Under the pieces are notes generated by a model. It worked only from the letters and a program-made list of their open reading frames with translations, ran no database searches and was not told where the DNA came from. Both the position numbers and the translations under genes were made by a program. A stretch of DNA of 42,753 bases from a virus. Shown here piece by piece: positions 1-42,753 of the stretch. Location: positions 1 through 42,753 of the IMG/VR virus record IMGVR_UViG_3300028829_004742; one strand, written 5' to 3'. Every line of letters begins with the position of its first letter. Within the stretch, counting starts at the first letter, position 1.

Positions 1-484
1 TGCTGACCAGATGTCTTTGATCCAGGCGGGTCTTTATACGGGTAATGCGAGCCTGGATTTCGCGAATCTCACGGAGTTGATGGCGGAGCAGCGGAGAGAG
101 CAGGACTTGCAAACGTTGCAGGTAGCCAGGTACAACACTATGACTGACTTTGGCAGAGACACCGGTGCTATTGCTGCGATCCGGGAGTTCCAAAATGCTG
201 GTGGCACTAATCTTTACGAGTTTGATTACGATAGTTCTGCAGTTGTCCCTGCGGTTCCCAAATCGCCGTATCAAACGGAGACGGACAGGGTGGTGAGCAG
301 TTTGCCTGCGAAACCCAAGGCTGGATATGGGGCTGACGGCATTTGGCGTGACCCTAACGCCAGGACGACGAACGTGACTCCGACTTTCATGAATAATTCT
401 GGGGTTATCAGGAATCTTCCCACAATGCAAAACGCCGAGTACGCTACACCGAACCCGGTTGCTCGGCCCGAGGGCGTCGACTGA
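1..484 (+). CDS. 3' part of 637-aa coiled-coil virion protein (joins 41180-42753)
   Basis: This is the C-terminal end of a gene cut by the ends of the window. The first 144 bases repeat the last 144. The frame of the gene that starts at 41180 continues exactly into this one, because the shift of 42609 keeps codon phase. The internal ATG at base 11 therefore corresponds to residue 481 of a 637-aa protein and is not a true start. The segment continues the Gln/Glu/Arg-rich helical region (LTELMAEQRREQDLQ) and ends in a Pro/Asn-rich tail without a recognisable domain. The stop overlaps the ATG of the next gene (TGATGA). By its place after the tail-nozzle-like gene it is probably an internal virion or tail protein, but function is inferred from position only. 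Confidence 0.85.
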   Translation, partial: ADQMSLIQAGLYTGNASLDFANLTELMAEQRREQDLQTLQVARYNTMTDFGRDTGAIAAIREFQNAGGTNLYEFDYDSSAVVPAVPKSPYQTETDRVVSSLPAKPKAGYGADGIWRDPNARTTNVTPTFMNNSGVIRNLPTMQNAEYATPNPVARPEGVD

Positions 485-1152
485 TGATTACTTCGTCTGA
501 TCTTGTAGGGAGCGTGAAGAAGCCTGCGCCTGTCCATAGGGTCAGGCAGAAGGCTTCTACTCCGGTGCATGATCTTCGGTCTGGTGCTGACGAATCTCCC
601 CCTGTGGGTGATTTTGGTTCGTTGTTGCTGGGGAAACCTAAGGCTAAGCCGGTGCCGAAGGCTAAGCAGCGGCGCCCTATCCCTCACAAGCGGGTTAAGC
701 AGCTTCGCCGCAAACAGTATGAGAGGCCGTCTGGTAACGGTTTTAATGGCGGGGTGACCGGTTCTGGTCGGTCGTTAGTGACTGTTGACGATTTGACGTC
801 GTTTACTACTCGGGCAAGAGTTGATGTGGTTGCTGAGGCGGCAGAGGTTCTGCCTATAATGGTTGATAACCGGGCGATTAAGGAAATCCCGAAGGTTGAG
901 GTAGAGCCTTTGTGGGATAAAACTTCTGCGAAGCGGGTGCCTAAGAAGGTGGAGCCTTTGACTGAGGGTCCTGTTTCGGAGAAGAAGCCTGTGAAGCTCC
1001 CTCCGCAAACGTTTGGTGGGCGCAGTCCTGCGGTTTTGAGGAAGAAAAAGAAGTCTTCGGCTTCAGAGTCTGTCCCGACTGTTTCGGAAGTGGCCCGTAA
1101 GTTAGCTAGTCATGCCGTTCTTGAACGGCCTCCACCAGCAAGAGGTGTCTGA
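484..1152 (+). CDS. Basic, proline-rich protein of unknown function in the virion gene block (222 aa)
   Basis: I do not recognise a family. The protein is strongly basic and rich in Lys, Arg, Pro and Val, with many KKP, KRVPKK and RRK patches and little predicted globular structure. It looks disordered, possibly nucleic-acid binding. The start ATG overlaps the preceding stop and its own TGA overlaps the next ATG, so it is translationally coupled inside the late operon. Its place between large presumed internal virion proteins suggests a minor virion component or an assembly factor. That role is inference only. Codon usage matches its neighbours, with the T- and G-rich coding strand typical of this late arm. 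Confidence 0.8.
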   Translation: MITSSDLVGSVKKPAPVHRVRQKASTPVHDLRSGADESPPVGDFGSLLLGKPKAKPVPKAKQRRPIPHKRVKQLRRKQYERPSGNGFNGGVTGSGRSLVTVDDLTSFTTRARVDVVAEAAEVLPIMVDNRAIKEIPKVEVEPLWDKTSAKRVPKKVEPLTEGPVSEKKPVKLPPQTFGGRSPAVLRKKKKSSASESVPTVSEVARKLASHAVLERPPPARGV

Positions 1153-2075
1153 TGCCTGAGATTTTTGAATCGTTTACTCGGAGTGACGCAGCGTCCACTC
1201 CTTCTACTCAGCGGCGGGCTCAGGGTCCGCTGGTTGAAACGTCTGCGTCTGATCTGGGGGAGTTGGCTTCACGGGCTCAGCAGCGTCAGCGGAAACTGTT
1301 GGACACTTCTAAGAGTCTTGGCAGTAACATTTTTCCGGCTCAGAGTGAGCCGGGTGCGATGCCTAATTTGTTGGGTGGTTCTGGTCAGCCGCAGGGCATG
1401 AAGGGTGTCGCTAACGTCATCCCGAATCGCAACAAGGTGAACCACAACGATGTTTCCAAGCGTTCTGGTCAGGTTGATGGCGCCGATTTGGGGTTTGTTC
1501 CGCCTACTGACAGGCCGACGATGTTGGAGGATCGGCCTTTGGATGTGGGGTATACGGCGTTGACGCCTACGCAGAGGAATCAGGCTCTTCGGTCGTTGAA
1601 GGTTGATGTGAAGAACTTTGCGCAGAACCCTGAGACGGGTGAGCCGTGGCGTACTGGTTCTGGTGCGACGATCTTGGCGTTTGATCCGAAGTTGTCTGGG
1701 GCCTCAGACTTGTTCCTGGCTGAGGATGCGGTGGCGGCTCATTCGGTGGTGTTTGGTGTTGTCCGTGATGCCGGTATCACGGCGGTGCCGTCTGTGCGTG
1801 GCGGGTCTGATCTGGATGATCATGGTTATGCGGTTGAGTGGGATGTTGATCCTGCGGAGTTGGGTCGTTTCCGTCAGGCGATGGACGAGTTGGGTCCTGA
1901 TTCTATGGTGAATATGGGTGGCGGCAGGTTGCGTGTGACGTTTGGTGCCGAGCACAGGTTGAATTCGTTCTTCTTCAAAAGCCCGTTTGGTTCGAGTGAG
2001 AAGGCGGAGCCTCCGCCGTTGCCTGCGAGTGTGCAAGTCCGTCAGTTGCTTGAGAACAGGAAGAAGTCCCGATGA
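1152..2075 (+). CDS. Presumed internal virion protein (307 aa), unknown family
   Basis: No known family is recognised. The first 100 residues are polar and low complexity. A more folded part follows from about residue 125 (DVGYTALTPTQRNQALRSL), with an alternating strand/helix pattern to about residue 275. It ends with a short Lys/Arg-rich tail (LLENRKKSR). Segments such as VFGVVRDAGITAVPSVRGGS and DDHGYAVEWDVDP look globular. The start is fixed by the TGATG overlap with the upstream gene, and the stop overlaps the next start (ATGA). In T7-like phages the genes after the tail tube genes encode ejected core proteins, so a similar role is possible here, but there is no sequence similarity that I can see. 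Confidence 0.8.
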   Translation: MPEIFESFTRSDAASTPSTQRRAQGPLVETSASDLGELASRAQQRQRKLLDTSKSLGSNIFPAQSEPGAMPNLLGGSGQPQGMKGVANVIPNRNKVNHNDVSKRSGQVDGADLGFVPPTDRPTMLEDRPLDVGYTALTPTQRNQALRSLKVDVKNFAQNPETGEPWRTGSGATILAFDPKLSGASDLFLAEDAVAAHSVVFGVVRDAGITAVPSVRGGSDLDDHGYAVEWDVDPAELGRFRQAMDELGPDSMVNMGGGRLRVTFGAEHRLNSFFFKSPFGSSEKAEPPPLPASVQVRQLLENRKKSR

Positions 2076-4066
2076 GAGTTAAGTCGTTTAATGCTAGTGG
2101 CGGGGTTGAGCCCACTCCTGTGTGGCTTATGAATCTGGTTGCTCAGATGGGGTTCCAGTTGGAAGAGGAGGGGGTTCCTGAGGAGGAATTGTCTCCTGAT
2201 CAGACGCAGCCGTATCCGTTGTTGTCGGAGACTGACCCGTTGGGTATGGGTGAGGAATTGTCTCCTGATGAGCAGTTCCGGCAACAAGGTCCTCAGTTGA
2301 CAGCTGCCATCCTCGAGCAGAAATTTAGGGATGACGCTGGTTCTTCTGAGCCTGCTGGTGGTGGCGCCGGTGGTGGTGGCGGTGGCACATTTGTGCCACA
2401 GTTTACTGGCGCTCCTTACCCTGGGTATCCGAGTTTGCCTCAGCGTCCTGGCACCCCGCAGTCCACTTTGAGCAAATTGTATGAGAGTCAGCGTGCGGGT
2501 GGGCACCCTGGGGGTGTTGACAGTGAGATGCCCCTTAGGCCTGCTGGGCCTGCTGGCGGCGGCGGCGCCGGTGGTGGCGGTGGCGGCTCATTCGGCGGTA
2601 GTAGTGAGTCTTGGTTTGACGCAGTGTTTCGCCAGCCTCAAGATGAGAAGCCGTCGTTCGGGGAATTGGCACAGGGTTACGGGAGTAAGTGGAAGGAAGG
2701 GTTTGGTGACATATTGGGCTTTCTGGCTGGCGATCTTGCAGGTGACGGAGACGCTCCAGCGGGGCCTCCTAGGCCAAGTGGTGGCCTTTCGGGTATGGCG
2801 GATGCTCTGGGTGGAACTTCCACTCCTTACGCAAGGGAACCAGACACACGTCCGGTGGGCGCTGATGTCTTAAGGGATGACGCTGGTTCTCCTGGTTTCG
2901 CTCCGGATTACTTGCCGAGTGGCGAGCCTGCTCCTCCTCTTCCAGCGTCGATGGGCGGCCGCTGGACTTCGCCTGCTGGTAGGGCGTTGGCTAGGTCTGA
3001 GGAGGCTTCTAATGACGGCGAGTCGGGTGGCACTCCTATTCCGGGTGTGGACGGCATGTACTTGGAAGGGTTTGCGCCCTTGCCGCCGCCGCCGTTTAAC
3101 CAGTACACGGACCTGTTTGCTCCGTGGAAGGAGTCTTTCTACGGGCAGCAACGCCTTGATTTCTTGAACGAAACAATCGGCGGAATCCAGGGGGACTTGG
3201 ATGCTAGGAACAGTGGAGGTGACGTTGAATGGCAGACGTACAACAAGCTGCTCCGAGAGCGGGGGCAGGTACAGGCTGACATGTATATGGACAGCCGCAG
3301 GCATATACGGGAGATGACTAATGAGCTTCGTCAGGAAGCACACGAGTTGGGTGAAATGGTTCCTGACGAGCTGAATCAGACCCGTATGAATATGCAAATG
3401 GCGGATGTGCTGGGTGTGACTGTGGACGATCTTGCGGGCCTGTCCAGGTCAGAAGTGGAAATACTGTTTGAGCAGGGGTACCCGGAGTTTGAAAAACGTC
3501 AGATGGCGACAGATTTCATGTTGCAAAGCCGTACTGAGCAATACGATTTGGGTCTAGATACCACCCAAGGCGGGATGGGCGAGATATTGACGCCAGTAAT
3601 CGGCATGCAACTTGACGGAAAAATTGATGTGAACGACGACGGCTCTTGGGGAATGCCAAATTATGAAATGTTTGATGAGGCTGATCACTTGTTTTATGCG
3701 GCGTGGATGCTGCGTGCGGATTTGGACAATGCTGATTTCCCTAGAGAATCCTTGGATGAAGAACGCCCGGAGCCTGTGACGTACTTCGTGCCCGGAACGG
3801 AAACCGTAAATCCCGCATACGCCACTGCTGGCGAGTACATCGTCACTGGTCAGACCGTGTTTGATTCATACTTCGACGTTGGGCCTCAGGGTGCCTACCC
3901 GAACCCTGACTTTCACGCTGCTCTCGAGTCGCTGGGTTTAACAGGCGGTGCGCAAATGAGGGCCTTGTCGGGGATGGTCGCTGACCTTGTCAATAAGACC
4001 CCTAGCACGACTGACATGACCACGGCTCAGACGTGGTTCAGGGTCTTGGCTTTGGGGCGTGGCTAA
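2072..4066 (+). CDS. Gly-rich linker-containing virion protein (664 aa)
   Basis: This is a large protein with two poly-glycine linkers (about residues 90-102 and 165-180) separating low-complexity acidic and Pro-rich segments in the first 350 residues. A short duplication (LSPD preceded by EE) is visible at DNA level as an 18-base direct repeat at 2183 and 2252. From about residue 350 the protein is mostly helical (MYMDSRRHIREMTNELRQEAHELGEM) and looks folded. No enzyme motif is seen. It is coupled by ATGA to the gene before and by TAATG to the 1598-aa gene after. The order suggests a partner of that giant protein in an ejected or internal complex. The function is unproven. Confidence 0.8.
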   Translation: MRVKSFNASGGVEPTPVWLMNLVAQMGFQLEEEGVPEEELSPDQTQPYPLLSETDPLGMGEELSPDEQFRQQGPQLTAAILEQKFRDDAGSSEPAGGGAGGGGGGTFVPQFTGAPYPGYPSLPQRPGTPQSTLSKLYESQRAGGHPGGVDSEMPLRPAGPAGGGGAGGGGGGSFGGSSESWFDAVFRQPQDEKPSFGELAQGYGSKWKEGFGDILGFLAGDLAGDGDAPAGPPRPSGGLSGMADALGGTSTPYAREPDTRPVGADVLRDDAGSPGFAPDYLPSGEPAPPLPASMGGRWTSPAGRALARSEEASNDGESGGTPIPGVDGMYLEGFAPLPPPPFNQYTDLFAPWKESFYGQQRLDFLNETIGGIQGDLDARNSGGDVEWQTYNKLLRERGQVQADMYMDSRRHIREMTNELRQEAHELGEMVPDELNQTRMNMQMADVLGVTVDDLAGLSRSEVEILFEQGYPEFEKRQMATDFMLQSRTEQYDLGLDTTQGGMGEILTPVIGMQLDGKIDVNDDGSWGMPNYEMFDEADHLFYAAWMLRADLDNADFPRESLDEERPEPVTYFVPGTETVNPAYATAGEYIVTGQTVFDSYFDVGPQGAYPNPDFHAALESLGLTGGAQMRALSGMVADLVNKTPSTTDMTTAQTWFRVLALGRG

Positions 4067-7000
4067 TGCCGCCTCGTGATGCCGCAGGTCGGGTCATCAG
4101 GTCTGGCACTACCAATCTCCAAAAGTTTTTGGATACGGACCCGACTGATGTGGAAGCCCCGGACAACCCTGACTTCGAGCTTGTTATTCAGGAACTTGAG
4201 GGTCTCCGCCGTAATCCGAACCTGTCTATAGATACTGTCCGTCAGGTTGATGAGGTTTTGGCGGCTGCTCGTCAGGGTGATACTTCGGTTCTCTCCACGC
4301 CTATTGATGAGCAGTTGAACAGTAATCCGATCATGGATGTTCTCGGCAAGATCGGCAGTGGCCTGTGGGAGGGTGTGGATTTCCTTGGGTCTGGGGTCCG
4401 GTCTACTCTCAACCAGCTTGGGGCTGGCCTGCGTGCAGCGGGTTTGGATTCCGGGCAGGAGACTTTCACTGAGCAGGACGAGTTTGGTATTCAGGGCTGG
4501 CTGGCTGGCTTGTCTACTGGTAGTGACACTGTGTCAGGTAAGGACCTTTTTTGGGATAAGGACTATCAGGCAGAGGGTCTGGGTGATTCCGGTGTGTTTG
4601 GGGAGGGTCACAGTTTCAACATTCCTGACTGGATTCCTGTTCTCCCTGACAGGCTTCCCACGCCTGACATCGACACGATCATGGGTCTTGGTGCCGAGAT
4701 TGCGACTGATCCTTTAACGTTCCTTCGAGCGCCTGGCATTATCAATCAGGCGACAGGTCTGGCTAGCACTGGGTCTGTTCGTGGCGGGCGTGCCGGTCAC
4801 GCCCTGAGAATAAACAGGATGCTTCGGGGTAGTAAATATGACGAGCTGTCTCAGACTGTCAAGGATGCGGTGCAGGAGTCGGTGGAGCAGGGTGGTATCA
4901 CCACTCTGATCCGTGACGCTAAGCGTTCTACTTTGGAAGGGTTTGACGTTGAACTGTTGGACTCTCTGGGCGTGCAGCGGGGCCTCAACTTTGCGGGGGC
5001 GACTGTCCCTCACACGGAAGGGTTCGTTGAGATAATGGGTGCGCTCAGGCGGAGTGGCCCTTTGAGTGATCGGAAGTGGTCTCGGGCGTTTGACAAGCTG
5101 GCTGACGGCATTGAACAGTCGGGTATCAACAACTTCATAAAGTCGGTTGATAAAGATGGGCTCGCAAGGTTCACACCATTCGAGCAGGTGGGCTTGAAAG
5201 ATATTATAACGAGGGCTTCGCTTGTCCAGCGGCAGGGGATGGCGACGTCATCTGACATCATTGCTATCTTCACTGATAAGTACGGGCTGATAAAGGACAT
5301 TTCTGAGGACACGCTTCGTAAGACTTTGGAGAACGCCGATAAAAGTGTCCAAGTTACCAAGGACGCTATAGGTAAGAAGTCTGTCGATTTCGAGCGAGCG
5401 GTGGACGACGTTCTGTTGTTTGCTGCCAGGCAGGAACTGACTGTCCACCAGCTTGTGGAGGGGTTGGGAGAGTTTATTGACGAGGCAGGCTTGAAGCCCA
5501 GGGTGGGCCGGGATGGTTTGGGGTTGGCTGCGAACTCGAGGCAGTTCACTCGTGAAGGCGCTGCGGCTTCCCCGCTGGCAAGGTTTGTGGCTGACACGGA
5601 GAACTCTACGACGTCTCGCATCCTGGCCCCAGCGGTTGCTTGGGCGTTAGTAACTCTTGATTCTCATGCGACCAGACTGCTGCCTGGAATGGAGAGTGCT
5701 GATTCGTTGGAGCCGTGGCGGTACTTTGGTGCGGAGAGGCTAAAGGAAGCTGACGAGGAGCTTGCTTTACGGCTTGCCGGGAATCAGCCTGGTTTGTCCA
5801 AGCAAGGAATCTTGAATCGGGGTTTCGGTACTCTTCGCCAGTTGTGGGGAAATATTGCTGTTATCCAAGCTTTGGATGAAGCCGCCGAGTTTGGCTCTGA
5901 GGGTTTGAAGGGCTCGTTTTACAGGTTGTCTGATTCTCAGGATGCTTTGGCTGACGCCATGAAGACATTCGGGGTGGACGATCTGGGGCAACCTATTGAT
6001 GCGTTCGCTAAGGAGATCGGGGACCTTACAGGGTCGAGTGATCAGCTTCTGGGACGGATCAAATCTAAGGCGTTTTCAACGAATGACGCGAACCTGATCG
6101 GGGAAGACCCTGTGCAAGGGTTTGTTTCGTCAAGGTTTGATTCCTACATGGCGAAACTTCGGTCTGACAACATGGCAGACCTGAAGATGGGGGACATGAC
6201 CAAGCCGCTCGCCCGCATTGAAGCGCTGATCAGGACTGGGAAGCGGCATCAGCAGGCTTTGACAAACTCCATACAGGAGTACGCAAACAGTGTGGGTATC
6301 CAGGTTGGGTTGGAACGCAAGTTTGACGGGTTGAACTGGGAGCGAGCCCAGGAACTTTGGGGTGAAGGCGGTAGTCAAGGACGTGCCGCTCTTGGGAAAG
6401 AGGTTGATCGGATCATAAACGAGACCTGGTACAACCCTCGGCTGGGCACCCAGGAGGGTGGGGCTTTCGGTGACGCCAAACTGTTCGCTCATGAGGACCG
6501 GGCGATCATCCAGTTTGCGTTCAACAAGGACGAGTCGATGGTCCTGGGACCACTCGAAAATCTGACTAGGTGGATGGACGAGTGGACTGGTGCTGCGCAA
6601 GAAACAATGGAGCAGTACAGGCGGCATTTCTCCCCTGAGATTGCGGAGCAGCTACGCAACATTGACACGATCTTCTATGACGAACTCATCAACAACTCTG
6701 TGTTTGGCAACACGGTAGAATTAGTCCTTCAAGGTAAGGGTTACGGTGGTCAGTACAACCTCCAGTCTTTGACAAAGGATCAGATGGGGGCGTTGGCTGA
6801 GGACGTCTCTAGCGTCCACTTCAGTCTTCCTGGTGCCACAGACTTCTTTGGTGGTGCTACTGGCTGGGCTGACACCATGCTCGAGGCTTCCAAGTTCCTT
6901 AACCGGTTGCAGAAAGCACAGTTGGGCAACGAGTCTGTAGACAGGTTGTTTGGGGTGTTAGCGAAAGGCAACCGTACGTTCTTCCGTGGGCAGGCCGTGT

Positions 7001-8862
7001 TCGGTGCAGGGTTTATGCAGCGGAACAGTGCAGGTGCGTTCCGTGTGAACTTCCTGAATGGTGTCCGCACGTTTGGTGACGGCGGCTACCGGCAGTTTGG
7101 GGACGTGTACAACACGTCCCGTGCAGCACTGCGGGACGAGGCAATCAACCTGATGCGGCCCCGCACATCGGCGTTGTGGAAAGAGCTTGATGATGAGCTA
7201 GTCGAGCAGGCTCAAGAGCTTGCCTACTCGGGTGTGCTGATGTCCACATCGTCTGCCGGTAACCTTTTGGACCGTGCGTTTGAGGCGCAGGAACGCAGCA
7301 TTGGCGGTGGTGAAGACCCTGGCTTGTTGGGCAGGGCTGCTTCAGCTAACGCTAACGCCCTGTCCAGGGTGCAGAACACGATTGAACAGCCTGCGACATC
7401 GCTTGTTCAGACGATGACACAAGGCCCAGGCAAGCTGGGTCGTGGTCGTGGTGGCGCACTGGCATCCGAGATGACATTGGGTAACAGTCTGGATGGTTTG
7501 AAGGCTGCGACAAGGCAGGAGTTGGAGTCGTATTTCCGGGGTGCTCTCGCATGGTCAACCATGCGTAATGGCGGCACGATTGGTGACGGCATGCTGGCTG
7601 TGTCCCGCAACCATTTCGACTACTGGGATCTCACTACCACTGGTCAGATCGTTGACGAGTTCATGCCGTTCTTCCTGTTCCGTGGCCGCATGACCCGATT
7701 GACTGCCGAAATGAGCATGTCTTCACCTGGCGTCCCCTCCCAGATCCAACGCTTCAGGGACTCCCAGGAACAACGTGACCCGCTGGGCGCTGCCGGGAAC
7801 CTGTCCCGGTACACGTTCGGGGTCGGAGGGTACAAGGGTGTGGACTTCGAGTTCGACGTCTCTGACCCTTTAGACGACGTGGGCTTGGGCACCCTGCGTT
7901 CTGCCGCCAACTTCCTTTCAGCGCCAGGACGCAATCTGGACGAGTTCGTCCAACAAGAACTGCTTGAGCCTTTAAGCCCGATCATCCCCTGGCAGCAGTT
8001 GATCAACGTTGCTTCCAGAGGTGATGGTTATTACGAGGACGGGCTTGAACCTGTCGCCATGATGGATGGCATCCCTGCTGAGGTGATGAGGCAGGCTGTC
8101 AAAATCCCTCTGGTCAAAAACCTGTTGGAAGCAGGCGGTCTGATTGACACTCGTGACGGTGAACTTGTTTCCACTCCAGGGGCAATGAACTACTTCACTG
8201 AGATACTCCCACTGTTAGCGATTGTGGAGAAGGTCGGTGAAGGCAGCGGGTACTTCCAGGGGCTCGACGAAGACTTCGGGGACAACCCGACAGAAGCACA
8301 GTTGAAGTCTTTGGAAGTGGACCAGGGTAAGCGTGAACGCCAGATGTGGAACGTGCTGTTCAGCTTCTTCGGGTTCCCGTTCGAGGTCATTTCTCAGGAC
8401 CAGCGTGACCGTGTAGCTAAAGACATCGGCATGGAAATCCTTGACTACGACAAGGTTATTGATCAGCTGTCAGCTGTGCGTGACCGGCAGTACACGCAGG
8501 CTGCGGTGAACCAGGTAGCCAACCCTCTGGAAGAAGCTGTGGCTGGCGCAGCTAAACGTGCCGGTATCGACCAGATGTACGCTCAGGTGCCGTGGAACAA
8601 TTACCGTCTGGACTATGCCATCCCGTCGCCTGACGGCGGCATCCTCATGGCTGTGGAAGTCGACGGGTATGCGTTCCATTCATCCCCCGAGCAGAGAGCT
8701 TCGGATGCTGAACGGCAGGCAGCTATTGAAGCTGAGGGCATCATCGTGCATCGGGTGTTGTCTCGAGACTTCCGTGCTGACCCTGACGGTGAAGGCCAAC
8801 GCTTGAGGGATGCTTACGATGAGGCTATGCGTCGGTATGCTTTAATGTTTACCGGTGGTTGA
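4066..8862 (+). CDS. 1598-aa internal virion protein with C-terminal Vsr/DUF559-like nuclease domain
   Basis: This is the largest gene in the genome and the last of the late operon. The ATG overlapping the upstream stop (TAATG) is preferred to a GTG eleven codons earlier. Most of the protein is a long mixed helical chain without a motif I can name. The last ~95 residues resemble the DUF559/very-short-patch-repair branch of PD-(D/E)XK nucleases. They show R1514-L-D1516, then V-E1531-V-D1533-G with H1538, a DAERQ helix and a final IVHRVLSRDF strand. In known members the Asp and Glu residues bind the metal. Giant internal proteins in podoviruses (T7 gp16, N4 virion RNA polymerase) are ejected with the DNA, so this nuclease may enter the cell first. 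That is inference. The 3' end overlaps the convergent early operon by 14 bases. Confidence 0.85.
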   Translation: MPPRDAAGRVIRSGTTNLQKFLDTDPTDVEAPDNPDFELVIQELEGLRRNPNLSIDTVRQVDEVLAAARQGDTSVLSTPIDEQLNSNPIMDVLGKIGSGLWEGVDFLGSGVRSTLNQLGAGLRAAGLDSGQETFTEQDEFGIQGWLAGLSTGSDTVSGKDLFWDKDYQAEGLGDSGVFGEGHSFNIPDWIPVLPDRLPTPDIDTIMGLGAEIATDPLTFLRAPGIINQATGLASTGSVRGGRAGHALRINRMLRGSKYDELSQTVKDAVQESVEQGGITTLIRDAKRSTLEGFDVELLDSLGVQRGLNFAGATVPHTEGFVEIMGALRRSGPLSDRKWSRAFDKLADGIEQSGINNFIKSVDKDGLARFTPFEQVGLKDIITRASLVQRQGMATSSDIIAIFTDKYGLIKDISEDTLRKTLENADKSVQVTKDAIGKKSVDFERAVDDVLLFAARQELTVHQLVEGLGEFIDEAGLKPRVGRDGLGLAANSRQFTREGAAASPLARFVADTENSTTSRILAPAVAWALVTLDSHATRLLPGMESADSLEPWRYFGAERLKEADEELALRLAGNQPGLSKQGILNRGFGTLRQLWGNIAVIQALDEAAEFGSEGLKGSFYRLSDSQDALADAMKTFGVDDLGQPIDAFAKEIGDLTGSSDQLLGRIKSKAFSTNDANLIGEDPVQGFVSSRFDSYMAKLRSDNMADLKMGDMTKPLARIEALIRTGKRHQQALTNSIQEYANSVGIQVGLERKFDGLNWERAQELWGEGGSQGRAALGKEVDRIINETWYNPRLGTQEGGAFGDAKLFAHEDRAIIQFAFNKDESMVLGPLENLTRWMDEWTGAAQETMEQYRRHFSPEIAEQLRNIDTIFYDELINNSVFGNTVELVLQGKGYGGQYNLQSLTKDQMGALAEDVSSVHFSLPGATDFFGGATGWADTMLEASKFLNRLQKAQLGNESVDRLFGVLAKGNRTFFRGQAVFGAGFMQRNSAGAFRVNFLNGVRTFGDGGYRQFGDVYNTSRAALRDEAINLMRPRTSALWKELDDELVEQAQELAYSGVLMSTSSAGNLLDRAFEAQERSIGGGEDPGLLGRAASANANALSRVQNTIEQPATSLVQTMTQGPGKLGRGRGGALASEMTLGNSLDGLKAATRQELESYFRGALAWSTMRNGGTIGDGMLAVSRNHFDYWDLTTTGQIVDEFMPFFLFRGRMTRLTAEMSMSSPGVPSQIQRFRDSQEQRDPLGAAGNLSRYTFGVGGYKGVDFEFDVSDPLDDVGLGTLRSAANFLSAPGRNLDEFVQQELLEPLSPIIPWQQLINVASRGDGYYEDGLEPVAMMDGIPAEVMRQAVKIPLVKNLLEAGGLIDTRDGELVSTPGAMNYFTEILPLLAIVEKVGEGSGYFQGLDEDFGDNPTEAQLKSLEVDQGKRERQMWNVLFSFFGFPFEVISQDQRDRVAKDIGMEILDYDKVIDQLSAVRDRQYTQAAVNQVANPLEEAVAGAAKRAGIDQMYAQVPWNNYRLDYAIPSPDGGILMAVEVDGYAFHSSPEQRASDAERQAAIEAEGIIVHRVLSRDFRADPDGEGQRLRDAYDEAMRRYALMFTGG

Positions 8863-9289
8863 TGTTCCCGGCGTCAGCTACAGGGATGGGGCCGACATGT
8901 TTGATGGCTATCAGCCCGGTCTGTTTCCGTACTTTAATCTGCCCTAGTTCTGCTGACGCTTTGCGTGCGGCTATGCGTATGCGGGCACACATTTTGTGGA
9001 CACGTTCCTGAACTACCTCCCAGGAATCCGATGCGGATTCTTCAGGGAGTAGTTCTGCCGGTATAGCCCAACGCCATGTTTCGGATTCGTCGTAGACAAC
9101 AGCCCATCCTTGATGTTCTTCAAGGTTCGGGTTCTGTATGTGATGTTGGCGGGCGAGTACGAACAGCGGGAAAAACCTGTCGTAAGTTTTCAACTCGGGG
9201 AAGTCCCCGAATGTCATCGCAGGTGGGTGTGTCAGCAGACGATGCTCGAGTGCTTCAACCCGTTTCTCTAACTGTTTAATAGTCGGCAT
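8849..9289 (-). CDS. Hypothetical protein with N-terminal coiled coil (146 aa), last gene of early operon
   Basis: The family is not recognised. The N-terminus has a short leucine-zipper-like helix (IKQLEKRVEALEHRLL). A compact domain follows that contains an aromatic-rich stretch (GWAVVYDESETWRWAIP) and a basic helix near residues 105-125 (RIRIAARKASAELGQIKVRK). The chosen ATG overlaps the end of the HNH gene by 14 bases. A TTG six codons upstream is possible. The gene ends head-on against the giant virion gene, the two stops overlapping. It is the distal gene of the replication operon and could be a DNA-binding accessory protein, though nothing specific supports that. Confidence 0.75.
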   Translation of the reverse strand: MPTIKQLEKRVEALEHRLLTHPPAMTFGDFPELKTYDRFFPLFVLARQHHIQNPNLEEHQGWAVVYDESETWRWAIPAELLPEESASDSWEVVQERVHKMCARIRIAARKASAELGQIKVRKQTGLIAIKHVGPIPVADAGNINHR

Positions 9290-9752
9290 TCTCAGGCTGG
9301 CTTTCAAGCCACACTTTGATGTGTAACGGCAACGGTTTGATGGGGATGCCGTAGGAGTCGCATGCCCATGCCAGGCGTGCGAGTTCGCTTCGGTACCATT
9401 TCAGTCGTGACCCTGGACCGTGGTCCTCGAGTCTTTCGTCGTGGATTCGGAGCAGGTAGTTGATCAAATCAGTGCCGCATGTTTTGTCTACGAGGTGTAG
9501 CCATCGTCCGATGTTTGCACTGTTGTCGATGTACCGGTGGTGGGCTTGGCATAGGGACCAGCCGTTCCATTCGTGGAGTGAGGCGAAAGCGTTCCCTTTC
9601 TTCGGAATGATGTGGGCGCATTGCATGTGGCCCACGCATTCGTGAGGGAGTACGCCGTTGGCTTGACAGCCGTCGTTGTTGGCCCGCACGATGAGGGAGT
9701 GGAGTTGAAGGCAAGCTTTTTTGGCTTGCTTCAAAGTGGGTGCTTTACTCAT
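9276..9752 (-). CDS. HNH endonuclease (158 aa)
   Basis: The central part carries a metal-dependent HNH nuclease signature. C29 and C45 are in zinc-binding positions, His47 follows in CAH (the first catalytic His), then Asn63 in EWNGWSLC, and C68-x2-H71-H72. Such enzymes nick or cut double-stranded DNA. In phages they act in packaging, recombination or host DNA breakdown, or as homing enzymes. This copy is not next to the terminase and sits in the replication operon with ATGA-type coupling to its neighbours, so a replication or recombination role is more likely than packaging. A free-standing homing endonuclease is the alternative. The remaining C-terminal 70 residues are Trp/Arg-rich and without motif. 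Confidence 0.85.
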   Translation of the reverse strand: MSKAPTLKQAKKACLQLHSLIVRANNDGCQANGVLPHECVGHMQCAHIIPKKGNAFASLHEWNGWSLCQAHHRYIDNSANIGRWLHLVDKTCGTDLINYLLRIHDERLEDHGPGSRLKWYRSELARLAWACDSYGIPIKPLPLHIKVWLESQPENADY

Positions 9753-9945
9753 CGTCGTCGCAAATGTTGTCTAAGCATTCGTAGCAGCAGCCGGTGATGA
9801 GTTGTTCTCTGGTGTTGATGTCGACGTCTGGGAGTGCTCGTTGGATGAGTTCGCCTTTCTGCCATGCCTGGTATCCGTCTGTGGGCACTGTGATGGTGAA
9901 CCGTTGGGGGCACCACACGCATTTGTGAATGATCGTTGTGTTCAT
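9745..9945 (-). CDS. Small zinc-binding phage protein (66 aa)
   Basis: This short protein has one CxxC pair at the N-terminus (HKCVWCPQRF) and a C-terminal cluster GCCYECLDNIC, likely forming a single zinc site. The middle reads WQKGELIQRALPD...TREQLITGCC. That layout is common in small phage and conjugative-element proteins of unknown function. Both ends overlap neighbouring genes by a few bases. I cannot assign a function. A structural zinc fold that binds a partner protein or nucleic acid is the reasonable guess. Confidence 0.8.
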   Translation of the reverse strand: MNTTIIHKCVWCPQRFTITVPTDGYQAWQKGELIQRALPDVDINTREQLITGCCYECLDNICDDDE

Positions 9946-10367
9946 AGTTCTTCCATGATGGATGCCACTGTGGATAACAATGTGGAGCCGTGTTCGCAGT
10001 CCAAGATTTTCCCGGCTAACGCTTTGATCAACGCCAACTCGAGGTTGTCCATTCGCAGCCAGCCAGCCAGCCCGTCAGTTGGGGATGGCATGGCTGCTGG
10101 TTCAATGATGTCAGAACACCAGTGGAATTCAAGGCTGATCACTTCGTTCATGAGGTCAAGGATCATTGCCTGTTCAGGGCCTGCCTGAATGCGTCGTACT
10201 GCCTGATGCAGGTTGTCCCATTTGGTGGGGTTGAACACTGTGAGGTTGTCCCAGTTGCCTGTGAACTTTGGGACGGCATCGTTGGGGAGTGTGGTGCCTG
10301 GTGGCTGTTTAATTTTGATTGGTGGTGGTGCTGGTTCGTCACCGAACCCGCCTGAAACGGTAGTCAT
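9942..10367 (-). CDS. Hypothetical protein (141 aa)
   Basis: No family is recognised. The N-terminal 30 residues are Pro-rich and probably disordered (DEPAPPPIKIKQPPG). The rest looks alpha-helical, with an amphipathic helix around AVRRIQAGPEQAMILDLMNEVISLEFHW and a second around NLELALIKALAGKILDCEHG. It lies between the gene for the 108-aa protein and the small zinc protein in a chain of overlapping genes. It is therefore almost certainly co-translated with the primase and helicase operon and may be a replication accessory factor. Confidence 0.75.
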   Translation of the reverse strand: MTTVSGGFGDEPAPPPIKIKQPPGTTLPNDAVPKFTGNWDNLTVFNPTKWDNLHQAVRRIQAGPEQAMILDLMNEVISLEFHWCSDIIEPAAMPSPTDGLAGWLRMDNLELALIKALAGKILDCEHGSTLLSTVASIMEEL

Positions 10368-10690
10368 TCTTCTTCTCCGAAGTTCAGTTCAAGGTTCAAG
10401 TCGATGAGCGGGATGGGTTTGCGTCTGCGTAACGCAGCCCCAATATGGAACAGTTGCAGCATGTTGCCTGCCAACCGTTGCGGCACAATAACGGTTGTTT
10501 CAGCTGCGATCTCAGACATCATCATCTCGAGCACGTCCACCAGTGTCATGTGGTCTTGCTGGATCATGTCTGCGTTGCCTTCAGCAATGTTTGTGAGTGC
10601 TTGAAGGATGTGGGGTTTCGGGTTGTCGTGCAGGATGTTTGTTATCCGCTCGAGCTCCACCATGTATCGGTCTGGTTCTTCTGTGGTCAT
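10364..10690 (-). CDS. Hypothetical helical protein downstream of primase (108 aa)
   Basis: The ATG used here is chosen because a good ribosome-binding site (AGAGGA) lies eight bases before it. An ATG six codons upstream would overlap the primase gene. The protein looks all-helical, with methionine-rich amphipathic helices (VDVLEMMMSEIAAE, LAGNMLQLFHIGAALRRR) and an acidic tail (ELNFGEEE). No motif is recognised. Short acidic C-terminal tails are common in proteins that contact replication partners, but this is only suggestive. Confidence 0.75.
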   Translation of the reverse strand: MTTEEPDRYMVELERITNILHDNPKPHILQALTNIAEGNADMIQQDHMTLVDVLEMMMSEIAAETTVIVPQRLAGNMLQLFHIGAALRRRKPIPLIDLNLELNFGEEE

Positions 10691-10694
10691 TGTC

Positions 10695-11600
10695 TTATCC
10701 TCTTCCATATGCTCTGTCTACTTTCTCTAAAGCCACTTTGAGTGGGTAGGTTTCACGGTCGTCTGTTTGTGTGGACCATACGTCTGACACGATGTCTCGT
10801 GCTTCAGACATGGACAGGTCTTTGCCTCGGCAGTACATGGCGAGGGTGTGGAACACGTTGTCTCGTTCGCCTTTGCGGACGTTTTCGTTGCCGTTGAACA
10901 CACGCCGGATGTGGTACGGGTCAAAGTTACTGTCTGGGTTCCCTCCCCTGCGGGTGGGGCCGTCTTTGTATTGTTTGCGTTCAGGTAGTGGCGGTGGTTG
11001 CCACATGGCTGCGAGTCGTTGGAGTTGTTCGACTGGTGTGCGCAGCTGTAAGGCTTGCGGCACCCAGTCTTGGAACCCGATTGATTGTCCGTTTGTGTCC
11101 CACATGACTTGGCGTTCGGAGTCAATGGTGCAGTCTCTGCCGCTGTTGGGGTATGGGAGTCGGACACAGTTGCCGTACTCGCCTTCCCCGATGAGTTCTT
11201 GTTTCGGGTTCAGTTCGACAGCTTCAATCTGTGACATCTGGTGGACCCAGAGTCCGGCACGCCTGGCGATAGTCCCTGACATCCAGTCATCAGCAAAGAC
11301 CCAGACGTGGAAGCCTTTACTCCTTGATGTCTCCACCCATGCCTGTATCCCGTAGTATTCCCAGGCTTGGGCGTATCGCCAGGCGAGGTCTTCAGCCTCA
11401 CTCGTATCAAAGTCTGAGCATATCCATTTGCATCGGTTGCCGTCACGCAACGGGTAGATGCCGATGGCCCCACGGCTTTCGAGGTGGTTGACAACGAAGT
11501 CGGTGAATCCGTACTCGACCTTGTGTAGGCGTGGCGGGTTGTCCAGAAACACTGCGTCCTCCCGACCCTCGAACAGGTCATAGAATTGTTCAGTCGTCAC
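10695..11600 (-). CDS. AEP-type (TOTE-like) DNA primase / primase-polymerase (301 aa)
   Basis: The protein has the catalytic signs of an archaeo-eukaryotic-type primase. Motif I is C-S-D63-F-D65, holding two metal-binding aspartates. Motif II is S92-R-S-K-G-F-H98. A later element EAVELNPKQ and the GNCVRLPY strand (143-150) match the AEP family used in TOTE conflict systems and many phages and plasmids. The C-terminal third is a helical region (RKGERDNVFHTLAMYCRGKDL) like the PriCT-type domains of replicative primases. It would make primers, possibly also extend them, for the helicase encoded just upstream. GTG is the start and it overlaps the helicase stop. Copy 1 of a repeated 13-base motif (10925-10937) lies within this gene. 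Confidence 0.85.
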   Translation of the reverse strand: MTTEQFYDLFEGREDAVFLDNPPRLHKVEYGFTDFVVNHLESRGAIGIYPLRDGNRCKWICSDFDTSEAEDLAWRYAQAWEYYGIQAWVETSRSKGFHVWVFADDWMSGTIARRAGLWVHQMSQIEAVELNPKQELIGEGEYGNCVRLPYPNSGRDCTIDSERQVMWDTNGQSIGFQDWVPQALQLRTPVEQLQRLAAMWQPPPLPERKQYKDGPTRRGGNPDSNFDPYHIRRVFNGNENVRKGERDNVFHTLAMYCRGKDLSMSEARDIVSDVWSTQTDDRETYPLKVALEKVDRAYGRG

Positions 11601-12567
11601 GTCGTTCCCATTTCTGTCCTACAACACTTCGTAGATCAGCTAGACCTGACAGCACTGTGTCTGCTGCTGTCATTGTCCGCACTAAACCTGTTTCCTTCTC
11701 AATGGCGTACTGTTCCTCGGTGCCTGGCACCCCGTCGTTCATATACTTGTACGACTGTTTGTTCTTCAACAACGCCACATGCATTGTCGGGCAGTGTTCT
11801 TCCTGCGCTTCAACACTGGCGTCAGCTTTAGGGTCGAACACTTGCCTGCGGACACTCGTGATCGTTTCCATCTGAGCGACACCACCATAAGCGACCTTCG
11901 TGATGTCCATCTTGGCGTCGCCTCTGGCAGCGCCACGGTTCGCCTGATGGATGACAACCCACGGGATGCCAGTGTCTTTCGATAGTTCTTTGAACGCTGT
12001 GGCCTTCTGGTCGATAGCGCCAGTCTGATCTTCACCAGTACTGCGGGCTGACCCGAAGTAGTTGAGATAGTCGTAGGCGGCGAGGACAAGTTTTTGTCCG
12101 TAGTACTGTTCTGCTTCAGCGATGTAGGTAACCATGTCGTTACGGCCACGGTTCTCTTCGTCTACTGACAGGTACGGGAACGCTTCTTGCAGAGCGCCGA
12201 TCTTCTTGTTCGCTGACCATGTAACCAGCTGCTCGAAAGGGATTCCGTGTGCGATTGTTATGAGTTTGAATAAGACAGCTTCAGAAGCCTCGTCGGGGGA
12301 GAACACGACCATCGGATGATGGCGGTTCTCCCACAACAAGCGGAGCAGAAGCTGAGTTTTGCCGTGATGACTGAAACCCACAAGCATGTGTAAGCCTTGC
12401 CTGAGTCCTCCCATTAGCGCTCTGTCTAGGGAAGCGAGCCCGAAAGGCACGCCGGGGGATTCGTCTGGGTCTTTTGCGTAGGCGGCAAGGGGCTTGAATA
12501 AGGCCCCTCGTTCTTTCAGAATTTCTGCTTCGTGCCTCGCAAATTGGGCTGCGAGGTCGTCAACCAT
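11590..12567 (-). CDS. DnaB/RecA-fold replicative helicase ATPase (325 aa)
   Basis: A RecA-like P-loop ATPase. Walker A is G64-F-S-H-H-G-K-T71. A strand and acidic end follow (MVVFSPDE, 86-93). Walker B is VLAAYD166YL. A Q/H-type motif comes at about 200 (IPWVVIHQANRG), as in DnaB helicases. The protein is shorter than cellular DnaB (about 450 aa) and lacks the long N-terminal primase-binding domain. Phage versions of this size are usually annotated as DnaB-like helicase. It sits directly before the AEP primase, overlapping it, so the two probably work as one unit at the fork. A RadA/DnaB-like recombinase role is the main alternative. Confidence 0.85.
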   Translation of the reverse strand: MVDDLAAQFARHEAEILKERGALFKPLAAYAKDPDESPGVPFGLASLDRALMGGLRQGLHMLVGFSHHGKTQLLLRLLWENRHHPMVVFSPDEASEAVLFKLITIAHGIPFEQLVTWSANKKIGALQEAFPYLSVDEENRGRNDMVTYIAEAEQYYGQKLVLAAYDYLNYFGSARSTGEDQTGAIDQKATAFKELSKDTGIPWVVIHQANRGAARGDAKMDITKVAYGGVAQMETITSVRRQVFDPKADASVEAQEEHCPTMHVALLKNKQSYKYMNDGVPGTEEQYAIEKETGLVRTMTAADTVLSGLADLRSVVGQKWERRDD

Positions 12568-12568
12568 T

Positions 12569-13294
12569 TTATGCAGTCACTCCGAAAAAGGCGAGGTGAT
12601 TGTCTGGGCATTGGTTGAGCCATAGTGCGTCGGTGTCACGGGTGAGACCGTTCTGTGCGTAGAACGCTGAGGTCTCTTTGATTTTGAAGTCTGGGCCTCG
12701 AGGGTTCTTCTTGTCGACACGGTTGTCGTAGAACGATTGGGCGCTGCCTGCCTGGAGTTCTTGGACGATCATGTCCCACTTCGGGTAGTCGGCTGGCACT
12801 GGCGGCTTGGTCCGTCGCACTCCTGCTGGTGTTGCTGGGGCGGGGGCTGGAGCCATTGGTGCTGGCGCTGCGACTGGTGGCGGTGCGGTGAACGCTGTGC
12901 CTGCTGCTGGGTTTGTGGGCGCTGATGCGACTGTCGTTGCTCCTGGGAACGTTTCCATGATCCGGTTCTCGTGCTGTTCGTATGTGTACGACAGTCCAAG
13001 TTGTTCAAGGGCTGCGCCTTTCACGCCGAGGAACGAGTCTTGGATCATCTTGTCGACGTCTTCTTGCGGGGTGCCTTCCGCTACTTCGAACTCTTCAGTC
13101 ACTGAAGCATGTGCCGGTTCAAATTGGGACACTTGTTTTGTTCGTGAGTAGTGGACGGTGATTTTACGGTTGCTCATTTGGGTATTTCTTTCTCTTGGTT
13201 GTTTATTGAGATCGTTTAGTAATTGGGGGAGTTCTTTAGGGAGGATGGGGCCTGATGGCACGGGGTCTTTGAAGAACTGGTCGGTGTCAGTCAT
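12569..13294 (-). CDS. Probable ssDNA-binding-type accessory protein (241 aa, or 202 aa from an internal start)
   Basis: Two structured ends flank a Pro/Ala-rich linker (roughly residues 137-175, many AP repeats). The first (residues 41-115, ITVHYSRTKQVSQFEP) resembles a widespread phage domain with a YxRT pattern. The end (YDNRVDKKNPRGPDFKIK...ALWLN) resembles a small domain often found with phage ssDNA-binding or replication proteins. The ATG at 13294 overlaps the WhiB stop (ATGACTGA) and suits translational coupling. The internal ATG at 13177 has a clear GAAAG ribosome site and would remove a poorly conserved leader. Position immediately before the helicase supports an SSB-like or loader role. 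This is inference, not a clear family match. Confidence 0.6.
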   Translation of the reverse strand: MTDTDQFFKDPVPSGPILPKELPQLLNDLNKQPRERNTQMSNRKITVHYSRTKQVSQFEPAHASVTEEFEVAEGTPQEDVDKMIQDSFLGVKGAALEQLGLSYTYEQHENRIMETFPGATTVASAPTNPAAGTAFTAPPPVAAPAPMAPAPAPATPAGVRRTKPPVPADYPKWDMIVQELQAGSAQSFYDNRVDKKNPRGPDFKIKETSAFYAQNGLTRDTDALWLNQCPDNHLAFFGVTA

Positions 13295-13532
13295 TGTCGG
13301 AGTAACGTTTCAGGTTTTTTCTGTATCCGGGTTGAAGCCGTTCTCGGTGTGTTAGTCCACCCCAGACGCCTTGTATGTTTCTTTTGTCTGAGTTTGCTTC
13401 AGCTGCGCATTCCTGTTTGACCTGACACAGCTTGCATGTTGCGAGGGCTATCCGTGGTCTTTCCCCTTTGTTGGGAAAAAACAGAGCCGTTTCCATGCCT
13501 TTGCATTTTGCTTTGCTGCGCCAATCATTCAT
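13287..13532 (-). CDS. WhiB-family iron-sulfur transcription regulator (81 aa)
   Basis: It carries the full WhiB signature: C10, then C33-x2-C36-x5-C42, which bind a 4Fe-4S cluster, followed by the G-V-W-G-G turn and a basic C-terminus (RERLQPGYRKNLKR). WhiB proteins bind the primary sigma factor and change promoter choice, sometimes in response to redox. Phage copies such as WhiBTM4 can block host septation and superinfection. The internal ATG is chosen because AAGGA precedes it and it overlaps the preceding stop (ATGAATGA). The family is essentially restricted to Actinomycetota and their phages, so this gene fixes the host phylum. It lies within the replication operon and may switch host or phage transcription at mid infection. 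Confidence 0.93.
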   Translation of the reverse strand: MNDWRSKAKCKGMETALFFPNKGERPRIALATCKLCQVKQECAAEANSDKRNIQGVWGGLTHRERLQPGYRKNLKRYSDND

Positions 13533-14493
13533 CGGGATGGTGTTCCTTTGGTGCAGGTAGGAGACCGGCATCGACTTTGCGTTTCAATTCCACAATGTTG
13601 TTCTGTTCGCCAGGCCAGAAGGATTCTTCGTGTTCACCACGACAGCGGCCGAGAGCGAACTCGGAACACCAGCGGGGTGAGCAGTGCCAGTCGTCAGGAC
13701 CCAGCGGCCACGGGTCGTCTACTCCAAGCTTCAGGATGGTCTTCCCCCATGAAAGCACTTCAGCAAGCATCATGTCCCATTTGCTTGTGGTCAGCTCCAT
13801 TTCGTGTACGAGATGATGGTTGGGGTCACGTGTCGGTTTGTATCCGTCGCCGGTGCGTGGGATGAACCCAAAGTTGAAACGTATTACAGGCATGCCGGTT
13901 TCTAAATGTTTACTGTATGTGTATATAGGGGCCTGGCAATCGTATCTGTCTTTTTTCCATGCATCTTTTTTGTCGAAGCGACCAGTTTTCCAGTCCCATA
14001 TGGTCCCGTTCCCGTCGTAAAAGTCAATTGATCCACGCAGGCGTACTTGGTCGTTGCCTTGTTGGAGGATGAGCACATCGAAGCGTTTTTCGATTTCCCA
14101 TCCCTCAAGGTTGCTTGTGTCAATCCTCGGGAGCATGCCGTTGAACCAGCGGAGGCAGCAGTCTTCCATTTGGGTGACAGCGGTGCTAAGGCTGTCGATC
14201 ATGTGGGGTTTTGTCCAGAGTGTCGGCCATGCGGATTTGAGTAGTTCTGCTTCACGGGTGACTGCTGCTTCGAGGTGTGTCGGGTCGGGCCATGCGCCGT
14301 TGTCTTTGCAGTAGTGCAGGCAGTATTCGATGAACGAGTGGACTCGAGTGCCGATGTGGGCTACGTCTGAGTCGGGGTCGAAGTATTTGCCGGTGAGTTG
14401 TAGTCGTGCCTGTTCTGGGCACATTCTGAGGGTGCCGACATCGCTCTGGTGCAGGTAGAGGGTGCGTCCTTCTCCGTTGTTTATCAGTTTCAA
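13525..14493 (-). CDS. RecB/Cas4-like PD-(D/E)XK exonuclease with cysteine cluster (322 aa)
   Basis: This is a nuclease of the RecB/AddB/Cas4 branch. An N-terminal C25 lies in LRMCPEQARL. A His-containing motif IGTRVH52SF follows, then the core G-S-I-D157 ... W-D167-W-K169, and Q187 in QAPIYTY (the motif after the catalytic Lys). The C-terminal cysteines C271, C276 and C284 with C25 could hold a 4Fe-4S cluster as in Cas4 and AddB, though their spacing is looser than the classical one. The product would trim DNA ends in recombination or concatemer processing. TTG is the start, supported by a strong AGGAG eight bases upstream. It is the first gene of the leftward replication operon, opposite the lysis cassette. 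Confidence 0.85.
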   Translation of the reverse strand: MKLINNGEGRTLYLHQSDVGTLRMCPEQARLQLTGKYFDPDSDVAHIGTRVHSFIEYCLHYCKDNGAWPDPTHLEAAVTREAELLKSAWPTLWTKPHMIDSLSTAVTQMEDCCLRWFNGMLPRIDTSNLEGWEIEKRFDVLILQQGNDQVRLRGSIDFYDGNGTIWDWKTGRFDKKDAWKKDRYDCQAPIYTYSKHLETGMPVIRFNFGFIPRTGDGYKPTRDPNHHLVHEMELTTSKWDMMLAEVLSWGKTILKLGVDDPWPLGPDDWHCSPRWCSEFALGRCRGEHEESFWPGEQNNIVELKRKVDAGLLPAPKEHHPDE

Positions 14494-14607
14494 GCTGTTC
14501 TCCTAACAGGGTGGAAGCAAGTGTTCCACACTTTGGCATGGCTAGTCAATAGCAAAATACTGAAGTAGAGTAACTACAGAGGATTTACTGAAAGGCCCTG
14601 TAACGTC
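14494..14607. promoter_or_regulatory. Divergent control region between replication and lysis operons
   Basis: This 114-base gap separates the leftward nuclease gene from the rightward lysis cassette, so promoters in both directions are expected. The minus strand has TTGACT followed after 18 bases by AACACT, a weak match to a sigma70-type promoter. It contains overlapping inverted repeats GTGGAA-N7-TTCCAC (14511-14529) and AGTGT-N3-ACACT (14520-14532), which look like an operator placed over that promoter. The plus strand is AT-richer near 14550-14580 (TAGTCA, 17 bases, TAGAGT), with a GAAAGG ribosome site before the ATG at 14608. Promoter calls are tentative. Confidence 0.45.
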
Positions 14608-15021
14608 ATGAAGAGTTTGGTTATCAAAAAAATTGCAGTTACCACACTGGTGGTGGCAGCACTTTTTGCTCCATCTTCACCCACAGTAGCGAGTCCGGTG
14701 CCGGAATTTGAAATCGAGGTGGTCCAACCCCTTTCAAGTTACGACAACCCCAGTGCAATTCCCGCATTTCTGCATAGCGCTCCTGCTGCGGCTTGCATTG
14801 TTAACGGCGTCATGTTGTACGGCCATTCATGCCCCGAAATTAAATGGTTTTGCCCCGCCGGTGTCAGCGCCGGAGCCCTCAACAGGTACTCATTTCAAAT
14901 GAGTTACGATCAAGTAATTGCAGGCTTCGGGTCGCTTGATTCCATGTGTGTGGAAGCGGTTTTGATTCCAGGCCCGAATCCACAACTTCCCCCTGCTCCT
15001 ATTGTCACATTTACAGGATAG
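14608..15021 (+). CDS. Secreted four-cysteine protein heading the lysis cassette (137 aa)
   Basis: The N-terminus is a textbook signal peptide: basic MKSLVIKK, hydrophobic core to about residue 22, then a likely AxA-type cleavage near residues 26-30. The mature ~107 residues contain four cysteines (around 63, 75, 82 and 114), which could form two disulfides outside the membrane, and a Pro-rich tail. I recognise no family. It is the first gene of a plus-strand cassette followed after five bases by the holin candidate, so a role in the cell envelope during lysis, or in superinfection exclusion at the cell surface, is plausible. Secreted disulfide proteins are unusual in phages of this size. Confidence 0.75.
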   Translation: MKSLVIKKIAVTTLVVAALFAPSSPTVASPVPEFEIEVVQPLSSYDNPSAIPAFLHSAPAAACIVNGVMLYGHSCPEIKWFCPAGVSAGALNRYSFQMSYDQVIAGFGSLDSMCVEAVLIPGPNPQLPPAPIVTFTG

Positions 15022-15026
15022 AAAAC

Positions 15027-15266
15027 ATGAATACATGGTTTCCCGATTTTAAAAACCCTAAAAACGAAATTATTGTTTTCGGCAATGGCCTAATCGCCAT
15101 TCTGTCTGTCTTGATTCCCGTTTTTACTGCCGCCGATTTTACGACATCCACTGGCGTGATCGCTTTTATCACTGCTGCTATCTCGATTGTCATGCGTCAA
15201 AACGTGTGGTCTGCCGCTTCAGTTGCTGAATTTCAGCCTGAACCTTCAAGCGAGAATCAGTACTGA
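15027..15266 (+). CDS. Holin candidate, two-TM membrane protein (79 aa)
   Basis: The protein is small, with two predicted membrane helices (about residues 14-33, IVFGNGLIAILSVLIPVF, and 42-58, GVIAFITAAISIVM). A short loop separates them and the C-terminus is polar and acidic (AEFQPEPSSENQY). This size and topology match class II/III holins and similar phage membrane proteins of the holin_LLH-like type. An AGGA site precedes the ATG. Its stop overlaps the endolysin start (TGATG), the standard holin-endolysin arrangement. Holin is assigned by topology and context only. Confidence 0.75.
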   Translation: MNTWFPDFKNPKNEIIVFGNGLIAILSVLIPVFTAADFTTSTGVIAFITAAISIVMRQNVWSAASVAEFQPEPSSENQY

Positions 15267-15865
15267 TGGGCAAACAGGAAGTCGTCCAAGCTCAAGAGTT
15301 TGCCACAGCTATAGGCATTCAAGGGCTTAAGGTTAATGGGGTTAACGGTTTTTATACTCGCAGATTTGTTCGCACATTCCAGTCTGCGTTTCAACTCAAT
15401 TCTTACGGGTCTCACCCTTTGAAGGCTGATGGCATTCCTGGCCCGCTAACTATTCAAGCGATGCAGATATGTGAAGAAAACGGTTATCGTCTTTCTTCCA
15501 ATTTCAAGATCACCGAGTTTATGACCAAAGGCAGCCGCAAGGTTTCTTTTTCTAACGAAGTCGTAAAAGTCGATCGTTTGCTTGTCGCTTCTTTGCAGAG
15601 GTTGCGGGAGAATCTGGGGTTTCCCATTGTCATTCTTTCTGCCTATCGAGATCCTCGTCATAATAAACGGGTTGGGGGTGCAAAACGGAGTCAGCACCTA
15701 TTTGGAAAGGCCGTCGACTTGAACCGGCCACGTATTATCCGCAACATTACTGAAGCGGAAGCACGAAACGCCGGTTTTAACGCTGTCGGAATGTTGTCTC
15801 GTTCTAATCCTGATGTCATTCACATGGATGTGAGAGACTCTGTTGTACGGTGGTATTACAGTTGA
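15266..15865 (+). CDS. Endolysin: peptidase M15 (VanY/D-Ala-D-Ala carboxypeptidase type) with N-terminal PG-binding-like domain (199 aa)
   Basis: Residues 1-75 resemble a peptidoglycan-binding 1 repeat (TRRFVRTFQSAF...ADGIPGPLTIQAM). Residues 80-199 are a zinc peptidase of family M15. Zinc ligands are H144 and D151 in S-Q-H-L-F-G-K-A-V-D and H186 in VIHMDVR, with the upstream SAYRDPRHN strand also typical. Such enzymes cut peptide bonds in the peptidoglycan stem or cross-bridge. The order (binding domain first) and the holin immediately upstream make it the endolysin. No signal peptide is present, so export depends on the holin. The stop overlaps the next gene. Confidence 0.92.
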   Translation: MGKQEVVQAQEFATAIGIQGLKVNGVNGFYTRRFVRTFQSAFQLNSYGSHPLKADGIPGPLTIQAMQICEENGYRLSSNFKITEFMTKGSRKVSFSNEVVKVDRLLVASLQRLRENLGFPIVILSAYRDPRHNKRVGGAKRSQHLFGKAVDLNRPRIIRNITEAEARNAGFNAVGMLSRSNPDVIHMDVRDSVVRWYYS

Positions 15866-16209
15866 TTGCCCAGATTGAATCTTCTTTTGATCCGGGCATA
15901 GTTGCAGCGTTGGGTGTAGTTGTCACAATGCTCACTGGAGCTCTTGTTCTGATGGCGAAAACGCTTATTGAGACCAGGCAGGTGAACGCTGCTGTTAACA
16001 ACGTTCCTGAGGGTGGCGAAAGTTTGTTCGCTCAGATTGCCGCCCTTCAAGTTGGAGTTGACCGTCTTTTGAAAGGTGAAGAAGATTTTGTTTCTAAAGG
16101 CTGGCGGAGTCTGCCTGAGGATTTGAATTCTGGCGCAAAACTGACGCAGGCAATTCGTGATCTGCAATCTTTTGACAAGCAAGTCGAAGAAGCTCTTCTC
16201 GATTTTTGA
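15850..16209 (+). CDS. Single-TM membrane protein after endolysin (119 aa; possible second holin or spanin-like role)
   Basis: One strong membrane helix (about residues 17-38, GIVAALGVVVTMLTGALVLMAK) is followed by a soluble, helical, acidic C-terminal domain with heptad-like spacing (LQVGVDRLLKGEEDF, KQVEEALLDF). Start choice is uncertain: GTG at 15850 or TTG at 15862. The latter overlaps the endolysin stop as TTGA and has four fewer residues. Position as the last gene of the lysis cassette suggests a pinholin, antiholin or envelope-disruption protein. No family is recognised. It ends five bases before the convergent exonuclease gene. Confidence 0.75.
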   Translation: MVLQLIAQIESSFDPGIVAALGVVVTMLTGALVLMAKTLIETRQVNAAVNNVPEGGESLFAQIAALQVGVDRLLKGEEDFVSKGWRSLPEDLNSGAKLTQAIRDLQSFDKQVEEALLDF

Positions 16210-16214
16210 GGATT

Positions 16215-16979
16215 TTAGCCCACGTACATTGGGCGGTCTTCTTTTTCCGCTAGACGGGAACGAGAGTAGCTTTTACATTCCTGACACTGATACTGGGCGT
16301 AAACCATTGTGTTAGTTTTACGCGTACCCCGGCGCTGCATGCGCCCCATTTCTCCGCAAACAGGGCAGGATTCCATTCTCCCATCGTTTAGCGTGAGGTT
16401 GCGCTTAGCGTACGGCCGCATCCTTTCCCACAGCACAGGCAGCAGACGTGTGTCCTGCTTGGCGTAGGAGATCATGCGTTTCCAGGCTTTCTTATCACCA
16501 CTCATGCACCCGAGCCAAGTAGAGAATCCGCCTGGGTCTTCTTTTGCTTCCAACCCAAGCTCGTCGGCAAGATTTTTTAGACTGTTGCTTTTGAACCGGA
16601 ACGTTTGCCGGGCCATTTTTAACGTGTCTATTGTCCTGAAATGGGAAGGAGGCTCAAGTCCTGCTTTCACGCCGTAAGCTTTGATCAACGGGATGTCAAA
16701 CCCGTCTATGTTGTGGCCTATTACTATGTCTGCTTCATCCAGCAGATGTAGTGCAGCCTGCACGACATGCGAGTCATCCATTGGGTCGGCTGCATATGCC
16801 TCTGGGAAATCTGTTTGAGCTACACACCGCACCGTTTTTTGCCCATGCCACAGGTACGAGAAGCACAGCATGTAGCCGTGGCGTCCTTCCCCCCGGTAAG
16901 AGATGACGTTGGTCTTCCATGAGGACCAGACGTAGCCCAGGCTGGGGGCAGTTTCAATGTCGAGATACAGTATTTTCAT
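16215..16979 (-). CDS. DEDDy 3'-5' exonuclease with C-terminal zinc ribbon (254 aa)
   Basis: An RNase H-fold exonuclease of the DnaQ/PolB-exo type. Exo I is L-D7-I-E9. Exo II is G-H-N90-x3-F-D95. Exo III is Y172-x3-D176, the DEDDy form used for proofreading. It is free-standing, with no polymerase domain. A zinc ribbon follows (C205-x2-C208 ... C232-x2-C235), suggesting DNA or protein contact. In a phage without its own polymerase it could proofread for the host enzyme, process recombination ends or recycle host DNA. The start ATG follows a bidirectional-looking terminator about 35 bases upstream, so it may have its own promoter. Confidence 0.88.
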   Translation of the reverse strand: MKILYLDIETAPSLGYVWSSWKTNVISYRGEGRHGYMLCFSYLWHGQKTVRCVAQTDFPEAYAADPMDDSHVVQAALHLLDEADIVIGHNIDGFDIPLIKAYGVKAGLEPPSHFRTIDTLKMARQTFRFKSNSLKNLADELGLEAKEDPGGFSTWLGCMSGDKKAWKRMISYAKQDTRLLPVLWERMRPYAKRNLTLNDGRMESCPVCGEMGRMQRRGTRKTNTMVYAQYQCQECKSYSRSRLAEKEDRPMYVG

Positions 16980-17013
16980 AGCTCATTCCCGTTGTCCTGG
17001 AACCAGCATAAAT

Positions 17014-17050
17014 AACAACGACCCCGGCCGAAGCCAGGGCCGTTGTTTTT
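17014..17050. terminator. Rho-independent terminator, probably bidirectional
   Basis: A 15-base stem with two mismatches (AACAACGACCCCGGC pairing with GCCAGGGCCGTTGTT) closes a CGAA loop and is followed on the plus strand by seven T residues. On the minus strand the tail is GTTGTTATTT, weaker but usable. It lies between the Rpf-like gene and the exonuclease gene and could end both early leftward transcripts and read-through from the lysis cassette. Confidence 0.75.
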
Positions 17051-17080
17051 TTGGAGGAGCCTGCACGACTTCTTTCAATC

Positions 17081-17521
17081 TTACATGACCGATAAAGGCC
17101 AGTCCAGGAAAGTCACCTTTGGAACCTCGAGCACACGAAACGCAGGCGGCGAAGTTACTGTCCGGGTTTCCTCCCCCAGCCAGCGGACATTGATTGGGCC
17201 AGTGCCATCATTCCACCGGTACCCGCAAACCCAGTGGGAGATACCCCCACCGGGCATGGTTCGCAGATGCTCAGCCATCGCCCATTGATCGGCAACACTC
17301 GCATTTTTCGCTCGAGTACCTACAAGGTCATTCCTGCCTGCATCCTCAGCCACCCAGGACCAAGTGGTATCTAGGAACTGCCACAATCCTGAGGCTGTCG
17401 AGGTCGGGTTTTCGATGTTGGCGACCCCGCTGGATTCACAGTCAATTATGCCATTCCATGCGCCAAAGTCTGTGACCGGCTGGGCCAACAGGAACATTGA
17501 AAGCGTCAACGACGCAATCAT
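17081..17521 (-). CDS. Rpf/transglycosylase-like muralytic enzyme, secreted (146 aa)
   Basis: A short hydrophobic N-terminus (IASLTLSMFLLAQP) looks like a signal peptide or anchor. The following domain has the lysozyme-like fold signature of resuscitation-promoting factors and soluble lytic transglycosylases. It includes W22-N-G-I-I-D-C-E29-S-S-G with E29 as catalytic acid, then STASGLWQFLDTTW, and a later CGYRWNDGTGP. It would cleave glycan strands of peptidoglycan. It is encoded on the early strand, away from the M15 endolysin, and is coupled by ATGA to the gene before it. Copy 2 of the repeated 13-base motif (17153-17165) lies inside its 3' part. It could weaken the wall during infection or act late in lysis. 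Confidence 0.8.
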   Translation of the reverse strand: MIASLTLSMFLLAQPVTDFGAWNGIIDCESSGVANIENPTSTASGLWQFLDTTWSWVAEDAGRNDLVGTRAKNASVADQWAMAEHLRTMPGGGISHWVCGYRWNDGTGPINVRWLGEETRTVTSPPAFRVLEVPKVTFLDWPLSVM

Positions 17522-17904
17522 GCACGGCGTCGATTCGACGGCTTGCGTTTAGCAGCAGCAGCACGCATAGCTATGTCCGCTTCTTCATCTGTCAACGTTG
17601 TCCGCTGCCACTCGATCAGCTCCTCAGACATTGGGGGTTCATCCGGGGTCGGTGCAGGTTCTGTCTGCTCATTCAGCATTGGTGTCCCTTCTTCCATTTG
17701 TCGGTCTTCGGGTGTCGGGTTAAAGGCAGGAACATGACAGGACACAATCCATCCGTCTTTTACTCGACGTCGAGTCGATTCTGCTCCTAGCGTTTTTAAT
17801 TTTTCTGACAAGTATTGTGCTGAACCTGCCGAATATTTCATTATTTCCAGTTTTCCTCCATTAGTCGCAATTGTTTCGTTATATATCTGTTCTGATTCCG
17901 TCAT
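17518..17904 (-). CDS. Hypothetical protein (128 aa) upstream of Rpf-like enzyme
   Basis: The internal ATG at 17904 is preferred to one 40 codons further up because a clear AAAGGA site lies before it and the upstream part would read through a hairpin. The first 60 residues look folded (helix AGSAQYLSEKLKTLGAES, strand GWIVSCHVPAF). The rest is acidic and Pro-rich (TEPAPTPDEPPMSEEL) and ends in a basic tail (KRKPSNRRRA). No family is recognised. Its coupling to the muralytic gene suggests shared expression, not necessarily shared function. Confidence 0.75.
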   Translation of the reverse strand: MTESEQIYNETIATNGGKLEIMKYSAGSAQYLSEKLKTLGAESTRRRVKDGWIVSCHVPAFNPTPEDRQMEEGTPMLNEQTEPAPTPDEPPMSEELIEWQRTTLTDEEADIAMRAAAAKRKPSNRRRA

Positions 17905-17939
17905 TTGAATTCCTTTTTTATATTTACAAGGCAATGCGT

Positions 17940-17952
17940 AGTTACTGTCTGG
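17940..17952. repeat. Copy 3 of a repeated 13-base motif (AGTTACTGTCYGG)
   Basis: The same 13 bases, with only a C/T change, occur at 10925-10937, 17153-17165, 17940-17952 and 23318-23330, all in the same orientation. Copies 1-3 extend to AGTTACTGTCYGGGTT, and copies 1 and 2 share the further CCTCCCC. Here and at 23318 the motif lies 35-45 bases upstream of a minus-strand start codon, suiting a promoter or regulator site. Copies 1 and 2 are inside genes. In the leftward direction the motif reads CCRGACAGTAACT. Confidence 0.6.
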
Positions 17953-17970
17953 GTTCAGCCCTATTAAAGC

Positions 17971-18007
17971 GTTTTCGGGCTCGGCAGCAAAGGCCAAGCC
18001 CGAAAAC
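17971..18007. terminator. Perfect 11-base hairpin, terminator-like
   Basis: GTTTTCGGGCT pairs perfectly with AGCCCGAAAAC around a 15-base loop. It follows the stop of the 74-aa gene and precedes the 128-aa gene on the minus strand. There is no long T tract (tail GCTTTAATAG), so it may be an attenuator or mRNA-processing hairpin instead of a full terminator. Confidence 0.6.
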
Positions 18008-18027
18008 ATAAATACATCGGTCAAATT

Positions 18028-18252
18028 TTAGTAGTCATCTTCCCATCGTTCACCTGCATAGCCTGGGTCGAAGTCTGACGGAGCGTGTTGGGGATATCGT
18101 TCATTGATACCGTTGATAATCTCGTAGTGTGCATTCATATGGCTCCTGCATCGTACGGCGTGAGTGCCCAGTTCAGAGTAATAGTCTTCAAGCGGACCTG
18201 CACAAGCACTTTTGTGGCTGTCCCTACATTCTCGTGGTTCTGTAAATCTCAT
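18028..18252 (-). CDS. Small Cys/His protein (74 aa)
   Basis: The protein is short, with cysteines at 9, 17 and 35 and a following His (RCRSHMNAHYE). The spacing could bind a metal ion. The rest is acidic and Tyr/Asp-rich, ending in RWEDDY. A good ribosome site (AAGGAAA) precedes the ATG. Similar small early proteins with a C...C...RCxxH layout are common in actinophages, without known function. It is separated by 28 bases from the upstream membrane protein gene. Confidence 0.75.
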   Translation of the reverse strand: MRFTEPRECRDSHKSACAGPLEDYYSELGTHAVRCRSHMNAHYEIINGINERYPQHAPSDFDPGYAGERWEDDY

Positions 18253-18280
18253 AGTGTTTCCTTTTGGTTGTAGTGGTTAT

Positions 18281-18547
18281 TTATTTTTGTAATGCATTTT
18301 CTCGGTAGTCCACAATTCGGAATCCCCACAATGGCGGCTCCCAGTCACTGTTAGGTGACGTGATAAGCCAACACGGTTCATCTTTATGCTGAGGCTGTGC
18401 TCGACTGCAATTTGGGACGCATGTGTTCCCATCAGCTGAGCAATGAGTCATCAGGTTGGCTGCACCTGACACCAGGTGAGCTATAAAGAACACGATGAGC
18501 AACAGCAAGCTTGTGCCGATGACAACTTTTTCGAGACGAGTAGTCAC
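18281..18547 (-). CDS. Single-TM protein with Cys-rich outer part (88 aa)
   Basis: GTG is chosen as start because it overlaps the upstream stop (GTGA). An ATG 13 codons further up would run deep into the previous gene. Residues 8-28 form one membrane helix (VVIGTSLLLLIVFFIAHLVSG). The following part has four cysteines within about 25 residues (HCSADGNTCVPNCSRA...PCW), which suggests disulfides and an extracellular location. An early-expressed membrane protein of this kind may act in superinfection exclusion, but no family is recognised. Confidence 0.7.
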   Translation of the reverse strand: MTTRLEKVVIGTSLLLLIVFFIAHLVSGAANLMTHCSADGNTCVPNCSRAQPQHKDEPCWLITSPNSDWEPPLWGFRIVDYRENALQK

Positions 18548-18870
18548 TTTGGCAGGTCGATTGCCTTCATTGTGGCTACTCCGCAACCACGGTGCATTGA
18601 CGTTTCTTCGCCAGAGCCTTCGTATTCGTTGTCATGCTTAGAAGCCAGCAGGTCTATCTGTGCCGCTTCTAGGCATGCAATGAGTTTGGCGATGAGAGGT
18701 GCTGCATCTTGACGCAAGAAGTAACGGGTCCTGTGCTCAGCGATTTCGATATGGAGCGTTGCATACCGACCGTGGTCAGTGTCCCATTGTTTGACGTCAG
18801 TACTCATCTTGAGGTCAGTGCCTCTGTCTTGGTGGACATCGGTGTACGAAATGCTTGTACGTTCGGTCAT
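18544..18870 (-). CDS. Hypothetical early protein (108 aa)
   Basis: The ATG used has a GGGAAA ribosome site seven bases upstream. An in-frame ATG 19 codons further up would start inside a palindrome-bearing spacer. The sequence looks folded, alternating strands (GRYATLHIEIAEHRTRYFLRQ) and a helix (APLIAKLIACLEAAQIDLLASK). It ends with a short Cys/His-poor tail. This strand-helix layout recalls small phage proteins of unknown function that follow sliding-clamp genes. Nothing more can be said. It is translationally coupled to the membrane protein gene after it. Confidence 0.75.
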   Translation of the reverse strand: MTERTSISYTDVHQDRGTDLKMSTDVKQWDTDHGRYATLHIEIAEHRTRYFLRQDAAPLIAKLIACLEAAQIDLLASKHDNEYEGSGEETSMHRGCGVATMKAIDLPK

Positions 18871-18915
18871 GTTTGTTTCCCTTTGCTTATGTGGTGCTGG
18901 TTTAGCGCCATCACT

Positions 18916-18944
18916 CAGCACACCCACTCGAGGCGGGTGTGCTG
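18916..18944. terminator. Perfect 10-base hairpin after the sliding-clamp gene
   Basis: CAGCACACCC pairs perfectly with GGGTGTGCTG around a nine-base loop. It lies just downstream of the clamp stop and before the next minus-strand gene. No T tract follows on either strand, so a role in mRNA stabilisation or partial attenuation is as likely as termination. Confidence 0.55.
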
Positions 18945-18966
18945 GCTGACGGTTCTAACGTGCGTG

Positions 18967-19665
18967 CTATTCTGCCACTTCGTATTTGACGGGCATGAGG
19001 AGCATGAAAGCTTGTAGGTCGGCGTGGTGATCCCGAGTGAAATGCCAGATTGTAGGTGTGCGCGTGTCTACGTAACGGTTGATTAGCACCATCTTGGAAT
19101 CACGCACGTTCTTTACACTTGTGCCATTCATGCTGGGGTGACGCAGTTTGCCCACGTCAGACAGGAACGCAGGGTTGAACGCCGGAGGCGGGCAACCAGG
19201 GTTGGTGGCGTCGAGTGCGGGCACAAGGCCTTGCCATTGAGGGTAGTCACCTTCAATGCTGGGACTCCAGAAGGTTGGCCGCTCTTCCAATGTGGTCGAG
19301 GAGCCTTCCCGCAGTTCAATCACGTTGTCATCTTCGTTGATGCTGACAAAGCCTGGTGTCATTTTCTTGACTGCTGCTAGCATGCCTTTGATGTCCCCGA
19401 CAATGATCCTGCGTTGGAAAGCGTTTTGAAACGCCGAGTTTTTCGAGGGTAGCGGGCTTTGGCTGGTTTGTATTTTGGTGCTGACCAGACGGTAGGAGTC
19501 GGTGGCGGTGATTGACAATTCCAGCGTGCTGTTTGATTCTTTTTCAACCACGGTGGTTTCAAACACTGCGCCTTCGAGGATTGGTCGTGACGGGTCTTTT
19601 GAGGTGGCGATGAGTGCATTGTGCAATGCGATCTCGAGTGCGGTGCGTTCAATACGGATAGTCAT
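18967..19665 (-). CDS. dnaN: DnaN-like DNA polymerase sliding clamp, short form (232 aa)
   Basis: The protein has beta-clamp hallmarks. There is an N-terminal TALEIALHNALIATSKDPSRPILEGAVFE segment, then the ATDSYRLV strand typical of domain I. VGDIKGMLAAVKKM follows, and a C-terminal PTIWHF...LQAFMLLMPV end like the final strand of bacterial DnaN. Clamps encircle DNA and tether polymerases. Cellular beta is about 370 aa in three domains. This one has room for about two, near the size of T4 gp45. The internal ATG is chosen for its AAAGGAAAAC ribosome site. No DNA polymerase is recognised in the genome, so it probably binds the host polymerase or the phage exonuclease and helicase. Confidence 0.88.
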   Translation of the reverse strand: MTIRIERTALEIALHNALIATSKDPSRPILEGAVFETTVVEKESNSTLELSITATDSYRLVSTKIQTSQSPLPSKNSAFQNAFQRRIIVGDIKGMLAAVKKMTPGFVSINEDDNVIELREGSSTTLEERPTFWSPSIEGDYPQWQGLVPALDATNPGCPPPAFNPAFLSDVGKLRHPSMNGTSVKNVRDSKMVLINRYVDTRTPTIWHFTRDHHADLQAFMLLMPVKYEVAE

Positions 19666-19770
19666 TTGTTTTCCTTTGCTTTGCGGGACGCCCAATACGT
19701 CCCGGTATCACTTGTAACCCATGATAGTCGTCGGTGACTAGCATGTCTATTGCTTAATAGTTAACGAAAT

Positions 19771-19804
19771 GGGGTGAAAGCCGCCAACAGGCAGCTCACA
19801 CCCC
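19771..19804. terminator. Hairpin between small zinc gene and clamp gene
   Basis: GGGGTG and CACCCC close a stem with an inner AGC(T)GCC/GGC(G)GCT helix on the minus strand. The whole sits in the 175-base gap upstream of the clamp gene. The minus-strand tail is ATTTCGTT, only weakly T-rich. It could end the upstream small-gene transcript or act as an attenuator. Promoter elements for the clamp gene should also lie here, but I see no clear -35/-10 pair. Confidence 0.45.
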
Positions 19805-19840
19805 CGGTGTCGTTGTGTCGTTTGCGTGTCGTAACGTCAG

Positions 19841-20005
19841 CTACGACACCGCTCTTTCGTGAGGTTCAACTCGCCCGCCTGTCCAATCTGCGAACAGATC
19901 TTTGGGGTCAGTCAAGTCTTTTTCACACACGGCACACGCTACGTACCGTGATTTGTCACGGTACCGGCGCACTAGCCCGTTGTTTCCGGGGCATTTATTC
20001 TCCAT
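19841..20005 (-). CDS. Small zinc-finger-like protein (54 aa)
   Basis: The protein starts MENKCPGNNG and has C5, C24 and C27 (YVACAVCEKDL) plus H49, a plausible single zinc site. The ATG overlaps the end of the gene before by 11 bases, matching the coupled style of this cluster, and the reading frame is open for exactly 55 codons. Proteins of the form CPGN...RYxxK...CxxCxK are widespread small actinophage proteins. Their function is unknown. Confidence 0.75.
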   Translation of the reverse strand: MENKCPGNNGLVRRYRDKSRYVACAVCEKDLTDPKDLFADWTGGRVEPHERAVS

Positions 20006-20198
20006 GTTCATTTACCCCGTAGTCGTCTAGCCTTGTGAGAGGCGTCAGGTCCGGGATTACGTAGTCGTCCAGGTCATGATTGCTACATGGCCCGGTGAGC
20101 ATCGCCATCATGACTGCTGGCAGGTTGCGCCACTCTTCAGTGACCCTTGCTCGTTCTTCGTCAGTTACTGCGCATTTGATGATGTGATTGCACGCCAT
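19995..20198 (-). CDS. Hypothetical early protein (67 aa)
   Basis: The ATG at 20198 is chosen because it overlaps the preceding stop (TAATG). The sequence has an N-terminal MACNHIIKCAVTDEERARVTEEWRNLPAVMMAML helix-rich part and an acidic end (DLDDYVIPDLTPLTRLDDYG). Two cysteines and a His near the start (CNHIIKC) might bind a metal with C37. No family is recognised. It is one of a run of overlapping minus-strand genes. Confidence 0.7.
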   Translation of the reverse strand: MACNHIIKCAVTDEERARVTEEWRNLPAVMMAMLTGPCSNHDLDDYVIPDLTPLTRLDDYGVNEHGE

Positions 20199-20437
20199 TA
20201 GAAGTCGACTCCGTAGCCGCAAGTGCGGCAAGCAGTCGAGATGCGCTGGCCATTCACGAAGCCAGCTTCATTACTTAGGTCAGCCCAGCCGTCATCAGGA
20301 ACATCTCCATGCGAGATTTTTTCAATGAAACCTGTTTTGCAGTCGTAGTAGTTGTGAACCTCATCACCAACGCTGACAGTGTGACCGTCAGCTGTCTTAA
20401 TGGTGGCAGGTACTGGATTGTTGTGATGATTAGCCAT
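20198..20437 (-). CDS. Small SH3-like protein with C-terminal CxxC (79 aa)
   Basis: The middle (ADGHTVSVGDEVHNYYDCKTGFIEKISHGDVPDDGWADL) reads like a small beta-barrel of the type seen in many phage and plasmid accessory proteins, with the G-D-x-V turn at its start. The end, TACRTCGYGVDF, has one CxxC pair. Its ATG lies within the end of the 49-aa gene (8-base overlap). A DNA- or protein-binding adaptor is plausible, but nothing specific is known. Confidence 0.75.
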   Translation of the reverse strand: MANHHNNPVPATIKTADGHTVSVGDEVHNYYDCKTGFIEKISHGDVPDDGWADLSNEAGFVNGQRISTACRTCGYGVDF

Positions 20438-20579
20438 TGTTTAGCTCTTTTCCGAGTCGTGTTTTGATTGCGTGGATTCGCCGCTTGACCTGGTCTTTAT
20501 CTGCCGCTGTGACCAGCTGCTTCTCAGCTGCTGTCAAGTTTTGGCGCAGCAACTTTTCCCGTGTCGTCATGGCTTTCAT
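20430..20579 (-). CDS. Short basic helical protein (49 aa)
   Basis: The product starts MKAMTTREKLLRQNLTAAEKQ and continues as one or two charged helices (KDQVKRRIHAIKTRLGKEL), with no cysteine and a net positive charge. Start and stop both overlap neighbouring genes (ATGA with the gene before, 8 bases with the gene after), which supports it as real despite its size. The coiled-coil appearance suggests a dimer, but function is unknown. Confidence 0.7.
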   Translation of the reverse strand: MKAMTTREKLLRQNLTAAEKQLVTAADKDQVKRRIHAIKTRLGKELNNG

Positions 20580-20815
20580 TGTTCTTTTCCGTACTCTCGG
20601 CCGTACGTTTCCTTATACAACGCCCGCATCTCAGCCAACGCTCCCTTTTTTGTGCGCTTCACGCAGCCGTACCGCTGCTGCGCCACCTTGAGGATTGACC
20701 CTCTCGAGTGACTCATGCCAGTGCGTACCTCAATAGTTAATGCGCCGATGACTTGTGCCATGCGGAATTGTTCTATGTCTTCATTTGTTAGATCTTGATT
20801 TTTGATGATTATCAT
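20576..20815 (-). CDS. Hypothetical early protein (79 aa)
   Basis: The ATG at 20815 is preferred. A TTG four codons upstream is too close to the GAAGAAG sequence, which stands at a usable distance from the ATG. The protein looks helical throughout, with an N-terminal MIIIKNQDLTNEDIEQFRMAQV and a basic middle (SILKVAQQRYGCVKRTKKGA) that could contact DNA. It is coupled by ATGA to the 49-aa gene. No family can be named. Confidence 0.72.
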   Translation of the reverse strand: MIIIKNQDLTNEDIEQFRMAQVIGALTIEVRTGMSHSRGSILKVAQQRYGCVKRTKKGALAEMRALYKETYGREYGKEQ

Positions 20816-20820
20816 TTTGG

Positions 20821-21216
20821 TTACCAATCTTCTTCAATAGGGGTTAAACAATTTACTGCTTGCTTCATTAACGTGAGCGCATCGAACGGTGCGTCATGGT
20901 GCAATCCTTCAGTTGCGGCCAACGCACAAATGTCAGACAGGTGCTCAGAATGCGTTTCGTACCACATGTCCACTTTGTCGCCACAATGCCCGCCTGCTGT
21001 CACACCCGGAGCGAACGAGTCAGCGTACGCATACCGCAACATTTGCAACGGCAAGTCGTTTTGTTCGCTCTTAACACGCTCCCTTTCCCGAAGCGTGTTG
21101 TAATCACTTAGTTCTTTTACTAGTGCCATGACTCCCAATATCACAGCAGTCGACAGTTCCTCTTGCGGGATATCGCCAAACGCCTTAGCGGTTGCGTCAA
21201 TCTCAAAGTTTTTCAT
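20821..21216 (-). CDS. Hypothetical early protein (131 aa)
   Basis: No family is recognised. The first half is helical (STAVILGVMALVKELSDYNTLRERERVKSEQ). The second half has a Gly/His/Cys-containing stretch (PGVTAGGHCGDKVDMWYETHSEHLSDICALA) and a closing helix. The gene is coupled by ATGA to the gene upstream. Its place in a run of small early genes between ArdA and the clamp suggests a host-takeover or replication accessory role, without direct evidence. Confidence 0.72.
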   Translation of the reverse strand: MKNFEIDATAKAFGDIPQEELSTAVILGVMALVKELSDYNTLRERERVKSEQNDLPLQMLRYAYADSFAPGVTAGGHCGDKVDMWYETHSEHLSDICALAATEGLHHDAPFDALTLMKQAVNCLTPIEEDW

Positions 21217-21395
21217 TCCTCATCCTTTACTGGTTGGTTAAACAGATTTTTTACGTATGACTGATGCGCCTGGAACGCAACACACCCCACACACGGCGTG
21301 GGATCAATGACGATGCCGTAAACGACATTGTCTTTTAGTTCGTGCGGGTTGGTGCAACGGAAACATTCAGGGCACACACGGTTTGACAGCTTCAT
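21213..21395 (-). CDS. Small zinc-finger protein (60 aa)
   Basis: Two CxxC pairs (C8-x2-C11 with a further C14; C35-x2-C38) separated by about 24 residues make a compact zinc ribbon. The outer parts are hydrophilic and the C-terminus is acidic (QPVKDEE). It overlaps both neighbours by four bases (ATGA). Such stand-alone ribbons in phages often bind host RNA polymerase or nucleic acid, but this one has no specific match. Confidence 0.78.
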   Translation of the reverse strand: MKLSNRVCPECFRCTNPHELKDNVVYGIVIDPTPCVGCVAFQAHQSYVKNLFNQPVKDEE

Positions 21396-21658
21396 GCTGT
21401 GTGATTTGTGATGTACAAGTCAATAAACTTGGCACCCTCGAGGGACGAAGGCACGTAACGAGGCCGAATGACATAATCGCCACCTTTACCAGCCTCATAC
21501 ACTGCCATCTGCCATTTCTCCGAACCATAAACATGCTTGATGACAGCAGTCACCCGCATGCCAGTCGCATCAGTGAACGACTTAGACATGCGCTGCAAGT
21601 CACCGTCGTTGTACTTGGTCAAACGCCATTTACCAGGCTTCGTGTCCCAGGAAGGCAT
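21392..21658 (-). CDS. Hypothetical early protein (88 aa)
   Basis: The protein is basic and beta-strand-rich, with aromatic residues spread along it (KWRLTKYNDGDLQRM, VIKHVYGSEKWQMAVYEAGKGGDYVIRPRYVP). The layout suggests a small mixed alpha/beta fold. I cannot assign a family. The start and stop overlap neighbouring genes by one to four bases, so it is part of the same coupled set. Confidence 0.72.
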   Translation of the reverse strand: MPSWDTKPGKWRLTKYNDGDLQRMSKSFTDATGMRVTAVIKHVYGSEKWQMAVYEAGKGGDYVIRPRYVPSSLEGAKFIDLYITNHTA

Positions 21659-22011
21659 CAGGAGTCCATCCAGTCAGTCAATACTGTGCATCGAACGTCC
21701 TGGTCAGCCCACACGATCCGGCCAGAAGGCGACAGCGTAAACATGTCAGAGTTAGACGCTTCGTACGCCAAAGAAGCCCAAGTTTCAGCTTCATCAGTCG
21801 CTAGGTGCTCACTATCGACAGTATCAAGCAAACATTCCTCAGCCACTTCTAAAGCGTCCCACAGGTTGTCAGCCCGCACCACATAACGTGGCGGGTCGAA
21901 ACAGTCCACAAGACACACTGAGAACAGGTGCATGCCTCCGTATCCGTAACCGGCGTAGCCGGTGTCATGACGGTCGTGCAACCGTCGATGTTTAATTCCA
22001 TTGATAATCAT
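21658..22011 (-). CDS. Hypothetical early protein (117 aa)
   Basis: An N-terminal segment is rich in His, Arg, Tyr and Gly (INGIKHRRLHDRHDTGYAGYGYGGMHLFSVCLVDCF). It is followed by a strand-helix unit with acidic character (RADNLWDALEVAEECLLDTVDSEHLATDEAETW). The end (GRIVWADQDVRCTVLTDWMDS) looks folded. No family is recognised. It follows the DnaJ-like zinc protein by two bases and overlaps the next gene by one. Confidence 0.72.
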   Translation of the reverse strand: MIINGIKHRRLHDRHDTGYAGYGYGGMHLFSVCLVDCFDPPRYVVRADNLWDALEVAEECLLDTVDSEHLATDEAETWASLAYEASNSDMFTLSPSGRIVWADQDVRCTVLTDWMDS

Positions 22012-22013
22012 GG

Positions 22014-22328
22014 TTAGTAACCCATTGCCCTTTCCTGTGCTTCAGCACGCTGATATTCATATTCCTGATACAAGTAGATCTTGTGTTCGTTAGACAGTGC
22101 GTCTTCGTCTACAAATTTCACTTTTCCTGAACCCCCACACTGCACACATGACTGGTCGTAATGCCCAGTCATCATGTCCTCGAGCATGTCGACGTCATGC
22201 AGGTCTTCTTGTGTCAACACAAAGCCACGGTTACCGAGGTACCCGACGCCTTCACCTTGACAGCCGTCACAGATCTCCCATTTCATGGGCATGGGGATAA
22301 GTTCGTCGTTGTCGTCGTAAATAATCAT
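22014..22328 (-). CDS. DnaJ-type zinc-finger protein (104 aa)
   Basis: Two CxxCxGxG half-motifs (CDGCQGEG at about residues 19-26, CVQCGGSG at about 61-68) are the zinc-binding repeats of the DnaJ/HSP40 cysteine-rich domain. The J domain and substrate domain are absent. Stand-alone versions are common in phages and may be chaperone or RNA-binding adaptors. The C-terminus is a charged helix (YLYQEYEYQRAEAQERAMG). The internal ATG is used because GGAAGGA lies at the right distance. The upstream in-frame ATG would overlap the ArdA gene. Confidence 0.82.
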   Translation of the reverse strand: MIIYDDNDELIPMPMKWEICDGCQGEGVGYLGNRGFVLTQEDLHDVDMLEDMMTGHYDQSCVQCGGSGKVKFVDEDALSNEHKIYLYQEYEYQRAEAQERAMGY

Positions 22329-22350
22329 GTGAGTGCATCCTTCCTTGTGC

Positions 22351-22905
22351 TCAATACGCTTCAGGAAAGTGGTAGATGGTGCCTTTGTTTTCCGTCCACG
22401 CACAATTCATTTTGAGGGACATGCGCAGGCGTTCATCGGCAACCGTGATCCCCCACGGCACTTCTCCGAACGTGTTTTCCAGCAGGTCGTACAATTCGGA
22501 ACGTTGATCGTCAATGGCGTCAGTCCACGAGTCGAAACTCGAGTAACCCTCGATCATGCGTTCCAGTTCGCCAGCATCGGTTTCGCCCATAAGCTGCACT
22601 AAAGCGCACAACACACCTGCGTCATGGTCTTCAATTAATTGCGCTATCCCGGACACCCAATCAAACTGCTCATATTCGTGCACGGTTAACTCGCCGAAAC
22701 CCTCATAGTCATGGATAGCCCATTCTTCAGCTTTCAAACCCCATTTTTTTGAGAAGTCACAGGCGGCTTCGGGGGAAGCAGCTAGCATCGCTTTTACTTG
22801 CTCGTAAATTTCGTCAGGGTCCAACGTGGCATCAATCCACACTCCGTGGAGGATGCCTGCGTTGTAGTCCATCAAACTTGCTACATATATGCGTATATCA
22901 GTCAT
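22351..22905 (-). CDS. ardA: ArdA-family antirestriction protein, DNA mimic (184 aa)
   Basis: The protein matches ArdA in length, acidity and diagnostic motifs. These are RIYVASLMDYNAGILHGVWIDA at the start, EEWAIHDYEGFGEL in the middle, then a long acidic helical region. ArdA imitates bent B-form DNA with surface carboxylates, binds type I restriction-modification enzymes and blocks restriction, sometimes methylation too. In plasmids it is expressed early after DNA entry, and its place here among the earliest leftward genes fits that. The start ATG overlaps the stop of a 31-aa membrane peptide gene. Confidence 0.93.
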   Translation of the reverse strand: MTDIRIYVASLMDYNAGILHGVWIDATLDPDEIYEQVKAMLAASPEAACDFSKKWGLKAEEWAIHDYEGFGELTVHEYEQFDWVSGIAQLIEDHDAGVLCALVQLMGETDAGELERMIEGYSSFDSWTDAIDDQRSELYDLLENTFGEVPWGITVADERLRMSLKMNCAWTENKGTIYHFPEAY

Positions 22906-22997
22906 GTTGATACGAGTCCTTTCAAGACCTCGAGAAACAGGAGAAACCCCCCAAACGTGACAACAGCAATTGCTGTCGCCTTCAAATAATCAAGCAT
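22902..22997 (-). CDS. 31-aa single-TM micropeptide coupled to ArdA
   Basis: The 32-codon frame encodes MLDYLKATAIAVVTFGGFLL and a further LFLEVLKGLVST, a single membrane helix with short polar ends. Its ATG lies within the stop region of the 95-aa zinc gene (ATGCTTGA) and its TGA overlaps the ArdA ATG (ATGA), so all three are linked in translation. The tight overlaps and clean hydrophobic pattern support a real gene. Function is unknown. It may act on the envelope or merely couple translation. Confidence 0.62.
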   Translation of the reverse strand: MLDYLKATAIAVVTFGGFLLFLEVLKGLVST

Positions 22998-23277
22998 TAG
23001 CTGCCTCCTTCAAAGCCGCCCTACACGCTGCAATCCCTGCACGACTCGTCACAGTCGACACAATTCGCTCGTAACGTGTGAACTCAGTCCAAACTTCACT
23101 GTCGTTGTACGGGTCAACCTCCCCCTCGATGGCGTACTCGTAAGGGCAGTAGTCATTAGCGAACAACTCGATGTTGCGCTCAATACATGACTCACAGATG
23201 GCGTCGGTAGGGGTTGTGAGAGTGAAACACTCGAAGCAATCCTCGCAAAAGCGGAATCGTTTAACTGTCTTAGGCAT
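22990..23277 (-). CDS. Zinc-finger protein, first gene of the small-gene early cluster (95 aa)
   Basis: The N-terminus has a compact cluster (FCEDCFECFTL, then CESC about 15 residues on), a likely zinc ribbon. A Tyr/Glu-rich acidic middle (FANDYCPYEYAIEGEVDPYNDSEVW) and a helical basic end follow. The region upstream is the hairpin-rich spacer, with copy 4 of the repeated 13-base motif about 41 bases before the ATG, so this is probably the first gene of its transcript. The ribosome site is weak (AGAAAG). Early host-directed regulation is possible, but not shown. Confidence 0.75.
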   Translation of the reverse strand: MPKTVKRFRFCEDCFECFTLTTPTDAICESCIERNIELFANDYCPYEYAIEGEVDPYNDSEVWTEFTRYERIVSTVTSRAGIAACRAALKEAANA

Positions 23278-23693
23278 GATGGTTACTTTCTGGTTGAAGA
23301 TTTGCGAAATACTGCGGAGTTACTGTCCGGTGGGCCACTGGCCCTTGCCCCGCCCCCTGGGGCGGCGGCTGGGAGGGCGCCTCGGGGGTGCGTGTCATCC
23401 GGGAAGGCACAGAATTTGCGCCTGGGTGTTTCCCCGCTGCCGGCTGATTTGCAGCCGGCCACTGAGGCTGTGAACCTCAGAGTGTGTTTGACTTTTCTTT
23501 TTACCTATTGCGGAGGGGGGTCCCTCGTCCTTCGGGGACCCCCTGGAGCATGGCTACGCTGACTGCCAAACTTGTGGATCTCAGGCTGGGCTTCCCCTCG
23601 CCGGAGGCGCCGCCGGAGGCGTAGCTTTGGCCCTTCCGTCCTTCTGGGCTTTGCCCGCTGCAAGCGCCGCCGGAGGCGAAATTTTGGGCAGCA
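23278..23693. other. Non-coding GC-rich spacer packed with hairpins
   Basis: No convincing gene is seen on either strand over about 415 bases. Perfect or near-perfect hairpins follow one another: GGGCCA-C-TGGCCC (23332-23344), GCCGGCTG-N5-CAGCCGGC (23439-23459), CTGAGG-N7-CCTCAG (23462-23480), a 10-base GGGGGTCCC-type stem (23515-23544), and two copies of GCGCCGCCGGAGGCG (23607-23621, 23664-23678), each with an internal CGCC-GGA-GGCG fold. Base composition is clearly richer in G and C than the neighbouring phage genes. It could be a replication origin, a transfer/packaging site or an inserted foreign segment. Confidence 0.6.
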
Positions 23694-23730
23694 AAAAGCC
23701 CGCCACCCTCGACGGGTGGCGGGCTTGCTG
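23694..23730 (-). terminator. Strong rho-independent terminator of the 276-aa gene
   Basis: A perfect 13-base stem (AAGCCCGCCACCC with GGGTGGCGGGCTT) encloses a five-base loop and is followed on the minus strand by TTTTTGC. It lies about ten bases after the stop of the ribbon-helix-helix-like gene and isolates that gene from the early cluster downstream, so the two are separate transcription units. Confidence 0.88.
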
Positions 23731-23736
23731 GGGGGT

Positions 23737-24567
23737 CTAGAGACTGCCGGTGATCTGCTGGTAGGCGATCACGTCCTCGCCTCCGTAGCTGCTGTGATCG
23801 GCTCGGCTGCCTTCTGACATGTCGTCACGGTGGAACTCGTCTCCGGGTAGCGTCGGGTCCTCCTCGACGTGGCCGAGGGTCTCGCCTACTCGGTCCAACG
23901 GCTGCGCCATCACTTCGGCCAGCATTGCGGCCATTTCGTCGGGCGTGTGGTCCTTGATCATGTCCCAGTCGAGGCCGTCGTTGTCCATGCGTCGAGCGAG
24001 TGCGTCGACCTGGAGCGTGTTGAGCGACTCGGGCAGAAGCTGGATACCGACCGTGATTGCTGCGGCGAGAAGCTCGACGTTGTCGTCCGTTGCGGGCATT
24101 GATGCCTTGCGCTTCTGGTCGGCTCGGTAGTCGTCAAGGCGAAACTGCTTCGTCTCTCGGCTTCCGGTCATCGAGAGGCCCAGCTGGGCGAGTCGGGCGT
24201 CGATCTGGTCGTTCGTGCCGTAGCGCTTCTTCTGGTTTAGGTCGATGTAGTAGTGGCGGATGCGGTGCGAGAGCTCTTGGCTCGTGCCCCTGTCATCCTG
24301 GCCAAGCTCGGCGAGGATCGCCCGCTTGCGGGTGATGCTGAGGCGGGACAGTGCAACCGGGTCCTCGGCTGGCGTCGGCCAGCCTTGGGGCTTCGGGGCT
24401 CGCTTGCGAGCTGCGCTCTGGAATGCGATCTGTTGGTGAAAGTCGGCGATGATACGAGTCGAGGCGCTTTCGCCTCGGGTTGTGCGCAGGAAGACGGCGA
24501 GCTTGAACAGGGTGCGGGCGTCTTCCTTGTTGATCCGTAAGGTGTAGGTGTTCTCAGGGTTGTTCAT
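23737..24567 (-). CDS. Ribbon-helix-helix-like protein of unknown function (276 aa)
   Basis: The first 45 residues (TYTLRINKEDARTLFKLAVFL, then a Ser/Thr-Arg helix) have the strand-helix-helix look of an RHH DNA-binding domain or a plasmid control protein. The rest is helical and charged, with an SRETKQFRLDDYRADQKRK stretch and an acidic tail. No enzyme motif is visible. The ATG at 24567 is preferred to one twelve codons upstream, as GAAAGC precedes it. The gene is flanked by hairpin-rich spacers, has its own strong terminator, and is GC-richer than its neighbours, so it may have been acquired from a plasmid or host. A replication initiator, partition or regulatory protein are all possible. 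None is proven. Confidence 0.7.
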   Translation of the reverse strand: MNNPENTYTLRINKEDARTLFKLAVFLRTTRGESASTRIIADFHQQIAFQSAARKRAPKPQGWPTPAEDPVALSRLSITRKRAILAELGQDDRGTSQELSHRIRHYYIDLNQKKRYGTNDQIDARLAQLGLSMTGSRETKQFRLDDYRADQKRKASMPATDDNVELLAAAITVGIQLLPESLNTLQVDALARRMDNDGLDWDMIKDHTPDEMAAMLAEVMAQPLDRVGETLGHVEEDPTLPGDEFHRDDMSEGSRADHSSYGGEDVIAYQQITGSL

Positions 24568-24603
24568 TGTTTTGCTTTCTACTGATGCGGCTACTTGCTG
24601 CAC

Positions 24604-24957
24604 ACAGTGACTTCTAAGATTCGACGAAAGAGGGGGAATCCAATGTAGACCGTCGAGAATTTCAATTGTTCTGCTCCGATAGGAGCTGGGAGAAGAATTT
24701 CAATTGTCGTCGCAGCTGCGTTGGATAGCGTGCCTCAGTCCGACTTGCGGTTAAGTGGGAGGTAAGCGGTCCCCCTCTCGTTGATATCGTGATGACACTG
24801 TGTGTGTGATTAACAGTGAGGGCCTACTTGAGCGACCCGTCATACCGTCGCTCGGGTAGGAGCCCCGAACGGTGTCGGAAGACGGTGCTCCGGGTGTGAG
24901 CCAGCGCCCTTCTGGCTCGCAGAGCTGGGACCGGAGCCAAGCAAGGTAGTACCGCCG
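24604..24957. promoter_or_regulatory. Upstream region of the 276-aa gene with direct repeats and hairpins
   Basis: No gene is seen. The part nearest the 276-aa gene holds two exact 14-base repeats (AGAATTTCAATTGT, 24656-24669 and 24694-24707) with a GCTCC-GATA-GGAGC hairpin between them. In the minus direction each repeat contains TTGAAA, a possible -35 element, with TATCGG or TGGATT 16-17 bases on. Further out are GAGCGAC-N10-GTCGCTC (about 24831-24854) and GAGCCAG-N7-CTGGCTC (24898-24918). The pattern fits an operator for self-regulation or iteron-like origin repeats. Confidence 0.55.
24656..24707. repeat. Pair of 14-base direct repeats flanking a small hairpin
   Basis: AGAATTTCAATTGT occurs twice, 38 bases apart start to start, close to a whole number of helix turns (about 3.6). 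Each copy contains the palindrome CAATTG. The segment is AT-rich in an otherwise GC-rich spacer and stands 90-140 bases upstream of the ribbon-helix-helix-like gene start. Confidence 0.7.
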
Positions 24958-24990
24958 CTTTAGGAGCCAGCGCCCTTCTGGCTCTTAAAG
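24898..24990. repeat. Duplicated 21-base hairpin (GAGCCAG-N7-CTGGCTC)
   Basis: The same 21 bases, loop included (CGCCCTT), occur at 24898-24918 and 24964-24984. The second copy extends to a 13-base stem with CTTTA/TAAAG outer arms and overlaps the stop codon of the 75-aa gene, so it can fold as a terminator-like structure for that leftward gene, though without a T tract. Identical loops in both copies suggest duplication or selection on the loop sequence. Confidence 0.75.
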
Positions 24991-25212
24991 GAGTGCGGCG
25001 GGTATTGTTTTGACCTTGCCCTTTCGCCCTTCTACCAGGGATTGCCACTCCGACTCTTTGCTCGACAATGAATCCATTGAATCGAGCAAGTCTTCGCACT
25101 CCTGGCAAAACCTGTTCTTAACCACCACAGGACGTTTCTCGCAACACCAACAAGTGACCGGACCACGCAGGAAACCAACACGCACAAGCGCTTTCTTAAC
25201 AACATTAACCAT
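24985..25212 (-). CDS. Small zinc-binding protein (75 aa)
   Basis: A basic N-terminus (MVNVVKKALVRVGFLRGP) leads to CWCCEKRPVVVKNRFCQEC, two CxxC-type pairs forming a zinc knuckle. A charged Ser/Glu/Lys helical end follows. A good AAGG ribosome site precedes the ATG. It is the first leftward gene of the genome and is bracketed by hairpins on both sides (a GGGGACCCC-type hairpin upstream, a 13-base stem at its stop). A small DNA-binding regulator made first after entry is plausible. Confidence 0.7.
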   Translation of the reverse strand: MVNVVKKALVRVGFLRGPVTCWCCEKRPVVVKNRFCQECEDLLDSMDSLSSKESEWQSLVEGRKGKVKTIPAALL

Positions 25213-25650
25213 TGTCTTGCCTTCTCCATTCTCGGAGGGGGACCCCTCACAACGTGGGGGTCCCCTGTAGAGACACAGTCCTCAGACACGTCGAGCACAA
25301 ACCAACACGCCTGCCCTTTGCCCCGCAGGGTCGGCCGAAGGCCGTGCCCTTCCGCCCTTGACCTTCCCTATACGGGCGAAGCCCGTAACATGCGGCACGC
25401 CCAGCAAGCCACTAGCAAACGAACGAGCACAGCGAGAGAGAGCAGCGCACTACGACAACCAAACAACCGCCTGATCGGCTTGGCCGGACGGCCAGGCTCG
25501 TCAGAGACTGGACGGCAGGACAAACGAGCATGCTCGAGATGACCAACCCTCCAATCCCACCCCCCGTACCCCCGCTCCAAAATCCGCGAAGTTAGTACAC
25601 AGGGGTGGGGGCGGGCTCCACTAGGATTGGTGTTTGTGGTTTTTGCTTAG
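25213..25650. other. Divergent non-coding region with UUCG-type hairpins
   Basis: No gene is supported on either strand. Hairpins include GGGGACCCC-N9-GGGGTCCCC (about 25238-25266), CGGCC-GAA-GGCCG (25333-25345), TACGGGC-GAA-GCCCGTA (about 25373-25389), TGGCCG-GA-CGGCCA and the palindrome GAGCATGCTC. Read leftward, several have C(UUCG)G-like stable loops. This gap lies between the first leftward gene and the rightward late promoter, so early leftward promoters should be here, but I cannot point to one convincingly. The hairpin density and composition match the spacer at 23.3-23.7 kb. Confidence 0.5.
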
Positions 25651-25654
25651 TTGT

Positions 25655-25684
25655 TTGACGTGGCTTGACAGGGGTGTGTAGACT
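25655..25684 (+). promoter_or_regulatory. Putative sigma70-type promoter for the rightward late arm
   Basis: TTGACG, an 18-base spacer and TAGACT match a primary-sigma promoter well (five of six in -35, four of six in -10). It is the first such pair before the rightward genes. A 6-base hairpin (CACCCT-CGGT-AGGGTG, 25741-25756) lies in the transcribed leader before the HTH gene. Confidence 0.45.
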
Positions 25685-25809
25685 GTCGGCAAGCGGCTGC
25701 TCGGGTTGGGGGTGCGTTCCCCTCCTTTATCCGGGTCACTCACCCTCGGTAGGGTGGGTGGCGGTTGAGTGGGTGTGTAGGTGGCGAGGGGTGGGTGTCT
25801 TTTTTGGTG

Positions 25810-25838
25810 TTGATTTTTCTGCGTGGATGTGTTACTTT
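25810..25838 (+). promoter_or_regulatory. Putative promoter giving a leaderless HTH mRNA
   Basis: TTGATT, a 17-base spacer and TACTTT end seven bases before an ATG at 25846. Transcription would begin at or within a base of that ATG. There is no ribosome-binding site in front of the gene, as expected for a leaderless message, a form common in actinobacteria. Confidence 0.5.
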
Positions 25839-25845
25839 TTGTTCC

Positions 25846-26025
25846 ATGTTGTTGCGTGTGGCTGATTGTTCTTTGGGGTTGTCTGAGGCCCGTGAGCGTT
25901 TGAGGGTGGCTGTGGTGGCTGCTGGTGATGCCGGTTTTTCTTCTCGTGAGATTGCTAGGGCTGCTGATAAGTCTCATACGTGGGTGGTGCGTGTTTTGCG
26001 TAAAAGTCGTGGGGTGTCGCAATAG
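25846..26025 (+). CDS. Small helix-turn-helix DNA-binding protein (59 aa)
   Basis: The 59 residues form a compact homeodomain-like/MerR-like HTH. Helix SEARERLRVAVVAAGDAG comes first, then FSSREIARAADKSHTWVVRVLRK, with the second helix of the motif at REIARAAD and the recognition helix at HTWVVRVLR. No ribosome site precedes the ATG, and a -10 element ends seven bases upstream, so it is probably made from a leaderless mRNA. It precedes the probable TerS gene by 190 bases. It could regulate the divergent operons or act as a small-terminase-like DNA-recognition factor. Confidence 0.7.
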   Translation: MLLRVADCSLGLSEARERLRVAVVAAGDAGFSSREIARAADKSHTWVVRVLRKSRGVSQ

Positions 26026-26215
26026 TCGTTTCTGTTGTGTATGCTTGAGGGGGCAAGGCAGTTCCCCCAATAGGTGCTTTGCGTGGTGGTTAACTGGAAG
26101 GGTGGTTCCTTCTGGTGTTAGTGGCCCTGAGGTGTATGTGTTTGACGGTTTCACCTTTCCTGTCGAGCATGTCGGACTTATTGTCCCCTCAGGGTTGCTG
26201 ATGTAGTGTGGGTTT
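26026..26215 (+). other. Spacer before TerS with hairpin and a possible small gene
   Basis: A frame ending at 26206 encodes a protein-like stretch (SGPEVYVFDGFTFPVEHVGL) but has only TTG/GTG starts, none with a good ribosome site, so I do not call it a gene. A GGGGG-N10-CCCCC hairpin lies at 26049-26068. The cos or pac site of phages commonly lies near the terS gene, so this is a candidate packaging site. Confidence 0.35.
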
Positions 26216-26686
26216 ATGAACGTGAATGATTTTGGGGTTATCCCACCAGAGTTGCCTTCTGTGCAGTCTGCTAATGCTCGTGAACGTGAGTTGTTGGAGT
26301 GGGTGACTACTCCTCTTGATTTGCGGGAGGAAGGTGAAAAGTCTTTGTCTGGCTGGGCTCCCAAACATGGGATGAACGCAACTACTGCTTTGGCGTGGCT
26401 GGCTAAACCGCATATGCGTTTGGCTCGGCGTGCTTTGGCTTTAGAGCGTGGTTTGGCTGATTACAAGGTTGGCGTGATTCTGGATGCAGCGTATTCGAAG
26501 GCGATTCAGGGTGATCAGCGTGCGATGTCAACGTTTTTGAATTATTACAAGGTTGAGGCTGAGAGTCAGGCTGTTTCTGAGTCTGCTGGGGGTGTTGATG
26601 GTTCGGCTACAGTGGTTAAGCCTGTAGCTGAAATGTCTCCTGCTGAGATTGAGGCAAAACTTGCTGAGCTTGATAGCAGCGTTTGA
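26216..26686 (+). CDS. terS: Probable terminase small subunit (156 aa)
   Basis: The protein has an HTH-like middle (LSGWAPKHGMNATTALAWLAKPHMRLARRALALERGL), a helical oligomerisation-like stretch (YKVGVILDAAYSKAIQGDQRAMSTFLNYYKVEAE) and an acidic C-terminal helix (SPAEIEAKLAEL). This order, size and the phrase about a helix followed by QRAMSTFLNYYK fit small terminases that recognise DNA for packaging and feed TerL. TerL itself is 5.4 kb downstream, separated by the receptor-binding genes. The match is by features, not a clear signature, so confidence is moderate. A plain regulator is the alternative. Confidence 0.6.
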   Translation: MNVNDFGVIPPELPSVQSANARERELLEWVTTPLDLREEGEKSLSGWAPKHGMNATTALAWLAKPHMRLARRALALERGLADYKVGVILDAAYSKAIQGDQRAMSTFLNYYKVEAESQAVSESAGGVDGSATVVKPVAEMSPAEIEAKLAELDSSV

Positions 26687-26744
26687 TAGAAGCGTCTACT
26701 GAAAACATGTAGGCTATGAAAAGTTTGATGTATTAAGGATTGTT

Positions 26745-26912
26745 ATGCCTTTTAAGAAGAAGTCTAAAGTTTCTGTTTCTGGAATTCCGGTGTCAGATGC
26801 CGCAAAACGGGGTGACCGTTTTGAACATGTGCCGAACACTGTTGAATGTGGCGTCAATTTGCCAGAAGGCGACAAGGTTACCTCTGCTGGTTTTCCTGAC
26901 CATAAGCGATGA
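26745..26912 (+). CDS. Short basic protein between TerS and first fibre gene (55 aa)
   Basis: The product starts MPFKKKSKVSVSGIPVSDAAKRG and continues to a charged end (FPDHKR). An AAGGA site lies before the ATG. The stop overlaps the next ATG (ATGA), which supports a real, co-translated gene. Sequences of the type KKKSKVSVSG...P with a short structured end resemble small virion or head-associated proteins, but no family can be named. Confidence 0.7.
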   Translation: MPFKKKSKVSVSGIPVSDAAKRGDRFEHVPNTVECGVNLPEGDKVTSAGFPDHKR

Positions 26913-29176
26913 AAGTCACGTGGCAACTGGTAAGTGACCAGTTTGCATACACTGGGGAGACAGCTTCTTGGCTGTTGACTGTCCTTAACGATTCGAAGGT
27001 CAGTGAGACTGTTTCTATATCGTTACCCGCTCCTTATACTTTGCGTGACTTGGATTATTTGCCAGGTTCGGCCGTGTATAACGGTGCCGGGTCGGCGTCT
27101 GGTGACAACCACAATTTGGGTGAAGGTGGTTCTGTCACTATTCCGGTGAGTGTCACTGTCCCTGACGAGGATAGTTATGAGGCGACTGCCGTTGTCCATG
27201 TGACGATTTTGCGTAGTGAAACGTTAAGCCTGGGTGATTCGACGGTCACGTTGCGTGACGAAGTGATTAAGGTTTCTGCTGATACGTTGCGTATTAACAC
27301 GCATCGCCAGGTGGATGCTGCGGATCGTAACGATTTAATGCTTTTGCAGGAATGGATGCTGGAAGAGCAAGACATTTCCGATTCGTTGGCTTCTGGAAAA
27401 CGTTTCAGCGAATACGTGTCACAGTTTGATGATGATTCTCAAACCGATATTAATACTGCCGCTATTGCTTTGAACACGGCTAAGACCGGTATTACTGCCG
27501 GGCAGGCGTCGGAGATCACAGCTAACACGGCGAAGGTGACTTACGATGACGCCGCTACGGTAGCTGCGAACACTGCGGCGATAGCTGCGAAACCGGAGAC
27601 GTTCGCAGCGCTGACCGATACGGATGTGACCGGCGTCTCTGATCAGGATCAATTGAAGTGGGATGGGGCGGCCGGTGATTGGGTTGCGTTCACGCCTATT
27701 TCTGGATCGGGATCGAATCTTTCGTGGACTGCTGGCACGTCGACGGTAGCGTCTGACACTGGCACCGATGCGGTTTTATCTGCGGTTGACGCTACAAACC
27801 CTGGTCTGGCGACTCCTCAAATGCTGACCGACATCTCTGCTAACACGGCGAAGACCGGTATTACTGCCGGGCAGGCGTCGGAGATTACAGCTAACACCGC
27901 AAAGATTTCCTATACTGACTCTGCTCAGGTGTCCACGAACACTAGCAACATCGCCACTAACGCTTCGGGCGTTTCAACGAATGCCACGACGGTGTTCAAT
28001 TTGGGCACTGATGTTTCCGGTCATCACACTCGCCTCGCAGGGATCGACTCTGATCAGGTCTCGCAAAACTCAGCGATCGCAGCTAACACTGCGAAGACCG
28101 GCATCACGTCCGGGCAGGCGTCGGAAATCACGGCAAACACTGCGAAGATCTCGTACAGTGATGCTGCCCTGGTTGCAACGCACACGACGGACATCGGCAC
28201 GAACGCCACGGACATCGGCACGAACGCCACGGACATCGGCACGAACGCCACAGCTATCGCTTTGAACACCGCTAAAACTGGTATCACTGCCGGGCAAGCG
28301 TCCGAGATAACCGCTAACACTGCGAAGGTTTCCTACACCGATTCCGCTGCTGTGGCTTTGAATACGGCGAAGATCTCTTACACGGACGCTGCTGCCGTTG
28401 CTGCGAACACTGCGAAGGTTTCGTATACAGATGCGGCGCTGGTTGCAACGCACACTACAGATATCGGCACGAACACCACAAAACTTGCGGGAATCGAAGC
28501 GGGTGCCGACGTCACGGACTCGGCCAATGTCGAGGCGGCTGTCGCTGGGGTCGGGACAGACTCGGTTGTGATCGGTCCGTCGGCTTCTGCTGCTGGCGAT
28601 TACTCGGTTGCTTTGGGTGAAGGTGCGGCGGTTTCGGCTGTCGACCGTGGCGTAGCGATCGGGCCTGACACAACCGTAACAGGAGTAAACGCTACCGCTG
28701 CCGGTTATTTCGCTACGGCGACGGCCGTGGGCGCGGGTTCCTTCGGCGCATTGTCGGACGCTACAGCAACTAACGCTTACGCAATCGGCTACAACATCAC
28801 AGCGGCCACTGCTGACACAGTGAGCGTCAACAACCTGGAAGTCCAGGGCAGCATGAATGTGGTGGGAGGCTTCCATCCTGCCGGAACTAGGACGGGAGCC
28901 AATAGGACGCTGATGCCACATGATGCCAATCGTACTACGATGATGGCGGCCGCTGGCTTGACCACTGTGACTATCCCGTTGAACTCTGCGGAGCCTTTCG
29001 CTATCGGTGCGCAGTTCGCTATTCATTCAACGGGTGCCGGAGGCGTCACCCTTTCCACTACTGGTATCACGATCAACGGTTCATCCCCTAACACGACGAT
29101 CGCCCAGAATGAGGTCATGGTGCTAGAAAAAACTGGCACAGATACATGGTCTGTTTACGGGGGGACTTCGGCATGA
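26909..29176 (+). CDS. Tail fibre with coiled-coil repeats and YadA-like head (755 aa)
   Basis: Residues 1-115 form an Ig/CARDB-like beta domain. From about 180 to 530 there are repeated helical blocks (NTAKTGITAGQASEITANTA, four copies, plus many xxNTAK and TDIGTNxT units) typical of trimeric coiled-coil fibres. Residues about 545-640 (GDYSVALGEGAAVSAVDRGVAIG...) resemble the left-handed beta-roll of YadA/Hia adhesin heads. The end (PHDANRTTMMAAAGLTTVTIP to the C-terminus) resembles fibre-tip domains. Its function is adsorption to the host surface. The ATGA overlaps at both ends place it in the operon. The 21-base tandem repeat at 28190 can expand or contract. Confidence 0.85.
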   Translation: MKVTWQLVSDQFAYTGETASWLLTVLNDSKVSETVSISLPAPYTLRDLDYLPGSAVYNGAGSASGDNHNLGEGGSVTIPVSVTVPDEDSYEATAVVHVTILRSETLSLGDSTVTLRDEVIKVSADTLRINTHRQVDAADRNDLMLLQEWMLEEQDISDSLASGKRFSEYVSQFDDDSQTDINTAAIALNTAKTGITAGQASEITANTAKVTYDDAATVAANTAAIAAKPETFAALTDTDVTGVSDQDQLKWDGAAGDWVAFTPISGSGSNLSWTAGTSTVASDTGTDAVLSAVDATNPGLATPQMLTDISANTAKTGITAGQASEITANTAKISYTDSAQVSTNTSNIATNASGVSTNATTVFNLGTDVSGHHTRLAGIDSDQVSQNSAIAANTAKTGITSGQASEITANTAKISYSDAALVATHTTDIGTNATDIGTNATDIGTNATAIALNTAKTGITAGQASEITANTAKVSYTDSAAVALNTAKISYTDAAAVAANTAKVSYTDAALVATHTTDIGTNTTKLAGIEAGADVTDSANVEAAVAGVGTDSVVIGPSASAAGDYSVALGEGAAVSAVDRGVAIGPDTTVTGVNATAAGYFATATAVGAGSFGALSDATATNAYAIGYNITAATADTVSVNNLEVQGSMNVVGGFHPAGTRTGANRTLMPHDANRTTMMAAAGLTTVTIPLNSAEPFAIGAQFAIHSTGAGGVTLSTTGITINGSSPNTTIAQNEVMVLEKTGTDTWSVYGGTSA
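28190..28251 (+). repeat. Tandem 21-base repeat in the fibre gene
   Basis: Three in-frame copies of GACATCGGCACGAACGCCAC plus one base encode the seven-residue unit DIGTNAT in the coiled-coil shaft. Each copy adds one heptad-like repeat. Slippage would change shaft length without frameshift. Confidence 0.9.
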
Positions 29177-30003
29177 TGGCAATGATGAAAGCGGTTGCAC
29201 AGCAGCAGGGTAGTTCGCCGTTTAATGACGACTACCGGGATGCGTGTATCACCTCTGGTGCTGTTGGCCTGTGGATGCTCGACGAAACCACAGGAACAAC
29301 GGCTGTGGACCAGGGTACCGCCGGGGTGGACGGCACCTACTACGGGCAGCTGGCTACGTCTGCGAGTCGCGGCGTCCGCTCTGCTTTCAATATCCCACTG
29401 GCTGGTTGTTCTGCCACTGATAGCGGCACTAGCGGTAACGGCTTCCGGAACGGTGTTGTATCGGTTGCGTCCAACTCTGCTTTCGCTACCGAGCTACAGG
29501 TCCCTGGCGGTGCCATGTCCTGGGAGTGGGTCGGCATTGTGGACCATGCCCCGGCTGTCACATATTCCTACTGGCTGAAGCACTATAGTTCTGGATTCGG
29601 TGCCAATATTGGTCCTATGGCTTATGTCAGGGAAACGGCCACTGGCAGCTTCACGAATTGGCAGTGGCAAAAAAGTACGGGGGGAAACTACGGCATCGCA
29701 CACCCGGCTCTGGCAGATCAGGCGATCGGTGTTGCCACCCATAATGTGATCACATTCAGCACCAACAGCTCGCAAGATTATCTGCGATGGTACCGCAACG
29801 GGGTGCGGGTTGTGAATTATTACAAGGTGAATATGGTCCAGATCAACGGAGTCGCCTCCCCGATCTATATCGGGGGCCTAGGCACAAACTCTTCTTATTG
29901 GCCTACTTACGGTTTGCCTGGCGCTATGGGTGGCGTGGCGATGTACGATTATGCGCTGTCTCAAACCGATGTGACGACGCACTACAACGCTCTCCTGACC
30001 TGA
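29173..30003 (+). CDS. LamG/concanavalin A-like lectin, receptor-binding protein (276 aa)
   Basis: The ATG overlapping the fibre stop (ATGA) is used as start. After about 30 residues a LamG_3-type domain begins (AVGLWMLDETTGTTAVDQGTAGVDGTYYG). The middle has the beta-sandwich strands (MSWEWVGIVDH, YLRWYRNGVRVV). The end carries the characteristic GVAMYDYALSQTDVTTHYNALL helix. Such domains bind carbohydrate. Next to a trimeric fibre gene it is probably the fibre tip or a second receptor-binding protein. Confidence 0.88.
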   Translation: MMAMMKAVAQQQGSSPFNDDYRDACITSGAVGLWMLDETTGTTAVDQGTAGVDGTYYGQLATSASRGVRSAFNIPLAGCSATDSGTSGNGFRNGVVSVASNSAFATELQVPGGAMSWEWVGIVDHAPAVTYSYWLKHYSSGFGANIGPMAYVRETATGSFTNWQWQKSTGGNYGIAHPALADQAIGVATHNVITFSTNSSQDYLRWYRNGVRVVNYYKVNMVQINGVASPIYIGGLGTNSSYWPTYGLPGAMGGVAMYDYALSQTDVTTHYNALLT

Positions 30004-30038
30004 CTTGAAAAGTCTAAAAGATGATCGGTAAATAGTAA

Positions 30039-30452
30039 ATGCACTTTATTTTAAGCAACGACGGCACAACCCCAGGTCAAAGGCTTCATCACCTACCCGG
30101 CAAAGCGTGGGTGCAGGACACGGACGAGGCCGGACACTACGAACCGTTGACCGAACAGAACATGAACGATCATGGCATCTATGCGTTCACGGAAACCGAC
30201 CAGCCTGACGCTGATCATGTGCGCAGTGTTGAACGGGTAGGTGCAGGCTTTGAAACCGTCTGGACATTCGACGCTGCCCTAGCCGAATCCAATGTCATGT
30301 TTGCTGCTGCTGACGCTGAACGGCAAGCCATTCAAAGCATGGTGTCAGACCTGACGGACATCGTTGAAGCAGACACTCTCACCGAGGCGGAACAGACTGA
30401 AGCCTTGAAGAAACTAGCCCGCATCTGTCGGCTCGCAATCGACATGATTTAA
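30039..30452 (+). CDS. Fibre-associated protein (137 aa)
   Basis: The N-terminal half is beta-rich (FILSNDGTTPGQRLHHLPGKAWVQDTDEAGHYEPL). The C-terminal half is a helical bundle with heptad-like spacing (AADAERQAIQSMVSDLTDIVEADTLTEAEQTEALKKLARICRLAIDMI). The layout, small adhesin-like start plus long helix, fits a fibre assembly or connector protein. No family is assigned. It lies between two receptor-binding genes with short AT-rich spacers on both sides. Confidence 0.72.
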   Translation: MHFILSNDGTTPGQRLHHLPGKAWVQDTDEAGHYEPLTEQNMNDHGIYAFTETDQPDADHVRSVERVGAGFETVWTFDAALAESNVMFAAADAERQAIQSMVSDLTDIVEADTLTEAEQTEALKKLARICRLAIDMI

Positions 30453-30466
30453 TAGAAAAGATTCTA

Positions 30467-31525
30467 ATGGTTCAAAATCTGAGTCGTCGTGAAACGCTAC
30501 TCAACCGTGGCGTTCAAAACCACATTTTTGGTGCTTTAGAGTCTGAAAACTATGCGGCAGAACAGTTTTCGACGTTGCTGGGCGGTTTGGGCAACGTAAT
30601 GCGCGGGTCATACAGCACAGTTGTTGGTGGCTACCAAAATGAGGTTTCCGAAAATTTAAGTTATTCAACTCTACTAGGCGGCACTTCCAACGTGCTGCTG
30701 GCAGGTGCTGACAATTCAACTGTTGTCGGCGGACAGCAGAACAGTGTTTCTACTTCAGATTCAGCGGCCGTGGTGTCGGGTGAGAGTAACTCTGTAACGT
30801 CGTCTAGTGATTCGGTCACTGTCGGGGGGCTGGAAAACATAATGGATAGTGCCCCTGGATCTGTGAGCCTCGGGGGCGGGCTAAAAGTTTCGGGACAACC
30901 GGTTTCAGGCAACACAACGTCAACAACACGATCTTCTACGATGTTGGGCGGATACGGGAACCTTATTCAAGGCGGTTATCAAGCCGGTATCTTTTCTGCT
31001 TGGCAAAGCGAAATTGATGCCCTGTCAGGTGGGGGAACCACTGAGTTCTCAACTATTTGCGGCGGCACTTCAAACGAAATAAGGTCAGCTAACTCAGGCA
31101 TTCTCGGAGGGCATTCGAACGTCATAAATCAGAGCGGTTACGGTTGGAACGCTATTGTTGGTGGCGGTGAGAACACTATGGCAAACTCACAGTTTTCTGC
31201 AATTGTGGGGGCTGGCGGTTTAAACACTCCTACCCAGATGACGTATGCTAATAGGTGCGTAATTATTGGTGGCGGGTTTCAGTCTTTGACTGGCACCAGT
31301 GGTACTAACACAGAAAATTCAGCAATTCTGGGCGGGATTCTTAACTCTGTAACTCATTCCCGTTCGGTTGCAATTGGTGGCACTGGCCTTTCTAGTGACG
31401 CCACAGACACAGTGTTTATGAGCAAAGTGCATATAGAGAATCTGCCTACTTCTAGTGCTGGTTTGTCGGCAGGAACTTTGTGGGTTAGCGGGACTTCTCC
31501 AAACAAATATGTTCGCATGGCTTAG
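30467..31525 (+). CDS. Second YadA-like beta-roll fibre (352 aa)
   Basis: The protein consists largely of repeated units of about 14-20 residues with a GG-N pattern (TLLGGLGNVMRG, TVVGGYQNEVS, TLLGGTSNVLL, TVVGGQQNSVS, AVVSGESNSV). This is the hallmark of the left-handed beta-roll in trimeric autotransporter heads and phage tail tips. It lacks the coiled-coil shaft of the 755-aa fibre and ends in a short Ser/Gly-rich tip (SSAGLSAGTLWVSG). It would be a second receptor-binding spike. It is AT-richer than the genes around it. Confidence 0.82.
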   Translation: MVQNLSRRETLLNRGVQNHIFGALESENYAAEQFSTLLGGLGNVMRGSYSTVVGGYQNEVSENLSYSTLLGGTSNVLLAGADNSTVVGGQQNSVSTSDSAAVVSGESNSVTSSSDSVTVGGLENIMDSAPGSVSLGGGLKVSGQPVSGNTTSTTRSSTMLGGYGNLIQGGYQAGIFSAWQSEIDALSGGGTTEFSTICGGTSNEIRSANSGILGGHSNVINQSGYGWNAIVGGGENTMANSQFSAIVGAGGLNTPTQMTYANRCVIIGGGFQSLTGTSGTNTENSAILGGILNSVTHSRSVAIGGTGLSSDATDTVFMSKVHIENLPTSSAGLSAGTLWVSGTSPNKYVRMA

Positions 31526-31536
31526 GATAAATATTC

Positions 31537-31911
31537 ATGGATAAAAGAACTGCTACACGTATTCCGTTGCAAACGTTTCGAGACGCGTTCTCTGACGATG
31601 CACGAGAGATCACTGTTGCCCCTCTCCATAAAGGCAGTGATCAGATTGCAACCGGCAACTTGGCGGCGGTTTATTCTGACGGCAGGTTGCTTGGGTTGCT
31701 GGCTTGGAGCGATCTGGTCATGCTTATCAGCGAGACTGACGGAAAGAATTTCGGTTTCTTAAAAGTCCCTGCTAGCACCGGAGATAGCCTCGAGTTGCCC
31801 CCGACTGTAGAGCAGTTGGTCTGGAACTGGCAGGATGCGTTGGACGCTCAAAAAGAAAGCCATTTGTCTGAGATAGCAAAGATTGAATCCGAGATTGCTG
31901 AAGTCCAGTAA
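31537..31911 (+). CDS. Hypothetical protein downstream of fibre (124 aa)
   Basis: The N-terminal part looks like a small beta domain (REITVAPLHKGSDQIATGNLAAVYSDGRLLGLLAWSDLVMLISET). The C-terminus is a coiled coil (DALDAQKESHLSEIAKIESEIAEVQ). No family is recognised. It overlaps the next gene (TAATG). It may be a fibre chaperone or baseplate component, judging only by its neighbours. Confidence 0.7.
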   Translation: MDKRTATRIPLQTFRDAFSDDAREITVAPLHKGSDQIATGNLAAVYSDGRLLGLLAWSDLVMLISETDGKNFGFLKVPASTGDSLELPPTVEQLVWNWQDALDAQKESHLSEIAKIESEIAEVQ

Positions 31912-32036
31912 TGGATCTCGCAGAGCTTTGGGATTTAGTGAAAGACGAGCCAATGGGTCCAAAGGTTGGGTTTGTTTTGGTTACGTTAATTAACCATGTT
32001 GAGGCCATAACTAAGCAGCCTGCGGAAGAAGAGTAA
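31911..32036 (+). CDS. 41-aa protein before TerL
   Basis: The short frame MDLAELWDLVKDEPMGPKVG continues FVLVTLINHVEAITKQPAEEE. It starts by overlapping the previous stop and ends five bases before TerL. It forms one amphipathic-to-hydrophobic helix and an acidic tail. The tight packing supports translation. Function is unknown. Confidence 0.6.
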   Translation: MDLAELWDLVKDEPMGPKVGFVLVTLINHVEAITKQPAEEE

Positions 32037-32040
32037 TTTC

Positions 32041-33657
32041 GTGGATGCTCGGGAAGAGCTTGAGCAAGAGCTTGAGTGGAAACGCTGCGAAGCCAACATC
32101 TTTTATTTCCTTGAGCACTATTGGCATATCAGTGTGCCTGGTTCTTCACCTTTGTTTGAATTGCGCCCTCCACAAATTGACGCTCTTGAAGTTTGGCTCA
32201 CAGGTCAAGATTCCATTTGTTTGAAGGCCAGGCAGATTGGCTGGTCCACCCTGTTTGCAGGTTTTGCTTTTTGGAAAGTGTTTTTTAACGACAACTTTTC
32301 AGTTGGTGCTCTTTCTCGTACTGAGAAAGAAGCACAGAAGCTCCTGAAAAAATCAAAGTACGGGTATGCCCGTTTGCCGGAATGGTTTAAACAGCGCGGT
32401 CCTGCGTTAGACAAAGAAAACCTTTTGGAGTTGACGTTTGATAATGAGTCTCGGATCGAGGCAATGGCTTCCCGTGAGAACGCTGCCCGTGGTGACACAT
32501 TTGCTTTGATTGGTGTTGACGAATGGGCGTTCCTAAATGACCCTGAAGAAGCTTGGGCTTCTATCAAACCTGCTGCTGATATAGGCGGACAGATTATTGG
32601 GATTTCGACAGCTAAAGGCTACGGGAACTGGTTTCATCGTTTCTATAAAGCGGCTGAAGCTGGCAATAATGGTTTTAAGGCCCTGTTCTACAACTGGCAA
32701 TCAGTGCCGGGTCGTGACGAAAAGTGGTATCAGGAACAGACTGTCAGCATGGAGCCTTGGCAGCTTCACCAGGAATTTCCTACGACTGTTGATGAGGCGT
32801 TTGTTTCGTCTGGCGATGTTGTCTATGAGACTGACATGTTGAAGGAACGCATCCAGGTTTTGCATCCGTTGTATGTTGGCAATGTCACTATGACTACACG
32901 TCAAGAAGTGGACATGTCGTTGGCTCCTGATGGGCCAACTTCTGTGTGGGAGTTGCCTCAGCCTGGCATGACGTATGTGATTGGCGCAGACGTCGCTGCT
33001 GGTGTCCCCGATGGCGACTATTCCACTGCGACTGTAATTAAGGCAAACACGAACAAAGTTGTTGCTGTCTTTAGGCAGCGCCTTGTCCCTGAGGATTTTA
33101 GCGAGTCTCTGGATTTACTGGGCCGCTGGTTCAACAACGCTTATCTGGCAGTGGAAAGAAACAATCACGGGATCACGGTATGTCGTGATCTGTCGCAGAA
33201 GTTGCAGTATCCGAATCTGCATTTTCATACGAATGAGAACATCCAACGTTCGTCGTCCCGCAATGTCGGCTTTCAAACAACTGTAGCTACAAAGCCTTTA
33301 CTGGTTAACGAGTTGGGTGCGGCTTTGCGTCGTGGGAAACTCATCATTCATTGCGCAGACACTTTGTCTGAGTTGATTGGTTTTCAGCGCCAGACATCTA
33401 AGTCTGGACAGTATGAAGTGTTTAACGGGTATCCGCATGATGATCTTGTCATGTCCTTAGGCATAGCAAACATGATGCTGTTTGAAGTAAATGTTACGGT
33501 GTCCCAAATTGAGGAAAAGCCTGACGGGTTGACCTGGGACATTTGCGAGCGGATGATGGCTGCTGCGCCTAAGTCTTCAGCGAAGATGATGGCGGGTTAC
33601 AATTACAAACAGAAACCAGAAGAGAATCCGAGGTTTACTGTCTATGGACCAGTGTGA
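32041..33657 (+). CDS. terL: Terminase large subunit (538 aa)
   Basis: This is the packaging motor ATPase-nuclease. Walker A is K63-A-R-Q-I-G-W-S-T. Walker B is F-A-L-I-G-V-D160-E161. The coupling motif is IIGISTAKG (185-193). The C-terminal RNase H-like nuclease has D317 (VIGADVAAG), E372 (AVERNNHG) and D467/D468 (PHDDLVMSLG). GTG is the start, with GGAAGAAGAG in front. It cuts and pumps DNA into the prohead through the portal encoded two genes downstream. It is separated from the TerS candidate by the receptor-binding genes, an unusual order. Confidence 0.95.
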   Translation: MDAREELEQELEWKRCEANIFYFLEHYWHISVPGSSPLFELRPPQIDALEVWLTGQDSICLKARQIGWSTLFAGFAFWKVFFNDNFSVGALSRTEKEAQKLLKKSKYGYARLPEWFKQRGPALDKENLLELTFDNESRIEAMASRENAARGDTFALIGVDEWAFLNDPEEAWASIKPAADIGGQIIGISTAKGYGNWFHRFYKAAEAGNNGFKALFYNWQSVPGRDEKWYQEQTVSMEPWQLHQEFPTTVDEAFVSSGDVVYETDMLKERIQVLHPLYVGNVTMTTRQEVDMSLAPDGPTSVWELPQPGMTYVIGADVAAGVPDGDYSTATVIKANTNKVVAVFRQRLVPEDFSESLDLLGRWFNNAYLAVERNNHGITVCRDLSQKLQYPNLHFHTNENIQRSSSRNVGFQTTVATKPLLVNELGAALRRGKLIIHCADTLSELIGFQRQTSKSGQYEVFNGYPHDDLVMSLGIANMMLFEVNVTVSQIEEKPDGLTWDICERMMAAAPKSSAKMMAGYNYKQKPEENPRFTVYGPV

Positions 33658-33910
33658 ATGTGGCAAAAAGTACTTAGACGAGCACGGGCATGGTTTGTGT
33701 TTTGGCTGCAAGGTGCAGGGTGTCTCGTTTGGGAAGGTGCCTCAAGGCCCATCTAAGTATTTTCAAGAAAAACAAGAGATAGAGACTGCGGCTGCAAAGG
33801 GTATTGAGGTTGAGCGGGTAGACCCGAACATGCCTGATATCCGTGACAAGCCAAAACAGAAGTTGAAGCGACCTAAGAAAGTCGAGGAGATGGCTCATGG
33901 CCGATTCTAA
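33644..33910 (+). CDS. Zinc-ribbon protein between TerL and portal (88 aa)
   Basis: The N-terminus has C4-x-C6 and C19-x2-C22 (CECGKKYLDEHGHGLCFGC), a small treble-clef or ribbon zinc site. The rest is Lys/Pro-rich and basic (PKQKLKRPKKVEEMAHG). It overlaps TerL by 14 bases and the portal by 14. Proteins of this kind between terminase and portal occur in several phages and may contact the motor or DNA, but no function is proven. Confidence 0.8.
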   Translation: MDQCECGKKYLDEHGHGLCFGCKVQGVSFGKVPQGPSKYFQEKQEIETAAAKGIEVERVDPNMPDIRDKPKQKLKRPKKVEEMAHGRF

Positions 33911-35996
33911 TAGTGTGATGGCTGGTGTGGTCCCTTCTGAGGCTGTTCCTGAAAAATGGCAAAAGCGTTTGGCGAAGTATCGGGGTGAGATTCAGGCTTC
34001 AAAAGCGTTTATGATTGATGAGTTTTATTGGGAGAAGTGGCGGGATTTCAATTTGATGTATGCGGATCAGCTGCGTACTTCAGATGACCCGGACATTGAC
34101 ATGGTTGATGTGCCTATCGCTTTCTCCAACATAAACATTTTGCGTTCAGCGACAACAGTGTCCAATCCTGAGTTCACGGTTTCACCGAGGAACAGGACGT
34201 CGTATCTCCCTGCCGCTTTTTGTGAAGCGGCTTTGAATCATGAGTGGGACCACGGCGATTTCCAAGATGAGATCCGTGACGCTGTGGACGACTTCCTCAT
34301 TTCGGGTAACTGTTGGCTAAAGACTTCCTATGAGCTTTCCACTCACGGGGATCGGGATGAGATTCCAGCATTGTCTGCCGAGCAGCAGCCTTCGTACACG
34401 TCGTTTGACACCCCAGGTTTTAGCGTGGCGTTTGATGAGCTTGTCGAGCGTTCCCGAAAAGCCCATTCTCAAATTACTCTTGGCGGGTCCGAGTTGCCCC
34501 CTAATTCCGAGTTGGCCCGCCAGTTGCGGGAGCACGGCACTTTGATCTTGCAGGACCGGGCAATCCTTGAGAAGGTGTCCCCTTTCGACATGCTCGTTGA
34601 TTCTTCTGCGACGTCTTTGAAGAACGCCCAGTGGGTCGCCCAGCGTGTGCCTGTGCGTATGGATGTGGCTGAGGACAACAAGAAGTGGCCTGCCCGTGTG
34701 CGTGCTCAGTTGTCTGCTGGACGTAAGTCGATTGCTGAGGAAGATGACACTCATGCTGGTGGGGCGGTTTTAAATGATAGCCCTAACTTCAATATCACTG
34801 AGGGCGGCACGAAGCAAGAATGGGTTATTATCTGGGAGTTCTACGATCTTCACACTGGCGAGTGGTGTGTGTTCGCTGACGATCTGGCTGACGATTTCTT
34901 GGTGCGCCCTGAGGTGGCCCCGCACAAGTTTGGTCACCCGTTTGTGTTCAAGAAGAACTATTCGGTGCCGAACAAGTTCTATGGCATTGGTGAGATCGAG
35001 AAGATCAAGTCTTTGCAGATTGAGATGAATAAGGCCCGTAGTCAGCTGATTAATGACCGTAAGGGCAACAAGCGTAAGTACATGGTGCAGGCGAAGTATC
35101 TGGCTGATTCGAGGAATTCGAATCTGCGTGAAGTGCTGGTTTCTGATGAGGACAATCTGATTGCGTCTGTGGAGTTGGATAACAAGGACACTCTCGAGTC
35201 GATCATCGCACGGGTGCCTTCAGCTGTCATTGATCCCGATTTGTACAACATCACGGCGATTGTGAAGGGCGACATTAACGAGACGACTGGCATTACTGAG
35301 TATCAGCGTGGCGGCACTTCGTCTGGCTCTGCGACTGCTACTGAGGCTTCTATTGTGAACGATGGGGCTCAGGCCCGAATGCGGGAGAAGCAAGGCAAGA
35401 TTGAGATGCTGATGCGGGATTGTGCCCGGAAGCTGGTCATGTTGAAGCAGCAGTATCAGACTGCGGAGAAGACGCTTCGTATTGTTGTTGGCGGCAATTC
35501 TTCTTCTTCGAAAAGGTTCTTGGACAAGCTCGAGGCTTTAGGTCTTGACCCTGTTGAGGAGTACGGCGGCGATTACAGCGATGTGAGCCCTACTGAGCTT
35601 TACGTGAAGTATGGGCGTGAACATATTGCGGGCGAGTTTGATTTGGAGATCGAGGTTGGGTCTTCTGCTGCGTTCAATGTGACGGAGCGTCGTCGTGCGG
35701 CTCAGGAACTAATGGGTGTCGTCGGCCCGTTGTTGGAATCTGGTCTGTTTGATGTTCAGGCTGTGATGAAGTATGTGATCAAGAACGGGTTCAATATCCC
35801 GAATGCGGAGCAGTTCTTGGCGAAGCCTCAGGAGGCGGAGCAGGGGCCTCAGGGTCAGCCGTATTCTCCTGACGGTCAGGGTCAGGGTCAGCCTTCTGTG
35901 CCTGGTGGCGTGTTGCCTCCGGGCGGTGGAATCCCGCAGTCTCAGGTTGGCGGGCAGTATCCGGGGCAGGCAACTGAGATGCAAGTTCCGCTCTAA
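33897..35996 (+). CDS. Portal protein (699 aa)
   Basis: The size, position after TerL and before scaffold/capsid, and segments typical of large podovirus portals support this. These include FYWEKWRDFNLMYADQLRTSD, PIAFSNINILRSATTVSNPEF, the wing-stem FKKNYSVPNKFYGIGEIEKIKSLQIEMNKARSQL and the crown-like helices further on. The last 60 residues are Gly/Gln/Pro-rich (GQGQGQPSVPGG). Twelve subunits would form the DNA entry ring at one capsid vertex. It is larger than the T7 portal (about 536 aa) and close to the P22 type (725 aa). Confidence 0.85.
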   Translation: MADSNSVMAGVVPSEAVPEKWQKRLAKYRGEIQASKAFMIDEFYWEKWRDFNLMYADQLRTSDDPDIDMVDVPIAFSNINILRSATTVSNPEFTVSPRNRTSYLPAAFCEAALNHEWDHGDFQDEIRDAVDDFLISGNCWLKTSYELSTHGDRDEIPALSAEQQPSYTSFDTPGFSVAFDELVERSRKAHSQITLGGSELPPNSELARQLREHGTLILQDRAILEKVSPFDMLVDSSATSLKNAQWVAQRVPVRMDVAEDNKKWPARVRAQLSAGRKSIAEEDDTHAGGAVLNDSPNFNITEGGTKQEWVIIWEFYDLHTGEWCVFADDLADDFLVRPEVAPHKFGHPFVFKKNYSVPNKFYGIGEIEKIKSLQIEMNKARSQLINDRKGNKRKYMVQAKYLADSRNSNLREVLVSDEDNLIASVELDNKDTLESIIARVPSAVIDPDLYNITAIVKGDINETTGITEYQRGGTSSGSATATEASIVNDGAQARMREKQGKIEMLMRDCARKLVMLKQQYQTAEKTLRIVVGGNSSSSKRFLDKLEALGLDPVEEYGGDYSDVSPTELYVKYGREHIAGEFDLEIEVGSSAAFNVTERRRAAQELMGVVGPLLESGLFDVQAVMKYVIKNGFNIPNAEQFLAKPQEAEQGPQGQPYSPDGQGQGQPSVPGGVLPPGGGIPQSQVGGQYPGQATEMQVPL

Positions 35997-36007
35997 TTTG
36001 TTTACTG

Positions 36008-36036
36008 TTGAGTTTTCGTTGATTTTCATGTAATAC
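36008..36036 (+). promoter_or_regulatory. Putative promoter before scaffold and capsid genes
   Basis: TTGAGT, a 17-base spacer and TAATAC lie in the only sizeable gap (76 bases) of the structural gene block. Five of six -10 positions match the sigma70 consensus. A start at about 36043 would give a short leader and boost scaffold and major capsid, the proteins needed in most copies. Confidence 0.55.
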
Positions 36037-36072
36037 TGGGGTCTCGAACACTCTTACGACAGAGGATGCCCC

Positions 36073-36855
36073 TTGTCTGGACAAGCAATCACTGAAGACT
36101 CGAACCCTTCCGATACAACCTTCCAACAGCAACCGCGTTTTAATGACCTCCCTACCCAAGCTAATTCGAATAGTTTGGATCCGGAGACAATCGTTACCGT
36201 CAAGATTGATGGCGTGGAAAAGCAAATCCCTTTAAGGGAAGCGCTTAGCGGATATGCGGCTCATTCTAAGGTCACTCAGGTGACTCAGGAAATGGCTGCA
36301 TATAAAGTGAAGGCGAAGCAATTGGACACGTTTGTTGACCATCTGAATTCAGATCCTCATGGGATGCTGCAAGATTTGGCTGGCAAATTGAAGGTCAAAG
36401 TTGAATTTCCAGGTTCTTCGAATGCGAATGCACCTGATGACGATTACCCTGATGAGGTGTCGGCGGAAGTTGCCCTAGCAAATGAGAGAAGGATTGCGGC
36501 TTTAGAGGCTGCGATGACTTCTCAAGCCCAAATAAGTGAGACAGAGAAAACGATCTCGAGACTCCAGGCTGAACACGGGGACGCTTTCCGTCCTGAGGCG
36601 ACAATGGCTTATGCCACCGCTCATCCGGGTTTGAGTTTGGAGCAAGCGCATAAGTTGATGATGTACGAGTCGGGTGGGGCTGTTGCTCCTCCGGTTTCGG
36701 ATGCCACGGCTAATGCGGGCATTCTTTCCGGTATTGCTCCTGGTTCGCCTACTAACCAGGGTGCTCCTCCGGTGCCTGAGCGTGCTGCTCCTGAGTCTGT
36801 GCGTGACGCATTTACTCGTGCTGCTGCTCTTGAAGGCATTCAGATCGGCGTCTAA
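36073..36855 (+). CDS. Scaffolding protein (260 aa)
   Basis: The segment VKIDGVEKQIPLREALSGYAAHSKVTQ is the conserved short domain of many phage scaffold proteins. It is followed by a helical, charged region with coiled-coil character (EVALANERRIAALEAAMTSQAQISETEKTISRLQAEHG) and a Pro/Ala-rich end. TTG is the start, with AGAGGA seven bases upstream. The ATG just before is out of frame. The protein would guide capsid assembly and leave or be degraded before packaging. Immediately upstream of the major capsid gene. Confidence 0.85.
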   Translation: MSGQAITEDSNPSDTTFQQQPRFNDLPTQANSNSLDPETIVTVKIDGVEKQIPLREALSGYAAHSKVTQVTQEMAAYKVKAKQLDTFVDHLNSDPHGMLQDLAGKLKVKVEFPGSSNANAPDDDYPDEVSAEVALANERRIAALEAAMTSQAQISETEKTISRLQAEHGDAFRPEATMAYATAHPGLSLEQAHKLMMYESGGAVAPPVSDATANAGILSGIAPGSPTNQGAPPVPERAAPESVRDAFTRAAALEGIQIGV

Positions 36856-36894
36856 ATCTTCTTGTTTGGGTCCTCTTAAAGAAGGATGCCAACA

Positions 36895-37920
36895 ATGGCT
36901 TTCGGTAACTCAAGTTTTGACGTAATTGCGTCGACCACACTTCAAGAATACGCTCCCAAGCTGGCTGACAACATTTTTGAAAGCCAGCCTTTCATGCAAT
37001 GGATTCAGGCCGGTGGCCGAATGGTGAACTGGGATGGCGGTCGAACTATTGTTGAGCCGCTCATGTCAGGTACTAACACCACGACTGCGGTTTACAACGG
37101 TTATGACACTCTCCCAACGGCTGCTTCTGCCGGTATCACAGCTGCTGAGTACAACCTCAAGCAAGCTGCTACTGGTATCACCATTTCTGGTGAGGAAGAA
37201 GAACTCAACTCTGGTTCTCCTGAGCAGGTAATCAATCTGCTTGAAGCGAAGATCATGCAGGCGCAGGAATCTGCTGTCCAGTTCTTTGACGAGATGTTTA
37301 TTACTTCGGATGGCAGTGGTAACTCCGGCAAGGACTGGCAGGGTCTCGAGGTCCTCGTGGGTGGAGAACTTGTTTCTCCTATCTGCGGTGGCATTGACGC
37401 TTCTGATTCTGACAACGCCTGGTGGCGTTCAGAGATCAGCGATGGCGGCTACGGCGTCTGGGCTGACCCTGCTGGTAACAACAGTGCTGGTGCTGCTCCT
37501 GCTGCACGTGCGCTTCTCCTTTCGGAGATGACGAACGTCTACAACACGATCAGTGATGGTCAGGATCAGCCTGGTCTTATCCTTACTACTCAGGGTCTTT
37601 ACGAGTCTTACAATGCGCTTCTTGCCCCGCAACAGCGTTTTATGGACCCGAAGACTGCTGATGCTGGTTTCACGAACCTCATGTTCATGGGCACGCCTAT
37701 CGTCTATGACGATTATGTGGGTGCTGGTGAAATGTATTTCCTGAACCACAACAACGGCTATATCAAGCTTCGCAAGTCGCCTCGTCGTTGGTTCAATACC
37801 ACTCCATTCATGCGTCCGTACAATCAGGATGCGAAGGTCGCTCAGATCCTCATGATGGGTGAGTTGGTTATTAACAACCGTCGTCGTCAAGGTCTGATGT
37901 CGAACCTGATTCCAAGCTAA
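36895..37920 (+). CDS. Major capsid protein, HK97 fold (341 aa)
   Basis: The sequence FDVIASTTLQEYAPKLADNIFESQPFMQWIQAGGRMVNWDGG, the central LEAKIMQAQESAVQFFDEMF helix, and the C-terminal GQDQPGLILTTQGLYESYNALL and MFMGTPIVYDDYVGAGEMYFLN strands are typical of HK97-fold capsid proteins of podoviruses. The ATG at 36895 is chosen because AAGGA sits at ideal distance. An in-frame ATG three codons earlier has none. The codon usage is more biased towards C-ending codons than in its neighbours, as expected for a highly expressed gene. Confidence 0.9.
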   Translation: MAFGNSSFDVIASTTLQEYAPKLADNIFESQPFMQWIQAGGRMVNWDGGRTIVEPLMSGTNTTTAVYNGYDTLPTAASAGITAAEYNLKQAATGITISGEEEELNSGSPEQVINLLEAKIMQAQESAVQFFDEMFITSDGSGNSGKDWQGLEVLVGGELVSPICGGIDASDSDNAWWRSEISDGGYGVWADPAGNNSAGAAPAARALLLSEMTNVYNTISDGQDQPGLILTTQGLYESYNALLAPQQRFMDPKTADAGFTNLMFMGTPIVYDDYVGAGEMYFLNHNNGYIKLRKSPRRWFNTTPFMRPYNQDAKVAQILMMGELVINNRRRQGLMSNLIPS

Positions 37921-37929
37921 GGAACCCTT

Positions 37930-38343
37930 ATGGCCCTAGTCATTAAAGCAACTGACGCAAACGAGAACCCTGGTACTTCTGTGGGTGCTTCGACTGAACG
38001 ACGGGGTTTGGGCGGTCATGCGATTCATGGCGTGTCCAACTTCTGGTTCCAGTCGGTCCTTGTCGATCTTGAACTTTCTGCGTACGAAACAGGCGGAATC
38101 CCTCTTATTGGGACTCCCAACCTGGTCGGTATGACGAGGGTTTATGACATGTACGTGATGGGCAGCAAGGACCCTTACGGTGTGAATGATGCAGCCCCTC
38201 CGGCTGGTATCACTTTCACTCTTGACAATTCTGATGTCACGAATCCTCTTCTAAAGATGGATTTGGTTGGCGGTGAGGTCGCTAATGCGGCTACTCAAGC
38301 CGCTGGTGTTGATGTTTGGATTATTCTCGGCGGTCTCCGTTGA
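37930..38343 (+). CDS. Head decoration-like protein (137 aa)
   Basis: A small beta-rich protein (GLGGHAIHGVSNFWFQSVLVDLELSAYETGG, VGMTRVYDMYVMGS, GVDVWIILGG) directly after the major capsid gene, the standard place for head cement or decoration proteins. No catalytic motif. Function is given by position and size. An AAGGAACC ribosome site precedes the ATG. Confidence 0.7.
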   Translation: MALVIKATDANENPGTSVGASTERRGLGGHAIHGVSNFWFQSVLVDLELSAYETGGIPLIGTPNLVGMTRVYDMYVMGSKDPYGVNDAAPPAGITFTLDNSDVTNPLLKMDLVGGEVANAATQAAGVDVWIILGGLR

Positions 38344-38603
38344 GCCTTTACTATGAGGACTCCGTTCATTGGTCCTCTGGTGCTGTCCCTGTTGACTCCG
38401 GCCCCACTGGTTCAGTGGCGGTCGGGGCGACAGGGGTCGGTGCTGGTGTTGCTGTGCCTGACGCAGGTGCGTTGAGCTGCAACGGTCGAAATTCCAGCAA
38501 TCAGAGATGCGGCAAAGGTACTGAAGCGTTGTGTGAAGAACACAAAGAATTGATGGGACAACATGTCTTTGCCACAAACAGGCGCCGCTACAACAACCTA
38601 TGA
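38340..38603 (+). CDS. Probable small zinc protein with TTG start (87 aa)
   Basis: A frame between the decoration-like and adaptor genes encodes LYYEDSVHWSSGAVPVDSG and a Gly/Ala/Val-rich middle. It ends with C-N-G-R...R-C-G-K-G...L-C-E-E-H, a clear four-ligand zinc pattern. The only suitable start is TTG, overlapping the upstream stop (TTGA). It then overlaps the next gene by 41 bases, more than usual here. The zinc pattern and lack of a gap otherwise support it. An untranslated spacer is the alternative. Confidence 0.55.
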   Translation: MSLYYEDSVHWSSGAVPVDSGPTGSVAVGATGVGAGVAVPDAGALSCNGRNSSNQRCGKGTEALCEEHKELMGQHVFATNRRRYNNL

Positions 38604-39342
38604 TCAAGTTCGTGACTGGGTAAGTGAGGCGGCAGGGTTCGATAACACGAACCCGCTAGAAATAGAGTTAGTCAACGTGTTGATGCTGAATGCGTTGCAG
38701 CAGGTGTATGCACAGGTTTGGGATCACCGCTTCTACCAGTATGAATGGCAGTTTGACATTCTTGCTGGCGACTATGTGCCGGAAACGTCACCGGGTGTCC
38801 CTGGGACTACTTCCACGATTTTTGACCCGATGTTTAAGGTCATTAACAAGTTCATGCAGGTGTCTGATGGGGCAGAGCTTTGGGAAGCGGAGTCTTTCCC
38901 GGCTCAAGCAACTGCGCTGCCAGATGACACTCCGGCTGCTACCCGTGTCGAGTGGAAAGCCTGGGGTGACCAGTTCGCCATCTCTGTAGCCCCTGCGGTC
39001 ACTGAGTCTTACCGGGTGTTCGGGTACCGGGAATTGGATCGCATCCTGTTCACGGACCATCCCACTAATCCTGGCGAGATTGTTTGGGAGCTTGTAGACC
39101 TGCCCGCTGAAACCCATGACGTGTACCAGAAACTCATTCTGGGTTTCTTGTATGCGGCAGTGGATGATTTGGCTGCGTCGGCTCATTGGATTCGTGTGGC
39201 TTCAGATGAACTTGCATCCATCCTGAACCCGAATGATGGGAAGTCTACGAACAGGGTTCCTCAGGACACGCAGATATTGAAGATGGGTGGCACTCCTACC
39301 CGCACTTCTGCTCGTAACTATTTCGGTTTGTTGGGCACCTGA
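38563..39342 (+). CDS. Head-tail adaptor / tail tubular A-like protein (259 aa)
   Basis: An N-terminal helical stretch DQVRDWVSEAAGFDNTNPLEIELVNVLMLNALQQVYAQVWDHRFYQYEW resembles the start of podovirus adaptors (T7 gp11, P22 gp4-type ring proteins). Beta strands (FDILAGDYVPETSPG, ESYRVFGYRELDRILF) and a closing helix (YQKLILGFLYAAVDDLAASAHWIRVASDELASIL) follow. It should form the ring between portal and tail nozzle. Its TGA overlaps the next ATG. Confidence 0.75.
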   Translation: MSLPQTGAATTTYDQVRDWVSEAAGFDNTNPLEIELVNVLMLNALQQVYAQVWDHRFYQYEWQFDILAGDYVPETSPGVPGTTSTIFDPMFKVINKFMQVSDGAELWEAESFPAQATALPDDTPAATRVEWKAWGDQFAISVAPAVTESYRVFGYRELDRILFTDHPTNPGEIVWELVDLPAETHDVYQKLILGFLYAAVDDLAASAHWIRVASDELASILNPNDGKSTNRVPQDTQILKMGGTPTRTSARNYFGLLGT

Positions 39343-41177
39343 TGGCGTTGTTTGAGAACGTTAAGAGGACGAATCCGAAGGGGTTGACTCAGGACGCCCA
39401 GATGGTTATTGATTTCACTGGCGGTTTGCATGTGGGGGCTTCAGCTTCCACGTTTGCCGAGAATGAGGTCCGGGCTGCTACAAATGTGGATTTCAGGCAT
39501 GAGGGAGGGGTGCGTCGTCGGCGTGCTATAAACCCTTTGACTGCTTCTGATGACATCCTTGGGGGCCTTGGCGGCACGCCTGGTGGTGGAGTGATCCCTT
39601 TCAACGATGCGGGAGTGTTGAAGTACTACACGCAGCGTTTAGATGCTTCAACGTTTGCTGGCACGTCGCAGGATTTTGAGTTTGCTCCTGCGTCGGGGTC
39701 TTGGGATACGACAGCCGGTGACGTGCAGGGCTATGTGGGCAAGTCTGTCAACATCGTTGATTTCGGTCTTGGCGCTATTGAGACTGTCGGGGATTACGGC
39801 TGGTTTCAGGTCGGTTCGAAGTTGTATGTGGGTGATGGTGCGTCTGCGTGGCGGCAGTGGGACGGGACCACTGCTACGACTTTAGGGACTACTTTGCGTT
39901 TGGCGTCAGAAAATTGGGAGGGTACTGGTTACCCTGATTTTTCTACGTTCAACAAAGGCGGCATTCCTATTGGTTCGGTTGCGGCAGTATGGGATTCACG
40001 TGTCTGGATTGGTGACACGCCTGAGGCTCTTGGCGGTTCTTCTGCCCTCTACTATTCGTTTACTTTTGGTTTGGATGAGGAAGACGGGCCGCTGGATTTT
40101 TATGAGGACTGGCAGTATCAGTTCAATCCTGGGTCCGGGTTTCAGGACCGTGTCATAAAGCTCGTGCCCGTTCAAGGGCGTATGTATGTGTTCTTGCCTA
40201 ACAAGATCATGGTGATTACACCCAGGTTTGGTGAACCAATTGAGGTGTTCTATCAGGTGGACACTTTTACTGACAGCATTGGCGCTGTGGGTCCTCGTTC
40301 GATTGTCGAGAATGAGGGGTCGGTCTGGTTTTTTAATAAAGATGAAGGGTTGATGCAGATCACTCCTGACGGCCAGTTGATTGGGCATTCAAAGAAGGTG
40401 AAGAAGGCATTTGAGGCTCCGAGGTTGGGGGATGATCTTCTGATTTCTGTGGGCGTCCTCAAGGACCGGGCGTGGGTTTCGTTGCCGACAGGTCAGGCTC
40501 TTTGGAACGATGGGACTTACGTTTATGACTGGGTGATTCAGGCGTGGACGTATTACGACATTGGTATTGCCGGGTTTGTCCCTGACACGGACTATGCGGT
40601 GGTGAACAAGCCGATTGCGGCGATGGTCGAGTTGGACCGTGAGGACGATTTCACTGTCGACTATTTCGGGCAGGAGCGTTTGGATGCGACCGCACGGACT
40701 GAACGGGACATTATTGGTTCGTTCTCAACCATGTGGTTTGATGCGAATTTGACGGAAGCGTTTAAGACGTGGCGGGCTTTCGAGTTCCTAATGGATTCGT
40801 GTTATTTGCAGTCAATGACTGTGAATGTTTATCGTGATTGGGAGCCCCGGTCTTTGGGTGATTCGTGGACGTTTGACACGTGGAATCCTGATGTGTTGAC
40901 AGCGACGGCTACCCCGATCACGTATACGGAGTCGACGGTGTTGTCTGCTACTACGTCTGAGCGTGAGCCTTTTTGGGATGATCCGACTGAGACGTCTGTG
41001 GGTATTTCCACTGATCTGGATTTGGGTTACTCGTACGGTACGTATCCGCTGGCTGTGCGTCAGCGTTCTCGGGTTTCTTCACGGTCTGTGTCGTTAGTGT
41101 TTACTGCTCAAAACAGTCAGTCTTGGTCGATGGACAGGTTGACTTTGTTTTACAAGCGTCGGCCGGTTAGGACTTAG
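39342..41177 (+). CDS. Tail nozzle / tail tubular B-like protein (611 aa)
   Basis: The start of the fold, FTGGLHVGASASTFAENEVRAATNVDFRHEGGVRRRRAINPL, is typical of podovirus nozzle proteins (T7 gp12, P22 gp10), which begin with a G-G-L...A-x-N-V-D...G-x-x-R-R pattern. Repeated beta blades with W and G follow to the end (GRMYVFLPNKIMVITPRFGE, SVWFFNKDEGLMQITPDGQ). The protein would form the tail tube below the adaptor and carry DNA out. Position directly after the adaptor supports it. Confidence 0.8.
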   Translation: MALFENVKRTNPKGLTQDAQMVIDFTGGLHVGASASTFAENEVRAATNVDFRHEGGVRRRRAINPLTASDDILGGLGGTPGGGVIPFNDAGVLKYYTQRLDASTFAGTSQDFEFAPASGSWDTTAGDVQGYVGKSVNIVDFGLGAIETVGDYGWFQVGSKLYVGDGASAWRQWDGTTATTLGTTLRLASENWEGTGYPDFSTFNKGGIPIGSVAAVWDSRVWIGDTPEALGGSSALYYSFTFGLDEEDGPLDFYEDWQYQFNPGSGFQDRVIKLVPVQGRMYVFLPNKIMVITPRFGEPIEVFYQVDTFTDSIGAVGPRSIVENEGSVWFFNKDEGLMQITPDGQLIGHSKKVKKAFEAPRLGDDLLISVGVLKDRAWVSLPTGQALWNDGTYVYDWVIQAWTYYDIGIAGFVPDTDYAVVNKPIAAMVELDREDDFTVDYFGQERLDATARTERDIIGSFSTMWFDANLTEAFKTWRAFEFLMDSCYLQSMTVNVYRDWEPRSLGDSWTFDTWNPDVLTATATPITYTESTVLSATTSEREPFWDDPTETSVGISTDLDLGYSYGTYPLAVRQRSRVSSRSVSLVFTAQNSQSWSMDRLTLFYKRRPVRT

Positions 41178-41179
41178 TT

Positions 41180-42753
41180 ATGGGTGGCATAAACCTTCTT
41201 CAGAGTGAATGGAACATTGATGGGCCTTCTGTCCCACTTAGTGGTGGCGGAGAGTCTTTTTACGACGAGTCGTGGGTGATCAAAGTCCCTGACCCTGGGG
41301 ATGGTACGAAAGGCCCGATCCTCACTGTGTGGACTGGACCGGAAGGTCCAAATTTCAAGACTGCAATGGAGACAAACCTTCCATTAGGCTTCGAGATTGA
41401 GAGGGTGTCCAATGGGCTGATTAATAGCCCGGTGGACCGTGGTGGGGTCGGTTTTCTTGGTGATGCATTTCAATCAGCGGGGAACACCTTTGATTTCGTT
41501 AATCAGTTGGAGAGCGCTATAGGCCCTGAATATGCCCAAAATTTGAGCTATCTGGGTCCAGACCTTTACGATGCGTTAAATGGCCTGAGCAGTTCTGGCG
41601 GCGGTTCTGGCGGCGGTTCTGGCGGCGGTTCTGGCGGCGGTGTCAACTCGGCGCAGCTTGCGGCTATAAACAGGGCGATTACCGAGGAGAACCGGGCGAG
41701 AGCGCTGCGGGATTCTTTAGCGTCCATTGATAGCCGTATCGCCAATGTCGGGTTTGACGCTCAGGCGGCAGCAATGAAGGCTGCTTATGACCGGCAAAAG
41801 ATTGAGATAAGCCAGCAGCGCCTTTATGACCAGCAAGGGTTCGCTGCCCAAAACTTTGACCTGGGCACAAGGAAGCTTGACTCCAATCTCGAGTTCGGGC
41901 TGGACAACATTGCCCGGACTGAGAGCCGGATCGAGTCCAATTTCGATTTCGCTCAGAGAGACTTTGACCTTGCTAACAGGGGTCTGCTCGAGAATGAAGC
42001 GTTTGCTGGGGACGACTCTGATTTAGCGAACCGCAGTTTGGATTCCCGTGTCGACTTTTTGAATGAGTCGAATGATCTTTCCACTGAGCGGTTTGGGGTT
42101 CTTGGCGGCGATATTGAACGTAATGCCGGGTTGCAGCAGGCGGGTGTTGACATCTCTGAGAGGGGTGTCAGTCGGGGTAGTTCTTTGCAGGCTGACCCGT
42201 TTCGAAGGTTCACGAGCACAGTGTCTGGGGATGCGTACCAGTCGAAGGTGCGGGCTTATTCGGAGTCTGTGCGTAAGGCCCGTGTGGCCGATCAGATTGA
42301 TCAGCTTGATTTGGCTCGCCAAAACATTGAGGAGCAGTTGGCTCAGGCCCAGTCGGCTCTTGATTTCCAGTCGGCCCAGCAGGGTTTGGCTCATGATGAT
42401 GCTTTGAAGAATGTCGGGTTCCAGCGTGAGCAGGCCCAGTTGACTCTTGAGAAGCAGTTAGCTCAGATTGCCCGTGATAAGCAGGCGATCATTGACCGTG
42501 AGGCTAAGGCTGAGGTTGACCGGATTTTGGATCTGGAGGACACGGCTGCGAAGGCAGAGGAACTGAAAACGAATACCGGGTTCCAGCGAGAAGGTCTTCA
42601 GCTTTCTCGTGCTGACCAGATGTCTTTGATCCAGGCGGGTCTTTATACGGGTAATGCGAGCCTGGATTTCGCGAATCTCACGGAGTTGATGGCGGAGCAG
42701 CGGAGAGAGCAGGACTTGCAAACGTTGCAGGTAGCCAGGTACAACACTATGAC
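41180..42753 (+). CDS. 5' part of 637-aa coiled-coil virion protein with (SGGG)4 linker
   Basis: The gene begins two bases after the nozzle stop and runs off the window. The frame continues at base 1 to end at 484, giving 637 aa. Residues 1-135 look globular (NLLQSEWNIDGPSVPLSGG...). A fourfold SGGG linker follows at about 138-154, encoded by four exact 12-base repeats (41593-41640). From there to the end it is a long, charged helical domain rich in Gln, Arg, Asp and Glu (RIESNFDFAQRDFDLANRG). It may be an internal core protein or a tail needle-like protein. Function is inferred only from position. Confidence 0.85.
   Translation, partial: MGGINLLQSEWNIDGPSVPLSGGGESFYDESWVIKVPDPGDGTKGPILTVWTGPEGPNFKTAMETNLPLGFEIERVSNGLINSPVDRGGVGFLGDAFQSAGNTFDFVNQLESAIGPEYAQNLSYLGPDLYDALNGLSSSGGGSGGGSGGGSGGGVNSAQLAAINRAITEENRARALRDSLASIDSRIANVGFDAQAAAMKAAYDRQKIEISQQRLYDQQGFAAQNFDLGTRKLDSNLEFGLDNIARTESRIESNFDFAQRDFDLANRGLLENEAFAGDDSDLANRSLDSRVDFLNESNDLSTERFGVLGGDIERNAGLQQAGVDISERGVSRGSSLQADPFRRFTSTVSGDAYQSKVRAYSESVRKARVADQIDQLDLARQNIEEQLAQAQSALDFQSAQQGLAHDDALKNVGFQREQAQLTLEKQLAQIARDKQAIIDREAKAEVDRILDLEDTAAKAEELKTNTGFQREGLQLSRADQMSLIQAGLYTGNASLDFANLTELMAEQRREQDLQTLQVARYNTM
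42610..42753. repeat. 144-base terminal direct repeat (identical to 1-144)
   Basis: The last 144 bases equal the first 144 exactly. They lie inside one gene whose frame continues across the join, which is what a circular map cut at an arbitrary point gives. A true packaging terminal repeat would more often lie between genes. The molecule is therefore circular in the assembly, either from circularly permuted virion DNA or from a circular intracellular form. Confidence 0.95.

Follow-up and report, generated by a model that had tools for sequence, protein, structure and literature searches.

Only two genes are carried by the island at positions 23278-25650 of the window, by which we mean the entire 42,753-nt stretch of viral DNA analyzed; both lie on the minus strand and encode proteins of 276 and 75 amino acids. 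The features of the locus and of related loci are presented in Table 1. The end of the window is a copy of its start, and given this exact direct terminal repeat of 144 bp the genome of 42.6 kb looks complete. The virus is an uncultured phage, and its host is probably an actinobacterium. A PF06737 transglycosylase-like domain, known from resuscitation-promoting factors, was found at 17081-17521 and suggests an actinobacterial host. Leftward from 25212 the genome carries replication-type early genes (antirestriction ArdA, a DnaB-like helicase, primase, exonucleases and a RusA-like resolvase), while rightward from 25848 lie terminase, portal and capsid genes, in a late block which runs across the ends to 8862. 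Because replication genes lie to the left and structural genes to the right, the island makes up the leading part of the early block, as far as the late promoter, and is the early/late divergence point of the genome. One late gene, at 4033-8862, encodes a 1609-aa protein in which the only recognized domain is a C-terminal restriction endonuclease of the MTES_1575 type (E 9e-15). No integrase was found among the approximately 35 proteins scanned, a set which covered only part of the small ORFs.

Table 1. Coordinates of features at the locus (window positions) and of hairpin loci in relatives (contig and position).
Feature	Position	Strand	Details
95-aa Cys-rich ORF, first native early gene downstream of the hairpin-rich stretch	22990-23277	-	Native codon usage, GC3 0.58
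Hairpin-rich non-coding stretch between terminator and next early gene	23278-23692	-	63% GC; RNA fold z -3.35
Hairpins of this stretch	23350-23365, 23439-23459, 23462-23480, 23516-23543		Hairpin scan
Intrinsic terminator of the 276-aa gene	23696-23726	-	13-bp perfect stem, then TTTTT
276-aa ORF, acquired gene	23737-24567	-	GC 63%, GC3 81%; candidate ribbon-helix-helix N-terminus
14-bp direct repeat, copy 1	24656-24669		Candidate operator/promoter element of the 276-aa gene
14-bp direct repeat, copy 2	24694-24707
Hairpin	24830-24853		7-bp stem, 10-nt loop; hairpin scan
Twin hairpin, copy 1	24898-24918		GAGCCAG-AAGGGCG-CTGGCTC on the minus strand
Twin hairpin, copy 2	24964-24984		Immediately after the stop codon of the 75-aa ORF; flanks lengthen the stem with a bulge
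75-aa ORF, first gene of the leftward early block	24985-25212	-	Two CxxC pairs (zinc-ribbon-like)
Divergent intergenic region	25213-25654		Hairpins 25238-25265 and 25371-25387; RNA fold z -2.9; detrended GC-skew minimum at 25587
Late promoter	25655-25684	+	TTGACG-18-TAGACT; equivalents in five relatives
Small late ORF, 59 aa, helix-turn-helix	25848-26025	+	phrog_5497, E 5e-5; relatives have a small unrelated ORF in the same place
Small-terminase-position protein, first shared late gene	26216-26686	+	Comparison with relatives
Hairpin arrays of relatives	L104:9100-12700 (G017), L100:9250-12400 (G008), L095:6000-10300 (G006), L101:1-4500 (G009), L106:3200-7000 (G018), and L114-L193
Shine-Dalgarno sequence in perfect-hairpin loop just before ATG	L104:9370-11540, L100:9520-11140, L095:7019-8840		For example TAATTAC-TGGAG-GTAATTA-TG

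The earlier note had described the island as differing in composition from the phage on both sides and as a unit closed by a strong terminator. Its trinucleotide distance (0.277) is indeed the largest of any 2.4-kb stretch (median 0.147), but its dinucleotide relative abundance is not extreme, and the outlier is the 276-aa gene, which has the strongest GC3 deviation of the genome (0.81 versus at most 0.65 in any other gene). The flanking 75-aa and 95-aa genes look native in composition. The terminator is real, but closes the 276-aa gene and not the entire stretch. The gene itself was undetected in every phage relative examined, some of which may be fragments. Its GC3, its own terminator and this absence support the view that the 276-aa gene was acquired, and it is to this gene that the earlier suggestion of an acquired segment applies. 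The simplest reading is of an inserted, separately terminated and possibly self-regulated gene. No promoter for it passed a sigma-70 consensus scan; the candidate elements are the repeats at 24656-24707.

With respect to the protein, no significant match to any family in Pfam, NCBIfam, PHROG or PDB was observed, virion and metabolic families included, and no relatives were recovered from phages, plasmids, viral contigs or genomes at the available sensitivity, at which peptide-pattern scans catch close relatives only. An AlphaFold model of the whole protein from the single sequence had a pLDDT of 43 and was rejected as unusable. For the first 62 residues an extended segment followed by helices at 14-29 and 35-55 is predicted (pLDDT 70), a topology which is compatible with a ribbon-helix-helix monomer. 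The best match to that fold was PrpA with an E value of 8.2, which is not significant, and no other fold was matched significantly. The DNA-binding reading of the earlier note is thus compatible with the predicted topology but has neither a sequence-family match nor a significant fold match behind it.

Perfect stems with loops of 3-10 nt were counted in 23278-25650 and compared with 100 shuffles. For stems of at least 6 bp, 13 were observed versus 4.7 expected; for at least 7 bp, 10 versus 1.1 (shuffle maximum 6); and for at least 8 bp, 4 versus 0.34. The clear excess is limited to perfect stems, as those with one G-U, A-C or other mismatch occur at 1.2-1.7 times expectation. By folding energy the island is only modestly unusual (mean z at 24-26 kb of -1.21 on the plus and -0.76 on the minus strand, versus -0.58 and -0.51 for the genome), so that "hairpin-dense" is correct and "heavily structured" would overstate the case. 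The 18-20 kb region is equally structured by this measure. There, 18801-19920 has strong island-like predicted structure on the minus strand, with z of -5.7 at 18881 and -5.6 at 19761.

Two kinds of repeat stand out within the island. A 21-bp hairpin, GAGCCAGCGCCCTTCTGGCTC, is present twice in letter-identical form at 24898 and 24964, the second copy lying in a segment (24961-25120) with a fold z of -5.6 on the plus strand. No further copy was found in the window at up to 3 mismatches, and the exact 21-mer had no match in either the genome collection or 2.9 million viral contigs. The 14-bp direct repeat AGAATTTCAATTGT is exact, with its two copies starting 38 bp apart at 24656 and 24694, in an AT-rich patch which sits within a long imperfect inverted repeat. 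The dozen or so short hairpins, some of them duplicated, and the 14-base repeats described earlier were therefore confirmed, as were the two genes and the terminator. The motif GAAGGRCG occurs five times on the island minus strand, which is that of the early transcript, not at all on its plus strand and four times in the rest of the genome. The five copies span 23526-25033, and four of them lie in hairpin loops, one with a stem of just 4 bp. A CRISPR-like repeat was rejected, the sole repeated unit being the two-copy 21-bp hairpin with unrelated flanks, and CsrA-type sites were rejected since there is no GGA in the twin loops, which read AAGGGCG. No Rfam family was detected at gathering thresholds, and no tRNA or tmRNA was found.

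The terminase alignment identified about 80 relatives, and that of the small terminase five close ones (L014/L113, L015, L016, L019 and L112). All five have the same divergence, a gene-poor gap of approximately 1 kb and a late promoter followed by a small ORF and the small-terminase gene. This promoter reads TTGACT-17-TAGACT, with TAGGCT in L014 and L015; for the window promoter at 25655, 0.08 such matches would be expected by chance. In the closest relatives (the L014 group) the control region is thus present, but without the hairpins and without the 276-aa gene; in place of hairpins the intergenic region bears TGTGA-N6-TCACA sites, of which a locus has at most three. At L016:1904-2144, L019:299-539 and L112:5077-5249, these CRP/GlxR-like sites stand in tandem upstream of the conserved late promoter. 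Such operators were rejected for the window, from which they are absent.

The observed divergence, the late promoter common to relatives, the foreign composition, the terminator and the excess of hairpins argue for the island being an early/late control region in which a lytic-type phage genome has received a GC-rich cassette. This is the best-supported account and, in our judgment, somewhat favored to be the correct one. Leftward early transcription would start within 25213-25650 and read the 75-aa gene, and rightward late transcription would begin at the promoter at 25655-25684. The cassette would consist of the 276-aa gene, the repeats upstream and its own terminator, a "moron"-like unit which is probably expressed alone and may regulate itself by way of the twin 14-bp repeats, located 90-140 bp upstream. 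Some of the hairpins would serve in termination or attenuation, a function established for 23696-23726 only. On the transcribed strand, the twin 21-bp hairpins and the loops with GAAGGRCG resemble RNA elements that a protein may read. The early promoter, regulation by the 276-aa protein and an RNA role of the hairpins are what we infer from this arrangement. A cassette alone does not explain the hairpins that flank it on both sides, including those at 25238-25387, and no gene-free homologous site is close enough at the DNA level to fix the exact ends of the insertion.

The cassette resembles the moron genes of temperate phages in being an extra gene of deviating GC content with its own terminator, placed between phage genes and absent from relatives. 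The definition of a moron includes regulation independent of other phage genes (PMC7380047), whereas for the 276-aa gene an independent promoter and a benefit to the host are only putative, and no sign of lysogeny was seen here. As in the early/late divergent control regions of tailed phages, divergent blocks surround a promoter-bearing intergenic region with a late promoter common to relatives, although the window is far richer in hairpins than its closest, operator-bearing relatives. Short perfect hairpins in an early region also recall the promoters of the N4 virion RNA polymerase, and at 25371-25387 a stem of 7 bp encloses a 3-nt GAA/TTC loop. N4, however, has three such promoter hairpins with conserved bases and a giant virion RNA polymerase (PMC4496689), whereas here no polymerase was recognized and the hairpins have no common sequence. 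As it stands, the island shows the control region of an uncultured phage taking in foreign genes and hairpin-rich DNA.

Hairpins are also abundant in more distant relatives. In the long contigs G006, G008, G009, G017 and G018, a few kb of the early block hold 8-19 perfect hairpins per 2 kb (0.7-1.4 expected), and this zone starts at or within about 2 kb of the early/late switch; for G009, this proximity depends on joining the contig ends into a circle. The arrays, with stems of 7-9 bp and loops mostly of 3-4 nt (range 3-5 nt), sit inside early genes encoding an AAA ATPase and a DUF7192 protein. Among 38 non-redundant homologues of the ATPase gene, 24 carry at least five perfect hairpins, and the pooled 38 genes have 250 versus 25 in synonymous-codon shuffles; hairpin density peaks around the ATPase start and falls over 3 kb. 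Fifty-two hairpin sites are common to two or more genomes, many with compensating changes. Imperfect stems in the ATPase arrays numbered 76 versus 52 expected with G-U, 48 versus 38 with A-C and 255 versus 180 with other mismatches, so that strong enrichment is confined to perfect stems, unlike in typical structured RNA. Selection at the RNA level through a G-U preference was unsupported in the window and in the relatives. That G-U is not preferred over other mismatches would point to DNA hairpins, or a mutational process, operating upon genome entry or at first transcription. An RNA-level feature was nevertheless observed in G008 and G017, where a hairpin directly ahead of the start codon carries the ribosome-binding sequence of many early genes in its loop (13-20 such hairpins in G017 and G008, by overlapping counts, and none in the window).

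These arrays raise the alternative that the island represents, in this phage, a feature of the whole clade, which in more distant relatives takes the form of dozens of perfect stems (7-9 bp, loops of 3-5 nt) near the start of the early block and would act as DNA or RNA early in infection. The window zone adjoins the early/late switch in the corresponding position, and its fold excess (10 versus 1.2) is similar to that in the 38 relatives. Here too the excess is limited to perfect stems and G-U stems are unfavored, and the relatives retain hairpins at aligned sites with compensating changes. Nonetheless we hold this alternative to be unlikely: the closest relatives have no such zone, the native coding sequences of the window show no clear excess, and the window lacks both ribosome sites in hairpin loops and the ATPase gene which bears the arrays; in addition, its loops are mostly of 5-10 nt rather than 3-4 nt. 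That the island is a diverged form of such early-block arrays, in which compensating changes occur even within genes, is accordingly given as a tentative suggestion. A search of open-licence full texts returned no description of hairpin arrays of this kind, and those of the relatives are probably worth a separate study. If general, mini-hairpins kept by compensating changes would amount to a further information layer in double-stranded DNA phage genomes.

A structured replication origin had also been proposed. The hairpins and AT-rich repeats would then form a site of duplex melting where the helicase and primase products load. The early block does encode a DnaB-like helicase and a primase, the AT-rich repeats lie inside the long inverted repeat, and the cumulative GC skew, once detrended, has its minimum at 25587, with the minimum at or near the early/late switch in relatives too. 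This minimum alone does not show an origin, because gene direction switches at the same point, early genes to the left and late genes to the right, and transcription alone could cause it. With no DnaA-box cluster, and with hairpins missing from the closest relatives, the origin is possible but unproven, and we regard it as rather improbable, somewhat more so than the clade-wide array.

The other part of the first interpretation, a maintenance module of plasmid origin (phage-plasmid) in which the 276-aa protein would act as Rep or in partition, would fit the acquired composition, the hairpins, the candidate DNA-binding N-terminus that is predicted and the lack of an integrase among the proteins scanned, but is very improbable, since neither the island DNA nor, by tblastn, the 276-aa protein matched anything in 72,556 plasmids or 50,697 phages, so that no plasmid homologue with the same hairpins came to light, no Rep, ParA, ParB or relaxase family was matched, and the short repeats, of two or three scattered copies, form no iteron or parS-like array. 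The first interpretation is thus partly supported, in that "acquired" holds for the 276-aa gene, and rather than a plasmid the island is probably a control region with a recently acquired foreign gene.

Further observations concern the terminase region. At 30739-33474 and 31537-31911 the window is 80-85% identical to L016 and L019 in DNA sequence, and one protein encoded there is unchanged over 110 residues, while the genomes of L016 and L019 are otherwise much more diverged from the window; this suggests recent exchange of the terminase neighborhood. In L003, L004, L005 and L006 the matches to the terminase large subunit are broken near residues 276-296, with a gap of approximately 530 bp in L006, which suggests an intein or intron.
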